Origin: a candidate division WOR-1 bacterium RIFCSPLOWO2_02_FULL_46_20
GTDB lineage: Bacteria > Margulisbacteria > WOR-1 > O2-12-FULL-45-9
NCBI GenBank assembly: GCA_001771365.1
Contig: METP01000040.1
Coordinates: 60,958-102,430 of the forward strand
Length of the DNA: 41,473 nt
Reading direction: 5' to 3'
In this document: piece after piece, positions 1 through 41,473 of the stretch
Layout of the letters: every line of letters starts with the position of its first letter
Position numbering within the stretch: position 1 is the first letter of the stretch
Notes under the pieces: generated by a model
Database searches by the model: none
What the model saw: only the letters and a program-made list of their open reading frames with translations
Told to the model about the DNA's origin: nothing
Made by a program: the position numbers and the translations under genes

Positions 1-14
1 CGCCTACAAGATAA

Positions 15-40
15 CCCCACCGCAAGCGGTGGGGTATTTT
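15..40 (+). terminator. Rho-independent terminator-like hairpin
   Basis: An 8-bp GC-rich stem (CCCCACCG at 15-22 paired with CGGTGGGG at 27-34, CAAG loop) is followed by TATTTT. It would end transcription of a plus-strand gene lying left of the window. It belongs to the C-rich hairpin type also seen at 6426, 17185 and 25683. Confidence 0.6.
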
Positions 41-82
41 GGTGTGGGAATAAATTTCAAAGCGGCGATACCGCTCTGCCGG

Positions 83-1336
83 TTATAAATTCCAGAGAGG
101 GAAACTATAGATATTTTTCGTCAGTTGAAAAGGCGCGGATTGGCGGGAAAACACGATCCCGTATTTAATTTCCGGGTCCATCTCCATTAGCTTTAATATC
201 GCTTGATAATCGCCGGGGTGAAGTTTTTGGGAAGCTTTTATTTCTGCCGCTATCTTAACAGAACCGCTGGTAATAATAATGTCGACCTCCATTCCATTCT
301 TCGTTCGCAGATAGGAAAGCTTCCAGGGTAAGTCATTGTATTCGATTTGCTTCAATATTTCATCTATCACAAAACCCTCAACAATCTTTCCAAACTGGGG
401 GCTTAGCTCATCCGGCATCCCTCTTTCCCCGGAAATAAATCTGGCCAGGCCGGTATCCGTAAAATAAGCTTTGGGTGATTTACTGATTTGGACACGCAGT
501 GATTTACTGTAAGCTGGAATCAGGCGGCAGACAAAGGTGTCTTCTAAAATGCCGTAATAAGCTTTAACTGTATGGGGACTGATTCCGAGCACTTTTGCTT
601 TTACTGCGTCATTTACAATGAAAGTGTTTTCGCTCGCCGCCAGCGCCAAAAACTGCTCAAAAGTTCCAATATCCTGGACCAGATTTTCCCGCCTGATTTC
701 ACTTTCCAGATAAGTCGCCTGATAAGCCTGCAATAGTTGGTGGGCTAGAGAAATATCTTCCTGCAAGCATGGTTCAGGCAGCATGGTATGCTGGATCCAT
801 TTTAAGAAAGAGGGCAGGTGATCGCGCGGTTCCTGGAACTCAAGCTTTTCTTGCAACTGGTTAATTTTAAACAAATAAGGCAGGGCCGAATTTTTGTTTA
901 GGAGTTCGGACTGGGAAAGGGGCCATAGGGTTTTTGAAAAGCATCGTCCGGCAAGAGTTTCGGCCCTTTGGCGTTTGAGCGGTCTGGCTGATGAGCCCCA
1001 GATCCAAAATTTTACTCTCCCCTTATATTTCTCATGTATTCCCTGGATGGCCTGGAAAAAGACCGGGATTTTTTGAATTTCGTCCACAAACACGTGTAAA
1101 GTCCCATCCCGTCTTTTTATTTCTTCTTCTATTTCCAATACCCATCGCTCCGGACTGCTTTCGTAGCGCATGAGCGTGACCAGGTCAAAAAGAGGGAAAT
1201 ACAGCGCGTTTTTATATCCTCGGCGGAAATCATCCATCAGGGTAGTTTTTCCTGTTTGTCTCAGTCCAAAAAGTTGAACAATTTGCGGCTGGTCCGCAAC
1301 GCTAAAAAGCCAATTTTTTAAGTGTCTTGCAATCAC
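83..1336 (-). CDS. AAA ATPase with DUF4143 domain
   Basis: Predicted 417-aa P-loop ATPase of the ATP-binding/DUF4143 family, which usually has an N-terminal AAA_14 domain and a C-terminal nuclease-like DUF4143 domain. Visible motifs are a Walker A GLRQTGKT at residues 24-31, a Walker B HVFVDE at 81-86 followed by QKIP, and a sensor-like WGSSA stretch. The C-terminal part has the family's EVDIII...AAEIKAS pattern, resembling a PD-(D/E)xK core. The length is normal. The likely start is GTG at 1336: TATAAT lies 6 bases upstream on the coding strand and there is no Shine-Dalgarno, so the mRNA may be leaderless. Cellular role is unknown; such genes are often mobile and multicopy, and a second one lies at 39850-41001. 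Confidence 0.85.
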   Translation of the reverse strand: MIARHLKNWLFSVADQPQIVQLFGLRQTGKTTLMDDFRRGYKNALYFPLFDLVTLMRYESSPERWVLEIEEEIKRRDGTLHVFVDEIQKIPVFFQAIQGIHEKYKGRVKFWIWGSSARPLKRQRAETLAGRCFSKTLWPLSQSELLNKNSALPYLFKINQLQEKLEFQEPRDHLPSFLKWIQHTMLPEPCLQEDISLAHQLLQAYQATYLESEIRRENLVQDIGTFEQFLALAASENTFIVNDAVKAKVLGISPHTVKAYYGILEDTFVCRLIPAYSKSLRVQISKSPKAYFTDTGLARFISGERGMPDELSPQFGKIVEGFVIDEILKQIEYNDLPWKLSYLRTKNGMEVDIIITSGSVKIAAEIKASQKLHPGDYQAILKLMEMDPEIKYGIVFSRQSAPFQLTKNIYSFPLWNL

Positions 1337-1485
1337 ACCGCAATTATAGCGGATATATTTGCAGTGTCAAGTAGTTTGCCTTTCTGTCAATAAAGTCCCG
1401 GCTCCAGCTTTCAAATCCCAACTCCTGAGGCGGATCCGCCTTTGGCGGATAATTCGCCCCGATATGACATCGGAGACAGGAACAA

Positions 1486-1526
1486 GTCCCGATGTTTTAA
1501 TCGGGATCCCGACTTTACGTCGGGAC
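1486..1526. repeat. Nested TCCCGA/TCGGGA palindromes
   Basis: Two adjacent small hairpins (TCCCGA 1487-1492 with TCGGGA 1501-1506; TCCCGAC 1507-1513 with GTCGGGA 1519-1525) also pair as one outer palindrome (GTCCCGA 1486-1492 with TCGGGAC 1520-1526). The block abuts the FGE 3'-end duplicate. It looks like a REP-like or terminator-like intergenic repeat. The rest of 1337-1485 holds a GGCGGATCCGCC palindrome (1429-1440) and nothing coding that I can support. Confidence 0.5.
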
Positions 1527-1719
1527 TCGAGGATTAACCTTTAAAAGTCCTGGCGAGACAAAAGCCAACATCGGGGCCGCGGCTCCCAGGAAGGTAATTG
1601 TAGCGACAATCGGCCTGCAGATAAACTGGAAAGTTGAAGTCCCACGAACCACCGCGAAGAACCGACTCTTTTGTCCATTTCCAAACATTTCCTATAAGAT
1701 CATACAAGCCTTCGGCGCT
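1527..1719 (-). pseudogene. Duplicated 3' end of FGE-fold gene (fragment)
   Basis: All 193 bases are identical to 7283-7475, the 3' end of the FGE-fold gene at 7290-8087. The copy includes the last 61 codons (from S205), the stop codon (1534-1536) and 7 bases beyond. It is in the same minus orientation and has no start, so it is a fragment. Identity ends abruptly at 1719/1720, where an istA tail in plus orientation begins. The perfect identity implies a recent copy event, or an assembly artefact. Confidence 0.9.
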
Positions 1720-1899
1720 CCCTATCTAAAAAACATCATCCTTCAGCCGCGGGCCGCCCGCGGCCTGAAAGAAACTCCGCCTATCGTCATTCCGGCCAAA
1801 CCAGCCTGGACACAGCTCAGCGTCGAAGAGCAAGATTTATCTTTGTACGACGAAATGTTCGAAGAGAAGGGAGAAAGCGATGGCCGGAAAACAAGCTAA
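1720..1899 (+). pseudogene. istA: IS21 transposase IstA, C-terminal remnant
   Basis: About 59 codons remain in one open frame up to TAA at 1897-1899. It overlaps the start of istB at 1880, as istA and istB normally do. The peptide (beginning PYLKNIILQP, with AKPAWTQLSVEEQDLSLYDE) has the low-complexity tail style of IS21 transposases that follows the DDE core. The catalytic core is absent. Assignment rests mainly on its position directly before istB. Confidence 0.6.
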
Positions 1900-2675
1900 T
1901 TCACCGGCCGGTATCTTGTCCTGTCCCAACACGCTGGAAGGGATGCTGGAATATCTGAATTTGCTCCACAGCCTGAAAAACTATCAGGGAACGCTGGAAG
2001 CGGCGGCCAAAGAAAACCTGTCGCACCAGGACTTTTTCCACCGACTGCTTTCTGACGAATCGTCCGCCAAATTCGCCCGGCAAACCCAAAATCGTATCGT
2101 CCAGGCCAGATTTCCTGCCCTCAAAACCATCGACAACTTTGACTTTAACCACCCGGCCAGTATTCCAAAACAAAAGATCCTTCACGCCCTGAACCTCTCT
2201 TTCTTGGATCAGGCAGGTGGTTTGGTCTTGATCGGCCCAACTGGTATTGGTAAGACCCACCTGGCCATCGCCCTGGGCTACAAAGCCGCCGGCGCCGGCG
2301 TGCGAACCCTCTATACGCGAGCTGTAGACATGATTAACCATTATCGCATCCCAAGCGGATCATAGCCTTCATAAAGCCATGAGGGTCTACAGCAGCCCGG
2401 CGCTGCTGGTCATTGATGAAGTCGGCTACTTGCCGTTTGATAAGCAGGGCAGCGACCATTTCTTTAATGTCATTTCCAGTCGCTATGAAAAAGGCTCGGT
2501 AATCTTAACGACTAACCGGCCATTCAAAGACTGGGGGGAAATATTCCATGACAATACGATCGCTGCCGCTATCATCGACAGACTGGCCCATCATTCAGAA
2601 GTGATCAAGATCGAAGGGGGCAGTTATCGAGTCAAAGACAGAAAGTTAAAAGATTCTCTCTCGACAACTGAATAG
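1880..2675 (+). pseudogene. istB: IS21 helper ATPase IstB, frameshifted
   Basis: IstB is the AAA+ helper that activates the IstA transposase. The N-terminal part (1880-2365, 161 codons) has a Walker A GPTGIGKTHLA. The second part (from about 2350 to 2675) has the Walker B-like LLVIDEVGYLPFDKQG and the family signature VILTTNRPFKDWG. The two parts lie in different frames. Reading QADHSLHKAMRVY in the second frame just after NHY in the first shows a single +1/-2 shift near 2340-2350. Joined, the protein would have normal IstB length, about 260 aa. The gene is inactivated unless the shift is a sequencing error. Confidence 0.85.
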
Positions 2676-2738
2676 TCCGCTTACCTCCCGCTTTATTTTT
2701 TTTGCTTTTTTATCCGGGGCAAGGGGATGGTGTAACTA

Positions 2739-2780
2739 ATCGCGGTAAACTGGTCCCGCCATATCGCGGAAAACTGGAAC
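2739..2780 (+). repeat. IS21 right-end direct repeats
   Basis: Two 18-bp copies, 2739-2756 and 2763-2780, share ATCGCGG-AAACTGG-C and differ at two positions (T/A at each), with starts 24 bp apart. IS21-family ends typically carry such tandem transposase-binding repeats. They lie 64 bp after the istB stop. Confidence 0.65.
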
Positions 2781-2790
2781 CTTTCTGACT

Positions 2791-2961
2791 GCGGCCTACA
2801 AGCAATTACTGCTCAACAAAGAGGAAACAGAAAAACAGAGGGTTCAGCTTGCCGAATTGGCCAGTCAGCTTGACGAGATAAATGTTAAAATAGAAGAGCT
2901 TAGGATCAAGATGAAAGCGCGTAGATTTGTTTTCTCTGGCGAGGTGTATTTAAGGCAGTAG
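2791..2961 (+). pseudogene. Coiled-coil gene tail beside IS21 end
   Basis: An open frame runs out of the IS21 end to a TAG at 2959-2961, with no start codon or Shine-Dalgarno. Its ~56 codons encode a heptad-rich, Glu/Lys/Gln-rich helix (AELASQLDEINVKIEELRIK) ending in FVFSGEVYLRQ. It looks like the 3' end of a gene cut by the IS insertion; the 5' part is not in the window. I do not recognise the family. The following 2962-3054 holds nothing I can support. Confidence 0.4.
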
Positions 2962-3054
2962 GAAGTTTGCTTGTCAATGAACGTAAAGCGTCGCAGTCAA
3001 AAGAAATATAGAAAAATTTTAAGATAATTTAATGGCTTAGCGTTTCATGACAAA

Positions 3055-4506
3055 CTATTCAGATTCGCGACCCTTTTTAACGAAAGGGAGCTCTGTATAT
3101 CGATTACAGTAGATAGCAACATCAAAGCCAAGGTTTCGGGTTCTCTGCCAGAGCATTTCGATAAAATCCTTAATTCTAGCGAACAGATTGTATATTTGCC
3201 TTGTTCTTTTTTTGAAATTTCTAGACTCTGCAAGTTTCAAAAAATTTGTTGCAGTATTAGAATGTCGTTTTATTTCTGCCTTAAAACTTTCAAGGCCTAA
3301 ACTATTAGATCGGCAGTCAAAGAAACTTTTCAAAGCTGGAATTTCTGCTGCGGTAAAATAAGTTGTTTTCCCTTGATGGATATATCCCAAGGCATTTTTT
3401 AACCTGTTAAAAAAACTTTCAGCTTCTGCCACTTGTTGGAGTTCGGTTGAGTTAATAAATCCTCTTGTTTCGAGCGCTTGCAACATATCCGTGCTATACG
3501 GGAGTCTTGCTGCGCAAAGCCCTGCTTCAGTCCTTAAAATCGCTTGGGCAATTTTGATTTTTCTGGTTTCAAGCGAAGGCGACAGCAGCCCCCTTGAGTC
3601 GATATCGCGACGGTCAATGAGGTACAGGCTCTTGAGCCAGATATTTGGAAAATAATAAGGGGCCAAGAGCTTTTCTTCGTTTTGATAGTAAGAACTGACC
3701 TGATCAAAAAATGATTTTACAGTTGTTTGATCGCTTACTGTTTCAATGGGCAGTGCATCGGCGGCAAATTTAGCGATCCTGATAAAGTTTTGCCGATTGT
3801 TGATTTGCACGGTTTTAGCTCTTCCCTTGCTTAGGGTGCTGATTAAGTTATCACTTTTAATGCCGCATTCAGCAAGGGTCTTTTCGATCTCCCCAGCCAA
3901 ATAATTAAAGTAAGCGCGGTTTTTACCCTGAAAAACAACAATAAAATCAAGGTCAGAGAGTAACGTTGATTTTCCTGCGCTGCCTGCCACCAGAAAGACC
4001 GCAAGTTGAGTCTCAGCTTGTCCAAACTTTTTCTTAGCTTTGTTCTGTGCGATTTTGACAATTCTTGGCATAACTTCAAGATGCAGAGCTCTTAAGGCGG
4101 GGGCGATGGCTTGCGCCTCGAATTGGTTCTCTATGGGCTTACAGCGCTCCGCTTCTAATATTTGTTCCATTTTCTGGCGGTACAAGCGCCTAATGTCTCC
4201 GATCTCAGCGGGAATATGTTTTGGGAGTTCAATTTTTATTTCAAGGAAATCTTCTTTTTCTACAAGGATAACATTTTCATCTGTACTCCGGCCGCTATTC
4301 AAAATTTCTCTTATTTGGGCCGGGGTGATAAATTGTGTGGCCCCGCTAAAACTTAGCTGGTGTATACCGTTGGGGAGGGGAAACTTGCCGCACAATCTGA
4401 AAGATAAATCCGGCACATGAGGATAGTGACTAAGCCTTTCGTGCAACGATCTTGCATAAAGACTGGCCTGTAATCTCAAGGGAGTTTTGCGCAGCGCTTC
4501 AAGCAT
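3055..4506 (-). CDS. GlnD/DUF294-like nucleotidyltransferase
   Basis: This 483-aa protein has a nucleotidyltransferase-fold core at residues 170-192: AVFLVAGSAGKSTLLSDLDF. The GS...SDLDF pattern with Asp185 and Asp187 matches the metal-binding motif of GlnD and DUF294 uridylyl/adenylyl transferases. The C-terminal half is helical and lacks an obvious HD or ACT domain, so it is not a full GlnD. The 170-residue N-terminal region is of unknown type. The substrate is unknown. It follows the membrane-protein gene at 4522-6318 with a 15-base gap, in which an extended -10 box sits 9 bases before the ATG; it may therefore be transcribed both from upstream and from its own leaderless promoter. Confidence 0.6.
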   Translation of the reverse strand: MLEALRKTPLRLQASLYARSLHERLSHYPHVPDLSFRLCGKFPLPNGIHQLSFSGATQFITPAQIREILNSGRSTDENVILVEKEDFLEIKIELPKHIPAEIGDIRRLYRQKMEQILEAERCKPIENQFEAQAIAPALRALHLEVMPRIVKIAQNKAKKKFGQAETQLAVFLVAGSAGKSTLLSDLDFIVVFQGKNRAYFNYLAGEIEKTLAECGIKSDNLISTLSKGRAKTVQINNRQNFIRIAKFAADALPIETVSDQTTVKSFFDQVSSYYQNEEKLLAPYYFPNIWLKSLYLIDRRDIDSRGLLSPSLETRKIKIAQAILRTEAGLCAARLPYSTDMLQALETRGFINSTELQQVAEAESFFNRLKNALGYIHQGKTTYFTAAEIPALKSFFDCRSNSLGLESFKAEIKRHSNTATNFLKLAESRNFKKRTRQIYNLFARIKDFIEMLWQRTRNLGFDVAIYCNRYTELPFVKKGRESE

Positions 4507-4515
4507 AAAGTAAAC

Positions 4516-4524
4516 CTTATATCA
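4516..4524 (-). promoter_or_regulatory. Extended -10 box, leaderless
   Basis: On the minus strand TGATATAAG (TG at 4523-4524, hexamer 4516-4521) ends 9 bases before the ATG at 4506. There is no Shine-Dalgarno in between, as at several other genes here. Confidence 0.45.
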
Positions 4525-6318
4525 AGATAATCTTATGGCCAATTTGCTGTGGAGTTCAGAGTTTGTTTTCTCTAAAATTACCATTACTTGGCTAACGAAT
4601 CCGGGATCTCTTTTTTGCAGAAAGCCAAAAGCCCGAGCAACATCAGCATCAGAATATTCTTGATGGCTAATTTCCGAAGTGATCACTACGGTATTATAAC
4701 TTGTCACATACCCGCCACTGGGTTGCAGGGAGTTAATATAGTCAGATGTCCAATCAGTCACTGCCTCTGTTGTTGTGACTTCTTCTTGATCTATAATTTT
4801 TTTTGATTTGGGAATGAGTTGCGGATCATTCAATAATATCGCTAGTTTTTGCGGCGAAACTTTTAAATTGGTAGCAACGCGTTCCAAAATCTGACTATCT
4901 TTAGAATCTAGTTGGTCAAGTTCCGAAGTTGTTAGTTCTCCCAGTCGATCAAAAACATTTTTTCTTATTTGAGGATTGTTGGCACCACAGGCAAGATCAA
5001 GCATGCTCTGACGGTCAGCCACAATAGTTGGATTAAAAGCCAATTTTGTTAGGGCTTTGGTACAAGCAAGGATCGACGTTCCCTTCCGAGCAAGATCAAG
5101 CCAGATAGGTTTCGAGCATTTTTGATGATTAATAACCTTCAATTGCAATTGCTCTAACTCTTTGCTATAAGACTGTCCCTGCAGCAGCATTTGAGACAAA
5201 TCGTTAGCTGTAAAATCTGCGGCAAATCTGTCAAAATGCTTTAAGATTACAGAAAGAGGGACAGGCCTTTGCCCAGTAAAATAAGGCAGGAAGAAAGAAT
5301 TAGGAATTGAATCCCAACTAAAAAGGGCATTGAAAATCTCTGGCTGGTTGAGATACTTTAGGGTCTCGATCTCAGATAATGTTAATTGTTCCTTAAGTCT
5401 TTGTATCGCTTTTGCTCTAATTGAGCTTTCCGAATGATTTGCTAATTCAATAAGTTTATTTTTAGGAGCCTTCGGATGTTCAACTAACAAAGCATCTTTG
5501 TCTGAGCCGGTGAGATGTTTTTCTGCCAGTTCATAAGGCAAGACATGAGCCACGGTAGCTCTTGACCCTTTTGCTCTGGCCAGCACGCTTTGGATTCTGG
5601 CCGAGCCTTTTTGGTCCAGCTCTATTCCATTACACCCATCAAAAACAGCCTGATAATCTCTGCCAAAGCTGGCCATGCGAGAGAGCATGGTTGATGCCCA
5701 AATTACACCACGGATAGCAGGAATTAATAGGAAGCCTGCGACACTGCCTATGGCAGTAAATGTAGCGCATTCCCAAAAAGGACCATGGTTATCATAAATA
5801 GCTAAGGCAATAAGTCCTAATAAACCGCCACCGGAACTGGCAAGGCATCCCAGTCCATATATCTTTTCTCCAAAATTTACAGGCACAATTTCATCATGTA
5901 AACTGTGCCAGGAAACTGGCATTTTTAAGTCTTCGCCAGAAGGCCCCTTAACCCTTATGCCGTATTCTGAAAGGCTACTTTGCAAAATTTCAAGAGGGGT
6001 CTTGAGCAGGACAGAAAAAACATTTTTAATTTGAGGGGCGGTCATGCCGCCAGGCAAAATAATTTTCTCAATAACAGGGTCTAGTTTTTCAACTAAGGCT
6101 TTTGCATAAGGAATGTCCGCATATCTCTTACTTGGGGCATGCCAGTATTGTACCCCGTCCAGTAGCCCCCTGTTCTCTATTTTGATTTCCTTTTGACTCA
6201 GGCCATAATGAGATAAATTGGCTGCAATCCTTCCAAGTCTAATGAATTTGTTAACCTGTCTCTGAGACCACGGATATCTTCCTGATAAGGTCACGGAGCC
6301 TAATTCTGCATTTGCCAT
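4522..6318 (-). CDS. Unknown membrane protein with helical repeats
   Basis: A 598-aa protein that I do not recognise. The start is ATG at 6318, because AGGAGG lies 8 bases upstream; an upstream in-frame start at 6384 has no such site. The N-terminal ~150 residues are soluble. Two hydrophobic segments (about residues 153-175, Gly-rich, and 184-208) could form a hairpin in the membrane. The C-terminal ~370 residues are helical, with stretches such as HPKAPKNKLIELANHSESSIRAKA-type repeats that resemble leucine-rich-repeat-variant/HEAT units, a protein-binding fold. It probably forms a two-gene unit with the nucleotidyltransferase downstream. It sits in the accessory region between two IS scars, which suggests horizontal origin. 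Confidence 0.5.
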   Translation of the reverse strand: MANAELGSVTLSGRYPWSQRQVNKFIRLGRIAANLSHYGLSQKEIKIENRGLLDGVQYWHAPSKRYADIPYAKALVEKLDPVIEKIILPGGMTAPQIKNVFSVLLKTPLEILQSSLSEYGIRVKGPSGEDLKMPVSWHSLHDEIVPVNFGEKIYGLGCLASSGGGLLGLIALAIYDNHGPFWECATFTAIGSVAGFLLIPAIRGVIWASTMLSRMASFGRDYQAVFDGCNGIELDQKGSARIQSVLARAKGSRATVAHVLPYELAEKHLTGSDKDALLVEHPKAPKNKLIELANHSESSIRAKAIQRLKEQLTLSEIETLKYLNQPEIFNALFSWDSIPNSFFLPYFTGQRPVPLSVILKHFDRFAADFTANDLSQMLLQGQSYSKELEQLQLKVINHQKCSKPIWLDLARKGTSILACTKALTKLAFNPTIVADRQSMLDLACGANNPQIRKNVFDRLGELTTSELDQLDSKDSQILERVATNLKVSPQKLAILLNDPQLIPKSKKIIDQEEVTTTEAVTDWTSDYINSLQPSGGYVTSYNTVVITSEISHQEYSDADVARAFGFLQKRDPGFVSQVMVILEKTNSELHSKLAIRLS

Positions 6319-6425
6319 TTTAAATTCCTCCTGTAGTCTGTAGTTCTCTACACATATATCCCTCCCTTTCCTTAAAAATTTCACATTATCTTATAATTGA
6401 GCGATAGATTTTTGGAGGTATACTA

Positions 6426-6460
6426 TGGGGGTGACCTTACCCCCAAAAACTGGACCACTT
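6426..6460 (+). mobile_element. IS-end-like scar with C-rich hairpin
   Basis: A 7-bp stem, TGGGGGT (6426-6432) with ACCCCCA (6439-6445), is followed by AAAACTGGACCACTT. The AAAACTGGA core matches that of the IS21 right end at 2770-2778. There is no transposase beside it. It may be the residue of a second insertion element; the family cannot be fixed from this length. Confidence 0.35.
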
Positions 6461-6536
6461 GCAATTAGAATCTTTTTATGAAATCATAGGCCAAGGTTAT
6501 TACTTTAGGGTAAAAGCTAAAAAGGATAAAGTGTAA
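6435..6536 (+). pseudogene. 3' tail of an unidentified gene
   Basis: An open frame of 33 codons runs from just after a stop codon at 6432-6434 through the IS-like scar to TAA at 6534-6536. The peptide KLDHLQLESFYEIIGQGYYF and its basic end VKAKKDKV look protein-like, but no start codon or ribosome site is present. It converges on the FGE-fold gene that ends at 6538. It may be a truncated gene remnant; I do not recognise the family. Confidence 0.3.
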
Positions 6537-6537
6537 T

Positions 6538-7218
6538 TTATTTGTCCTCGACAAGACGAACCGCGTAAGCGCCGCAACGACCCTCCGGGAGCCTGAAGTC
6601 GCGGAGGCCGCCGTCCAGGAGACGAAGAACATAAGTTGCACCAGAAAATTTAGTTTCCGTCCACGTCCAATGATTTCCAGATAAGTTATCTTTAGCCACC
6701 ATCCACTCATCTTCTGTCTGAACCCTGAATTTTCTTCCGGTTAAATTGCTCAGCCGTTTAGCAACTTCTCTAGCATTCAATAAGCTTACATAAGTTAAAG
6801 CGTTGCTTTCTTGCGCCGGGTCAGCAAGAATAGCTCTAAGTTCATCGTCATTATGGCCGGTGATTTCGTATCCCTCCATTACACGCTTAAATAAACCGAC
6901 CGTGAGCTCGCCTTTCATTATTTTTACCTTATCATTAATATCGATCATTTCCGGAATATCTATTTTAGAAGTTTGAGAAACAGCGGCTGCACTGACTTCT
7001 GCAACAGAATCAATTCCAACTTCGCTGATTTCTAAGGCTACTGGCTGGCGTTGGCTTATTATCTCAGCCGAAGCCGCCGGTGAATCTCCGGCGCGGAGGC
7101 TTGACGCTGCAAGGCCTGACAACCTTTGCCTCACAATCCTCAATTGAGCGTCAGCCCCTAATTTCCCATCTGATGCGCGGAATCGCCAACCTTCTATATT
7201 TACTCTCAATCCAGCCAT
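6538..7218 (-). CDS. FGE/C-type-lectin-fold protein, putative DGR target
   Basis: A 226-aa protein whose C-terminal half has traces of the formylglycine-generating-enzyme/SUMF1 (C-type-lectin) fold: TYVSLLNAREVAKRLSN, EDEWMVAKDN, then NHWTWTET at about 182-189 and a terminal AVRLVEDK. The N-terminal ~90 residues are unlike FGE. The last ~26 codons before VEDK (6550-6627) contain only 5 adenines in 78 coding-strand bases. Many are NNC or NNT codons (CTC, GAC, GGC, TTC, TGC, GCT) where lectin-fold DGR targets have AAC/AAT in the template. This is the pattern expected after adenine-directed mutagenesis. Start: ATG 7218, with AGGAGGA upstream. It lies downstream of, and shares a 25-base leader with, the FGE gene at 7290-8087. 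No signal peptide. Confidence 0.65.
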   Translation of the reverse strand: MAGLRVNIEGWRFRASDGKLGADAQLRIVRQRLSGLAASSLRAGDSPAASAEIISQRQPVALEISEVGIDSVAEVSAAAVSQTSKIDIPEMIDINDKVKIMKGELTVGLFKRVMEGYEITGHNDDELRAILADPAQESNALTYVSLLNAREVAKRLSNLTGRKFRVQTEDEWMVAKDNLSGNHWTWTETKFSGATYVLRLLDGGLRDFRLPEGRCGAYAVRLVEDK

Positions 7219-7224
7219 TTTATT

Positions 7225-7249
7225 TTCCTCCTAATTTTTTGACCTTTAC
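7225..7249 (-). promoter_or_regulatory. Leader copy 2 with Shine-Dalgarno
   Basis: These 25 bases are identical to 8094-8118, in front of the other FGE-fold gene. They include AGGAGGA, placed for the ATG at 7218. The coding sequences that follow are unrelated at their 5' ends, so the leader itself has been kept or copied. Confidence 0.7.
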
Positions 7250-7282
7250 TTGGGTGCTTAACCCGCTTTGCGCCGAGCCATT

Positions 7283-7475
7283 TCGAGGATTAACCTTTAA
7301 AAGTCCTGGCGAGACAAAAGCCAACATCGGGGCCGCGGCTCCCAGGAAGGTAATTGTAGCGACAATCGGCCTGCAGATAAACTGGAAAGTTGAAGTCCCA
7401 CGAACCACCGCGAAGAACCGACTCTTTTGTCCATTTCCAAACATTTCCTATAAGATCATACAAGCCTTCGGCGCT
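7283..7475 (-). repeat. 193-bp direct repeat, copy B
   Basis: Identical over its full length to 1527-1719. It covers the last 61 codons, stop codon and 7 following bases of the FGE-fold gene at 7290-8087. This is probably the parent copy, because here it is part of a complete gene. Confidence 0.9.
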
Positions 7476-8087
7476 TACGCCCGCAGGTTTTGATTTTACC
7501 GGCCTGGTACCGCTATCTCTATATACTGCCTTTGTTGGATCAAGATCGTTTCCCCAGGGCCGCATCTTCCCATCTGTTCCTGACGCTGCCCTTTCCCATT
7601 GACTTTCAGTAAGAAGGTCGCCTCCCAATAATCGCGCTATTGCTTCTGACTCATGCTTACTTACATATACTAATGGACAATTGCCTCTTTCGGCATCCGG
7701 CACATCAGCCGCAACTCTCCCCAATGATTTCTGTATCACTTCATCAACCGAATAACCATGAACCTTAAAGATTGCCCTCACTTCTTCTCCCTTTAGCGCT
7801 AAAAGTTCTTTCATCATGCCAATCGTAAAAGGTGTTTCGGCCATTTCAAATGTTTCAATTTCAGCGCGCTGACCTTGATAGATAAATCCTCCTCCCTCTA
7901 TTCTTTTAAACACCACGCCAATTCGCTCGGCAAGATTTACCCCCCTCAATGCTACCAGCCTCTGTAAGGCACTGGGATCATCTCCGGCTCTTACTCTTCC
8001 GGAATTTCCTGCTAATGTTTCCCTTCCCCTAATTAATTTCCATGCACCATTCAAAGCTTCTCCTTTTCGAACTCCAATTATTGCCAT
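7290..8087 (-). CDS. FGE/SUMF1-domain protein, putative DGR target
   Basis: A 265-aa protein with a recognisable FGE-sulfatase (C-type-lectin fold) domain. Motifs in order are RIEGGGFIYQG (about 63-73), PLVYVSKHESEAIARLLGG, LLTESQWERAASG (the family's LPTEAEWEYAARG), then GLYDLIGNVWKW (about 208-219), RGGSW (226-230) and VGFCLAR (255-261). The segment 231-254, normally rich in Asn in this family (RNNNNPDNRNNN-like), reads DFNFP...RYNYLPGSRGPD, encoded largely by NNC/NNT codons. This suggests a diversified variable region of a diversity-generating retroelement. The Cys at 258 replaces the usual Arg. It has no signal peptide; the N-terminal ~60 residues are of unknown function. Start: ATG 8087 after AGGAGGA. 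The enzymatic FGE cysteines are not evident, so a binding role is more likely than catalysis. Confidence 0.75.
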   Translation of the reverse strand: MAIIGVRKGEALNGAWKLIRGRETLAGNSGRVRAGDDPSALQRLVALRGVNLAERIGVVFKRIEGGGFIYQGQRAEIETFEMAETPFTIGMMKELLALKGEEVRAIFKVHGYSVDEVIQKSLGRVAADVPDAERGNCPLVYVSKHESEAIARLLGGDLLTESQWERAASGTDGKMRPWGNDLDPTKAVYRDSGTRPVKSKPAGVSAEGLYDLIGNVWKWTKESVLRGGSWDFNFPVYLQADCRYNYLPGSRGPDVGFCLARTFKG

Positions 8088-8093
8088 ATTCTC

Positions 8094-8118
8094 TTCCTCC
8101 TAATTTTTTGACCTTTAC
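8094..8118 (-). promoter_or_regulatory. Leader copy 1 with Shine-Dalgarno
   Basis: Identical to 7225-7249. On the minus strand it reads AGGTCAAAAAATTAGGAGGA within the 25 bases. Directly upstream is a perfect TTTACC-N3-GGTAAA inverted repeat (8114-8128), which could be an operator or small hairpin. Confidence 0.6.
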
Positions 8119-8140
8119 CTACGGTAAAAACCTTGCTACA

Positions 8141-8149
8141 ATATTATCA
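8141..8149 (-). promoter_or_regulatory. Possible promoter of FGE-fold genes
   Basis: On the minus strand TGATAATAT forms an extended -10 box (hexamer 8141-8146). The expected start near 8134 would give a leader of about 47 bases carrying the TTTACC/GGTAAA inverted repeat and the Shine-Dalgarno. Confidence 0.35.
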
Positions 8150-8180
8150 GCAGGTATTTCAGGGAATTTCACTAAATATT

Positions 8181-8189
8181 TGTTATAAT
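8181..8189 (+). promoter_or_regulatory. Extended -10 box, leaderless
   Basis: TGTTATAAT (TATAAT at 8184-8189) ends 8 bases before the ATG at 8198. There is no Shine-Dalgarno and no room for one, so the mRNA should start at or next to the start codon. Confidence 0.6.
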
Positions 8190-8197
8190 CATTAAAC

Positions 8198-8548
8198 ATG
8201 CCAATCCTTAAACAGTACCTGGCTAATGTTAGTCATGAAGATAAGCAATTTGTCGGGGCGATCGCTTTTAAAAATGAGGAGCTCTCCCTCCCGAACGGAA
8301 GCAAAATGGCGTTGGGCATTGATGACGGCCATTGGATTTTAATTTATCAAGAAAAACCGGCCAGCCGCTTCAAGGTGTTTAAGTATGACCAGCACGAAGA
8401 CAAAATTCTGGTTGATCAAAAACCGGGGGGGGTGACCGAGAAAAATTATCTAAAAAAACATATTGCATATTTTCTGTCTCATGCCAAAGTCACCGACCTG
8501 GTAACCCTGCTGCCGCCGCAACCCGGTCAAATTGAAGGAAAGAAATAA
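8198..8548 (+). CDS. Hypothetical protein ahead of ilvD (116 aa)
   Basis: A soluble 116-aa alpha/beta protein that I do not recognise. It has no signal peptide or Cys motifs. It contains KMALGIDDGHWILIYQEKPA in the middle and ends in a Pro-rich LLPPQPGQ tail. It is the first gene of a tight unit: its TAA overlaps the next ATG by one base, and that gene overlaps ilvD by four. Co-translation with ilvD suggests a link to branched-chain amino acid synthesis or merely shared transcription. The start at 8198 is supported by a strong -10 box 8 bases upstream. Confidence 0.7.
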   Translation: MPILKQYLANVSHEDKQFVGAIAFKNEELSLPNGSKMALGIDDGHWILIYQEKPASRFKVFKYDQHEDKILVDQKPGGVTEKNYLKKHIAYFLSHAKVTDLVTLLPPQPGQIEGKK

Positions 8549-8769
8549 TGGATATTCACGGTATTGGCTCATTTGGAACAATCCCATTTTTAAATGAAGA
8601 TCTGCTTAAGCAGATGAGAAACATTAATAGTCGCGCCGGCAAAATCGCCTATCTTCTAAGTATGGGCAAAAACGCCCGTGCCCCACAAGTCAAAGAAGGG
8701 GTACACGACGCGCGCGGAGCACTCAAGTGGATTTCTGAGGTTCTAAAAGAAGGGGATGACAATAAATGA
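8548..8769 (+). CDS. Hypothetical small protein coupled to ilvD (73 aa)
   Basis: A 73-aa mostly helical protein with no recognised family. Its start overlaps the previous stop (TAATG). Its end overlaps the ilvD start (ATGA), so the three genes are translationally coupled. Notable pieces are the N-terminal [20 protein letters not shown] and a basic middle part ([15 protein letters not shown]). No transmembrane segment or metal site is seen. It could be an accessory or regulator of ilvD, but nothing in the sequence proves this. Confidence 0.65.
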
Positions 8770-10421
8770 GATCAGATTTAACGAAAAAGGGCTTGGAAAG
8801 AGTGGGCAACCGCGCCCTACTCTACGCTACTGGATTAAAAAAGGAAGATTTTGATAAACCTTTTGTCGGCATTGCCTCTTCCTACACCAACCTGGTCCCC
8901 GGACACATCAATATGCGGGACTTGGAACCCTTAATTGAAAAGGGGATCAAAGAAGCTGGCGGCCAACCATTTATTTTCGGCGTGCCGGCCATCTGCGACG
9001 GAATTGCCATGGGCCATGTTGGTATGCATTATTCTTTGCCCTCGCGGGAATTAATTGCTGATGAGGTTGAAACAATTGCCCAGGCTTATCAACTGGACGG
9101 CCTGGTGCTTTTAACCGCTTGCGACAAGATCACCCCGGGCATGTTGATGGCGGCCGGCCGCTTGGACATCCCTTGTATAGTGGTAACAGTTGGTCCAATG
9201 CACTCCGGAGAATATAAAGGCAAAAGATTATCTTTAGTCAAAGACACTTTCGAAGCCTTAGCCGCCTATAAGGTAGGAAAAATCACAAAGGAAGAGCTGG
9301 ACGCTCTTGAGTGCCGCGCTTGTCCGGGCGCCGGCTCCTGCCAGGGTCTTTACACAGCTAACACTATGAATTGTATAACTGAAACTCTGGGGATGTCGCT
9401 GCCGGGTTGCGGCACCAGCCTGGCTTTATCGCAAAAGAAAAAAGAACTTTCTTATGAAAGCGGCAAAAGGGTTGTTGAGCTGGTAAAACATAATATTACA
9501 GCCAGAAAAATTATGACAATCCAGGCTTTTAGAAATGCGATTCGCCTGGACATGGCGCTGGGCGGATCAACCAACACCGCTCTGCACATACCGGCCATTG
9601 CCCATGACACAGGGATTAAGATTCCTCTTGAATTATTTGACCGGATCAGCCGGGAAATTTCTCACATTACCAATTTGCTGCCGGGCGGCGAAGATTTTAT
9701 GGAAGACTTTGAGGCTGCCGGCGGAGTTATGGCTGCCTTAAATATGTTAAAAGATAAATTGGAAAATTCAAAGACGGTTTCAGGCAAAGATATCAAAACT
9801 CTGGCTGAAGAAGGCCGGGTTTTGAATTCAAATGTTATCAGAAGTCTGGATAAGCCCTATCATAAAGAAGGCGGCATTGCGGTATTAAAAGGCTCGCTGG
9901 CTCCCGACGGCTGCGTGGTTAAGCAATCTGCCATAACAGAAAAGACTTTAAAGTTTACCGGCAAGGCCCGGGTTTTTGATTCGGAAGAAGCCGGCATGAA
10001 AGCCATCATGGATGGCAAGATCAAAAAAGGAGATGTTGTAGTTATTCGTTATGAAGGGCCAAAGGGGGGGCCGGGCATGCGCGAGATGCTCTCCCCGACT
10101 TCGGCAATTGCCGGCATGGGATTATCAGAAGACGTAGCGCTGTTAACCGACGGCAGATTCTCCGGCGGAACTAGAGGCCCCTGCGTTGGCCATATTTCTC
10201 CGGAAGCAGCCGAAGGCGGACCGATTGGTCTGGTTAAAGAAGGAGATATTATTGACATAGATATCCCCAGGAGAATGATCAAATTACAAATTTCAAATGA
10301 TGAATTAATGAAGCGGAAAAAGAAATGGCAAGCGCCAAAACCTAAGATCACAACCGGCTGGCTGGCTCGTTATGCCAAACTGGTTACATCGGCCAATACC
10401 GGAGCGGTTTTAAAAGCATAG
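8766..10421 (+). CDS. ilvD: Dihydroxy-acid dehydratase
   Basis: Dehydrates 2,3-dihydroxy-isovalerate and 2,3-dihydroxy-3-methylvalerate to the 2-oxo acids of valine and isoleucine synthesis. At 551 aa the length is normal. Family signatures are [18 protein letters not shown] (Cys119), [16 protein letters not shown] (Cys186, Cys192; Fe-S cluster) and [18 protein letters not shown] near the C-terminus. The N-terminal motif is [10 protein letters not shown], like the E. coli form, rather than the PCNxH type. The start overlaps the previous gene by four bases (ATGA). A 21-bp block of three CAAATNN heptamers (10280-10300) encodes part of the C-terminal region in frame. Confidence 0.97.
10280..10300 (+). 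repeat. In-frame heptamer repeat in ilvD (3 units)
   Basis: CAAATTA, CAAATTT and CAAATGA follow one another without spacer. They belong to the same CAAANNN family as the repeats in aroA and tyrA. Confidence 0.6.
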
Positions 10422-10425
10422 TTTT

Positions 10426-10454
10426 TTGACTCTCTCGTCATAATCTGATAAAAT
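10426..10454 (+). promoter_or_regulatory. Sigma-70-like promoter of ilvB
   Basis: TTGACT (10426-10431), a 17-base spacer and TAAAAT (10449-10454) form a good housekeeping promoter. The -10 box ends 9 bases before the ilvB ATG, so the transcript should be leaderless or nearly so. Confidence 0.65.
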
Positions 10455-10463
10455 TCATAAATC

Positions 10464-12140
10464 ATGCAAATCACCGGCGCGCAAGCATTGATAGAATCAC
10501 TTAAAAAAGAAGGTGTAGACCTGGTTTTTGGCTATCCAGGCGGCACTGTCCTGCCTATTTATGACGTACTTTTTAAAGAAAAAGATCTTAAGCATATATT
10601 AACCCGACACGAACAAGGGGCCACCCATGCCGCAGACGGCTATGCCAGATCAACCGGTAAAGTTGGCGTGTGTATTGCTACCTCCGGCCCTGGCGCAACC
10701 AACACAATTACAGGTATTGCCACGGCATATATGGATTCAATCCCTATGGTGGTAATTACCGGCCAGGTAGCCACCAACTTGATCGGCAGAGATTCTTTTC
10801 AAGAAGCGGACGTAATCGGAATTACGCAACCAATTACTAAACACAATTATCTGGTCAAAGATGCCGCAGATATCCCTCGCGTAATAAAAGAAGCTTTTCA
10901 TATTGCCAGAACTGGCCGGCCCGGACCTATAGTGGTTGATATTGCCAAGGACGCCCAAAATAACAAGATAAGCTTTAAATATCCGGATAAAGTAAACTTG
11001 CCAGGCTATAACCCAACGCTAAAAGGCCATTCCAGGCAGCTGAAAGCCGCGGCCAAGATGATTTCTCTGGCCAAAAAGCCGCTAATATATGCTGGGGGCG
11101 GCATTATCACATCCGGCGCCGCCAAAGAGTTAAAAGAATTTGCCATAAAACATAATATTCCTGTTACAACCACATTGATGGGCCTGGGCGCTTTTCCAGA
11201 AGACCATAAGCTCGCGCTCCAAATGCTGGGAATGCATGGTGCGGCTTATGCCAACTACGCGGTGCAGGAATGCGACTTGTTGGTTGCCATCGGAGCGCGC
11301 TTTGATGATCGCGTAACCGGCCATCTCCCAAGTTTTGCACCAAAAGCTAAACATATTCATATTGACATCGACCCGGCAGAAATCGGGAAAAACGTTCGAA
11401 TTGATGTTCCTATTGTGGGTGACGTTAAATTAACGTTAATAGATTTAATGGACAAGTCAAAAGTTGAGCCCGGCAAACACGAGGCCTGGTTAAAACAAAT
11501 TGACGAGTGGAAAAACAAATACCCCTTAAGCTACAAAAAAGATAAAACCATTAAACCGCAATATGTTGTAGAAATGATCCGTGAAGTAACAAAAGGTGAA
11601 GCAATTATTTGCACTGAGGTGGGGCAACACCAAATGTGGGCAGCTCAATACTATAGGTTTACAAAACCCAGAACCTGGGTCTCATCCGGCGGACTAGGCA
11701 CCATGGGTTACGGTTTTCCGGCGGCAATTGGGGCGCAATTTGGCAATCCCAAAGCAATTGTTTTTGACATTGCCGGGGACGGCAGCATCCAGATGAATAT
11801 TCAGGAAATGGCCACAGCTGTAAATCACAAACTACCGATCAAAATTGCGGTACTCAACAATTGCTTCTTGGGCATGGTAAGACAGTGGCAGGAATTGTTG
11901 TATGACAAACGTTATTCATCAACAAATCTGTGCAATAATCCTGACTTAGTTAAGATTGCCAAGGCTTATGGCGCCGAAGCTATGAGAATTACCAGGCCTG
12001 AAGATGTAAAAAAAGCTTTAAAAGATTCATTAAAGATTAAAGACAGACCTGTGTTGATGGACTTTACGGTTGCCAAAGAGGAAAACGTCTTTCCCTTTGT
12101 GCCTCCAGGCCAGGCCATTAACGAAATGCTGGTCGATTAA
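10464..12140 (+). CDS. ilvB: Acetolactate synthase large subunit
   Basis: TPP enzyme that condenses pyruvate with pyruvate or 2-oxobutyrate, the first common step of branched-chain amino acid synthesis. At 558 aa the length is normal. The N-terminal domain has YPGGTVLPIYD and the catalytic Glu50 in TRHEQGATHAADGYAR. The C-terminal TPP-Mg motif runs from GDGSIQMN (438-445) to NN (465-466). The variable RQWQELLY after it fits biosynthetic AHAS. It starts 42 bases after ilvD under its own promoter and is followed after one base by ilvN, its regulatory subunit. Confidence 0.97.
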   Translation: MQITGAQALIESLKKEGVDLVFGYPGGTVLPIYDVLFKEKDLKHILTRHEQGATHAADGYARSTGKVGVCIATSGPGATNTITGIATAYMDSIPMVVITGQVATNLIGRDSFQEADVIGITQPITKHNYLVKDAADIPRVIKEAFHIARTGRPGPIVVDIAKDAQNNKISFKYPDKVNLPGYNPTLKGHSRQLKAAAKMISLAKKPLIYAGGGIITSGAAKELKEFAIKHNIPVTTTLMGLGAFPEDHKLALQMLGMHGAAYANYAVQECDLLVAIGARFDDRVTGHLPSFAPKAKHIHIDIDPAEIGKNVRIDVPIVGDVKLTLIDLMDKSKVEPGKHEAWLKQIDEWKNKYPLSYKKDKTIKPQYVVEMIREVTKGEAIICTEVGQHQMWAAQYYRFTKPRTWVSSGGLGTMGYGFPAAIGAQFGNPKAIVFDIAGDGSIQMNIQEMATAVNHKLPIKIAVLNNCFLGMVRQWQELLYDKRYSSTNLCNNPDLVKIAKAYGAEAMRITRPEDVKKALKDSLKIKDRPVLMDFTVAKEENVFPFVPPGQAINEMLVD

Positions 12141-12141
12141 A

Positions 12142-12624
12142 ATGAAACACACAATCTCAGTAATAGTAGAGAATAAGCCGGGAGTGCTGCACCGGGTTTC
12201 GGCGTTATTTTCCCGTCGCGGATTTAACATTGAAAGTTTAGCCGTGGGAACCACGGCAGATCCAGATATCTCCCGCATGACAATTGTTGCTTCCGGGGAT
12301 GATCAAACGCTGGAACAAATAATCAAACAGCTATATAAGCTAATCGACGTATTAAAAGTGTTTGACCTGCCTGAATTAGAGTCCATAGAAAGAGAGCTGG
12401 CTATGGTTAAGGTAAAAGCCGATCAAAAAACACAAACAGAGCTCACCCAAATCGCCGACACTTGCGGCGCCAAGATTGTGAACGTGGCCGCTGACTCCGT
12501 AATTATTGAGATCTCCGCCGAACAAGACAAGGTCGAAAATTTGCAAAGACTTTTGGAAAAGTTTGACATTATTGAGTTGGTTAGGACCGGGAAGATTGCG
12601 CTGCAGCGGGGGAGCGCGGAATAG
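12142..12624 (+). CDS. ilvN: Acetolactate synthase small subunit
   Basis: Regulatory ACT-domain subunit that binds the product valine and activates IlvB. It has 160 aa. The N-terminal ACT domain reads ISVIVENKPGVLHRVSALFSRRGFNIESL, seen here as VENKPGVLHRV and FSRRGFNIESL. The C-terminal ALS_ss_C-like domain ends in LVRTGKIALQRG. The start is ATG 12142, one base after the ilvB stop; an upstream in-frame ATG at 12070 lies inside ilvB and is rejected. Close spacing indicates translational coupling. Confidence 0.95.
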   Translation: MKHTISVIVENKPGVLHRVSALFSRRGFNIESLAVGTTADPDISRMTIVASGDDQTLEQIIKQLYKLIDVLKVFDLPELESIERELAMVKVKADQKTQTELTQIADTCGAKIVNVAADSVIIEISAEQDKVENLQRLLEKFDIIELVRTGKIALQRGSAE

Positions 12625-12707
12625 GCTAGATTATTCTCCCTTCCCACAACCTTTCGCAGAAGATGCGCCAGGGTAAAATCTCATTGTTTTGATTAGGAGG
12701 TAAAAAA

Positions 12708-13700
12708 ATGGCAAAAGTATATTATGACAGCGACGCGAACCTGGAAGTATTAAAGGGAAAGACGATTGCGATAATTGGGTTCGGTAATCAGGGTGGGGCT
12801 CAGGCTCAAAATTTAAAGGACAGCGGCTTAAAAGTTATCATTGCCGAAGTCGAGGGGACCCCGAACTGGAAAAACGCCCAGGAAGCCGGCTTTGAAGTAA
12901 TGGCCGCTTCGGAAGCGGCAAAAATAGGCGATATCGTCCAAGTCCTTATCCCCGATGAGCTTCAGGCCAAAGTCTACAAAGAATCGATCAAGAAGCATAT
13001 GAAAAAAGGGAAGACTTTAATGTTTTCCCACGGTTTCAACATCCACTTCAAGGCGATCAAGCCGAATAAGGATATCGACGTCATTATGGTCGCCCCGAAA
13101 GGCCCCGGAACAATGGTCCGCCAAACCTACGCTGACGGCGCAGGCGTCCCCTGCCTCATCGCTATATATCAAGATGCCAGCGGACAGGCCAAAGAAACCG
13201 CCCTCGCTTACGCCAAAGGGATCGGCGGCACAAGAGCGGGAGTTTTCGAAACAACGTTCAAAGAAGAAGTTGAGACAGATCTCTTTGGCGAACAGACTGT
13301 CCTTTGCGGCGGCTGTACCGCCCTGGTTAAGGCCGGTTTTGAAACCCTGGTCGAAGCCGGATACCAGCCGGAAATGGCCTATTTTGAATGCTGCCATGAA
13401 TTAAAACTGATCGTTGATCTGATATACAAACAGGGATTGATCGGTATGAGAAAAGCGGTCAGCAACACCGCCGAATACGGCGACTTGACTGTCGGGCCAA
13501 AAATCATTGACGAGAAAGTTAAGAAACGCATGAAAAAAGCTCTTGATAGGATCCAATCCGGCGCTTTTGCCCGCGAGTGGCTAAAAGAAAATAAAGACGG
13601 CTGCAAAAACTTTAACGCCCTGCGCGATAAAGACAAAAACCACGCCATCGAAAAAGTCGGGGCGGAACTGCGCGGGATGATGCATTGGTTGAAGAAATAA
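12708..13700 (+). CDS. ilvC: Ketol-acid reductoisomerase (class I)
   Basis: NADPH- and Mg-dependent isomeroreduction of acetolactate and acetohydroxybutyrate. The 330-aa length fits the short class I enzymes. The Rossmann motif GFGNQG is at 24-29. The metal-binding DLFGEQ places Asp191 and Glu195. [16 protein letters not shown] and the LRGMMHW tail region are typical. The start has a strong AGGAGGT eight bases upstream, unlike its leaderless neighbours. The 83-base gap to ilvN contains TAAAAT near 12675, a possible separate promoter; no T-box or leader peptide was seen. Confidence 0.96.
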
Positions 13701-14140
13701 TTGTTTTTTTTCTGGCGGCCATTCCGATTTTTGAGGTCAGGGCCTCGGTGCCGCTGGGGGTTATCGTCTACAAGCTTCAGCCGACAGTTGTAATTGCCCT
13801 AAGCGTCCTGGGCAGCGTCCTGCCGGTCTTTCCTTTGCTCTGGTTCCTGAACACGCTGACAGAGCGTTTGTGCCGTTTCCCGGCCTGCGACCATTTTTTC
13901 ACCTGGCTTTTTACTCGAACAAGAAGCAAGAGTCAGTTGATCGAGGATTTCGAGCTGGTCGGCCTGGTCCTGTTCATTGGCGTGCCCCTGCCCGGCACCG
14001 GGGTCTGGACCGGGGTTATTGCCGCCCATTTACTGGGCCTGCGCTGGTGGCCGACTTTTCTAACCGCGGCCGTCGGCACAACCATTGCCTCATTGATAAT
14101 GTGGGCGGCCAGCGCGGGAATGATCAGTTTCTTTCTGTGA
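13685..14140 (+). CDS. Small multidrug export family membrane protein
   Basis: A 151-aa protein of the Sm_multidrug_ex family (COG2426), an integral membrane family of uncertain function. Four hydrophobic segments are visible, at about residues 4-22, 33-55, 95-115 and 125-150. The family-typical stretches [16 protein letters not shown] and [15 protein letters not shown] are intact. Translation probably begins at TTG 13685, inside the last codons of ilvC (16-base overlap), as no in-frame ATG exists upstream. Its end overlaps the next gene by four bases. Export activity is a family name, not shown here. Confidence 0.85.
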
Positions 14141-15240
14141 GCGCCCCCTGCCAGCACTTCGGCGCCTGCGGGGGCTGCGTTCTGCAGAATGTTCCATACG
14201 AAGAACAACTAAAAAGGAAAGAAGCAGTTGTTAGAAATCTTTTTGGCGAATGTCTGCCTATCATCCCCTCCCCGGAAACATTCTTCTACCGCAACCGCCT
14301 GGACTTTGCTTTTGGGCCAAACTATACCCTGGGGCTGAAAGCCGGCAAGTTTGATGTAATCAATATTGAAAAATGCTGGCTGATGTCGGAAGGGAGCAAT
14401 GCGATTCTTGACCGGCTCCGCTATTTTGTCTCCTGGAAAAAACTCAAAGGCTACAGATATGCCCTGCCCAATAAAGAGCGCGGGCCAATGCGCCATGTCG
14501 TAATCCGCGAAGGCAAGAACATTAAAAACACTATTTTGAATATCCTGACCGCGGACAAGGTTGAATTCCCCCTGGAAGCTTTGTGGGAGAAAATCCAGAA
14601 CCTGGTCCAGGGGGTAACCTGGAGCATTAATCTCTCGCCAGCCGACCGCTCATACGGTGAGATTCAAAAAACCTTTGGCCAGGATTATTATCTGGAATCT
14701 TTGAATGGGCTGAAATTTAAAATTCCGGTCCAGTCATTTTTCCAAACCAATACCCATCAGGCGGAAAACCTGCTAAAAATAGTTGCGGATTTTGCTGATC
14801 TGCAGGGCGGCGAAACCCTGCTTGATCTTTATTCCGGGACCGGGAGCATCGGGCTTTCGTTAGCTAATAAAGCCAAAGCGGTGGTCGGGGTTGAAGAAAA
14901 CGCGGCCGCGGCAGAATTGTCAAAAGCCAATGCTGAATTAAACGGCATTAAAAATTATGCGGCCAAGGTCGGCCGCGTGGAAAATGTCGTTAAAGCGCTG
15001 GAGGAAAAATTTGATCTCGTGGTGCTTGATCCCCCTCGCCCCGGGGTCCATAAGAAAGCACTGCAGAAGATCGGGGAGATAAGACCGCAAAAGATCGTTT
15101 ATGTTTCCTGCAATCCGCTGACCCAAAAGACAGATGTTGAGCTGTTGCGCTCCTTCGGCTATAAGGTCGAGAAATGCCAGCCGCTCGACATGTTTCCGCA
15201 CACGCCGCACATTGAGAATATTCTCCTTCTCAGAAGATGA
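14137..15240 (+). CDS. RlmD/TrmA-type RNA uracil-C5 methyltransferase
   Basis: SAM-dependent methyltransferase acting on a uracil of rRNA or tRNA. With the GTG start at 14137 (GTGA overlap with the previous stop) it has 367 aa. It begins with the Fe-S motif CQHFGACGGC (Cys5, 11, 14), with a fourth Cys at 80, as in RlmD. It lacks an N-terminal TRAM domain. The SAM motif is LLDLYSGTGSIGL. LDPPRPG and VSCNP (catalytic Cys325) complete the family signature, and the end reads DMFPHTPHIENI. A longer frame from 13870 overlaps the export gene and is rejected. The exact RNA target cannot be read from sequence. Confidence 0.92.
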   Translation: MSAPCQHFGACGGCVLQNVPYEEQLKRKEAVVRNLFGECLPIIPSPETFFYRNRLDFAFGPNYTLGLKAGKFDVINIEKCWLMSEGSNAILDRLRYFVSWKKLKGYRYALPNKERGPMRHVVIREGKNIKNTILNILTADKVEFPLEALWEKIQNLVQGVTWSINLSPADRSYGEIQKTFGQDYYLESLNGLKFKIPVQSFFQTNTHQAENLLKIVADFADLQGGETLLDLYSGTGSIGLSLANKAKAVVGVEENAAAAELSKANAELNGIKNYAAKVGRVENVVKALEEKFDLVVLDPPRPGVHKKALQKIGEIRPQKIVYVSCNPLTQKTDVELLRSFGYKVEKCQPLDMFPHTPHIENILLLRR

Positions 15241-15319
15241 AATTTTCGCCGCTTTTTAACTTGCATACATTTAACCAGGCTGTATTAGACGGGGCAAAAA
15301 GAGATAGTCAAACTTATCA

Positions 15320-16600
15320 TTATTGTATATGGCGAAGCAATGCCTCAAATCCAGGAAACGAAGTCTCAATACACGCAGTATCATCAATTGTCGTTTCTCC
15401 ATCAGCAATCAAACCGGCAATAGTCAAGGACATGGCCACTCGATGATCTCCGTAGCTCTTAACCTTAGCCCCCTTAAGCCCGGTCGGTCCTTCAATAATC
15501 ATCCCATCATCTAATTCCTTAATCTTTGCTCCCATTTTTCCAAGTTCAGCGGAAATAGCCGCCAGCCGATCGCTTTCCTTAACGCGCAATTCCCTTGCCC
15601 CGCTGATTTCCGTTATACCTTGCGCCTGCGTTGCCGCCACAGCAATAATCGGGATCTCGTCAATGAGCCTGGGAATAATTTCTCCAGAGATATTAGTACC
15701 GCGTAACGAGGAACGGGTAACGAGAATTGTTGCCCGGGGTTCGCCTGAAACAACTTGCTCATCAACAATCTCGAGTTTAGCTCCCATTCTCTGCAACACC
15801 TCTATGATCCCTGTTCTGGTGGGATTTGTCCCCACATTCTTAATTATTAGTTCAGAGTTTGGAGCAATGAGTGCGGCAACGATAAAAAAGGCAGCAGACG
15901 AGAGATCTCCCGGCACATCAACTACCTTCCCCTGAAATTCTTGTCCATTTTTAACGCCAAAATAAGCCAGCATTCTTTCCGTATGGTCGCGCGCCTGAAC
16001 CTTTTCAATAACCCTGGTTTCCCCCTCCGCAAACAAGCCAGCGAGAAGAATAGCAGACTTGACCTGGGCCGAAGCAATTGGGAGCTCATATTTGATCGGA
16101 GAAAGTTTCCCTCCGGAGATCTTTAACGGAGCAAAAATCTGGTCTTTTTCTTCTCTTCCTTCAATGGTCGCGCCCATGGAACGCAGCGGTTTTACAATCC
16201 GCATCATCGGTCGCTTCTGGATAGACTTATCGCCAGTGATTGTCGAGGTAAATGATTGCCCCGCCAAAATTCCTGACAGCAAACGAATCGTAGTTCCTGA
16301 ATTCCCAACATCTAAGACTGCCTTCGACTCCCTCAATCCCCTTAACCCCTTCCCCCTTATAATAGTCCTACATCCATCTGACATTTGACATTTGTCATTT
16401 GCCATTTGAATGTCTATCCCCAGTTGCCCCAGGCATTTCACTGTGGCCAAACAATCCTCACTCATCAAAAAATTATTTACCACAGTCTCTCCGTTGGCTA
16501 AGGAGCCAATCATAATCGCCCGATGGGAAATAGACTTATCGCCGGGCACCTGGATTTCTGCCTTTATTTGTTTAATGGGCTTAATAATTAATTTAGCCAT
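15320..16600 (-). CDS. aroA: 3-phosphoshikimate 1-carboxyvinyltransferase
   Basis: EPSP synthase, the sixth shikimate-pathway step, joining shikimate-3-phosphate with PEP. It has 426 aa from ATG 16600, which shares one base with the upstream stop (TGATG). PGDKSISHR (Lys22, Ser23, Arg27), LDVGNSGTTIRLL, KRPM, LIDEIPIIAVAA and YGDHRVAM are present, so all usual active-site patches are intact. Two repeat-derived segments lie between residues ~60 and 90: a CAAATGN heptamer array coding QMANDKCQM and a G-rich stretch coding GKGLRGLRE. The operon order is tyrA, DUF2914, aroA. Confidence 0.96.
   Translation of the reverse strand: MAKLIIKPIKQIKAEIQVPGDKSISHRAIMIGSLANGETVVNNFLMSEDCLATVKCLGQLGIDIQMANDKCQMSDGCRTIIRGKGLRGLRESKAVLDVGNSGTTIRLLSGILAGQSFTSTITGDKSIQKRPMMRIVKPLRSMGATIEGREEKDQIFAPLKISGGKLSPIKYELPIASAQVKSAILLAGLFAEGETRVIEKVQARDHTERMLAYFGVKNGQEFQGKVVDVPGDLSSAAFFIVAALIAPNSELIIKNVGTNPTRTGIIEVLQRMGAKLEIVDEQVVSGEPRATILVTRSSLRGTNISGEIIPRLIDEIPIIAVAATQAQGITEISGARELRVKESDRLAAISAELGKMGAKIKELDDGMIIEGPTGLKGAKVKSYGDHRVAMSLTIAGLIADGETTIDDTACIETSFPGFEALLRHIQ
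16374..16408 (-). repeat. In-frame heptamer array in aroA (5 units)
   Basis: On the coding strand: CAAATGG, CAAATGA, CAAATGT, CAAATGT, CAGATGG, 35 bases without spacer. A second C/T-rich array follows at about 16331-16358. Seven is not a multiple of three, so gain or loss of one unit would shift the frame. Confidence 0.7.
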
Positions 16601-17178
16601 CAATTTTTTGCCGTAAACGTCACCTGTTCAACAACGGTATCCTCTATAATAATCTTAATTTGCCAGTCTCCTGCGCTCTCCGGGGGCAAAGTAATATAGC
16701 TCCAGGTGTCAGCCGGCTGGTTCACTATGTACAGCGGTACGCTGGCGATAGCCTGTCCTGCCGGGTTAATCCAGTTGTGCGTGATCGTGGCCGGTGGATT
16801 TTTGATCATGATTTGGTTATAAAAATAAACCCTTTGCCCTGGCGAAAATTCCTCTGACCGCTCAACCGGCAGATTATTTTCAATGCCCCTACAGGTAACC
16901 TTTACCAGGATCTGGTCTTCAGCAACGCTCATTTTTTGTTCGCTCTTCTTCTCTTCCACAATCTTTTGCGATTTTGGCAGAACAAACGCAACAGGAGAAG
17001 CCTTTTTCATTTTGTTTTTCGTTTCCACCTTGGCCGGTTCAGTGCTTTTTTGCTCAGGATTAATGGCCAGCAGCCACAACGCAGCCACAACCAGAACAAT
17101 AATTGCCACTAAAGCAAGAACTGCCCTGTTTTTCTTTTTTTTATATACTGTATATCCAACTAAAACGTTCTTTCTCAT
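16600..17178 (-). CDS. DUF2914 membrane-anchored protein
   Basis: A 192-aa protein with a short basic N-terminus, one transmembrane helix (about residues 19-38), a Lys/Glu-rich linker and a C-terminal DUF2914 domain (about 88-190). The domain shows the family's spaced pattern RVYFYNQI...HNWINPAGQ...WSYITLPPESAGDWQIKI. The topology implies an extracytoplasmic C-terminal domain. Function is unknown. Its Shine-Dalgarno (GGGGGTGA, 17183-17190) lies in one arm of a 13-bp hairpin, which could limit translation. It lies between tyrA and aroA and shares one base with aroA. Confidence 0.75.
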   Translation of the reverse strand: MRKNVLVGYTVYKKKKNRAVLALVAIIVLVVAALWLLAINPEQKSTEPAKVETKNKMKKASPVAFVLPKSQKIVEEKKSEQKMSVAEDQILVKVTCRGIENNLPVERSEEFSPGQRVYFYNQIMIKNPPATITHNWINPAGQAIASVPLYIVNQPADTWSYITLPPESAGDWQIKIIIEDTVVEQVTFTAKN

Positions 17179-17184
17179 TGATTC

Positions 17185-17233
17185 ACCCCCACACCAACGG
17201 ACTTACGACCCTACCCCCCATTGGTGTGGGGGT
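17185..17233 (-). promoter_or_regulatory. Hairpin masking a Shine-Dalgarno
   Basis: A perfect 13-bp inverted repeat (17185-17197 with 17221-17233, 23-base spacer) spans the last codons of tyrA and the ribosome site of the DUF2914 gene. One arm holds GGGGGTGA, four bases before the ATG at 17178. Ribosomes finishing tyrA would open the stem, so translational coupling is plausible. Confidence 0.6.
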
Positions 17234-18077
17234 AAATAGAGTCGCGAAATGTTTTGGCGGCCTCGAGTTCTTTGGCAATTTTTTGGGAGTCGCCTTCTTT
17301 GATTAGTTTTTCCAGTTTGGCCAGTGATTTTTTAAAGGCAGAGATCATCTTGAGCACGGCGGCTTTATTGGTCGTAAACATATCAACGCCAAGAACGGGG
17401 TCTCCAGAAGCAATGCGCGTCGTATCGCGAAAACCTGAGGCCGCACAGGCCAGCATTTCGTCCTTGCCTTTTTCTGTGTCCGCAACCGCGTTAACTAAGG
17501 CGGCAGCAATTGCCAGTGGCATATGACTGACGCCTGCCACTACTAAATCATGAAGTTTTGTTGTCATTTTAACCGCCTTTCCTCCCAATAAACTAATAAT
17601 TTCACTGATTTTATCCAGGGCTTTTTGGCTGGTTTTTGAGGTTTCCGTTAAAATCCAGGGTTTCCCTGCAAAAAGTGTTGCTTCCGCGGCTTCAAGTTTA
17701 ACCGTTTCTTTACCCGCCATAGGGTGGCCCCCCACAAAAAAAGTACCTTTGGGCATTATTTTCTCCGCCTGGCCAACTATTTCCTGTTTTGAGCTGCCCA
17801 CATCCGTTACAATTACCCCCTTTTTAAGTGCGGGAGCTATTCCTTTAAGAATTGGAATAATTAAATTAATTGGGGTACAAACAAAGACAATGTCCGCGTC
17901 CGCCACCCCTTTTTTTGGATCAATTGTCCCTTCATCAATGGCACCACAATCAATCGCGGCTGGAATAGTCTCTTCGCGGCGCGGAATGCCAATTATTTTG
18001 AATTTTGATGTTTGCAGTTTGAGTTTGAGTCCTATTGATCCACCAATCAGGCCCAAACCAATAATTACTATGTTCAT
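17211..18077 (-). CDS. tyrA: Prephenate dehydrogenase
   Basis: Oxidative decarboxylation of prephenate (or arogenate) in tyrosine synthesis. It has 288 aa and a monofunctional TyrA form without ACT or chorismate mutase domain. The N-terminal NAD motif is GLGLIGGSIG (7-16). VFVCTPINLI, TDVGSSKQ, GGHPMAGKE and GVSHMPLAIAAALV are family signatures. A CAAANNN heptamer array codes the KLKLQTSKFKI segment near residue 20. The last residues (YPHTNGG) are encoded by one arm of the hairpin at 17185-17233. A TAATAT lies 7 bases before the ATG, so a leaderless start is possible. Confidence 0.94.
   Translation of the reverse strand: MNIVIIGLGLIGGSIGLKLKLQTSKFKIIGIPRREETIPAAIDCGAIDEGTIDPKKGVADADIVFVCTPINLIIPILKGIAPALKKGVIVTDVGSSKQEIVGQAEKIMPKGTFFVGGHPMAGKETVKLEAAEATLFAGKPWILTETSKTSQKALDKISEIISLLGGKAVKMTTKLHDLVVAGVSHMPLAIAAALVNAVADTEKGKDEMLACAASGFRDTTRIASGDPVLGVDMFTTNKAAVLKMISAFKKSLAKLEKLIKEGDSQKIAKELEAAKTFRDSIYPHTNGG
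17994..18027 (-). repeat. In-frame heptamer array in tyrA
   Basis: On the coding strand: CAAACT (six bases), then CAAACTG, CAAACAT, CAAAATT and CAAAATA. It has the same CAAANNN consensus as the arrays in aroA and ilvD. Confidence 0.6.
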
Positions 18078-18120
18078 AGGTCATATATTAAGGCAAATAG
18101 AGAGGAAATTCAACTGGCAG

Positions 18121-19080
18121 ATGCGTCAATCGCGGAACCACTTTTCTAGTGAAATTTTATCATTTAGCTCCCGATACTATACTGTGAATATTCCATACAT
18201 ATTAAAACCAACGCCCGTACAAAGTCGGGATGGCGGTCAAAAACGCTTTTGTATTGTATCCGCGCGACACTGCAAAAATGTTACTCCCGCACAGATAAGG
18301 GATCTTTACAACTCCCCTATACCGGACCATAGCCGGGGCATGCGTATTACAGACAAACACGTCGAACAGCGTTTGGCTAAGGATCCAGACAGCGTTTTGC
18401 TTGGTTTTTTTGACGGGGAATTAACTCGTCCCGTTTCCATGATTAATATTGCAAAATTGCGCTTAACCAACCTTTCTGACGGTTACGTGCCTACCACCCA
18501 CCAGGAATTAACCGGCGACGACAGCTTTAAAACTACCGACCCCGTCAACGGCAACGTTTGGTTTTGCCCCTGGGCTGTCTCCAGTAAAAACGCTCAAGGC
18601 TTGGGCCTGATGTGGGGTGGAACCTGGCGGTCAATTGGTCGCTTACAAGTTCTGGCCACAGCAGCTCTGGCCATACAACACGGTGGCCTTGATCGATTAA
18701 TCGCTTATTCGCGACCGGGAGACTTGCTGTTAACATTTCTTAAAAAAGCAAAGGACCATTGTGAAATCAACAGCAGTAGATCTTTATCTATTGACGGAAA
18801 AAGGCTAATTAGGGATAAACTTGGCATCTTGTTTCCAGTCGCGACTGATAAAGCCACCACAGCTGAATACTTAATTAGAATTGAAGATCTATGGACTAGC
18901 GACAAAACTTTTATGTTTCATAGCGGTAACGGAGCTGAATTTCGCCCAGGGCTTGTTTTCCCCTATGGACAACTGTGCGATTTCGCAAGTTTGTTCTACC
19001 GCACCGGCCTAGAATACTCGATGGATAAGGTGAGAGCGCTTTTTAGGGACGCAGATCCGCTATTCGAACAAGTGGCTTAA
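18121..19080 (+). CDS. Possible GNAT-family acetyltransferase
   Basis: A 319-aa product if ATG 18121 is used; GTG 18184 is an alternative, since TATACT directly precedes it and the first ~30 residues look like non-coding sequence. A GNAT-like domain seems to begin at FCIVSARHCKNVTPAQIRDL and continues with DSVLLGFFDGELTRPVSMIN (acceptor side). VWFCPWAVSSKNAQGLGLM then resembles the beta4/acetyl-CoA loop, followed by ALAIQHGGLDRLIAYSRPG. The R/Q-x-x-G-x-G/A signature is not exact, so the family call is tentative. It is divergent from tyrA and its end overlaps convergent apgM by 21 bases. Confidence 0.5.
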   Translation: MRQSRNHFSSEILSFSSRYYTVNIPYILKPTPVQSRDGGQKRFCIVSARHCKNVTPAQIRDLYNSPIPDHSRGMRITDKHVEQRLAKDPDSVLLGFFDGELTRPVSMINIAKLRLTNLSDGYVPTTHQELTGDDSFKTTDPVNGNVWFCPWAVSSKNAQGLGLMWGGTWRSIGRLQVLATAALAIQHGGLDRLIAYSRPGDLLLTFLKKAKDHCEINSSRSLSIDGKRLIRDKLGILFPVATDKATTAEYLIRIEDLWTSDKTFMFHSGNGAEFRPGLVFPYGQLCDFASLFYRTGLEYSMDKVRALFRDADPLFEQVA

Positions 19081-20244
19081 TAGCTCATGACCTTTATCCA
19101 ACCTTAACTTCGCCTTCCTCATCTCTTTTTCACTGTAGCCTCCTATCCCTCCACTGGCCTTTACGAGCCTTCTTGACCCTTTTCCGTAAATAGCAAACGG
19201 CACCGCCTCCGCCGTATGCGTCATTAGCTTAATCGGCGTCGGATGGTCGGGCAGAACCATAATTCGGCATTCGGCATTCAGCATTTTTTTTAACACAGTG
19301 CCCACGACCAGCCGGTCAAAGTCCTCAATCGCCCTAATCTTCTTACCCACGTCACCCTCATGCCCCGCTTCATCCGGCGCTTCTACGTGGACAAACACAA
19401 CATCATTGTTCTTTAAAGCGCGAAGAGCATATTCGGCTTTCCCGGCATAATTTGTATCCAAATACCCGGTAGCTCCGGGAACATTAATAATCTCCATGCC
19501 AAGAATTTTTCCCAAACCTTTTAAAAGATGAACGGCCGTTATAACCGCTGCTTTTTTCCCATATTTTTTCTTGAAAGACGGCAGGCTGGGCGCGACCCCC
19601 TGGCTCCATGGCCAGATCATGGTTGCCTTTGTCTTCATCCCATGCAACAAGACTTCACTTTCATTTATAAGTTGCAGCAATATATCCGACCCTTTTCCCC
19701 TTGGCAAATAGCTGCGTATCTTTTTGCCGGTAATGTCGTGTGGTGGCGTGCATCGCACCCTACTAAGCTCTGTGTTCTGTACTCTGTGTTCTGTGTTCAC
19801 CACCAACAAATGCCGATAGCTCAGCCCGGAAACAAACCTGATATTTTTCGTCCCCAACTTCTGATCCAATGCTTTCATATCCTTGGTGGCTTCCGCAGTT
19901 GAGATATGCCCGGCCGTAAAATCCTTCATCCTGCCATCTTTGATGGTCACTAAATTACAGCGAAACGCAATTTCACCTTTTTTAAGCTTAACGCCCAGGC
20001 TGGCAGCTTCAAGTGGCCCTCGGCCTGAATAATATTTTTTCGGGTCATAACCAAGAATGCTCATGTTGGCAACATCGGAAGCCGGCTGCATGCCTTTGGG
20101 AACATTGTTGACCCAACCGCAAGCACCATTTTGGGCTATAAAATCCATGTTGGGTGTTTTAGCCGTATCAAGAGGGGTTTTCCCGTTCAATTCTTTTAGC
20201 GGATGATCCGTCATCCCGTCGCCAATGAGAACAATGTACTTCAT
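19060..20244 (-). CDS. ApgM-family phosphoglycerate mutase / possible homoserine kinase
   Basis: A 394-aa member of the alkaline-phosphatase superfamily, archaeal-type cofactor-independent phosphoglycerate mutase group. Metal and phospho-Ser motifs are IGDGMTDHP (Asp9), PASDVANMSILGYDP, VEAPDEAGHEGD, VLPDHPTP and THTAEAVPF. The bacterial subgroup of this length (TIGR02535-like) has been proposed to act as homoserine kinase in genomes lacking ThrB. The surrounding amino-acid genes make that possible but do not prove it. A 28-bp TGTGTTC heptamer array codes an unusual NTEHRVQNTELSRV insert. It overlaps cvpA by four bases (ATGA). Confidence 0.85.
   Translation of the reverse strand: MKYIVLIGDGMTDHPLKELNGKTPLDTAKTPNMDFIAQNGACGWVNNVPKGMQPASDVANMSILGYDPKKYYSGRGPLEAASLGVKLKKGEIAFRCNLVTIKDGRMKDFTAGHISTAEATKDMKALDQKLGTKNIRFVSGLSYRHLLVVNTEHRVQNTELSRVRCTPPHDITGKKIRSYLPRGKGSDILLQLINESEVLLHGMKTKATMIWPWSQGVAPSLPSFKKKYGKKAAVITAVHLLKGLGKILGMEIINVPGATGYLDTNYAGKAEYALRALKNNDVVFVHVEAPDEAGHEGDVGKKIRAIEDFDRLVVGTVLKKMLNAECRIMVLPDHPTPIKLMTHTAEAVPFAIYGKGSRRLVKASGGIGGYSEKEMRKAKLRLDKGHELLSHLFE
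19771..19798 (-). repeat. In-frame heptamer array in apgM (4 units)
   Basis: On the plus strand: TGTGTTC, TGTACTC, TGTGTTC, TGTGTTC; the coding strand reads GAACACA repeats. Three of four units are identical, so it looks younger than the CAAANNN arrays. Confidence 0.7.
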
Positions 20245-20918
20245 TCTTTGGCCGGCACTCCGGGCAGCAGTTTATTTTCTTTTAAAAGCCTCATGGCTTT
20301 TTCCTGCTCTTTGCTTACGACTTTCTTGGCTTCTCCAATAGTGTCCAGTAAATCTTCTGTTTTAATTTTCTCAAGCTCTTTTTTGGTAGACGTTGTATCA
20401 ACATCTGTTTTCATTTTGTTGAGCAAATTGTTGTCTTCTATTTTTGGGGCGATTTTTATGGCCAAAGGATAAAACCATTCGTAGGTCGTAATAGCGATCC
20501 GGCTCAAAAGCGCCTCTTTAATCTGTAATTTTGAGTCCTGGCTAATTGGTAAATACAAAGCCACCTGCAACGCTATGCCGCAAATAAGTATCCCCTTAAA
20601 TGCGCCAACAGCAATACCGCCAAAACGGTCAAGCGATCCCAAAACAGTAATTTTGATGATTTTGTTCAACAATATTACCAAAAGAAGCTCGCAGGCCAGA
20701 TAGGAAACAACCCAAACCGCCGCGAAAACAACCATCGTGCCAAGATAATTCGGGTCGCCAAGTTGGGAAGAACCCCGGGCTAAAAAGTTGACGGCAATTG
20801 TGGCCAAAAAGAGAGAAAAGAAAACTACGGCTACGCTGCCAACTGCTTTGGCCAATCCCTCGCGCAACCCCATAAAGACAAAAATAAATATAACAATCCC
20901 GATTATAAGGTTTAACAT
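20241..20918 (-). CDS. cvpA: CvpA-family membrane protein
   Basis: A 225-aa protein with four hydrophobic segments in the first ~130 residues (LIIGIVIFIFVFMGLREGL, VFFSLFLATIAVNFLA, VVFAAVWVVSYLACELLLVI and FGGIAVGAFKGILICGIAL). A charged cytoplasmic or periplasmic helical tail follows. This is the CvpA layout. In enterobacteria CvpA is needed for colicin V production and sits beside purF; here it lies two bases after purE, which keeps the link to purine genes. Its biochemical role is unresolved in the family. The tail is longer than in the shortest homologues. Confidence 0.85.
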   Translation of the reverse strand: MLNLIIGIVIFIFVFMGLREGLAKAVGSVAVVFFSLFLATIAVNFLARGSSQLGDPNYLGTMVVFAAVWVVSYLACELLLVILLNKIIKITVLGSLDRFGGIAVGAFKGILICGIALQVALYLPISQDSKLQIKEALLSRIAITTYEWFYPLAIKIAPKIEDNNLLNKMKTDVDTTSTKKELEKIKTEDLLDTIGEAKKVVSKEQEKAMRLLKENKLLPGVPAKE

Positions 20919-20920
20919 AT

Positions 20921-21376
20921 TTAGCCCTTGGCTAACTGGGCTTTGAAAACTATAAGTTTTTTCTTTAATTCAGGATATTTTAAGGCCAGTATCTCGACCG
21001 CTAAAACTGCCGCGTTTTTTGCGCCGTCGATGGCTACCGTTGCGACAGGAACACCGGCAGGCATCTGGACAATGGCAAACAAAGCATCGTGGCCGCCTAG
21101 ACTTTTTGAATGGATCGGAATGCCTATCACAGGCAGGATCGTGCGCGCGGCCACCACTCCGGGCAGGGCCGCCGCCATGCCGGCTGCGGCAATAATCAAG
21201 TCATATTTTTCAGCTGCCACTTTAGCATAGGCTTCTACTTTTTTCGGGGTGCGGTGGGCAGAGGCTACCGTCACATCATAATCAACGCCAAATGCCTTTA
21301 GCTGGGCTTCTACTTTTTCGATTATAAGAAGGTCAGTTTTGCTTCCGGTAATGATGCCTACCATTGGTTTTGACAT
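20921..21376 (-). CDS. purE: N5-CAIR mutase (PurE)
   Basis: Catalytic subunit of phosphoribosylaminoimidazole carboxylase in purine synthesis. It has 151 aa. Family motifs are IITGSKTD (usual GSxSD, here Thr), the catalytic [17 protein letters not shown] and [21 protein letters not shown]. The start is ATG 21376 (MSKPMVG): TATAAT lies 12 bases upstream, and the TTG three codons earlier sits too close to the box. The transcript probably continues into cvpA and apgM. Confidence 0.94.
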
Positions 21377-21420
21377 AAGTATCAAACGATTATATCTTAC
21401 TTTTTTACAATTTACAACTA

Positions 21421-21429
21421 TGCTATACT
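21421..21429 (+). promoter_or_regulatory. Extended -10 box of aroE, leaderless
   Basis: TGCTATACT (hexamer 21424-21429) ends 9 bases before the ATG at 21439. No Shine-Dalgarno is present. Confidence 0.6.
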
Positions 21430-21438
21430 TTCAATAAT

Positions 21439-22281
21439 ATGCTTAAGCTCGTCGCCATAATCGGTTATCCCATCGGTCATTCTGTTTCTCCCGCCATGCA
21501 CAATGCGGCCTTTCAAAGCCTGGATTTGGGCTTTGAATATCAGGCCATTGAGGTAAAACCAATAGATTTAGCCAAAAAGCTGAAAGAGTTTAGGAGCCAA
21601 AACTTTGCCGGTTTCAATATAACTGTTCCGCACAAGGAAAGCGTGCTCCCCTTGCTTGACGAAGTTACTGAACTGGCAAAAATTATTGGCGCGGTAAACA
21701 CCGTCGTTGTTCAAAATGGAAAACTAGTAGGCTATAACACCGATGGCGCGGGCTTTATTGATTCATTAATAGAGGACGCCGGCACCGCGCCCAAAGGCAA
21801 ATCCGTGGTTGTGCTTGGTGCGGGCGGGGCTAGCCGGGCTATTTCTATAATGCTGGCCGAAAGCCAAGCCAAATCAATTGCCATTACCGACCTTCAAGAG
21901 GACAAAGCCTTGGCGCTAACAGGCTATGTTGATTCATGTTTTGCCACACCATGCGCCTACGTTAAAATGAACAGCCAGGAGCTGCAACAAGCCATTGATA
22001 AAGCAGATATTTTGGTCAATACCACTCCTGTCGGCATGAAACCGAAGGTTATGGCCAGTCCACTTAGCAAAAAGATAAAACTACCGTCCACACTGCTTGT
22101 TTACGACCTGGTTTATAACCCGTCAGAGACACAATTAATGAAACAAGCCAAAACTGCCGGAGCTAAAACTTGCTCCGGCTTGGGCATGTTGGTCCGCCAG
22201 GGCGCTTCTGCCTTTACCCTCTGGACCGGCGAAAAAGCCCCGGTCGAACTCATGCGACAGGCAGCCGAAGCCGCGCTCTAG
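21439..22281 (+). CDS. aroE: Shikimate dehydrogenase
   Basis: NADP-dependent reduction of 3-dehydroshikimate to shikimate. It has 280 aa, a normal length. The substrate-site motifs are GYPIGHSVSPAMHN, FNITVPHKE (catalytic Lys) and YNTDGAGF (catalytic Asp). The nucleotide motif is VVVLGAGGASRA, and VNTTPVGMKP is typical of the family. It appears monocistronic, with its own extended -10 box 9 bases before the ATG and a terminator at its stop codon. Confidence 0.96.
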   Translation: MLKLVAIIGYPIGHSVSPAMHNAAFQSLDLGFEYQAIEVKPIDLAKKLKEFRSQNFAGFNITVPHKESVLPLLDEVTELAKIIGAVNTVVVQNGKLVGYNTDGAGFIDSLIEDAGTAPKGKSVVVLGAGGASRAISIMLAESQAKSIAITDLQEDKALALTGYVDSCFATPCAYVKMNSQELQQAIDKADILVNTTPVGMKPKVMASPLSKKIKLPSTLLVYDLVYNPSETQLMKQAKTAGAKTCSGLGMLVRQGASAFTLWTGEKAPVELMRQAAEAAL

Positions 22282-22304
22282 GTGTCGGTATCACGACACT
22301 TTTT
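22281..22304 (+). terminator. Rho-independent terminator of aroE
   Basis: GTGTCG (22282-22287) pairs with CGACAC (22294-22299) around a GTATCA loop, followed by TTTTT. It begins directly at the aroE stop codon. The stem is short but well placed. Confidence 0.65.
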
Positions 22305-22356
22305 GGGTCTCCCACAAAGGATATAACCTGGTAATAAAATTGCTATCTCTCGTGCC

Positions 22357-23343
22357 ATGCAGCCCAATGGAACCACCGCCTTACTGGACGAAATAATTAG
22401 AAAAGCCCTGGAGCTGCGCGCATCGGATATTCACCTCGAACCTCGCGAAGAATATTTAAGGGTGCGCTACCGTGTCGACGGCCTGCTCGAAGATGACAAA
22501 CCGATTCATAAAACAAAACAAGCCGCGCTTCTTTCAAGGGTAAAAGTTCTGGTAAATCTCGATATCGCGGAAAGCCGCCTCCCCCAGGATGGCCGGACAA
22601 CCCTAAAAAACATCGATATCCGTGTTTCAACGGTTCCCACCCTCCACGGAGAAAAAGTTGTGCTGCGACTGTTAAAACGCGGCCAAATTCAATTAAGTTT
22701 TGAAGAATTAGGCATGGAAAAAGAGGATTTGGAAATATATAAAAAGATGATTTCAAAAAGAACCGGATTAATCTTAGTTACCGGTCCAACCGGTTCCGGG
22801 AAAACCACCACACTTTACACAACACTCGCTACGCTCAATGCGAAAGATGTAAACATTATGACGACAGAGGACCCAATTGAATATCAGCTGCCTGGGATAA
22901 ATCAAATTCAAGTTAACCAGAAAGCCGGCCTGACTTTTGCCAGAAGTTTGCGTGCTATCTTGCGTCAGGATCCTGACATTATCATGGTCGGGGAGATAAG
23001 GGATCTGGAAACAGCCAAAATTGCTATTCAATCGGCCATGACTGGCCATTTAGTCTTTTCTACATTACATACAAACGACGCTCCTTCAGCCTTAATAAGA
23101 CTGGTTGATATGGGGATTGATCGCTATTTGGTTGAGGCGTCGGTAATCGGCGTTGTGGCTCAACGCCTGGTCAGAAAAGTCTCCCTGAACGGCTATAACG
23201 GTCGAATGGGGATCTTTGAAGTTATGGCTGGGGTAACGCCTCGACAAAACATGAAAACTTTAGCTGAAAACGGAAAATTAAAAGTGCAGCAAGAGCTTAC
23301 TACCAGAGAAGAAATCGCCCGGGTCATTTACCTGGACAATTAA
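22357..23343 (+). CDS. Compact GspE/PilB-type secretion ATPase
   Basis: A 328-aa type II secretion/type IV pilus ATPase that powers pseudopilus or pilus assembly from the cytoplasm. Walker A GPTGSGKT is at 143-150, the Asp box TTEDPIE at 169-175, Walker B IIMVGEIRD at 208-216 and the His box STLHTN at 235-240. Two usual parts are missing. There is no N-terminal MshEN domain (family members are ~560 aa). The zinc tetracysteine insert that normally follows the AQRLVRK segment is also gone: RLVRKVSLNGYNGRMGIFEV runs straight through. No other secretion gene is nearby. TGCTATCTC, a weak -10 box, ends about 8 bases before the ATG. Confidence 0.85.
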   Translation: MQPNGTTALLDEIIRKALELRASDIHLEPREEYLRVRYRVDGLLEDDKPIHKTKQAALLSRVKVLVNLDIAESRLPQDGRTTLKNIDIRVSTVPTLHGEKVVLRLLKRGQIQLSFEELGMEKEDLEIYKKMISKRTGLILVTGPTGSGKTTTLYTTLATLNAKDVNIMTTEDPIEYQLPGINQIQVNQKAGLTFARSLRAILRQDPDIIMVGEIRDLETAKIAIQSAMTGHLVFSTLHTNDAPSALIRLVDMGIDRYLVEASVIGVVAQRLVRKVSLNGYNGRMGIFEVMAGVTPRQNMKTLAENGKLKVQQELTTREEIARVIYLDN

Positions 23344-23645
23344 CCTCCGCCCCGACCAGCCCCACCAGAACCCGCAGCTCCTCCACCGACCCCGCCCTGC
23401 CCAATCCCCATATTGCTTATAAACATAACAGCTAAAGCTCTGATGCGGCTAAAAACCGACTCCACCGGGTTTGTTTTGATAAATCGTGAGGCTCTGGGAC
23501 AAGCATTACAGATCTTAAAACGAAGGCCAGGCAGCTTACACGCTGCTTCTTGATAATAAATACAACATTTACCACTGTCTTTGAGTTCATAAGCTCCGTC
23601 GCTGGCCTCAGTTCTTTTTATTTCACTAATTTCTGACGCTTCCAT
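23340..23645 (-). CDS. Small Cys-cluster protein with Gly-rich tail
   Basis: A 101-aa protein of unknown family. ATG 23645 is chosen because AGGAGGG stands just upstream; the longer frame to 23738 would cross the plsC promoter. It has five cysteines (27, 28, 36, 46, 49; CC...C...CxxC), which could hold an Fe-S cluster or zinc. A hydrophobic stretch at 64-79 may be membrane-associated. The last ~20 residues are Gly/Ala-rich (GQGGVGGGAAGSGGAG). It converges on the secretion ATPase gene with a four-base overlap. Confidence 0.6.
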   Translation of the reverse strand: MEASEISEIKRTEASDGAYELKDSGKCCIYYQEAACKLPGLRFKICNACPRASRFIKTNPVESVFSRIRALAVMFISNMGIGQGGVGGGAAGSGGAGRGGG

Positions 23646-23699
23646 GTTTTCCCTCCTCAACCTGTTATCACAACTCTTAACGATAAATTTCAATATATT

Positions 23700-23708
23700 T
23701 GCTATAAT
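23700..23708 (+). promoter_or_regulatory. Extended -10 box of plsC, leaderless
   Basis: TGCTATAAT (hexamer 23703-23708), a perfect extended -10 box, ends 9 bases before the ATG at 23718. Confidence 0.65.
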
Positions 23709-23717
23709 ACTAATCAA

Positions 23718-24422
23718 ATGATTTTTAGAGTTGTTCATACCGTTTTTTTCTATATTATCACGATCGTCAGTTTTCTTGTTGGCACGACCGTAATCATACC
23801 CCTGGTCTTCTTTTCTAGGTCAAAACATAAGTCGTTTCAGTTCTCTGCCCATCTTTGGGCCAGGTTTCTTTCTTTTTTTTCCGGCGTTAAGGTTAAAGTA
23901 TCCGGGCGGGAAAACCTCCCCAAGAACACCACGGTAATTTACGCTGCCAATCATCAGGGCATGGCAGATATTTTGATTGTTTTGGCCTGTCTGCCAGCCG
24001 GTTTTCGCTTTGCTGTTAAGAGTGAGCTTTTTAAAGTCCCCCTCTTTGGTTGGTACTTAAAGAGGGCGGGATATTTTTCAATTGACAGGAAACTGATCCT
24101 GAGCGCCTACCGCACGGTTGAAACAATTGTAGAAATTATAAAGGCAGGCGAATCGGTTTTAATTTTCCCAGAAGGCACAAGAAGCAAAACCGGCGAGCTG
24201 GGAAGATTTAAGCGCGGGAGCCTCCTGGCCGCCCTAAAATCAGGCGCGCCAATTATCCCAATAGCTATCTCAGGAAGTTTTAATATCTTGCCTCGCGGCA
24301 GCTGGCTCATTAACCCGACACCGGTAAAACTAAGCGTTGGCCAACCTATCAGGATTGAAACAGAGGCGGATTACGACACCAAGGTGGCCGAGGTCCGCGA
24401 GGCTATTGAGCAAATGCTCTAA
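23718..24422 (+). CDS. plsC: 1-acyl-sn-glycerol-3-phosphate acyltransferase
   Basis: Acylates lysophosphatidic acid to phosphatidic acid in phospholipid synthesis. It has 234 aa with an N-terminal membrane helix (about 3-30). The acyltransferase motif I is NHQGMAD (NHxxxxD), motif III is FPEGTRSKTGEL, and motif IV lies around PIIPIAISG. All catalytic residues appear intact. It is probably monocistronic or read into leuD. The substrate chain length cannot be read from sequence. Confidence 0.93.
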   Translation: MIFRVVHTVFFYIITIVSFLVGTTVIIPLVFFSRSKHKSFQFSAHLWARFLSFFSGVKVKVSGRENLPKNTTVIYAANHQGMADILIVLACLPAGFRFAVKSELFKVPLFGWYLKRAGYFSIDRKLILSAYRTVETIVEIIKAGESVLIFPEGTRSKTGELGRFKRGSLLAALKSGAPIIPIAISGSFNILPRGSWLINPTPVKLSVGQPIRIETEADYDTKVAEVREAIEQML

Positions 24423-24448
24423 GAACATTTGCTCCTTAGGGACATATT

Positions 24449-24457
24449 TGCTATACT
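24449..24457 (+). promoter_or_regulatory. Extended -10 box of leuD, leaderless
   Basis: TGCTATACT (hexamer 24452-24457) ends 10 bases before the ATG at 24468. It supports this start over the in-frame ATG at 24429. Confidence 0.6.
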
Positions 24458-24467
24458 CATATCCGCC

Positions 24468-24971
24468 ATGAAGCTCGCAGGCAAGGCTCATCGTTTTAAA
24501 CAAGATGACGATATAAATACCGACTATATTATCTCCGGTCGTTATAAATTTAAGATTCAGGATCCTGTTGAACTTGCCAAGCATGTTATGGAGGATCTTG
24601 ATCCTGATTTTTATAAGCGGATCACTAAAGGGGATTTTATTGTTGCTGGTCGCAATTTTGGCTGCGGATCAAGCCGGGAACAAGCTCCTATGGTCATTAA
24701 ATATGCCGGCATTTCCGCTGTCATTGCCAAATCCTTTGCTAGGATCTTCTACCGCAACTGTTACAACCTTGGCTTACCGGCCATTGAAGCGGACGTAGAC
24801 AAGATAGAGGCCGGCGATCAACTGGAAGTTGATTTAAATTCGGGCATCATCAATAATAAAACCAAAGGGCTAGAGATAAAAATTGCTCCTCTGCCACCGA
24901 CTATGCAGATTTTGCTGAAAGATGGCGGCCTGGTGGAACATTTTAAAAAACATGACGGGTTTAAAATTTAA
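24468..24971 (+). CDS. leuD: 3-isopropylmalate dehydratase small subunit
   Basis: Small (swivel) subunit of isopropylmalate isomerase in leucine synthesis, or of homoaconitase. It has 167 aa, the short archaeal/clostridial-type LeuD. Key motifs are [24 protein letters not shown] and [16 protein letters not shown]. The large subunit leuC is not in the window. The start is defined by a -10 box 10 bases upstream. The gene after it begins inside its last codons. Confidence 0.92.
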
Positions 24972-25677
24972 GCCTCGAATAATTATTGCTTGTCTGGTAT
25001 TGTTCGCTTTGGCAGCCGGAGCGCAAGACAATCATGCCCCGGTTCTGCAGCTCTCTGACGAATACTCCGGAAAAGAAACGATTGGGGTCGTTTACGGAGA
25101 GAAACTTTCATTTTATCTCAAGGCTGAAGATCCGGAGGGGGATTCAATTTTTTATCTGGGCGCCAATCTCCCGGTTAACTCATTTCTCAATCCAAACACC
25201 GGTTTTTTTAGCTGGACACCAACAGTTGAACAGATCGGGGACTTTCTGATCACCTTTACCGCAGAGGACAACAAAGTTCCTACCCTATCACATAGTGTAA
25301 AAATCACGGTTAAAGTTGGCTCTCGTATGGTCGGGATGAGCGCCTCCTCGGCTGGAGGGTCAATAAAGATCGTGGGCTTCCCCTTGGCTTTCCCCAGCCC
25401 TTACAACCTGAGTTCCGGACAAAACGTTACCCTGCAATACATCCTGTCTCAAGACGCCGAAATAGAAATTATTATTTTTGATACTACCGCTCGCATCGTT
25501 AAAAGAGTTTTGTGCGGCAAAGGAAACACCGGCGGCAAATCAGGCATCAACAAGGTTCTCTGGAACGGCATAACTGAAATGGGCGGTCCGGTTGCCAACG
25601 GCATGCACATTGCCACCATTGTCAGCAAGGCAGACAACACGGTTCTCGGCAAAATAAAAATAATGGTTTACAATTAA
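24952..25677 (+). CDS. Secreted Ig-like/FlgD-like protein
   Basis: A 241-aa protein from ATG 24952, overlapping leuD by 20 bases. It has an N-terminal signal peptide (basic KFKPR, then IIIACLVLFALAAGA, likely cleaved after AGA). Residues ~30-120 form a cadherin/He_PIG-like Ig domain with the characteristic NPNTGFFSWTPTVEQIGDF. The C-terminal ~95 residues look like a FlgD-type Ig/T9SS-sorting-like fold (SPYNLSSGQNVTLQYILS ... VLWNGITEMGGPVANGMH). It is probably exported, and perhaps surface-anchored through the C-terminal domain. Substrate or partner is unknown. Confidence 0.7.
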   Translation: MTGLKFKPRIIIACLVLFALAAGAQDNHAPVLQLSDEYSGKETIGVVYGEKLSFYLKAEDPEGDSIFYLGANLPVNSFLNPNTGFFSWTPTVEQIGDFLITFTAEDNKVPTLSHSVKITVKVGSRMVGMSASSAGGSIKIVGFPLAFPSPYNLSSGQNVTLQYILSQDAEIEIIIFDTTARIVKRVLCGKGNTGGKSGINKVLWNGITEMGGPVANGMHIATIVSKADNTVLGKIKIMVYN

Positions 25678-25682
25678 CTTTA

Positions 25683-25722
25683 CCCCCACACCTTTAATGC
25701 CACGTCCGAAAAGGTGTAGGGG
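25683..25722 (+). repeat. C-rich hairpin between Ig-like gene and mgtC
   Basis: CCCCACACCTTT (25684-25695) pairs with AAAGGTGT-A-GGGG (25710-25722, one bulged A), followed by TTTATA. It may be a weak terminator or attenuator before mgtC. The CCCCCACACC arm is shared with the hairpin at 17185. Confidence 0.5.
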
Positions 25723-25739
25723 TTTATAGGAGGAAGCAG

Positions 25740-26174
25740 ATGTCCGATTTAACAATTATTACAAATTTATTAATTGCTTTTTTGCTGGGGGGCGCCATCG
25801 GCTGGCTGCGGGAAAAAGAGGGAAAATCTGCCGGCTTGCGTACTCACATACTGGTGGCTGTTGGTTCTGCGCTCTTTATGCTGCTCTCTGGACAAATGAC
25901 CGCCATCTCCGGTTTGGCTGATCCCGGCAGAATTGCCGCCGGAGTGGTAACCGGGATCGGTTTTCTCGGCGCAGGCTGCATTTTGCAGGCCCAAGGGTCG
26001 ATAAAAGGGATAACCACCGCCGCCTCCGTCTGGATCACAGCCGCTATTGGCATCGCCACCGGGGTCGGCTTTTATCTTGGGGCGATAGCAACCACCATCA
26101 TTGCAGTCATCACCCTTGAGTTATTAGGTAAAGTAGAAAGAAAGATAATTAAGTCCAAAGATTCGTTGGAATGA
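25740..26174 (+). CDS. MgtC/SapB-family membrane protein
   Basis: A 144-aa integral membrane protein made of the MgtC N-terminal domain. It has four to five hydrophobic segments, with family motifs GGAIGWLREKEGKSAGLRTH, TGIGFLGAGCI and GITTAASVWITAAIG. It lacks the C-terminal ACT-like domain of Salmonella MgtC, as do most SapB-type homologues. MgtC proteins affect Mg2+ homeostasis and F1Fo-ATPase, but the role of this short form is not known. AGGAGG lies upstream. A hairpin precedes it; no Mg2+ riboswitch can be recognised. Confidence 0.85.
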   Translation: MSDLTIITNLLIAFLLGGAIGWLREKEGKSAGLRTHILVAVGSALFMLLSGQMTAISGLADPGRIAAGVVTGIGFLGAGCILQAQGSIKGITTAASVWITAAIGIATGVGFYLGAIATTIIAVITLELLGKVERKIIKSKDSLE

Positions 26175-27070
26175 TCATAATCCTTGGCCCCACCGCGGTC
26201 GGTAAATCCAAGCTGGCCCTTGAACTTGCTAAAAGAATTAATGGGGAAATAATCTCTGCCGATTCTATGCAGGTTTATCGCGGCATGGATATTGGCACCG
26301 CCAAACCCACCAAAGAAGAAGAACAAAGCTTGCCTCATCATTTAATCAACATCCGCAATCCTGACGAAGAATGGACCGTCTCTGACTTTGTCGAACAAAC
26401 TAATCAATTAGAAAAGGAAATCGCCTCGCGAAAAAAGACTCCGTTAATCGTCGGCGGCACGGGCCTGTATCTTTGGTCGTTACTTGAAGGCTATTCTTTC
26501 CCGGTTGCCCCAGTTAACAAAGAGCTTCGCCAACGCTTGGAAAAAGAGCCCCTGACAACCCTTTACCGTCAACTAACTAAGATCGATCCAGACGCGGCAA
26601 ATAAGATACATCCCAACGATAGGAAAAGAATAATTAGAGGTTTGGAGGTATATGAATTAACTGGGAAGCCTATGTCGGAGCTACAAAAAAAGAGGGACAA
26701 TCCCTCGCACTTAAGCGCAAGCAATCCTCATCTTATTCTTGGATTAAATCTTCCTCGCCCGGAACTCTATGAACGCATCAACCAACGAGTTGGTCAGATG
26801 ATCGTCAAAGGTTTAATTGAGGAAGTTAAGGGGCTGCTGGCTAAAGGGTATGCCAAAACTCTCCCTTCATTTCAGGCTTTGGGCTATAAAGAGGTTGTTG
26901 AATACCTGGATGGCAAAGGGAACAAGGAAGATTTGCTTGTTGAACTAAAAAAACGAACCCGCCACTTTGCCCGCCGCCAGCTGACCTGGTTTAAGCGATT
27001 TAAAGAGGTGAAATGGCTTGAGCCCACCATTGACATCACGTCAATTTTAGATTATATTAATAACATATGA
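26171..27070 (+). CDS. miaA: tRNA dimethylallyltransferase
   Basis: Transfers a dimethylallyl group to A37 of tRNAs reading UNN codons. It has 299 aa. The P-loop GPTAVGKS is at 6-13. ISADSMQVYRGMDIGTAKPT, VGGTGLYLWSLLEG and FQALGYKEVVEYL are characteristic, and the C-terminal RTRHFARRQLTWFKR is intact. It overlaps mgtC by four bases (ATGA) and the small basic ORF after it by four bases (ATGA). Confidence 0.96.
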   Translation: MIIILGPTAVGKSKLALELAKRINGEIISADSMQVYRGMDIGTAKPTKEEEQSLPHHLINIRNPDEEWTVSDFVEQTNQLEKEIASRKKTPLIVGGTGLYLWSLLEGYSFPVAPVNKELRQRLEKEPLTTLYRQLTKIDPDAANKIHPNDRKRIIRGLEVYELTGKPMSELQKKRDNPSHLSASNPHLILGLNLPRPELYERINQRVGQMIVKGLIEEVKGLLAKGYAKTLPSFQALGYKEVVEYLDGKGNKEDLLVELKKRTRHFARRQLTWFKRFKEVKWLEPTIDITSILDYINNI

Positions 27071-27186
27071 TCAGGCTTCGCGAACAAGAGATTAAACGCA
27101 GAAGAAAAAGAAGAAAAGAAAGCCTGCGCAAAAAAGGCTTGTTAAAAAGGATCGTTAAACAAACTGTTTCTTCAGCAACTGAATAA
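27067..27186 (+). CDS. 39-aa highly basic small protein
   Basis: Too short for usual gene callers. It starts with an ATG overlapping the miaA stop (ATGA) and ends with TAA three bases before the PHP gene. The peptide has a dense basic core (IKRRRKRRKESLRKKG), then LLKRIVKQTV and ends SSATE. Both junctions are those of an operon gene, and without it the miaA-PHP gap would be the only larger gap in this unit. Such charge suggests RNA or ribosome binding. I do not recognise the family; it sits where hfq follows miaA in many bacteria but has no Sm motif. Confidence 0.55.
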   Translation: MIRLREQEIKRRRKRRKESLRKKGLLKRIVKQTVSSATE

Positions 27187-27189
27187 CTC

Positions 27190-27873
27190 ATGCAAGACCT
27201 AGGCCCACGCTACGAATTTCATTCACACACTATATTCTCTGATGGCAAGCTTTTACCCTTAGCCCTTGTCATAGAGGCTCAATTTAGAAAAGTTTTAGTA
27301 ATTGCCCTCACCGACCATGTGGATCCTTCCAACATTGATTGGACGCTGAAACACATTGTCGGTTTTGTTAAACAAATTGATAATAAATTGCCCATTAAAG
27401 TCATTCCCGGAGCCGAAGTCAGCTATCTGCCGCCGAAGATGATTGGAGAGTATTGTAAGAAAGCCAAAAAACTCGGCGCCAGGCTGATTATTGTCCATGG
27501 TGAATCACCTGTCGAACCGGCTGTGCCCAAAGGGACCAATCAAGCGGCCTTAAAACTAAAGGGATTGGTAAATATTTTAGCTCATCCCGGCTGGATCACG
27601 GAAGCGCAGGCCCAACTAGCCAAAGATAATGATATTTACCTTGAACTTTCTGCCAGAAGAGGGCACAGTCAAGGGAATAAACACGTGGCCAAAGTTGCCA
27701 AAAAAGTTGGGGCAAAACTTTTGGTTAATACAGATGCTCACGCGGACAAAGATCTAATTGCCCAAGAACATGCCTTTTGGATTGCCAAAAAAGCCGGTTT
27801 GAACAACGAAGAGGCAATTAAGGTGGTCCGCGATAATCCGCGGGAATTCATTAAGAAAATCTTACGTCGATAG
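27190..27873 (+). CDS. PHP-domain phosphoesterase
   Basis: A 227-aa metal-dependent PHP protein of the histidinol-phosphatase-like group. The metal-binding motifs are seen in order: FHSHTIFSDG (10-21), ALTDHVD, GAEVSY, IIVHGE, ILAHPG and LVNTDAH. No polymerase or other domain is attached. Its 3' end overlaps the 3' end of convergent hisD by 23 bases. Histidinol phosphatase is a reasonable but unproven guess, because other PHP phosphatases share the motifs. The start ATG 27190 follows the small basic gene by three bases. Confidence 0.85.
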   Translation: MQDLGPRYEFHSHTIFSDGKLLPLALVIEAQFRKVLVIALTDHVDPSNIDWTLKHIVGFVKQIDNKLPIKVIPGAEVSYLPPKMIGEYCKKAKKLGARLIIVHGESPVEPAVPKGTNQAALKLKGLVNILAHPGWITEAQAQLAKDNDIYLELSARRGHSQGNKHVAKVAKKVGAKLLVNTDAHADKDLIAQEHAFWIAKKAGLNNEEAIKVVRDNPREFIKKILRR

Positions 27874-29119
27874 ACCGGGCGTGGGCATCGAGGCCCTCAA
27901 TTTCGGCCAGCAGCTTAATATCCTTCCAAACATTTTTCAGCGCCGGCTTAGTGTAGCCTATAATACTTTGGGTTTTGACAAAATCATAAACGCTTAGGGG
28001 TGAAGCAAAGCGCGCGGTACCGCCAGTTGGCAGAACGTGATTGGGGCCGGCAATATAGTCTCCCACCGGCACCGGAGAATGCGGGCCAAGAAAAACCGCG
28101 CCGGCATTCTTAATTTGTTCTAGAAGTCTTTGTGGTGAACCGATCTCCAATTCTAAGTGCTCAGGCGCAAGCTGATTGGTTATTTCAACCGCCTGCTTAA
28201 TGTTTTCGACTAAAAAGATCCTGATCATGGCTTTTTCAATTATCTTATTACGTGATAATTGTTTGGTTTGCTTGTTGATTTGCTTTTCGGTTTTCTCGGC
28301 AATTTTTGGCGAATCAGTAATCAGGACGGCAAAAGAATCCGGATCATGCTCTACCTGAGAAAGAAGGTCGGCCGCGACAAATTCCGGCTCGGCATCCTGG
28401 TCGGCAATAATTACAACATTAGATGGTCCGGCCAGACTATCAATACCCACTAAACCAAAAACTAACTTCTTGGCCAAAGTGACATATATATTACCCGGGC
28501 CAACAATCTTATCAACCCGAGGGATGGTCTTTGTCCCATAAGCCAGGGCTGCGATAGCTTGCGCGCCGCCTACTTGATAGATTTCCGTCACCCCAACCTC
28601 TGCGGCCGCCACCAGAACATGGGGCCTGATGGGTGGCGGAGAGACCATAACAATCTCGTTTACCCCAGCTACTTTGGCCGGGATGGCCCCCATTAAAACC
28701 GAAGAAGGATAACAAGCCTTGCCGCCAGGAACATAGACCCCTATGCGCCGCAGAGGAATAACTCGTTGCCCCAACACAACATCCAGTGGCAGGGTTTCAA
28801 ACCACTCGTCCGGCCGCTGTTTTTGATGATGCGCCGTGATATTCTGAATTGCTTTTGTCAAAGTATCGCGAAAAGGCTTGTCAATTTTCTGATAAGCTTT
28901 TTCAATCTCGTCACGGCTAATTATCAATTTATCAAGTGAAAACTCTTTGGTATCAAATTTTTTAGTGTAGTCAACCACCGCCCGATCGCCCTGTGCCGCA
29001 ACCCTGGCAATTATCTCTCTTACTTTTTCCTCCTGGGGTGAATTAAGCTTGAAAGCCTGGTGTTCAAGAATAGCCTCAACTTCTTTTTGAATCTTATCTT
29101 TAGCGGGGATTTTAAGCAT
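27851..29119 (-). CDS. hisD: Histidinol dehydrogenase
   Basis: Last two oxidation steps of histidine synthesis, zinc- and NAD-dependent. It has 422 aa, a normal length. Zinc ligand motifs [19 protein letters not shown] and DAHARS are present, as is the catalytic [20 protein letters not shown] and [10 protein letters not shown] are the family signatures. No other his gene is adjacent except the PHP candidate. An extended -10 box 9 bases upstream of the ATG indicates a leaderless mRNA. Confidence 0.97.
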
Positions 29120-29128
29120 GCTGGGCTA

Positions 29129-29137
29129 AATATACCA
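29129..29137 (-). promoter_or_regulatory. Extended -10 box of hisD, leaderless
   Basis: On the minus strand TGGTATATT (hexamer 29129-29134) ends 9 bases before the ATG at 29119. Confidence 0.55.
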
Positions 29138-29157
29138 TATTGTTTTTGGCTAAACAA

Positions 29158-30222
29158 CTAAGGGATCAAACGGGTGCCTTTTTTAACCACTGACCTGTCA
29201 GCTAGAACCACGCCATGTTCAATAATTACTTCATCCTCAATGACACAGTTGTAGCCAAGAATACAATCCGACAATTCAACATGATTGCCAATATTAGTTC
29301 CCCGCCAAATAATAGCGCGGTCCAAAGAACAGCGCTCACCAATAGTCACTTCGTCTCCAACCACAACATAATCTTTAATCTCTGTTCTTTGCCCGATGGT
29401 TACCCTTTCACCAATAATAGACGATCCAATAAAAGTGATAGTCGCGTCAGGATGAGTATCCTTACCCAACCAAACTTTTCCATTGATTCTGGTTCCGTGA
29501 ATTTTTACTGCCACTTCGCCGCGCAGAATTGCTTGATGCGCCTCTTTATATTTACGTGGATTGCCAATGTCTATCCAATAGGCATCAGAAAGATAACCAA
29601 ACATGGGCACGCCATTTTCCAGAAGAGCGGGGAAGAGTTGTCTTTCAAATGAATAGGGTCTGCCTTTTGGCACTTCTTTAAATATTTTTGGATCAACAAT
29701 ATAAGTCCCGGCGTTAATAGTCTTAACCGTAACCATGTCCCAACTTGGTTTTTCCAAAAATCTGGTTACTCGTCCAGCCTCATCAGTAAAAATCAGTCCA
29801 AAAGGGGTAGGATCCTCAACCTCAGTTAAAGCAAAGGATATGTCAGCCTTTTTTTCGCGATGGTAATTAACAAGCTTGGAAATATTTAAGCCTGTTAGAA
29901 TGTCTCCGTTAAAAATAACCATGGGGCCATTATCAAAGAACTGTTCGGCATTTTTAACTGCGCCAGCCGTCCCCAACGGTTCTCTCTCGATCGAATAATT
30001 AATTTTTATTCCCCATTGTTTACCATCATTTAATAACTTCTTTATCTCATCAGGCAAGTAATGCAGGTTGAGGATAATTTCATCAATCCCATGGCAAACT
30101 AAATGTTCAATTTGATGGATGACAAGCGCGCGATTAGCTACCGGAACAATGGGCTTGGGGGTGTTATAGGTTAGGGGGCGCAAGCGGGTGCCCAATCCGC
30201 CGGCAATGATGATCGCCTTCAT
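29158..30222 (-). CDS. Sugar-phosphate nucleotidyltransferase with hexapeptide tail
   Basis: A 354-aa NTP-transferase, most like bacterial/archaeal mannose-1-phosphate guanylyltransferases. The catalytic loop is IIAGGLGTRLRPLTYNTPKP, with NGDILTG as metal site and FLEKPS further on. The C-terminal ~110 residues form left-handed beta-helix hexapeptide repeats (IGERVTIGQRTEIKDYVVVG and onward). Such proteins make GDP-mannose or related nucleotide sugars for envelope polysaccharide. It overlaps the PGI/PMI gene by four bases; together they could convert fructose-6-P toward mannose derivatives, though a phosphomannomutase would be needed. Confidence 0.88.
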   Translation of the reverse strand: MKAIIIAGGLGTRLRPLTYNTPKPIVPVANRALVIHQIEHLVCHGIDEIILNLHYLPDEIKKLLNDGKQWGIKINYSIEREPLGTAGAVKNAEQFFDNGPMVIFNGDILTGLNISKLVNYHREKKADISFALTEVEDPTPFGLIFTDEAGRVTRFLEKPSWDMVTVKTINAGTYIVDPKIFKEVPKGRPYSFERQLFPALLENGVPMFGYLSDAYWIDIGNPRKYKEAHQAILRGEVAVKIHGTRINGKVWLGKDTHPDATITFIGSSIIGERVTIGQRTEIKDYVVVGDEVTIGERCSLDRAIIWRGTNIGNHVELSDCILGYNCVIEDEVIIEHGVVLADRSVVKKGTRLIP

Positions 30223-31286
30223 CTGGCTAATTCTCTTTTGAGTTTAGTAATGACATCAACAGGCGTTGGATCAACACCATGCAAGATTGCCATGTAGCAA
30301 CTTAAATAATCACCAAAACATATCAACGACATAATTCTGGCCAGGTGGGATTGGCCCTGGGCCCAGAGTTCATTGGTCCCGCCCAGCTGCCGGCCAATTA
30401 ATGATTTGGTAATCTCCATCCTCTTCTTGATTCGCTCTGAATCATTTTCATCCCGCAAAAATATTAAAACAAACTTATGATCTGTCCTTTTTAACAAAGA
30501 AAGATTCACAATTTCATTATGATTAAGCTCGGGAAAGAAATTTAACAAGGCTGTAACTTTACCGTTTTCATTAAACTGCGTTTTCACGCGCAGGCCCACC
30601 GCTTCTGTTATCCCTGTGTTGGCAAAAATAATAGGATTTTTTCCCAACAGCTTTTTGGCAAATTGCTTAACGGGATTAATGCGCGACGGTTTATCGGCCC
30701 CATACTCAAGACAAAGGCTTTGCGTCAGCAGAATAGCACTATTTATATCCGCTCTCAGATTGGAAATAAGCCCACTTTTTTCTAGCGCGACCAGGATTGG
30801 CACCAAAAGATATGGCAGTGCGGCCCGGGGTTGATAGCCGGCCGGGATTAAATACAACGGATACTTTTTGCTTTCAGCTATTTCCTTGAGCTTGCCGCCC
30901 GAAGTCACGCAAATAATTTTTGCGCCTCGCTTGCCTGCCTCCTTTACCGCCAGCAGGGTCTCTTCGGTATTGCCAGAATAGGACATGGCAAAAATTAACG
31001 CATCAGCTCCCACAAAGGCAGGCAATCTGTAGTCACGATTGACAAAAACCGCTAACGCGCATTTCTCCTGCAGTAAATTAGCCACAATATTACCGGCGAT
31101 GGCAGACCCTCCCATACCGCAAACAACTATGTTTTTAATTTTCTTGACTTTGCCCAGAGGCACCTTTGAAGCAATCTCCAAAGCTTCAGCCAACATGGCG
31201 GGAGTTTTTGCTACGATCCCTAGCATCCCGCTCTTGTCGATAGCTTCTATCTTCTCAGTAGAATCTAAGACATCAAATTGTTCCAT
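30219..31286 (-). CDS. Bifunctional phosphoglucose/phosphomannose isomerase
   Basis: A 355-aa SIS-fold protein of the archaeal-type PGI/PMI family, interconverting fructose-6-P with glucose-6-P or mannose-6-P. VCGMGGSAIAGNI, FAMSYSGNTEETL and VTSGGKL are the SIS phosphosugar motifs. FPELNHNEI carries the catalytic Glu/His region, and HGVDPTPVDVITKLK near the end is the family signature. The start has a GGAGGAGG site and overlaps ctpA. It shares an operon with the nucleotidyltransferase after it. Confidence 0.92.
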   Translation of the reverse strand: MEQFDVLDSTEKIEAIDKSGMLGIVAKTPAMLAEALEIASKVPLGKVKKIKNIVVCGMGGSAIAGNIVANLLQEKCALAVFVNRDYRLPAFVGADALIFAMSYSGNTEETLLAVKEAGKRGAKIICVTSGGKLKEIAESKKYPLYLIPAGYQPRAALPYLLVPILVALEKSGLISNLRADINSAILLTQSLCLEYGADKPSRINPVKQFAKKLLGKNPIIFANTGITEAVGLRVKTQFNENGKVTALLNFFPELNHNEIVNLSLLKRTDHKFVLIFLRDENDSERIKKRMEITKSLIGRQLGGTNELWAQGQSHLARIMSLICFGDYLSCYMAILHGVDPTPVDVITKLKRELAR

Positions 31287-32460
31287 TGCCTCCTCCTGCT
31301 ATTTTTGATTTAATCACTACAATTGCCTTCTGCAGCTGGATATCTTCCGCGTCTTTTTCTTCCGATACCAGCTCAGTCTCCGCTTCTCCAGTGGGAACCA
31401 AAACCAAAACTTCCGGAGAAATACCCTTCTTGTTGATATAATCTCCGTTAGGAGTGAGGTACTTGGCAATGGTCACCAGCAGCGCCGAACCGTCATTTAA
31501 GCGCCTCACATTTTGAACCGAAGCCTTGCCAAAGGTTGTACTCCCTACCAAGGTGGCCACATTATTGTCTCTTAGAGCCCCGGCTAGGATCTCTGAAGCT
31601 GAGGCCGAAGATTCATTGATTAAAAACACCGTAGGCTTCTTCCACAAGACCCTGCCAGTCGAGGCAATCTGTTCTTTTCTGCCTTCACGATCGACGGTCT
31701 GCACAATTATTCCCTCTTCAATAAACATACTGCCAATATCAATGGCATTTTGCAGCAGCCCGCCGCCATTACCGCGCAAATCCACAATTAACCCATCGGT
31801 ATATCTTGATTCCCTCAGCGCTTTTTCAAATTCCTGGGCTGAATCAATTTTTTCAAAAGTATTTAGCTTTATATAGGCGATATTACTGTCCAGTTTTTTT
31901 GTTGTAACGCTATTTATCTTGATATTGTCTCTGACAATTGGCACATTTTTTTCTTCGTTCCACCCTTTACGCATGATTCCTAAAACAACCGTTGAGCCAC
32001 GCGGACCTCGGATTAAACTTACGGCCTCCTCTAACGCCATATCTTTCGTCGATTTTTTGTCGACCGTCTTAATCTGGTCCCCGGCTTTAAGCTTGGCTTT
32101 ATCGGCCGGTGTCCCTTCGATGGGAGAGATAATAGCAAGCTGCTTCTCCTTAATACCAATGTAGATACCGATGCCAGAATAAGACCCGCTCATTCTTATT
32201 TGCATTTCTTTATACGCTGTTGGTTCTACAAAGCGCGTATAGGGATCATCTAAAGCGTCCAAAAGGCCGCGAATCGAACCATAGACCAGCTTTTCATCTT
32301 CCAGATGTTTTTCAACATAATCACTTTTAACTATATCCAAAACCTGCAGATATGTTTCCAGCTTCCTTTCCAAATCTCCCTGGGCCCTAACCCTACCCAC
32401 AATCGAAAACGCGATAACCAAAACACCGATACCCAATAAAACCTTCTTCATTGTTTTCAT
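31273..32460 (-). CDS. ctpA: C-terminal processing protease (S41)
   Basis: A periplasmic Ser/Lys protease of 395 aa from ATG 32460 (AGGAGG upstream); a longer frame to 32532 lies in envC and is rejected. It has an N-terminal signal anchor (MKKVLLGIGVLVIAFSIVG). A PDZ domain follows at about 88-170 (GSYSGIGIYIG...GDQIKTVD). The protease core has DLRGNGGG, the nucleophile Ser285 in INESSASASE, and Lys312 in TFGKASVQ. CtpA-type proteases trim envelope proteins and often act on peptidoglycan hydrolases. It follows the envC-like gene by 22 bases, a common pairing. Confidence 0.94.
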   Translation of the reverse strand: MKTMKKVLLGIGVLVIAFSIVGRVRAQGDLERKLETYLQVLDIVKSDYVEKHLEDEKLVYGSIRGLLDALDDPYTRFVEPTAYKEMQIRMSGSYSGIGIYIGIKEKQLAIISPIEGTPADKAKLKAGDQIKTVDKKSTKDMALEEAVSLIRGPRGSTVVLGIMRKGWNEEKNVPIVRDNIKINSVTTKKLDSNIAYIKLNTFEKIDSAQEFEKALRESRYTDGLIVDLRGNGGGLLQNAIDIGSMFIEEGIIVQTVDREGRKEQIASTGRVLWKKPTVFLINESSASASEILAGALRDNNVATLVGSTTFGKASVQNVRRLNDGSALLVTIAKYLTPNGDYINKKGISPEVLVLVPTGEAETELVSEEKDAEDIQLQKAIVVIKSKIAGGGNGTI

Positions 32461-32482
32461 CTTTTTTCCTCCTTGCCAAATT

Positions 32483-33595
32483 CTACAAATATTGTAGAGG
32501 ATTCTGCGGTTTTCCATTTTTTCTAACCTCAAAGTGCAGATGCGGACCGGTTGAATAACCGGTACTGCCGACTAAGCCCACCACTTGCCCCTTGGCCACA
32601 ATCGCGCCTACGTTCTTATAAATTCGCGACATATGGGCATACACCGTAGAGGTTTTCTTGCCATGATCAATAACTACAGCTTTGCCATATCCATCCCACC
32701 AGCCGGAAAAGATCACTTCCCCGGCATCGGCCGCCATTATAGGTGTACCATATTTTGCGGCAATATCCAAGCCGGTATGGAAGTTACGGCCGCCATACAG
32801 GGGATGTCGACGATAGCCAAATTGAGAGGTGAGGCGTCCCCGCAGCGGCCAGGCCAGGGTTCCGCTGCCATAAACCCTGGCCCCGGTACGTGCTGCCATT
32901 TTTTTCAGGATAAGAACCTCAAGCTCACTAGAGCTTTTTTCAAGCTCAGCGACGTGGGCTTCGTACTCTTTTCTTCTCTGCTGAAGCTCCTTATACACCA
33001 AATTCTTATTCTTGGCTTTTTCAGCCACAATAACTTTATTTGATTCAATCTCCGCGGCTAATTCTTGGATTTGTTTCGTTTTAGTCTGAAGGGTAGACTT
33101 TTTACGATTGACACGTTCGACATCGGCCCTGACTCCCTGCACCAAGGTCGCGTCATAGTCTATTATCTGCCGACAAAAATAAAGGCGGTTCAAAAAGTCA
33201 GACATCGCGCCGGAAGTAAAAAGAAGTTGTAAAAAATTTAAGCCGCTGCTTTTGTAAACCTCTCTGACTCGGGCTTTTAATTTATTTTCTTTCTGTTCCA
33301 AGTCGCCAGCGGTTTCCTTTAATTCGGCGTTTAAAACTCCTATCTGCGCCTGGTTGGTTGTAATCTTTTTATTGGCTTGGTTCAAGCTGTTATTTGTCTG
33401 CTTAAGCTCTTTATTGATAACTACCAATCTCCCTAAGACTGCCTGTTCTTCTTTTTTAACTTCTAACAACTTTTGTTTTCCTATTTGAAGTTTTTCTTGA
33501 ATGTTTTTGAGTTTTATCTCTTCACTAACCTCTGCGGCAGGCGCCATGGCTGAGCAGATCATTATAAACAGGAGAAATACGACGACAATCCTCAT
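32483..33595 (-). CDS. EnvC-like coiled-coil LytM/M23 protein
   Basis: A 370-aa exported protein with an N-terminal signal peptide (MRIVVVFLLFIMICSAMAPA). Long coiled coils span ~25-110 and 155-235. A C-terminal M23 peptidase domain follows (250-370). Unlike E. coli EnvC, the zinc ligands are all kept: H273 and D277 in FHTGLDIA, and H354 in GPHLHFEV, plus H321 in VYAHMS. It is therefore probably an active peptidoglycan endopeptidase rather than only an amidase activator. TATAAT stands five bases before the ATG, in the gap after uvrC. Confidence 0.9.
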   Translation of the reverse strand: MRIVVVFLLFIMICSAMAPAAEVSEEIKLKNIQEKLQIGKQKLLEVKKEEQAVLGRLVVINKELKQTNNSLNQANKKITTNQAQIGVLNAELKETAGDLEQKENKLKARVREVYKSSGLNFLQLLFTSGAMSDFLNRLYFCRQIIDYDATLVQGVRADVERVNRKKSTLQTKTKQIQELAAEIESNKVIVAEKAKNKNLVYKELQQRRKEYEAHVAELEKSSSELEVLILKKMAARTGARVYGSGTLAWPLRGRLTSQFGYRRHPLYGGRNFHTGLDIAAKYGTPIMAADAGEVIFSGWWDGYGKAVVIDHGKKTSTVYAHMSRIYKNVGAIVAKGQVVGLVGSTGYSTGPHLHFEVRKNGKPQNPLQYL

Positions 33596-33617
33596 GGGAA
33601 ATTATATTAACACAATC

Positions 33618-34883
33618 CTAAGAGGCAAACAAGGACTTGGTTCTCCTTTCTCGATGATATATAATGGCCAGGCGGTGGACTTCGTTCCTGACGCGCTGCA
33701 ACAGCTGTAAGGCTCGGGAACCTGGCGCTAGCCGCAGAGGCATTATTCTGTTGGGAAAGTAAATTTCTTCCTCTTTCTTAGCTAAGCCAATAATAGGAAC
33801 TTTGCCTATCCCGGCTTCCGCAATTCCTCGCCACCCGGCATTGACTTGCGCTAAGCCTCCATCAACCACAATCAGGTTCGGTCGGGGCATTTTTTGGGCC
33901 AGGGTGCCGGCATAACGGCGTTTTACTACTTCATAGATAGCCGCAACATCGTTGGCTTTTTGTGCCAAGTTTTTAATCTTAAATCTTCGGTAATCACTCT
34001 TTAGGGGAACCCCGCCAAAAAAAGTTACCATTGCTCCGACAACATTTGTGCCGCCAATGTTCGAAATGTCAAAAGCCTCGATACGCATGGGGGGATTATC
34101 AAGTTTTAATTCTTTTTGCAGGTCACTAATTTCTGAGAGCACGCGCGGCGCGGGCTCGAGGCGCAGCTCTCTCCCCTCAATCATCTTAACCAAGAGTTTG
34201 GCGCTGTCGCGCCAAGCTGCGGCTTTTTCATAATCACGCGCTTGAGAAGCCTTAGCCATTTCTTGATTTAACTTATTTAAGGCTTGGCTCATCTTGCCGC
34301 GCAGCAAAGCCGCTATCCCCTGAACCAGCGCCAAGTAATCATCGTGTTTTATTCCTCCAAGACAGGGCCCAGCACACGCTCCAATACGATAATAAAGGCA
34401 AGGTTGTTCGCGTAAACGTAGAGGCGATTCTTTACACCATCTTATGGGAAAAAGTTTTTTAACCAATCGAACAATCTCTCGAACCATCCCTCCCTGATAG
34501 CGGCCAAAATAAAGCGCTCCATCACTTTGTTTTTTGCGCACCACAAATAGCCTGGGCCATTTCTCGTTAACCGTTAATTTGAGATATGGATATGATTTGT
34601 CGTCGCGCAGCGAGATGTTATAACGAGGTTTATATTTTTTTATCAGCTCGTTTTCCAGCAACAAGGCGGCCAGCTCGGATCCGGCAAGGATATAATCAAT
34701 ACTATCCAAGCGACTAAGCAAAACCGCGGTTTTTATTCCTGGAGTTTTAGAAAAATATGAAGTTACACGCTTGCGCAGCGACTTGGCCTTGCCAACATAG
34801 ATCACTTCTCCGCTTTTAGACTTGAAAAGATATACGCCGGATTTATAGGGAAGGGATTTTAGCTGCTCCTTTACGGAGGTCAT
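33618..34883 (-). CDS. uvrC: Excinuclease subunit UvrC, short form
   Basis: Makes both incisions in nucleotide excision repair. At 421 aa it is well below the usual ~600. The GIY-YIG domain is present (SGVYLFKSK...IYVGKAKSLRKR, 15-40). Four cysteines match the UvrC Fe-S site (150, 162, 170, 174, ending IGACAGPC). The UVR segment lies at about 205-235. The RNase H-like 5' nuclease has D272 (AFDISN), D341 (VVDGG) and H403 (EVHRLAI). The protein stops right after HRERRTKSLFAS, so the C-terminal (HhH)2 DNA-binding domain is absent, and the linker is short. Start overlaps rplI by four bases (ATGA). Confidence 0.93.
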   Translation of the reverse strand: MTSVKEQLKSLPYKSGVYLFKSKSGEVIYVGKAKSLRKRVTSYFSKTPGIKTAVLLSRLDSIDYILAGSELAALLLENELIKKYKPRYNISLRDDKSYPYLKLTVNEKWPRLFVVRKKQSDGALYFGRYQGGMVREIVRLVKKLFPIRWCKESPLRLREQPCLYYRIGACAGPCLGGIKHDDYLALVQGIAALLRGKMSQALNKLNQEMAKASQARDYEKAAAWRDSAKLLVKMIEGRELRLEPAPRVLSEISDLQKELKLDNPPMRIEAFDISNIGGTNVVGAMVTFFGGVPLKSDYRRFKIKNLAQKANDVAAIYEVVKRRYAGTLAQKMPRPNLIVVDGGLAQVNAGWRGIAEAGIGKVPIIGLAKKEEEIYFPNRIMPLRLAPGSRALQLLQRVRNEVHRLAIIYHRERRTKSLFAS

Positions 34884-35332
34884 GCTTGTTTGGCAATAAC
34901 TTTTATCTGCAGCCTGGCGTTAATGTTTCGAAATAGCTTCAGCACAACACTATGGTCGCCAATCACTTTAATAGGCTCTGCCAGCTCAAGCTTTTTCTTA
35001 TCAATTTCAATCTGAGCCGCTTTTTGCACCGCTTCCGCGATATCCTGAGAGGTGACCGAGCCAAACAATTTGCCCCCTTCACCAGCATCTACCGGAATTG
35101 AAATCTCCAACGCCGAAAGTCTTTTGGCCAGCGCCTCAAGCTCCATTCGCTTAACTGCCATGACTTTTTCTTTTTCTATATTTCTCTTTTCCATTTCCGC
35201 CACAGCTGTCCGCGTAGCCGGACCGGCTATTTTTTTGGGCAGGAGATAGTTTCTGGCATAACCAGGAGACACCTCAACTAAACTATCCGCTTCGCCTAAA
35301 CTTGGGACTTCTTTTAAAAGAATGACTTTCAT
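34880..35332 (-). CDS. rplI: 50S ribosomal protein L9
   Basis: A 150-aa L9 with its N-terminal globular domain (VILLKEVPSLGEADSLVEVS, then GYARNYLLPKKIA), central connecting helix and C-terminal domain (GSVTSQDIAEAV). The length and order match the family. It lies one base after rpsR, at the end of the rpsF-ssb-ssb-rpsR-rplI cluster, and overlaps uvrC by four bases. Confidence 0.97.
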   Translation of the reverse strand: MKVILLKEVPSLGEADSLVEVSPGYARNYLLPKKIAGPATRTAVAEMEKRNIEKEKVMAVKRMELEALAKRLSALEISIPVDAGEGGKLFGSVTSQDIAEAVQKAAQIEIDKKKLELAEPIKVIGDHSVVLKLFRNINARLQIKVIAKQA

Positions 35333-35333
35333 C

Positions 35334-35585
35334 TTATTCTACCGTGTAAGGCACCAAGCTCAATTGACGGGCTTTTTTTACCACTTTGGCAACCATTCTC
35401 TGGTGCAAGGCACAGCAACCGGTGTTACGGCGCGCCGCAATCTTACCCCGCTCGGACATAAAGCGTTTAACATAAGCAATATCTTTGTAATCAAGCGTCT
35501 TCTGATCCACGCAAAAAACACACTTGCGTTTTTTTCTCCTGTTAAATTGCTGCGCCTTTTTGGGTTTTCTTCTTTCTCTGGTCAT
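35334..35585 (-). CDS. rpsR: 30S ribosomal protein S18
   Basis: An 83-aa S18 with the usual core DYKDIAYVKRFMSERGKIAARR. It is the zinc-type (C+) form, with CVFC and CC in NTGCCALHQ supplying metal-binding cysteines. It has its own AGGAGG. The gene lies between ssb and rplI, as in most bacteria. Confidence 0.97.
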   Translation of the reverse strand: MTRERRKPKKAQQFNRRKKRKCVFCVDQKTLDYKDIAYVKRFMSERGKIAARRNTGCCALHQRMVAKVVKKARQLSLVPYTVE

Positions 35586-35597
35586 TACCCGTCCTCC

Positions 35598-35999
35598 TTA
35601 AAAAGGGATCTCATCACTTTCTATCACCGATTCCGGGTTCTGCTTGTCGGCAGACAGGTCGCGAGCCTGGGCCGGGGATTTACTTCCCAACATCTGCATA
35701 TTATCCAGCACAACCTCCGTCATGGTTCTCGTTGCGCCGGTCTTGTCTTGATAAGACCGTATTTGTAAGACTCCTTCAACGGCTACCGGGCGTCCTTTTT
35801 TTAAATATTCTCCGCAGATTTCAGCCAACCTGCGCCAGGCCACAATGTTTATGAAATCTACGTCCTGCCCGCCACCGGCATCTTTGCTCTTAAAGCGATT
35901 AACCGCGATAGCAAAGCGCGCCGCGGGGATTCCGGAGGTTGTGTATCTTAACTCCGGATCTCGTGTTAAATTCCCAATTAAAAATACTTTATTGTACAT
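35598..35999 (-). CDS. ssb: Single-stranded DNA-binding protein (copy 2 in cluster)
   Basis: A 133-aa SSB. The OB fold begins NKVFLIGNLTRDPELRYT and contains FINIVAWRRLAEICGEYLKKG and VEGVLQIRSY, the canonical SSB pattern. The C-terminal tail ends ESDEIPF, a complete acidic tip that recruits repair and replication partners. It is the closer of the two to typical bacterial SSB. It lies three bases after the other ssb. Confidence 0.94.
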   Translation of the reverse strand: MYNKVFLIGNLTRDPELRYTTSGIPAARFAIAVNRFKSKDAGGGQDVDFINIVAWRRLAEICGEYLKKGRPVAVEGVLQIRSYQDKTGATRTMTEVVLDNMQMLGSKSPAQARDLSADKQNPESVIESDEIPF

Positions 36000-36002
36000 G
36001 AT

Positions 36003-36356
36003 TTAAAATGGCAGCTCACTTACCAAATCGGTATCGTCGCTCGTGACTCCCGGGTGATCAAAAACTCTGACCTTATTGGCCACTACCTCAGTTGCCCAGC
36101 GGCGTTGTCCTGTTTGGTCTTCAAAAGCCCTGATTTGTATCCTGCCTTCTATCAAAGCAAGTTTCCCTTTTTTTAAATAGTCACGACTAATTTCCGCGGC
36201 CTTGGCCCAGGCTATTACATCTATAAGATCTGCTCCGCCCTGGGGTCGATCAACCGTCAAGCTAAATTTAGCCATGGGACGACCATCCATGGTTTCTCGG
36301 GTTTCTGGATCAGCAGTAAGTTTGCCTACCAAAATAATACGGTTAAGATTGGCCAC
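36003..36356 (-). CDS. ssb: Single-stranded DNA-binding protein (copy 1, divergent)
   Basis: A 117-aa SSB paralogue. The start is GTG 36356, inside the end of rpsF (14-base overlap) with GGGAG upstream; the frame is open further up to 36470 but only within rpsF. The OB fold is NRIILVGKLTADPETRETMD, DLIDVIAWAKAAEISRDYL and IEGRIQIRAFEDQTG. The tail is very short and ends TDLVSELPF, still an acidic PF tip. The two SSBs differ at many positions, so the duplication is old. Confidence 0.9.
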   Translation of the reverse strand: MANLNRIILVGKLTADPETRETMDGRPMAKFSLTVDRPQGGADLIDVIAWAKAAEISRDYLKKGKLALIEGRIQIRAFEDQTGQRRWATEVVANKVRVFDHPGVTSDDTDLVSELPF

Positions 36357-36729
36357 CAGCTTCTCCCTTAATCTCGCCAATATCAACAGCTTCAATTTCA
36401 GTTGCCGGCCTCTCCTCAAGGTTTTTTTCCGTTTTTGGTGAAGCTCTAAGAACAGAATAGCGAACAACATTTTCAGTAACTTTCAAATAATTGCTTAGCT
36501 CTTTGGGAACTTTTGTCTCTCCATTAAAATAAATTACTACATAATAAGCTTGGGTTAGTTTCGGGGCTTTCCCCAGGGTTGAAGCCAGGTGCCTGCTTCC
36601 CCATTTATCAATTTTATCCACCTCAGCACCAAAAGCCTTAATTTTCCCATTTACCTTGGAAACGATGCCATCGATCGCTTCTTCCCCCAGATTAGGGTCA
36701 AAAAGTAACATTAATTCGTATGAACTCAA
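36343..36729 (-). CDS. rpsF: 30S ribosomal protein S6
   Basis: A 128-aa S6 (YELMLLFDPNLGEE, KIDKWGSRHLAS, QAYYVVIYFNGE, NVVRYSVLR) with an acidic tail of about 25 residues. Start is TTG 36729, with an AGGGGGT site six bases upstream. It is the first gene of the ribosomal/ssb operon. An extended -10 box lies inside the 3' end of ychF. Confidence 0.95.
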   Translation of the reverse strand: MSSYELMLLFDPNLGEEAIDGIVSKVNGKIKAFGAEVDKIDKWGSRHLASTLGKAPKLTQAYYVVIYFNGETKVPKELSNYLKVTENVVRYSVLRASPKTEKNLEERPATEIEAVDIGEIKGEAGGQS

Positions 36730-36758
36730 AAAAATACCCCCTTTTTGCGCGAGAAAGT

Positions 36759-36767
36759 ATTATACCA
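36759..36767 (-). promoter_or_regulatory. Extended -10 box for rpsF operon
   Basis: On the minus strand TGGTATAAT (hexamer 36759-36764). The expected mRNA has a ~22-base leader with a Shine-Dalgarno, in contrast with the leaderless genes. Confidence 0.6.
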
Positions 36768-37827
36768 CGAATTTGACCAGAATCAAATCCCCGTCCTGCA
36801 CAAGATAACCCTTCCCTTCTGTATGAAGGACTCCCCCCTCTCTGGCTTTGGCGTAAGAGCCGGCTTCAATTAAATTATTATAATGAATAACATCTGCGGC
36901 AATAAATCCTCTTTCCATATCCGAATGGACTTTGCCCGCTGCCCGAGACAAGGGAGTTCCTGGCGTTACTGTCCAGGCACGGCATTCTTTTTTATTAGCT
37001 GTAAAGAAAGTTATTAAATCCAAAAGTTCATAGCTAGCTTTAATTAATTTCCCTAGCCCCCGGTCCCTAATCCCCAGTTCCTCTCTATAATCCTGGGCAT
37101 CATCTGGCGAAAGCTCAGCAATCTCAGCCTCAAGTTTGGCACATATTGAGATTAGCTCTCCCCCTTTAATTTTTTGTAATTGCTCTTTGTTGCCGGATTC
37201 ATCAACATTGGCAACAAAAAGGACCGGTTTTAAAGTTAAGAGTGGGAGGTTTTTTATAAAATCTTTTTCGTTGATAGCCAAGTTGACGGTTCGTGCCGGC
37301 CTACCTTGATCAAGAGCGTCGCGCAAACGCTGCAGAATCTCTGCCTCTTTCAAAAACTTCTTCTCTCCTGCCCTGGCTTTTATCCTAACTTCTCCCAGGT
37401 ATTTATCAATTGTAGATAAATCGGCCAGTATCAGCTCAATATTGATAGTTTCAATGTCCTTTGCCGGGTCAATTTCCCCTGAGACATGGGCAATCTCCTG
37501 GCTTTGAAAACATCTGACAACGTGAATAATGGCGTTAACCTCTCTAATGTGTGAAAGAAATTGGTTCCCCAGCCCCTCCCCCCGGTGAGCCCCCTTAACC
37601 AAGCCGGCAATATCGTAAAATTCTATAACCGTCGGGATAGCCTTTGCTGAGCCGGCAATCTTTTGGATCTGCCTCAAACGTTCGTCCGGGACTTCAACCA
37701 CGCCTATGTTTGGCTTAATTGTACAAAAGGGGTAATTGGAGACTTCTGCTTTTGCTTTTGACAGAACATTGAATAGGGTCGATTTGCCAACATTGGGGAG
37801 GCCAATGATGCCGAGAGTAAAACCCAT
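36760..37827 (-). CDS. ychF: Ribosome-binding GTPase/ATPase YchF
   Basis: A 355-aa Obg-family P-loop protein that binds ribosomes and prefers ATP. It has IIGLPNVGKSTLFN (G1), PFCTIKPN (G2), DIAGLVKGAHRGEGLGN (G3) and VANVDES as the altered G4 (usual NKxD missing, as expected for YchF). The C-terminal TGS-like domain holds FFTANKKECRAWTV, GKVHSDMERGFIAADVI and the DGDLILVKF end. A heptamer array (37048-37082) encodes the ELGIRDRGLGKL stretch. TATAAT ends 9 bases before the ATG. Confidence 0.97.
   Translation of the reverse strand: MGFTLGIIGLPNVGKSTLFNVLSKAKAEVSNYPFCTIKPNIGVVEVPDERLRQIQKIAGSAKAIPTVIEFYDIAGLVKGAHRGEGLGNQFLSHIREVNAIIHVVRCFQSQEIAHVSGEIDPAKDIETINIELILADLSTIDKYLGEVRIKARAGEKKFLKEAEILQRLRDALDQGRPARTVNLAINEKDFIKNLPLLTLKPVLFVANVDESGNKEQLQKIKGGELISICAKLEAEIAELSPDDAQDYREELGIRDRGLGKLIKASYELLDLITFFTANKKECRAWTVTPGTPLSRAAGKVHSDMERGFIAADVIHYNNLIEAGSYAKAREGGVLHTEGKGYLVQDGDLILVKFVV
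37048..37082 (-). repeat. In-frame heptamer array in ychF (5 units)
   Basis: On the plus strand: TTTCCCT, AGCCCCC, GGTCCCT, AATCCCC, AGTTCCT (NNYCCCN-like). The units are degenerate but keep a strict 7-base period. Confidence 0.5.
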
Positions 37828-37836
37828 ATAAAATTT

Positions 37837-37845
37837 ATTATAGCA
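37837..37845 (-). promoter_or_regulatory. Extended -10 box of ychF, leaderless
   Basis: On the minus strand TGCTATAAT (hexamer 37837-37842) ends 9 bases before the ATG at 37827. No Shine-Dalgarno. Confidence 0.65.
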
Positions 37846-37847
37846 TA

Positions 37848-37961
37848 TTAATTAAACGACCAGTGCCTGTCGTTCAATAAAAACAGCGGGGGTCTCCCTG
37901 GATGTGCGGATAGAACTTTGATCGGCGGAAAAGTTATCTCCCTTACAGTTGACAGTCCCAT
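37848..37961 (-). CDS. Possible 37-aa small ORF
   Basis: ATG 37961 has AAGGAG eight bases upstream and the frame runs 37 codons to TAA at 37848-37850, just above the ychF promoter. The peptide contains STVREITFPPIKVLSAHPG and ends DRHWSFN. No family is recognised, and it could be a chance frame or a broken gene. The rest of 37962-38057 holds only A/T-rich sequence. Confidence 0.3.
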   Translation of the reverse strand: MGLSTVREITFPPIKVLSAHPGRPPLFLLNDRHWSFN

Positions 37962-38057
37962 AATATATTCTCCTTAATAAAATTTGATTTATTTCTCTGT
38001 CCTATCGCACCCTTTCTTAACTAATTTCACATAATATTAGTCGTCTGATAATTTCTA

Positions 38058-38066
38058 TGGTATACT
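38058..38066 (+). promoter_or_regulatory. Promoter of the beta-barrel gene pair
   Basis: TGGTATACT (hexamer 38061-38066) is an extended -10 box. The start near 38073 would leave a ~25-base leader with AGGAGGA at 38086-38092, six bases ahead of the ATG. Confidence 0.6.
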
Positions 38067-38097
38067 CATTCTAAACTACATAAACAGGAGGAATAAA

Positions 38098-38931
38098 ATG
38101 AATTTTTTTATCATCGTGTTCGTCTGTCTGATTCTGATTTTGGGTAATTTTTCTTCCCCCACCCATGGCCAAACAATGCTCCCCCCAGGACAACAAATGA
38201 AGATGCAAAAAATTAAGGAGCGGATTGATCGCCTCCCGCCTAGGCAGAGAGGAGAGGCAATCCATACGCTGTCAAACAAACTGCAGAGAATAAAACAGCG
38301 GTTACGGGAAGTTAGAGACGCTGAACGTAGGGCCGCAATTGAAGCAGAGTTTGATCGGGTGACCAGGGAACTGGAATTTCTAAAAGCAGCCGTAGAAGAG
38401 TTTTCTCCGGAACAAACCCCCGGACCACTCCCTCCACCACCGCCCGACAGGCCCCTGAACCACCCGATGAATGAACCCCCCCCCAGACACATGGGCCATA
38501 AACCAGACAGTAGGCAAATAGGTCTTTCTGCTGGCTACGTTGCTGGTCTCCCTGGAGCACTGCTTGAGCTACGATTATTTGAACCATTTGATTTAATCTC
38601 CACCAGCTTAAGGGTTGGCGGGGCCTACGCTCAAGGAGCGGATTCTGCAGGAACTTCGAGGAAACACGTTCTGGCAGTATTAGATGGGATCTATCGGCTC
38701 AACCCTCCTCACACCCAGGGGATTAAATCGTACTTCGGTCTTGGATTTAATTACGACGTCTACACCAGCGGCCAACAAAATGGCACTTTGGGCGGACAAA
38801 TTTTCTACGGCATAGAAGGAGGCCAGACAATGGGGAGCCAGATGTTTTTTGAAGTTGGCTACGGGTTAATCCGCACCGGCTTTAGCCCAAATCAAATGGG
38901 GCTAACCGCGTTGTTGGGGTATAAATTCTAA
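38098..38931 (+). CDS. Secreted coiled-coil/outer-membrane-barrel protein A
   Basis: A 277-aa protein with a signal peptide (NFFIIVFVCLILILGNFSSP, cleavage likely after THG). A charged coiled coil follows at about 35-100 (RIDRLPPRQRGEAIHTL, LREVRDAERRAAIEAEF), then a Pro-rich linker (PGPLPPPPPDRP). The C-terminal ~150 residues are beta-rich with alternating pattern and Gly/aromatic turns, ending GLTALLGYKF. A terminal Phe after alternating hydrophobics is the outer-membrane barrel signal recognised by BamA. Function is unknown. The next gene is a paralogue 12 bases downstream. Confidence 0.65.
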   Translation: MNFFIIVFVCLILILGNFSSPTHGQTMLPPGQQMKMQKIKERIDRLPPRQRGEAIHTLSNKLQRIKQRLREVRDAERRAAIEAEFDRVTRELEFLKAAVEEFSPEQTPGPLPPPPPDRPLNHPMNEPPPRHMGHKPDSRQIGLSAGYVAGLPGALLELRLFEPFDLISTSLRVGGAYAQGADSAGTSRKHVLAVLDGIYRLNPPHTQGIKSYFGLGFNYDVYTSGQQNGTLGGQIFYGIEGGQTMGSQMFFEVGYGLIRTGFSPNQMGLTALLGYKF

Positions 38932-38943
38932 GGTCTAATAATT

Positions 38944-39786
38944 ATGAAGCATAATTTTATTGTTACAATTTGTTCTTTTCTGCTTTTAGGAAGTATTTAT
39001 TCCCCATCTCTGGCACAGCCAAAAGAATTAAGTCCGCTGGAGCAAAGAATAAAAGAACGCGTTAGCGCCCTTTCCTCTGAACAAAAAAGTCAGGCAATAA
39101 AGGGCCTAAGCGACAGATTGCAGAGAATTAAACAAAAGTTTCTTGAGGCGCCGGCAGGAGAACAAAAAGACATTCTTCAGGATGAGCTTGACAGGATTGC
39201 AAAGGAATTGGAATTTCTTAAGCTGGCGGATAAAAAACCGGAGATTATTGAGAGCCTTAAGAAACCGGCCTCGCTTCCGCCGCCTCTCACCAAAATGGTC
39301 CCATCCGAAGAAGTCGATCCAATATTTGGCGCCACTCTGGAACGAATGGCCCGCAAACAGAATAAACACAAAATTGGTTTTTCTGTTGGATTCGTTGCCG
39401 GTATCCCGGCGGCAATGGCGGATCTCCGTTTTTTTGAACCGTTTGACATACTCTCTACCAATGCCCGGACGGGAGTGGCTTATGCTCAAGGAACCGACAG
39501 TGCCGGAACCGGAAGAACACACCTCCTGCTAATTGTAGACGGCATCTATCGCCTATCAACTCAACCCGCGCCCGGCCTCCGAGCTTACACCGGCCTGGGG
39601 TTTAACTACAATGCCGCCACAAGTGACCGCAAAACCGGCGCTATTGGCGGACAACTCTTCTACGGGGTAGAGGGGGGCCGTCCGGAAAAGGGGCAAACAA
39701 TTTTTGAAATCGGTTATGGCGCCATCCGTACCGGCTTTAGTCCCGACTATGTGGGAATAACAGCCCTCTTTGGTTATAAATTCTAA
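38944..39786 (+). CDS. Secreted coiled-coil/outer-membrane-barrel protein B
   Basis: A 280-aa paralogue of the preceding gene with the same layout: signal peptide (FIVTICSFLLLGSIYSPSLA), coiled coil (RLQRIKQKFLEAPAGEQ, DELDRIAKELEFL), linker and beta-rich C-terminal domain ending GITALFGYKF. Shared stretches with protein A are YAQG.DSAGT, LDGIYRL, GGQ.FYG.EGG and IRTGFSP. The linker is less Pro-rich. The pair is a tandem duplication of moderate age. No Shine-Dalgarno of note; translation may depend on the first gene. Confidence 0.65.
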   Translation: MKHNFIVTICSFLLLGSIYSPSLAQPKELSPLEQRIKERVSALSSEQKSQAIKGLSDRLQRIKQKFLEAPAGEQKDILQDELDRIAKELEFLKLADKKPEIIESLKKPASLPPPLTKMVPSEEVDPIFGATLERMARKQNKHKIGFSVGFVAGIPAAMADLRFFEPFDILSTNARTGVAYAQGTDSAGTGRTHLLLIVDGIYRLSTQPAPGLRAYTGLGFNYNAATSDRKTGAIGGQLFYGVEGGRPEKGQTIFEIGYGAIRTGFSPDYVGITALFGYKF

Positions 39787-39860
39787 TTCGCGAATTCGGG
39801 CCGAAGTTGTTTCATAAGACCGAGATCATTAATACTAACGGCCTCGAAATCATCGTTGCG
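39783..39860 (-). pseudogene. Remnant of a UvrD-like helicase C-terminus
   Basis: In the minus strand the frame from 39860 reads RNDDFEAVSINDLGLMKQLR and ends PEFAN-stop (TAG at 39783-39785). This matches the tail of the helicase at the right edge (SRDDDFEAISINDLDFMK). The two differ mostly at synonymous and conservative positions, so the remnant is old. The first bases overlap the end of the DUF4143 ATPase gene in another frame. No upstream part of the helicase survives here. Confidence 0.65.
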
Positions 39861-41001
39861 GGTGCCTGTCCAGGATTTTAGGTAATTCCCTAAAAACTTC
39901 GGCCAGAGGGATTATATCAACTTCCCCGTCCCGCATCCGTCTCTCCCCCCCATAAATAAAATAAGCGCTGGCAGAAGGATAGTCCATCAGAAAAGCTTTT
40001 AACCCTTTGAGCATGGAACTATTAACTTTTCCTGTTCTTTTAATTTCAAAAGCCTTAATTCCTTTCTCTCCGTATAGGACAAAATCAACTTCAAGGTTAC
40101 TGGCGGTTCTCCAATAAAATATTTTATGGCCTAGTTTATAATAATCATTAATCGCGTTTAGCTCCTGGAATAAAAGGGTTTCCAGCGCAACTCCGTCTGT
40201 TTCTTCCGGCCTGTCAAGCGGCCCCATTGGCCTTATCGTACGGTATAGGCCAACATCAAACAAATAAAATTTGGGATGAGCAGCCATTCGCCTCTTAGCT
40301 TTTTTGGCAAAGACCGGTATCTTATAGGCGATAAGTAAATCTTCAAGGATAGAAAAATAATTTTCCACAACCTTACGCTCAACAGCACATTCTCGTGCAA
40401 TTGCGGCAATATTTAAAACCGAACCCTGTGAAAAACTGGCTGCCTCTAAAAATCTGGAAAAAGCCCCGAGATTTCTGGTTAACCCTTCCTGCCGAATTTC
40501 TTCTTCAAGATAGGTTTTAACATAACTTTCTAAGTAAGCTTTTGGATCTTTCTCAATATAAACACTTGGCAGCTGCCCAAATTTTAGAGACCGGCTCAGG
40601 TCAAAGTCATTGCCAAGCTCTAATGCCGTCAACTGGTGCAAAGCAAAAGTTAACGCACGGCCGGCTAAAAGATTTTGGCCTTTTCTCCTTAATTTCCTGG
40701 CACTCGAGCCGGTTAGAACAAATCTATGCTTGTACTTTTCTATCAGCCGATGAACTTCATTTAAAAGCTCCGGAATCTTTTGCACTTCGTCAATAATAAT
40801 CCAATCACTAAGACCCTTTGGAATAAACTTTTCAAGGCGTTGGGGATCAGCCAGAAGGTCGTTAAACAATTCCGCTTCCAGCAAATCTAAATACACTGCC
40901 CCGGGAAAAGTGGCTTTTACCCAGGTGGTCTTTCCTGTACCGCGAGGCCCAAAGAGAAAGAAGCTTTTATCCTCAGGCGGCTTAATTAATCTGGAATACA
41001 T
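39850..41001 (-). CDS. AAA ATPase with DUF4143 domain (second copy)
   Basis: A 383-aa P-loop ATPase of the same family as the one at 83-1336, but clearly diverged. Walker A GPRGTGKT is at 18-25, Walker B WIIIDEVQKIP at 67-77 with Asp71 and Glu72, and sensor LTGSSARKL near 96-104. The C-terminal DUF4143 part has NIAAIARECAVERKVVENYF and the nuclease-like LEVDFVLYGEKGIKAFEIKR. Start ATG 41001 follows TAAAAT by six bases. It lies between a helicase gene and a remnant of a second helicase tail, so it seems to have been inserted there. Confidence 0.87.
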   Translation of the reverse strand: MYSRLIKPPEDKSFFLFGPRGTGKTTWVKATFPGAVYLDLLEAELFNDLLADPQRLEKFIPKGLSDWIIIDEVQKIPELLNEVHRLIEKYKHRFVLTGSSARKLRRKGQNLLAGRALTFALHQLTALELGNDFDLSRSLKFGQLPSVYIEKDPKAYLESYVKTYLEEEIRQEGLTRNLGAFSRFLEAASFSQGSVLNIAAIARECAVERKVVENYFSILEDLLIAYKIPVFAKKAKRRMAAHPKFYLFDVGLYRTIRPMGPLDRPEETDGVALETLLFQELNAINDYYKLGHKIFYWRTASNLEVDFVLYGEKGIKAFEIKRTGKVNSSMLKGLKAFLMDYPSASAYFIYGGERRMRDGEVDIIPLAEVFRELPKILDRHPQR

Positions 41002-41046
41002 AATTCCATTTTACATGTATTTATGGAGTTGTCAAGCTAATTTTTC

Positions 41047-41473
41047 TTATTTCATAAAGTCCAAGTCATTAATGCTGATGGCCTCGAAATCATCATCGCG
41101 GGAGTTAATTTTCGTTTCATGAAAACCAGTTAAATCTGTTTCGCGTTCTGCCTGTTCTTCTTCAACCTCCCATTTGTCAAAAAGCTCCTCTGGAACCTCT
41201 TCCAGATAACGCGAGGTTTTCATCAAAACCTGGCCTTCATAGCCTGAACATATTAAAGGATAAGAAAGATAAAGCTCATCTTTGGCCCGAGTAACTGCCA
41301 CATAAAACAAGCGACGCTCTTCTTCCATTTCTTCTTCTTTACCAAAAGATAAATAAGAGGGGAAACGACCATCCGCCAGCCAAACAACAAAAACAACTTT
41401 CCACTCCAAACCTTTAGCCTGATGAACAGTAGTTAAAATACAAGCTTCTGATTCTGTCTCCTCCCCTCCAACA
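41047..41473 (-). CDS. UvrD/PcrA-like helicase, C-terminal part (partial)
   Basis: The gene runs off the right edge; about 141 residues are visible. Motif V (TTVHQAKGLEWKVVFV) and motif VI (EEERRLFYVAVTRAKDELYL) are those of superfamily 1A DNA helicases. An acidic linker follows, then the unusual conserved tail RDDDFEAISINDLDFMK. ATP hydrolysis motifs I-III lie outside the window. The role, in repair or recombination, cannot be narrowed from this part. Confidence 0.88.
   Translation of the reverse strand, partial: VGGEETESEACILTTVHQAKGLEWKVVFVVWLADGRFPSYLSFGKEEEMEEERRLFYVAVTRAKDELYLSYPLICSGYEGQVLMKTSRYLEEVPEELFDKWEVEEEQAERETDLTGFHETKINSRDDDFEAISINDLDFMK

Follow-up and report, generated by a model that had tools for sequence, protein, structure and literature searches.

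DGRs are natural targeted-mutation machines composed of Avd, an RT, a pair of template repeat (TR) and variable region (VR), and a variable protein of C-type-lectin/FGE fold. Rearrangements of the MMBIR type are known for templated insertions at microhomology junctions. Decayed DGRs have been described in Treponema denticola isolates, where targets remain with no RT or TR (PMC4891356). The locus described here is of this known kind, its target genes likewise outliving the machinery; what is new, compared with the T. denticola cases, is that the end of the cassette and a probable rearrangement scar have stayed legible.

The window (the whole stretch analyzed, 41,473 nucleotides; G000:C40:60958-102430) comes from a MAG of 1.37 Mb in 70 contigs, 86% complete. 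It holds one decayed DGR cassette of a Margulisiibacteriota (Saganbacteria-type) genome (Table 1), with order FGE target, second target, avd remnant, accessory genes, IS21 remnant, VR copy in the TR slot, and truncated TR-downstream element. The targets, A-directed VR, avd remnant and TR-downstream element keep the order of the relatives' intact cassettes; unlike those, the window cassette has neither RT nor TR, and its TR slot is occupied by a copy of the 3′ end of a target gene.

Table 1. Features of the decayed cassette, in window coordinates.
Feature	Position	Strand	Remarks
TR-downstream element of DGR, truncated	1397..1518	(-)	Hairpin nearest TR missing
Left copy of 193-bp repeat	1527..1719	(-)	Last 186 bp of FGE gene including stop codon, plus 7 bp; VR part ~1552-1662
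IS21 remnant	1720..2675	(+)	istA tail, without the 5′ part of istA, and istB in two frames; probable right end near 2800
DUF294-type nucleotidyltransferase, accessory	3055-4506	(-)	Where avd/RT would be
620-aa accessory protein	4522-6384	(-)	No Pfam match; where avd/RT would be
avd remnant, 36 bp	6475..6510	(-)	92% to avd start on C29; 86% to C60 and L106
Second DGR target gene	6538..7218	(-)	N-terminal part related to targets on C60, C45 and C29
Right (parent) copy of 193-bp repeat	7283..7475	(-)	3′ end of intact FGE gene; VR ~7308-7418
FGE gene, read as FGE/C-type-lectin-type DGR variable protein, 265 aa	7290..8087	(-)	PF03781 E 1.5e-21; C-terminus hypervariable among homologues

The two copies (1527-1719 and 7283-7475) are 100% identical over 193 bp, in the same orientation with a start-to-start spacing of 5756. 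This was the sole such direct repeat when the whole 41-kb window was compared, and an exact match of this length is not due to chance in 41 kb. The right copy takes in 7 bases past the FGE stop codon (7283-7289) and the whole VR. The repeat comparison agrees with the original prediction of an exact FGE 3′-end copy ~5.8 kb away, stop codon and 7 bases included, with the VR inside it without a difference. The claim that the left copy ends at 1719 where istA begins was likewise upheld, an IstA-like frame and istB pieces lying there; the copy's other flank, 1397-1518, had been missed, and a suggested role as silent cassette was not supported (see below). The search for further partial FGE 3′ ends in the genome, also proposed there, returned only these two places: a DNA search of the assembled genome found no third copy of the repeat, a Pfam FGE profile search of it found no further FGE copy, and an 18-mer from the VR start, allowing up to 3 mismatches, matched the genome at these two places only. 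In principle, the two direct repeats could recombine and so delete the 5.8 kb that separates them. Elsewhere in the window, a 56-bp direct repeat (79% identical; 39807-39862 and 41047-41102) lies at the 3′ ends of two neighboring minus-strand genes, and the gene at 39850-41001 is a distant relative (30%) of the AAA/DUF4143 gene at 83-1336.

The FGE gene is read as encoding an FGE-fold DGR variable protein because of its PF03781 match, its hypervariable end, and the FGE-type TRs of two related genomes (L102, L104), which are rich in AAC codons and follow an RT. Between homologues the last ~40 codons are hypervariable and the remainder is conserved; the closest named homologues are from Candidatus Margulisiibacteriota / Saganbacteria MAGs. 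No FGE-type TR was found in five genomes searched with GGNGGNTCNTGGAAYAAYAAY, nor in the window's own genome with the 18-mer. Compared therefore with TRs of other genera, the FGE VR is changed at 21/31 adenine sites and 26/80 others. The second target has a VR (~6548-6630) of the C60/C45 TR type, changed relative to TR1 at 21 of 27 TR adenines and 8 of 56 other sites. Variable protein genes with a 3′-terminal VR are thus present, the second target by its A-directed changes and FGE by its C-terminal hypervariability, while Avd is represented by the 36-bp remnant only.

Two further contigs of the genome, C60 and C45, each carry a target gene, Avd, RT remnants, a TR and a TR-downstream element. 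Between the C60 VR and the C45 TR there are 17 differences, all of them at adenines (0/55 other sites), which suggests recent mutagenic homing in trans. As assembled, every DGR cassette found in the genome has its RT broken or missing. C60 (L011 10127-10972) has an in-frame Avd/RT fusion, in which Avd is fused at its C-terminus and the RT retains YMDD but not its N-terminal part; C45 (L012 3427-4358) has a whole Avd and an RT without its middle; and C29 (L040 8261-8500) has a target and, in addition, an avd start that runs into unrelated sequence, followed by a TR-downstream fragment. A deletion in the C60 Avd/RT falls on a short match (TTTGAGATG), as is proposed below for the window, so that events of this sort happen repeatedly in the genome. 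The ends of contigs C15 and C45 (L041 1-330; L012 5′ end) carry near-identical DGR upstream regions with a short indel, suggesting strain variation or broken assembly at that locus. A single RVT_1 match was obtained in the genome, to the truncated RT on C60. The window cassette has none, nor does the assembly contain any intact RT; one may be missing from it. The original prediction had allowed that diversification is not active, and indeed no sign of active machinery was seen beside the copy, RT and TR being gone from the window cassette. At this locus FGE is expected to be frozen as one variant, unless an RT and TR that the assembly lacks act on it in trans.

The copy's outer flank was identified by comparison with these cassettes. 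In relatives, the TR-downstream element lies directly downstream of the DGR TR. Window positions 1397-1518 match the C45 element at 96% over 49 bp and the C60 element at 95% over 40 bp and 96% over 23 bp, in order, and the motif TTCCTGTCTCCGA is present at three sites of the genome, in the window and in the C45 and C60 elements, the latter two beside known TRs. This identification places the 193-bp copy where the TR would be, in a cassette now devoid of avd, RT and TR. The conserved element directly follows the TR in Margulisiibacteriota DGRs (L011 11064-11225, L012 3060-3330, and after the TR in L102-L107). Its TR-following hairpin and longer stem are backed by covariation, with 97.7% of cells paired and 8 pairs changed on both sides; 1/500 shuffles scored as high, and slid versions gave at most 4 pairs. 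The window cassette is without this TR-adjacent hairpin. The element is possibly part of the DGR RNA recognized by the RT complex; four loci searched against Rfam matched no family. Short palindromic units of the GGCGGATCCGCC and TCGGGATCCCGA types (window 1428-1441 and 1487-1526) recur on contigs C2 and C49, and one borders the 193-bp copy. We considered whether 1381-1526 is a mere dispersed palindrome and rejected this: the palindromic parts recur on C2 and C49, but the non-palindromic motif is found only at TR-downstream sites and in the window.

On the inner side of the copy, an IstA-like frame spans 1714-1902 and istB pieces lie at 1880-2365 and 2379-2675, both matching PF01695. The istA tail, which alone has no Pfam or NCBIfam match, is 41% identical to the intact IstA of a sister genome (G006:C48; L101 1039-3980), where an intact IS21 (istA, istB) sits inside a DGR RT gene in the same relative orientation as in the window. 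Both IS21 are opposite in orientation to the DGR; unlike the sister element, with IstA and IstB intact, the window istA has been cut short and runs into the FGE copy. The IstA frame runs on into the copy, reading QAFGA/PYLKNII against KAFGVTYLKNII in the intact G006 protein, with A, F and G matching. The alignment suggests that the ancestral istA may have shared ~12 bp (GCCTTCGGCGCT) with FGE at the breakpoint. Searches for a closer IS21 from which to read the ancestral istA DNA gave only distant istB matches within the sampled phylum (G006, G004) and none in plasmids; phage records gave no match. At the other junction, FGE GGTTAATCCTCGA abuts GTCCCGACG, where a palindromic unit shared with C45 has its left edge, and homology is weak (TTAA-TCC).

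We favor, at about an even chance, a microhomology-mediated rearrangement with a templated 193-bp insertion as its scar. By comparison with relatives, the ancestral minus-strand order would have been target(s), avd, RT, TR and TR-downstream RNA element. An IS21 probably entered the RT at some time, in the manner of the sister genome, and would since have been reduced to an istA tail and broken istB, while avd shrank to 36 bp and RT and TR were lost. A later repair or replication event between istA and the TR-downstream element may then have jumped, by way of microhomology, to the 3′ end of FGE as template, which lies 5.7 kb off and is oriented alike; after copying 193 bp it would have rejoined where the palindromic unit has its edge. 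This history is favored because of the exact repeat at two places, the TR-downstream flank, the avd remnant and the A-directed second target, and because the IstA frame enters the copy and an IS21 lies in the DGR RT of G006; the short-match deletion in C60 also speaks for it. The copy starts ~57 bp upstream of the VR, beyond normal TR/VR homology, and ends 7 bp past the stop codon; the upstream start indicates that it was copied from the FGE gene and is not a TR product. Like MMBIR-type templated insertions, it consists of a short, exactly copied piece of neighboring sequence at the site of a deletion; compared with those, it is inferred from one end state only. A single template-switching event would account for it, involving the putative istA-side microhomology and probably recent, given the zero differences; weak homology at the TR-downstream junction and the one end state seen count against this account. 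The copy is expected to have no function.

A different route to the same structure, which we hold possible but unlikely, is that a second, longer FGE target once lay between IS21 and the TR-downstream element, and that a deletion at a stretch coding for AFGA, shared with istA, took away the 5′ portions of both that target and istA, leaving 193 bp. Several FGE paralogues are present in relatives, the istA/FGE junction does resemble a simple microhomology deletion, and duplication followed by deletion fits nearly as well as template switching; however, an extra duplication would be needed that also displaced the TR and hairpin, and nothing of a second FGE gene's 5′ part was found in the assembled genome.

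We regard it as somewhat less probable still that the left copy arose in assembly, through the wrong joining of a repeat in a short-read MAG of mixed strains. The assembly is in 70 contigs, the C15/C45 end variants suggest strain variation at DGR loci, and none of the assembled cassettes has an unbroken RT gene. A random misjoin, however, need not keep the IstA frame and match biological microhomology at the istA junction, as this one does, nor give the expected cassette end as the outer flank.

The proposal that the copy is functional, as a silent donor cassette or as a TR that, once overwritten by the VR, goes on restoring FGE to the sequence it has now, is very improbable, although the copy does lie in the TR slot and is equal to the VR. 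The window cassette lacks an RT and the assembly an intact one, the covarying TR-adjacent hairpin is missing, and the copy extends upstream of normal TR/VR homology. Mutagenic recopying should have altered some of the 13 VR adenines, which are unchanged between the two copies; the chance of none changing is 0.05 to 0.0001 at per-site rates of 0.2 to 0.5. Silent cassettes serving as gene-conversion donors differ from the expressed gene, whereas here a single copy identical to the gene provides no donor repertoire. We accordingly give little credence to a DGR template repeat overwritten by its own VR, fixing the present receptor variant; if true, such overwriting would be a way of ending targeted hypermutation, of which we know of no description.

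Least probable of all is that 1720-7475 is an integrated mobile element with the FGE 3′ end duplicated as attachment site: direct repeats with an intact gene at one end resemble integration at gene 3′ ends, but no integrase is among the genes of the segment, and segment and flanks together make up one DGR cassette in the right order.

With a rearrangement that templated a short insertion as the preferred explanation, the 193-bp repeat itself is probably ordinary. Its value lies in where it led: the conserved TR-downstream RNA element can reveal DGR remnants that have no RT, and an odd repeat becomes a readable history of the decay of a hypermutation system in an uncultured lineage, in which IS21 probably inserted, RT and TR disappeared, and a piece of a target gene remained as the likely scar.

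Follow-up and report, generated by a model that had tools for sequence, protein, structure and literature searches.

A likely former target and a probable target of diversity-generating retroelements in a Saganbacteria-class genome with broken reverse transcriptases

In the diversity-generating retroelement (DGR) of BPP-1, the RNA of a template repeat (TR) undergoes reverse transcription in which adenines are read at random, and a variable repeat (VR) upstream of a constant 3' end is overwritten by the resulting cDNA. The closest described systems to the loci reported here are bacterial chromosomal DGRs with Avd, of the BPP-1 Mtd/Treponema TvpA type. Shared features are a VR at the 3' end of a lectin-fold gene, Avd, a reverse transcriptase (RT) with a GIPIGNLASQ/YMDD type of core, an A-rich TR, changes at adenines only, and a constant 3' end. 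Unlike in those systems, our cassettes are ordered VR gene-avd-RT-TR, with the TR 3' of the RT; the two genes under study have neither RT nor TR beside them in the DNA analyzed, and both RTs of the genome carry deletions. In isolates of Treponema denticola without RT and TR, target genes were judged to be remnants of core DGR components, and a remote target in this species matches another TR better than its isolate's own (PMC4891356). Remnant and remote targets are therefore already known, and the present case is a further example, differing from T. denticola in that several broken cassettes lie within one genome and the VR of one locus exactly matches the TR of another. A 2021 metagenome survey described its own approach as unable to detect remote targets (PMC8144416), and in the literature available without subscription we found no paper joining DGRs with Margulisbacteria or WOR-1.

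We analyzed a window of 41,473 nucleotides (contig C40:60958-102430) from a Saganbacteria-class MAG of 1.37 Mb in 70 contigs, 86% complete, and compared it with relatives at one genome per species. A sequence-only reading of the window had proposed two tandem genes with FGE-type domains as DGR targets. Both ORFs are present on the minus strand: gene 1 at 6538-7218 (226 amino acids) and gene 2 at 7290-8087 (265 amino acids). The domain assignment also held, directly for gene 2, which matches Pfam PF03781 (FGE-sulfatase; E = 1.5e-21), and by a detour for gene 1, which no Pfam model matched. A homologue of gene 1 at 55% identity (L074) matches PF03781 with an E value of 3.7e-7, and the families of the two genes match each other by profile comparison (hhalign 93%, E = 2.5e-7), placing gene 1 on a C-type-lectin/FGE-related scaffold. 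A PDB profile search with gene 1 gave no match, and its AlphaFold model (pLDDT 56, pTM 0.48) was too low in confidence to use.

Gene 1 is one of five paralogous variable genes that form a family in the MAG, the others lying on contigs C60, C45/C15, C29, and C21; its gene start is 88-89% identical in DNA to those of the paralogs, and the named relatives of the family are mostly Candidatus Saganbacteria/Margulisiibacteriota MAGs. The 26 codons preceding VEDK in gene 1 do hold only 5 adenines in 78 bases, as had been counted, compared with 31% A over the remainder of the gene (binomial P about 1.5e-7). When the whole window was scanned with TR_C60, the A-rich repeat of the C60 cassette, the best match was an 84-nt VR in this part of the gene (6547-6630, minus strand), which agrees at 48/56 non-A positions, the runner-up place agreeing at 31. 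The same stretch is the best window match to the TR of a relative, Ca. Saganbacteria G028 (JACRPM01), with 50/56 non-A positions matching. The differences fall mainly on template adenines: relative to TR_C60, 22/28 adenines but 8/56 other bases are changed (p = 1e-8), with 23/29 and 9/55 relative to TR_C45 and 22/28 and 6/56 relative to TR_G028; TR_G030 shows 15 non-A differences. A search of the genome with template adenines freed returned seven places, all of them VRs or TRs, while the reversed control returned 0. A TR-like match at C8:8002 was discarded as a chance likeness in a threonine-rich ACA-repeat gene.

Thus, the proposed marks of adenine-directed mutagenesis are present in gene 1, whereas a cognate template differing from it solely at adenines did not turn up: every TR compared has at least 6 non-A mismatches, and the best local TR has 8 of 56. 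Because the local TRs and TR_G028 disagree with the VR at 6 to 9 of about 56 non-A positions, we infer the template of gene 1 rather than read it from the assembly. At 14-16%, the non-A divergence from the local TRs is similar to that between the gene starts, a likeness consistent with loss of a cognate TR. The VR ends in a constant stretch (GCGGTTCGTCTTGTCGAG; 6547-6564, minus strand) that recurs in the TRs and in the VR of every paralog, as far as a final A in the TR or a final G in the VR; by its position and by analogy with BPP-1, it may serve as an IMH.

Behind gene 1, 28 nt downstream, lies a 14-codon N-terminal remnant of Avd (PKVITLAYDFIKRF followed by a stop; about 6465-6509, minus strand). 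The window had been described as free of RT, Avd, and template; it does lack RT and template, but this short Avd remnant had been missed. The stub aligns with the Avd starts of C60, C45, C29, and G028, which stand in the same place behind their VR genes. As the remnant directly follows gene 1, this gene once headed a cassette of its own. An internal deletion behind gene 1 removed a hairpin with a 13-bp stem that C60, C45, and C29 keep between VR gene and avd as an inverted repeat (CCCTCACACCAAA/TTTGGTGTGAGGG; L001:1090-1125, L043:about 4400-4440); in the aligned 3' flanks, this repeat is absent behind gene 1 and from G028. Efficient homing in BPP-1 requires a hairpin 3' of the VR (PMC3240598). 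The hairpins here have no GRNA loop and are missing from the intact G028 cassette; a comparable homing role is putative.

The retroelement had been expected elsewhere in the genome, and DGR-type RT sequences (C60, C45), Avd, and two A-rich TRs (C60, C45), both related to the 3' end of gene 1, are indeed there, with every assembled RT broken. A Pfam RVT_1 search of the genome hit one place, on C60. That locus (L001) comprises, in order, a gene 1 paralog (482-1063), an Avd-RT ORF (1135-1980), and the TR (1982-2065). The ORF, still open, fuses Avd (about 96 amino acids) in frame to the C-terminal half of an RT that carries GIPIGNLASQ and YMDD, a fusion that apparently arose by deletion at TTTGAGATG. 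C45 has the same order of VR gene, avd, broken RT, and TR, with the end of avd out of frame; in both cassettes the TR is 3' of the RT. NCBIfam model NF033474 (DivGenRetAVD; cutoff, 80 bits) scored 96.8 bits for the Avd of C45 and 81.6 bits for that of C60. C29 retains a VR gene, an Avd remnant, and the element that usually stands 3' of the TR, and C21 has a lone VR gene. C45 ends and C15 starts inside the VR gene or its leader; taken at first as a separate cassette, C15 most likely represents the flank upstream of C45, and the small differences in their overlapping ends suggest a strain mixture.

With the intact G028 RT as the query, the C60 RT covers only residues 148-334 and the C45 RT covers residues 1-113 and 251-328. 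In the sequence as assembled, motif A (CDIKSYFASID, residues 134-144 of G028 RT) is missing from both, catalytic Asp included. No intact DGR-type RT occurs in the assembled 86% of the genome, which contains just the two deletion derivatives; an intact one could sit only in the roughly 14% left unassembled. Judged on the assembled sequence, DGR action at present, in trans or otherwise, looks unlikely.

The genome also contains a TR/VR pair that differs at adenines only: from TR_C45 to VR_C60, in trans, 18/29 adenines and 0/55 other bases are changed (p = 3.6e-11). VR_C45 departs from a TR_C60-like template at non-A positions 14, 28, 75, and 78 only, which fits a patch from such a template within its own flanks, though ordinary recombination from one cassette to another would look just the same. 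The sister cassette of G028 (L048) shares VR gene family, Avd, RT, and TR with the MAG loci and differs from them in being intact (VR-avd-RT-TR) with a clean pair in cis, in which 15/28 adenines and 0/56 other bases are changed. In three other genomes (G006, G017, and G019), near full-length RTs accompany TR/VR pairs with almost only A changes.

A HEPN and nucleotidyltransferase pair (L046:1648-2354, L077:5158-5864) stands divergent to the C60 VR gene and, in G028, beside an unlinked VR gene. Genomes of different families share the pair at 87% DNA identity over 955 bp, which exceeds the identity of the RT cassette. A nucleotidyltransferase also adjoins the C15/C45 VR gene, and a similar ORF adjoins that of C29; the entire MAG has only 4 HEPN genes. 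Other cassette neighbors, named by eye from sequence, are presumably housekeeping genes (PurD, RecJ, TrmH-like, YchF-like), and Rfam models found only tRNAs near the cassettes. Viral contigs yielded neither relatives of the gene 1 family nor an exact match to the G028-like TR end, and hence no sign of phage carriage.

An element of ~80 nt lies directly 3' of the TR at several loci (L048:3757-3836, L001:2065-2144, L043:3250-3334 on the minus strand, L050:3594-3673, and others). Across genomes in which the RT has 54-75% identity to that of C60, the element keeps 80-95% identity, and its predicted hairpin, enclosed by ACTTAA/TTAAGT, includes three pairs with two-sided changes. The element has no Rfam match and may form the 3' portion of the DGR RNA.

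Gene 2 has an orthologue in G018 and paralogs in G029. Its end reads RGGSWDFNFPVYLQADCRYNYLPGSRGPDVGFCLARTFKG, as reported earlier, and the candidate variable region follows RGGSW (7320-7397, minus strand), in a position homologous to that of VRs paired with TRs in G006 and G017; the gene 2 end aligns with those VRs, which have real templates. Against the G018 orthologue, the VR differs at 0.48/0.52/0.35 of first, second, and third codon positions and the rest of the gene at 0.15/0.16/0.27, a pattern as expected for rewriting of first and second positions. Variation on this FGE-fold scaffold is thus concentrated at C-terminal VR positions. The suggested search for a template of gene 2 came back empty in this genome and in G018, both with its 3' end and with a reconstructed A-rich query. 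Because divergence peaks in the VR yet no template was found, we regard gene 2 as a probable orphan target; its sequence pattern makes a DGR origin likely.

An exact 193-nt copy of 7283-7475, covering the 3' end and VR of gene 2, lies at 1527-1719 (minus strand), where it abuts IS21 remnants. Behind this copy, alignment with the C45/C60 3' flanks shows 1380-1526 (minus strand) to be a homologue of the C45 3' flank, past the TR of that cassette. The direct repeat flanks a 5.56-kb segment with gene 1 and the IS21 remnants and could stem from single-crossover insertion, duplication, or a strain chimera. Beside the truncated copy, an IS21-family istB is split into two ORFs (1880-2365 and 2379-2675; window 1880-2675).

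Genes of the FGE type that resemble gene 2 and have VR-like ends gave eight matches in G029 (loci L082, L089, L093, L095, L097, and L101) and six in G024. A DGR RT was not found in either genome, and these gene sets are possibly further orphan repertoires.

We conclude, with a probability of roughly 80%, that gene 1 is a DGR-family variable gene whose cassette has since decayed, leaving its VRs frozen, and that gene 2 is an FGE-type target that lost its template; gene 1 is then a former DGR target and gene 2 a probable one. A DGR family would have multiplied in the bacterium as cassettes ordered VR gene-avd-RT-TR, and the C-terminal VR of gene 1 would have been rewritten by copies of an A-rich template, with adenines read at random during reverse transcription and the product replacing the VR as in BPP-1. 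Most of the avd, RT, and TR belonging to gene 1 would then have been deleted, down to the 14-codon avd stub, while the C60 and C45 siblings would have kept their TRs and had their RT genes broken by deletions. Because both these RT genes are broken, the VR repertoire now appears frozen. As long as an RT was active, templates would have crossed between cassettes, as with VR_C60, which departs from TR_C45 at adenines and nowhere else. Gene 2 would most likely be an FGE-type target that is older or was acquired on a separate occasion.

Ongoing diversification in trans is less likely than this frozen state. An intact RT and the cognate TR of gene 1 might reside in the unassembled ~14% and still diversify both genes: the MAG is 86% complete and in 70 contigs, so an intact RT or TR could have escaped assembly and the system could still be alive; contigs break off at cassette repeats (C45 end, C15 start); the VR_C60/TR_C45 pair is perfectly clean; and all five ORFs of the gene 1 family, like gene 2, are intact. 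Yet two independent RT loci have both lost motif A, C45 avd runs out of frame at its end, gene 1 lacks the hairpin found 3' of the C60, C45, and C29 VRs, and it has non-A mismatches to every TR, all of which makes continuing activity improbable, if the least so among the alternatives. It is somewhat more doubtful that metagenome assembly created both the RT breakages and the 193-nt duplication as artefacts and that the real cassettes are intact. The overlap of the C15 and C45 ends with small differences and the exact repeat in the window would suit such an origin, but the breakpoints of the C60 and C45 RTs differ, fall within contigs, and remove different parts.

A far less credible source of the pattern would be ordinary divergence among FGE/C-type-lectin paralogs, with positive selection or gene conversion acting on their C-termini and no DGR involved. 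Families of this kind can diversify at ligand loops, and G002, G018, G024, and G029 have such FGE genes with no DGR RT found there; for gene 1, this origin is very unlikely given its A bias relative to genomic TRs beside RT remnants, and given the Avd stub. For gene 2, which has no TR, it retains some plausibility.

Returning to the decayed cassettes, we tentatively suggest, as a long shot, that the DGR cassettes of Saganbacteria first multiply and later lose their RTs, so that what remains is a frozen, still-translated chromosomal repertoire that has shared templates across cassettes. This would be a fixed library of paralogs rather than hypermutation of one gene, with the C60 Avd-RT fusion as a possible surviving part. 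DGR targets were recognizable in a window without RT or template and were then confirmed from the rest of the genome, which documents the decay of several cassettes and the use of templates across loci in one small candidate-phylum genome. If selection keeps the orphan genes, DGRs could leave lasting protein repertoires once the mutator is gone.
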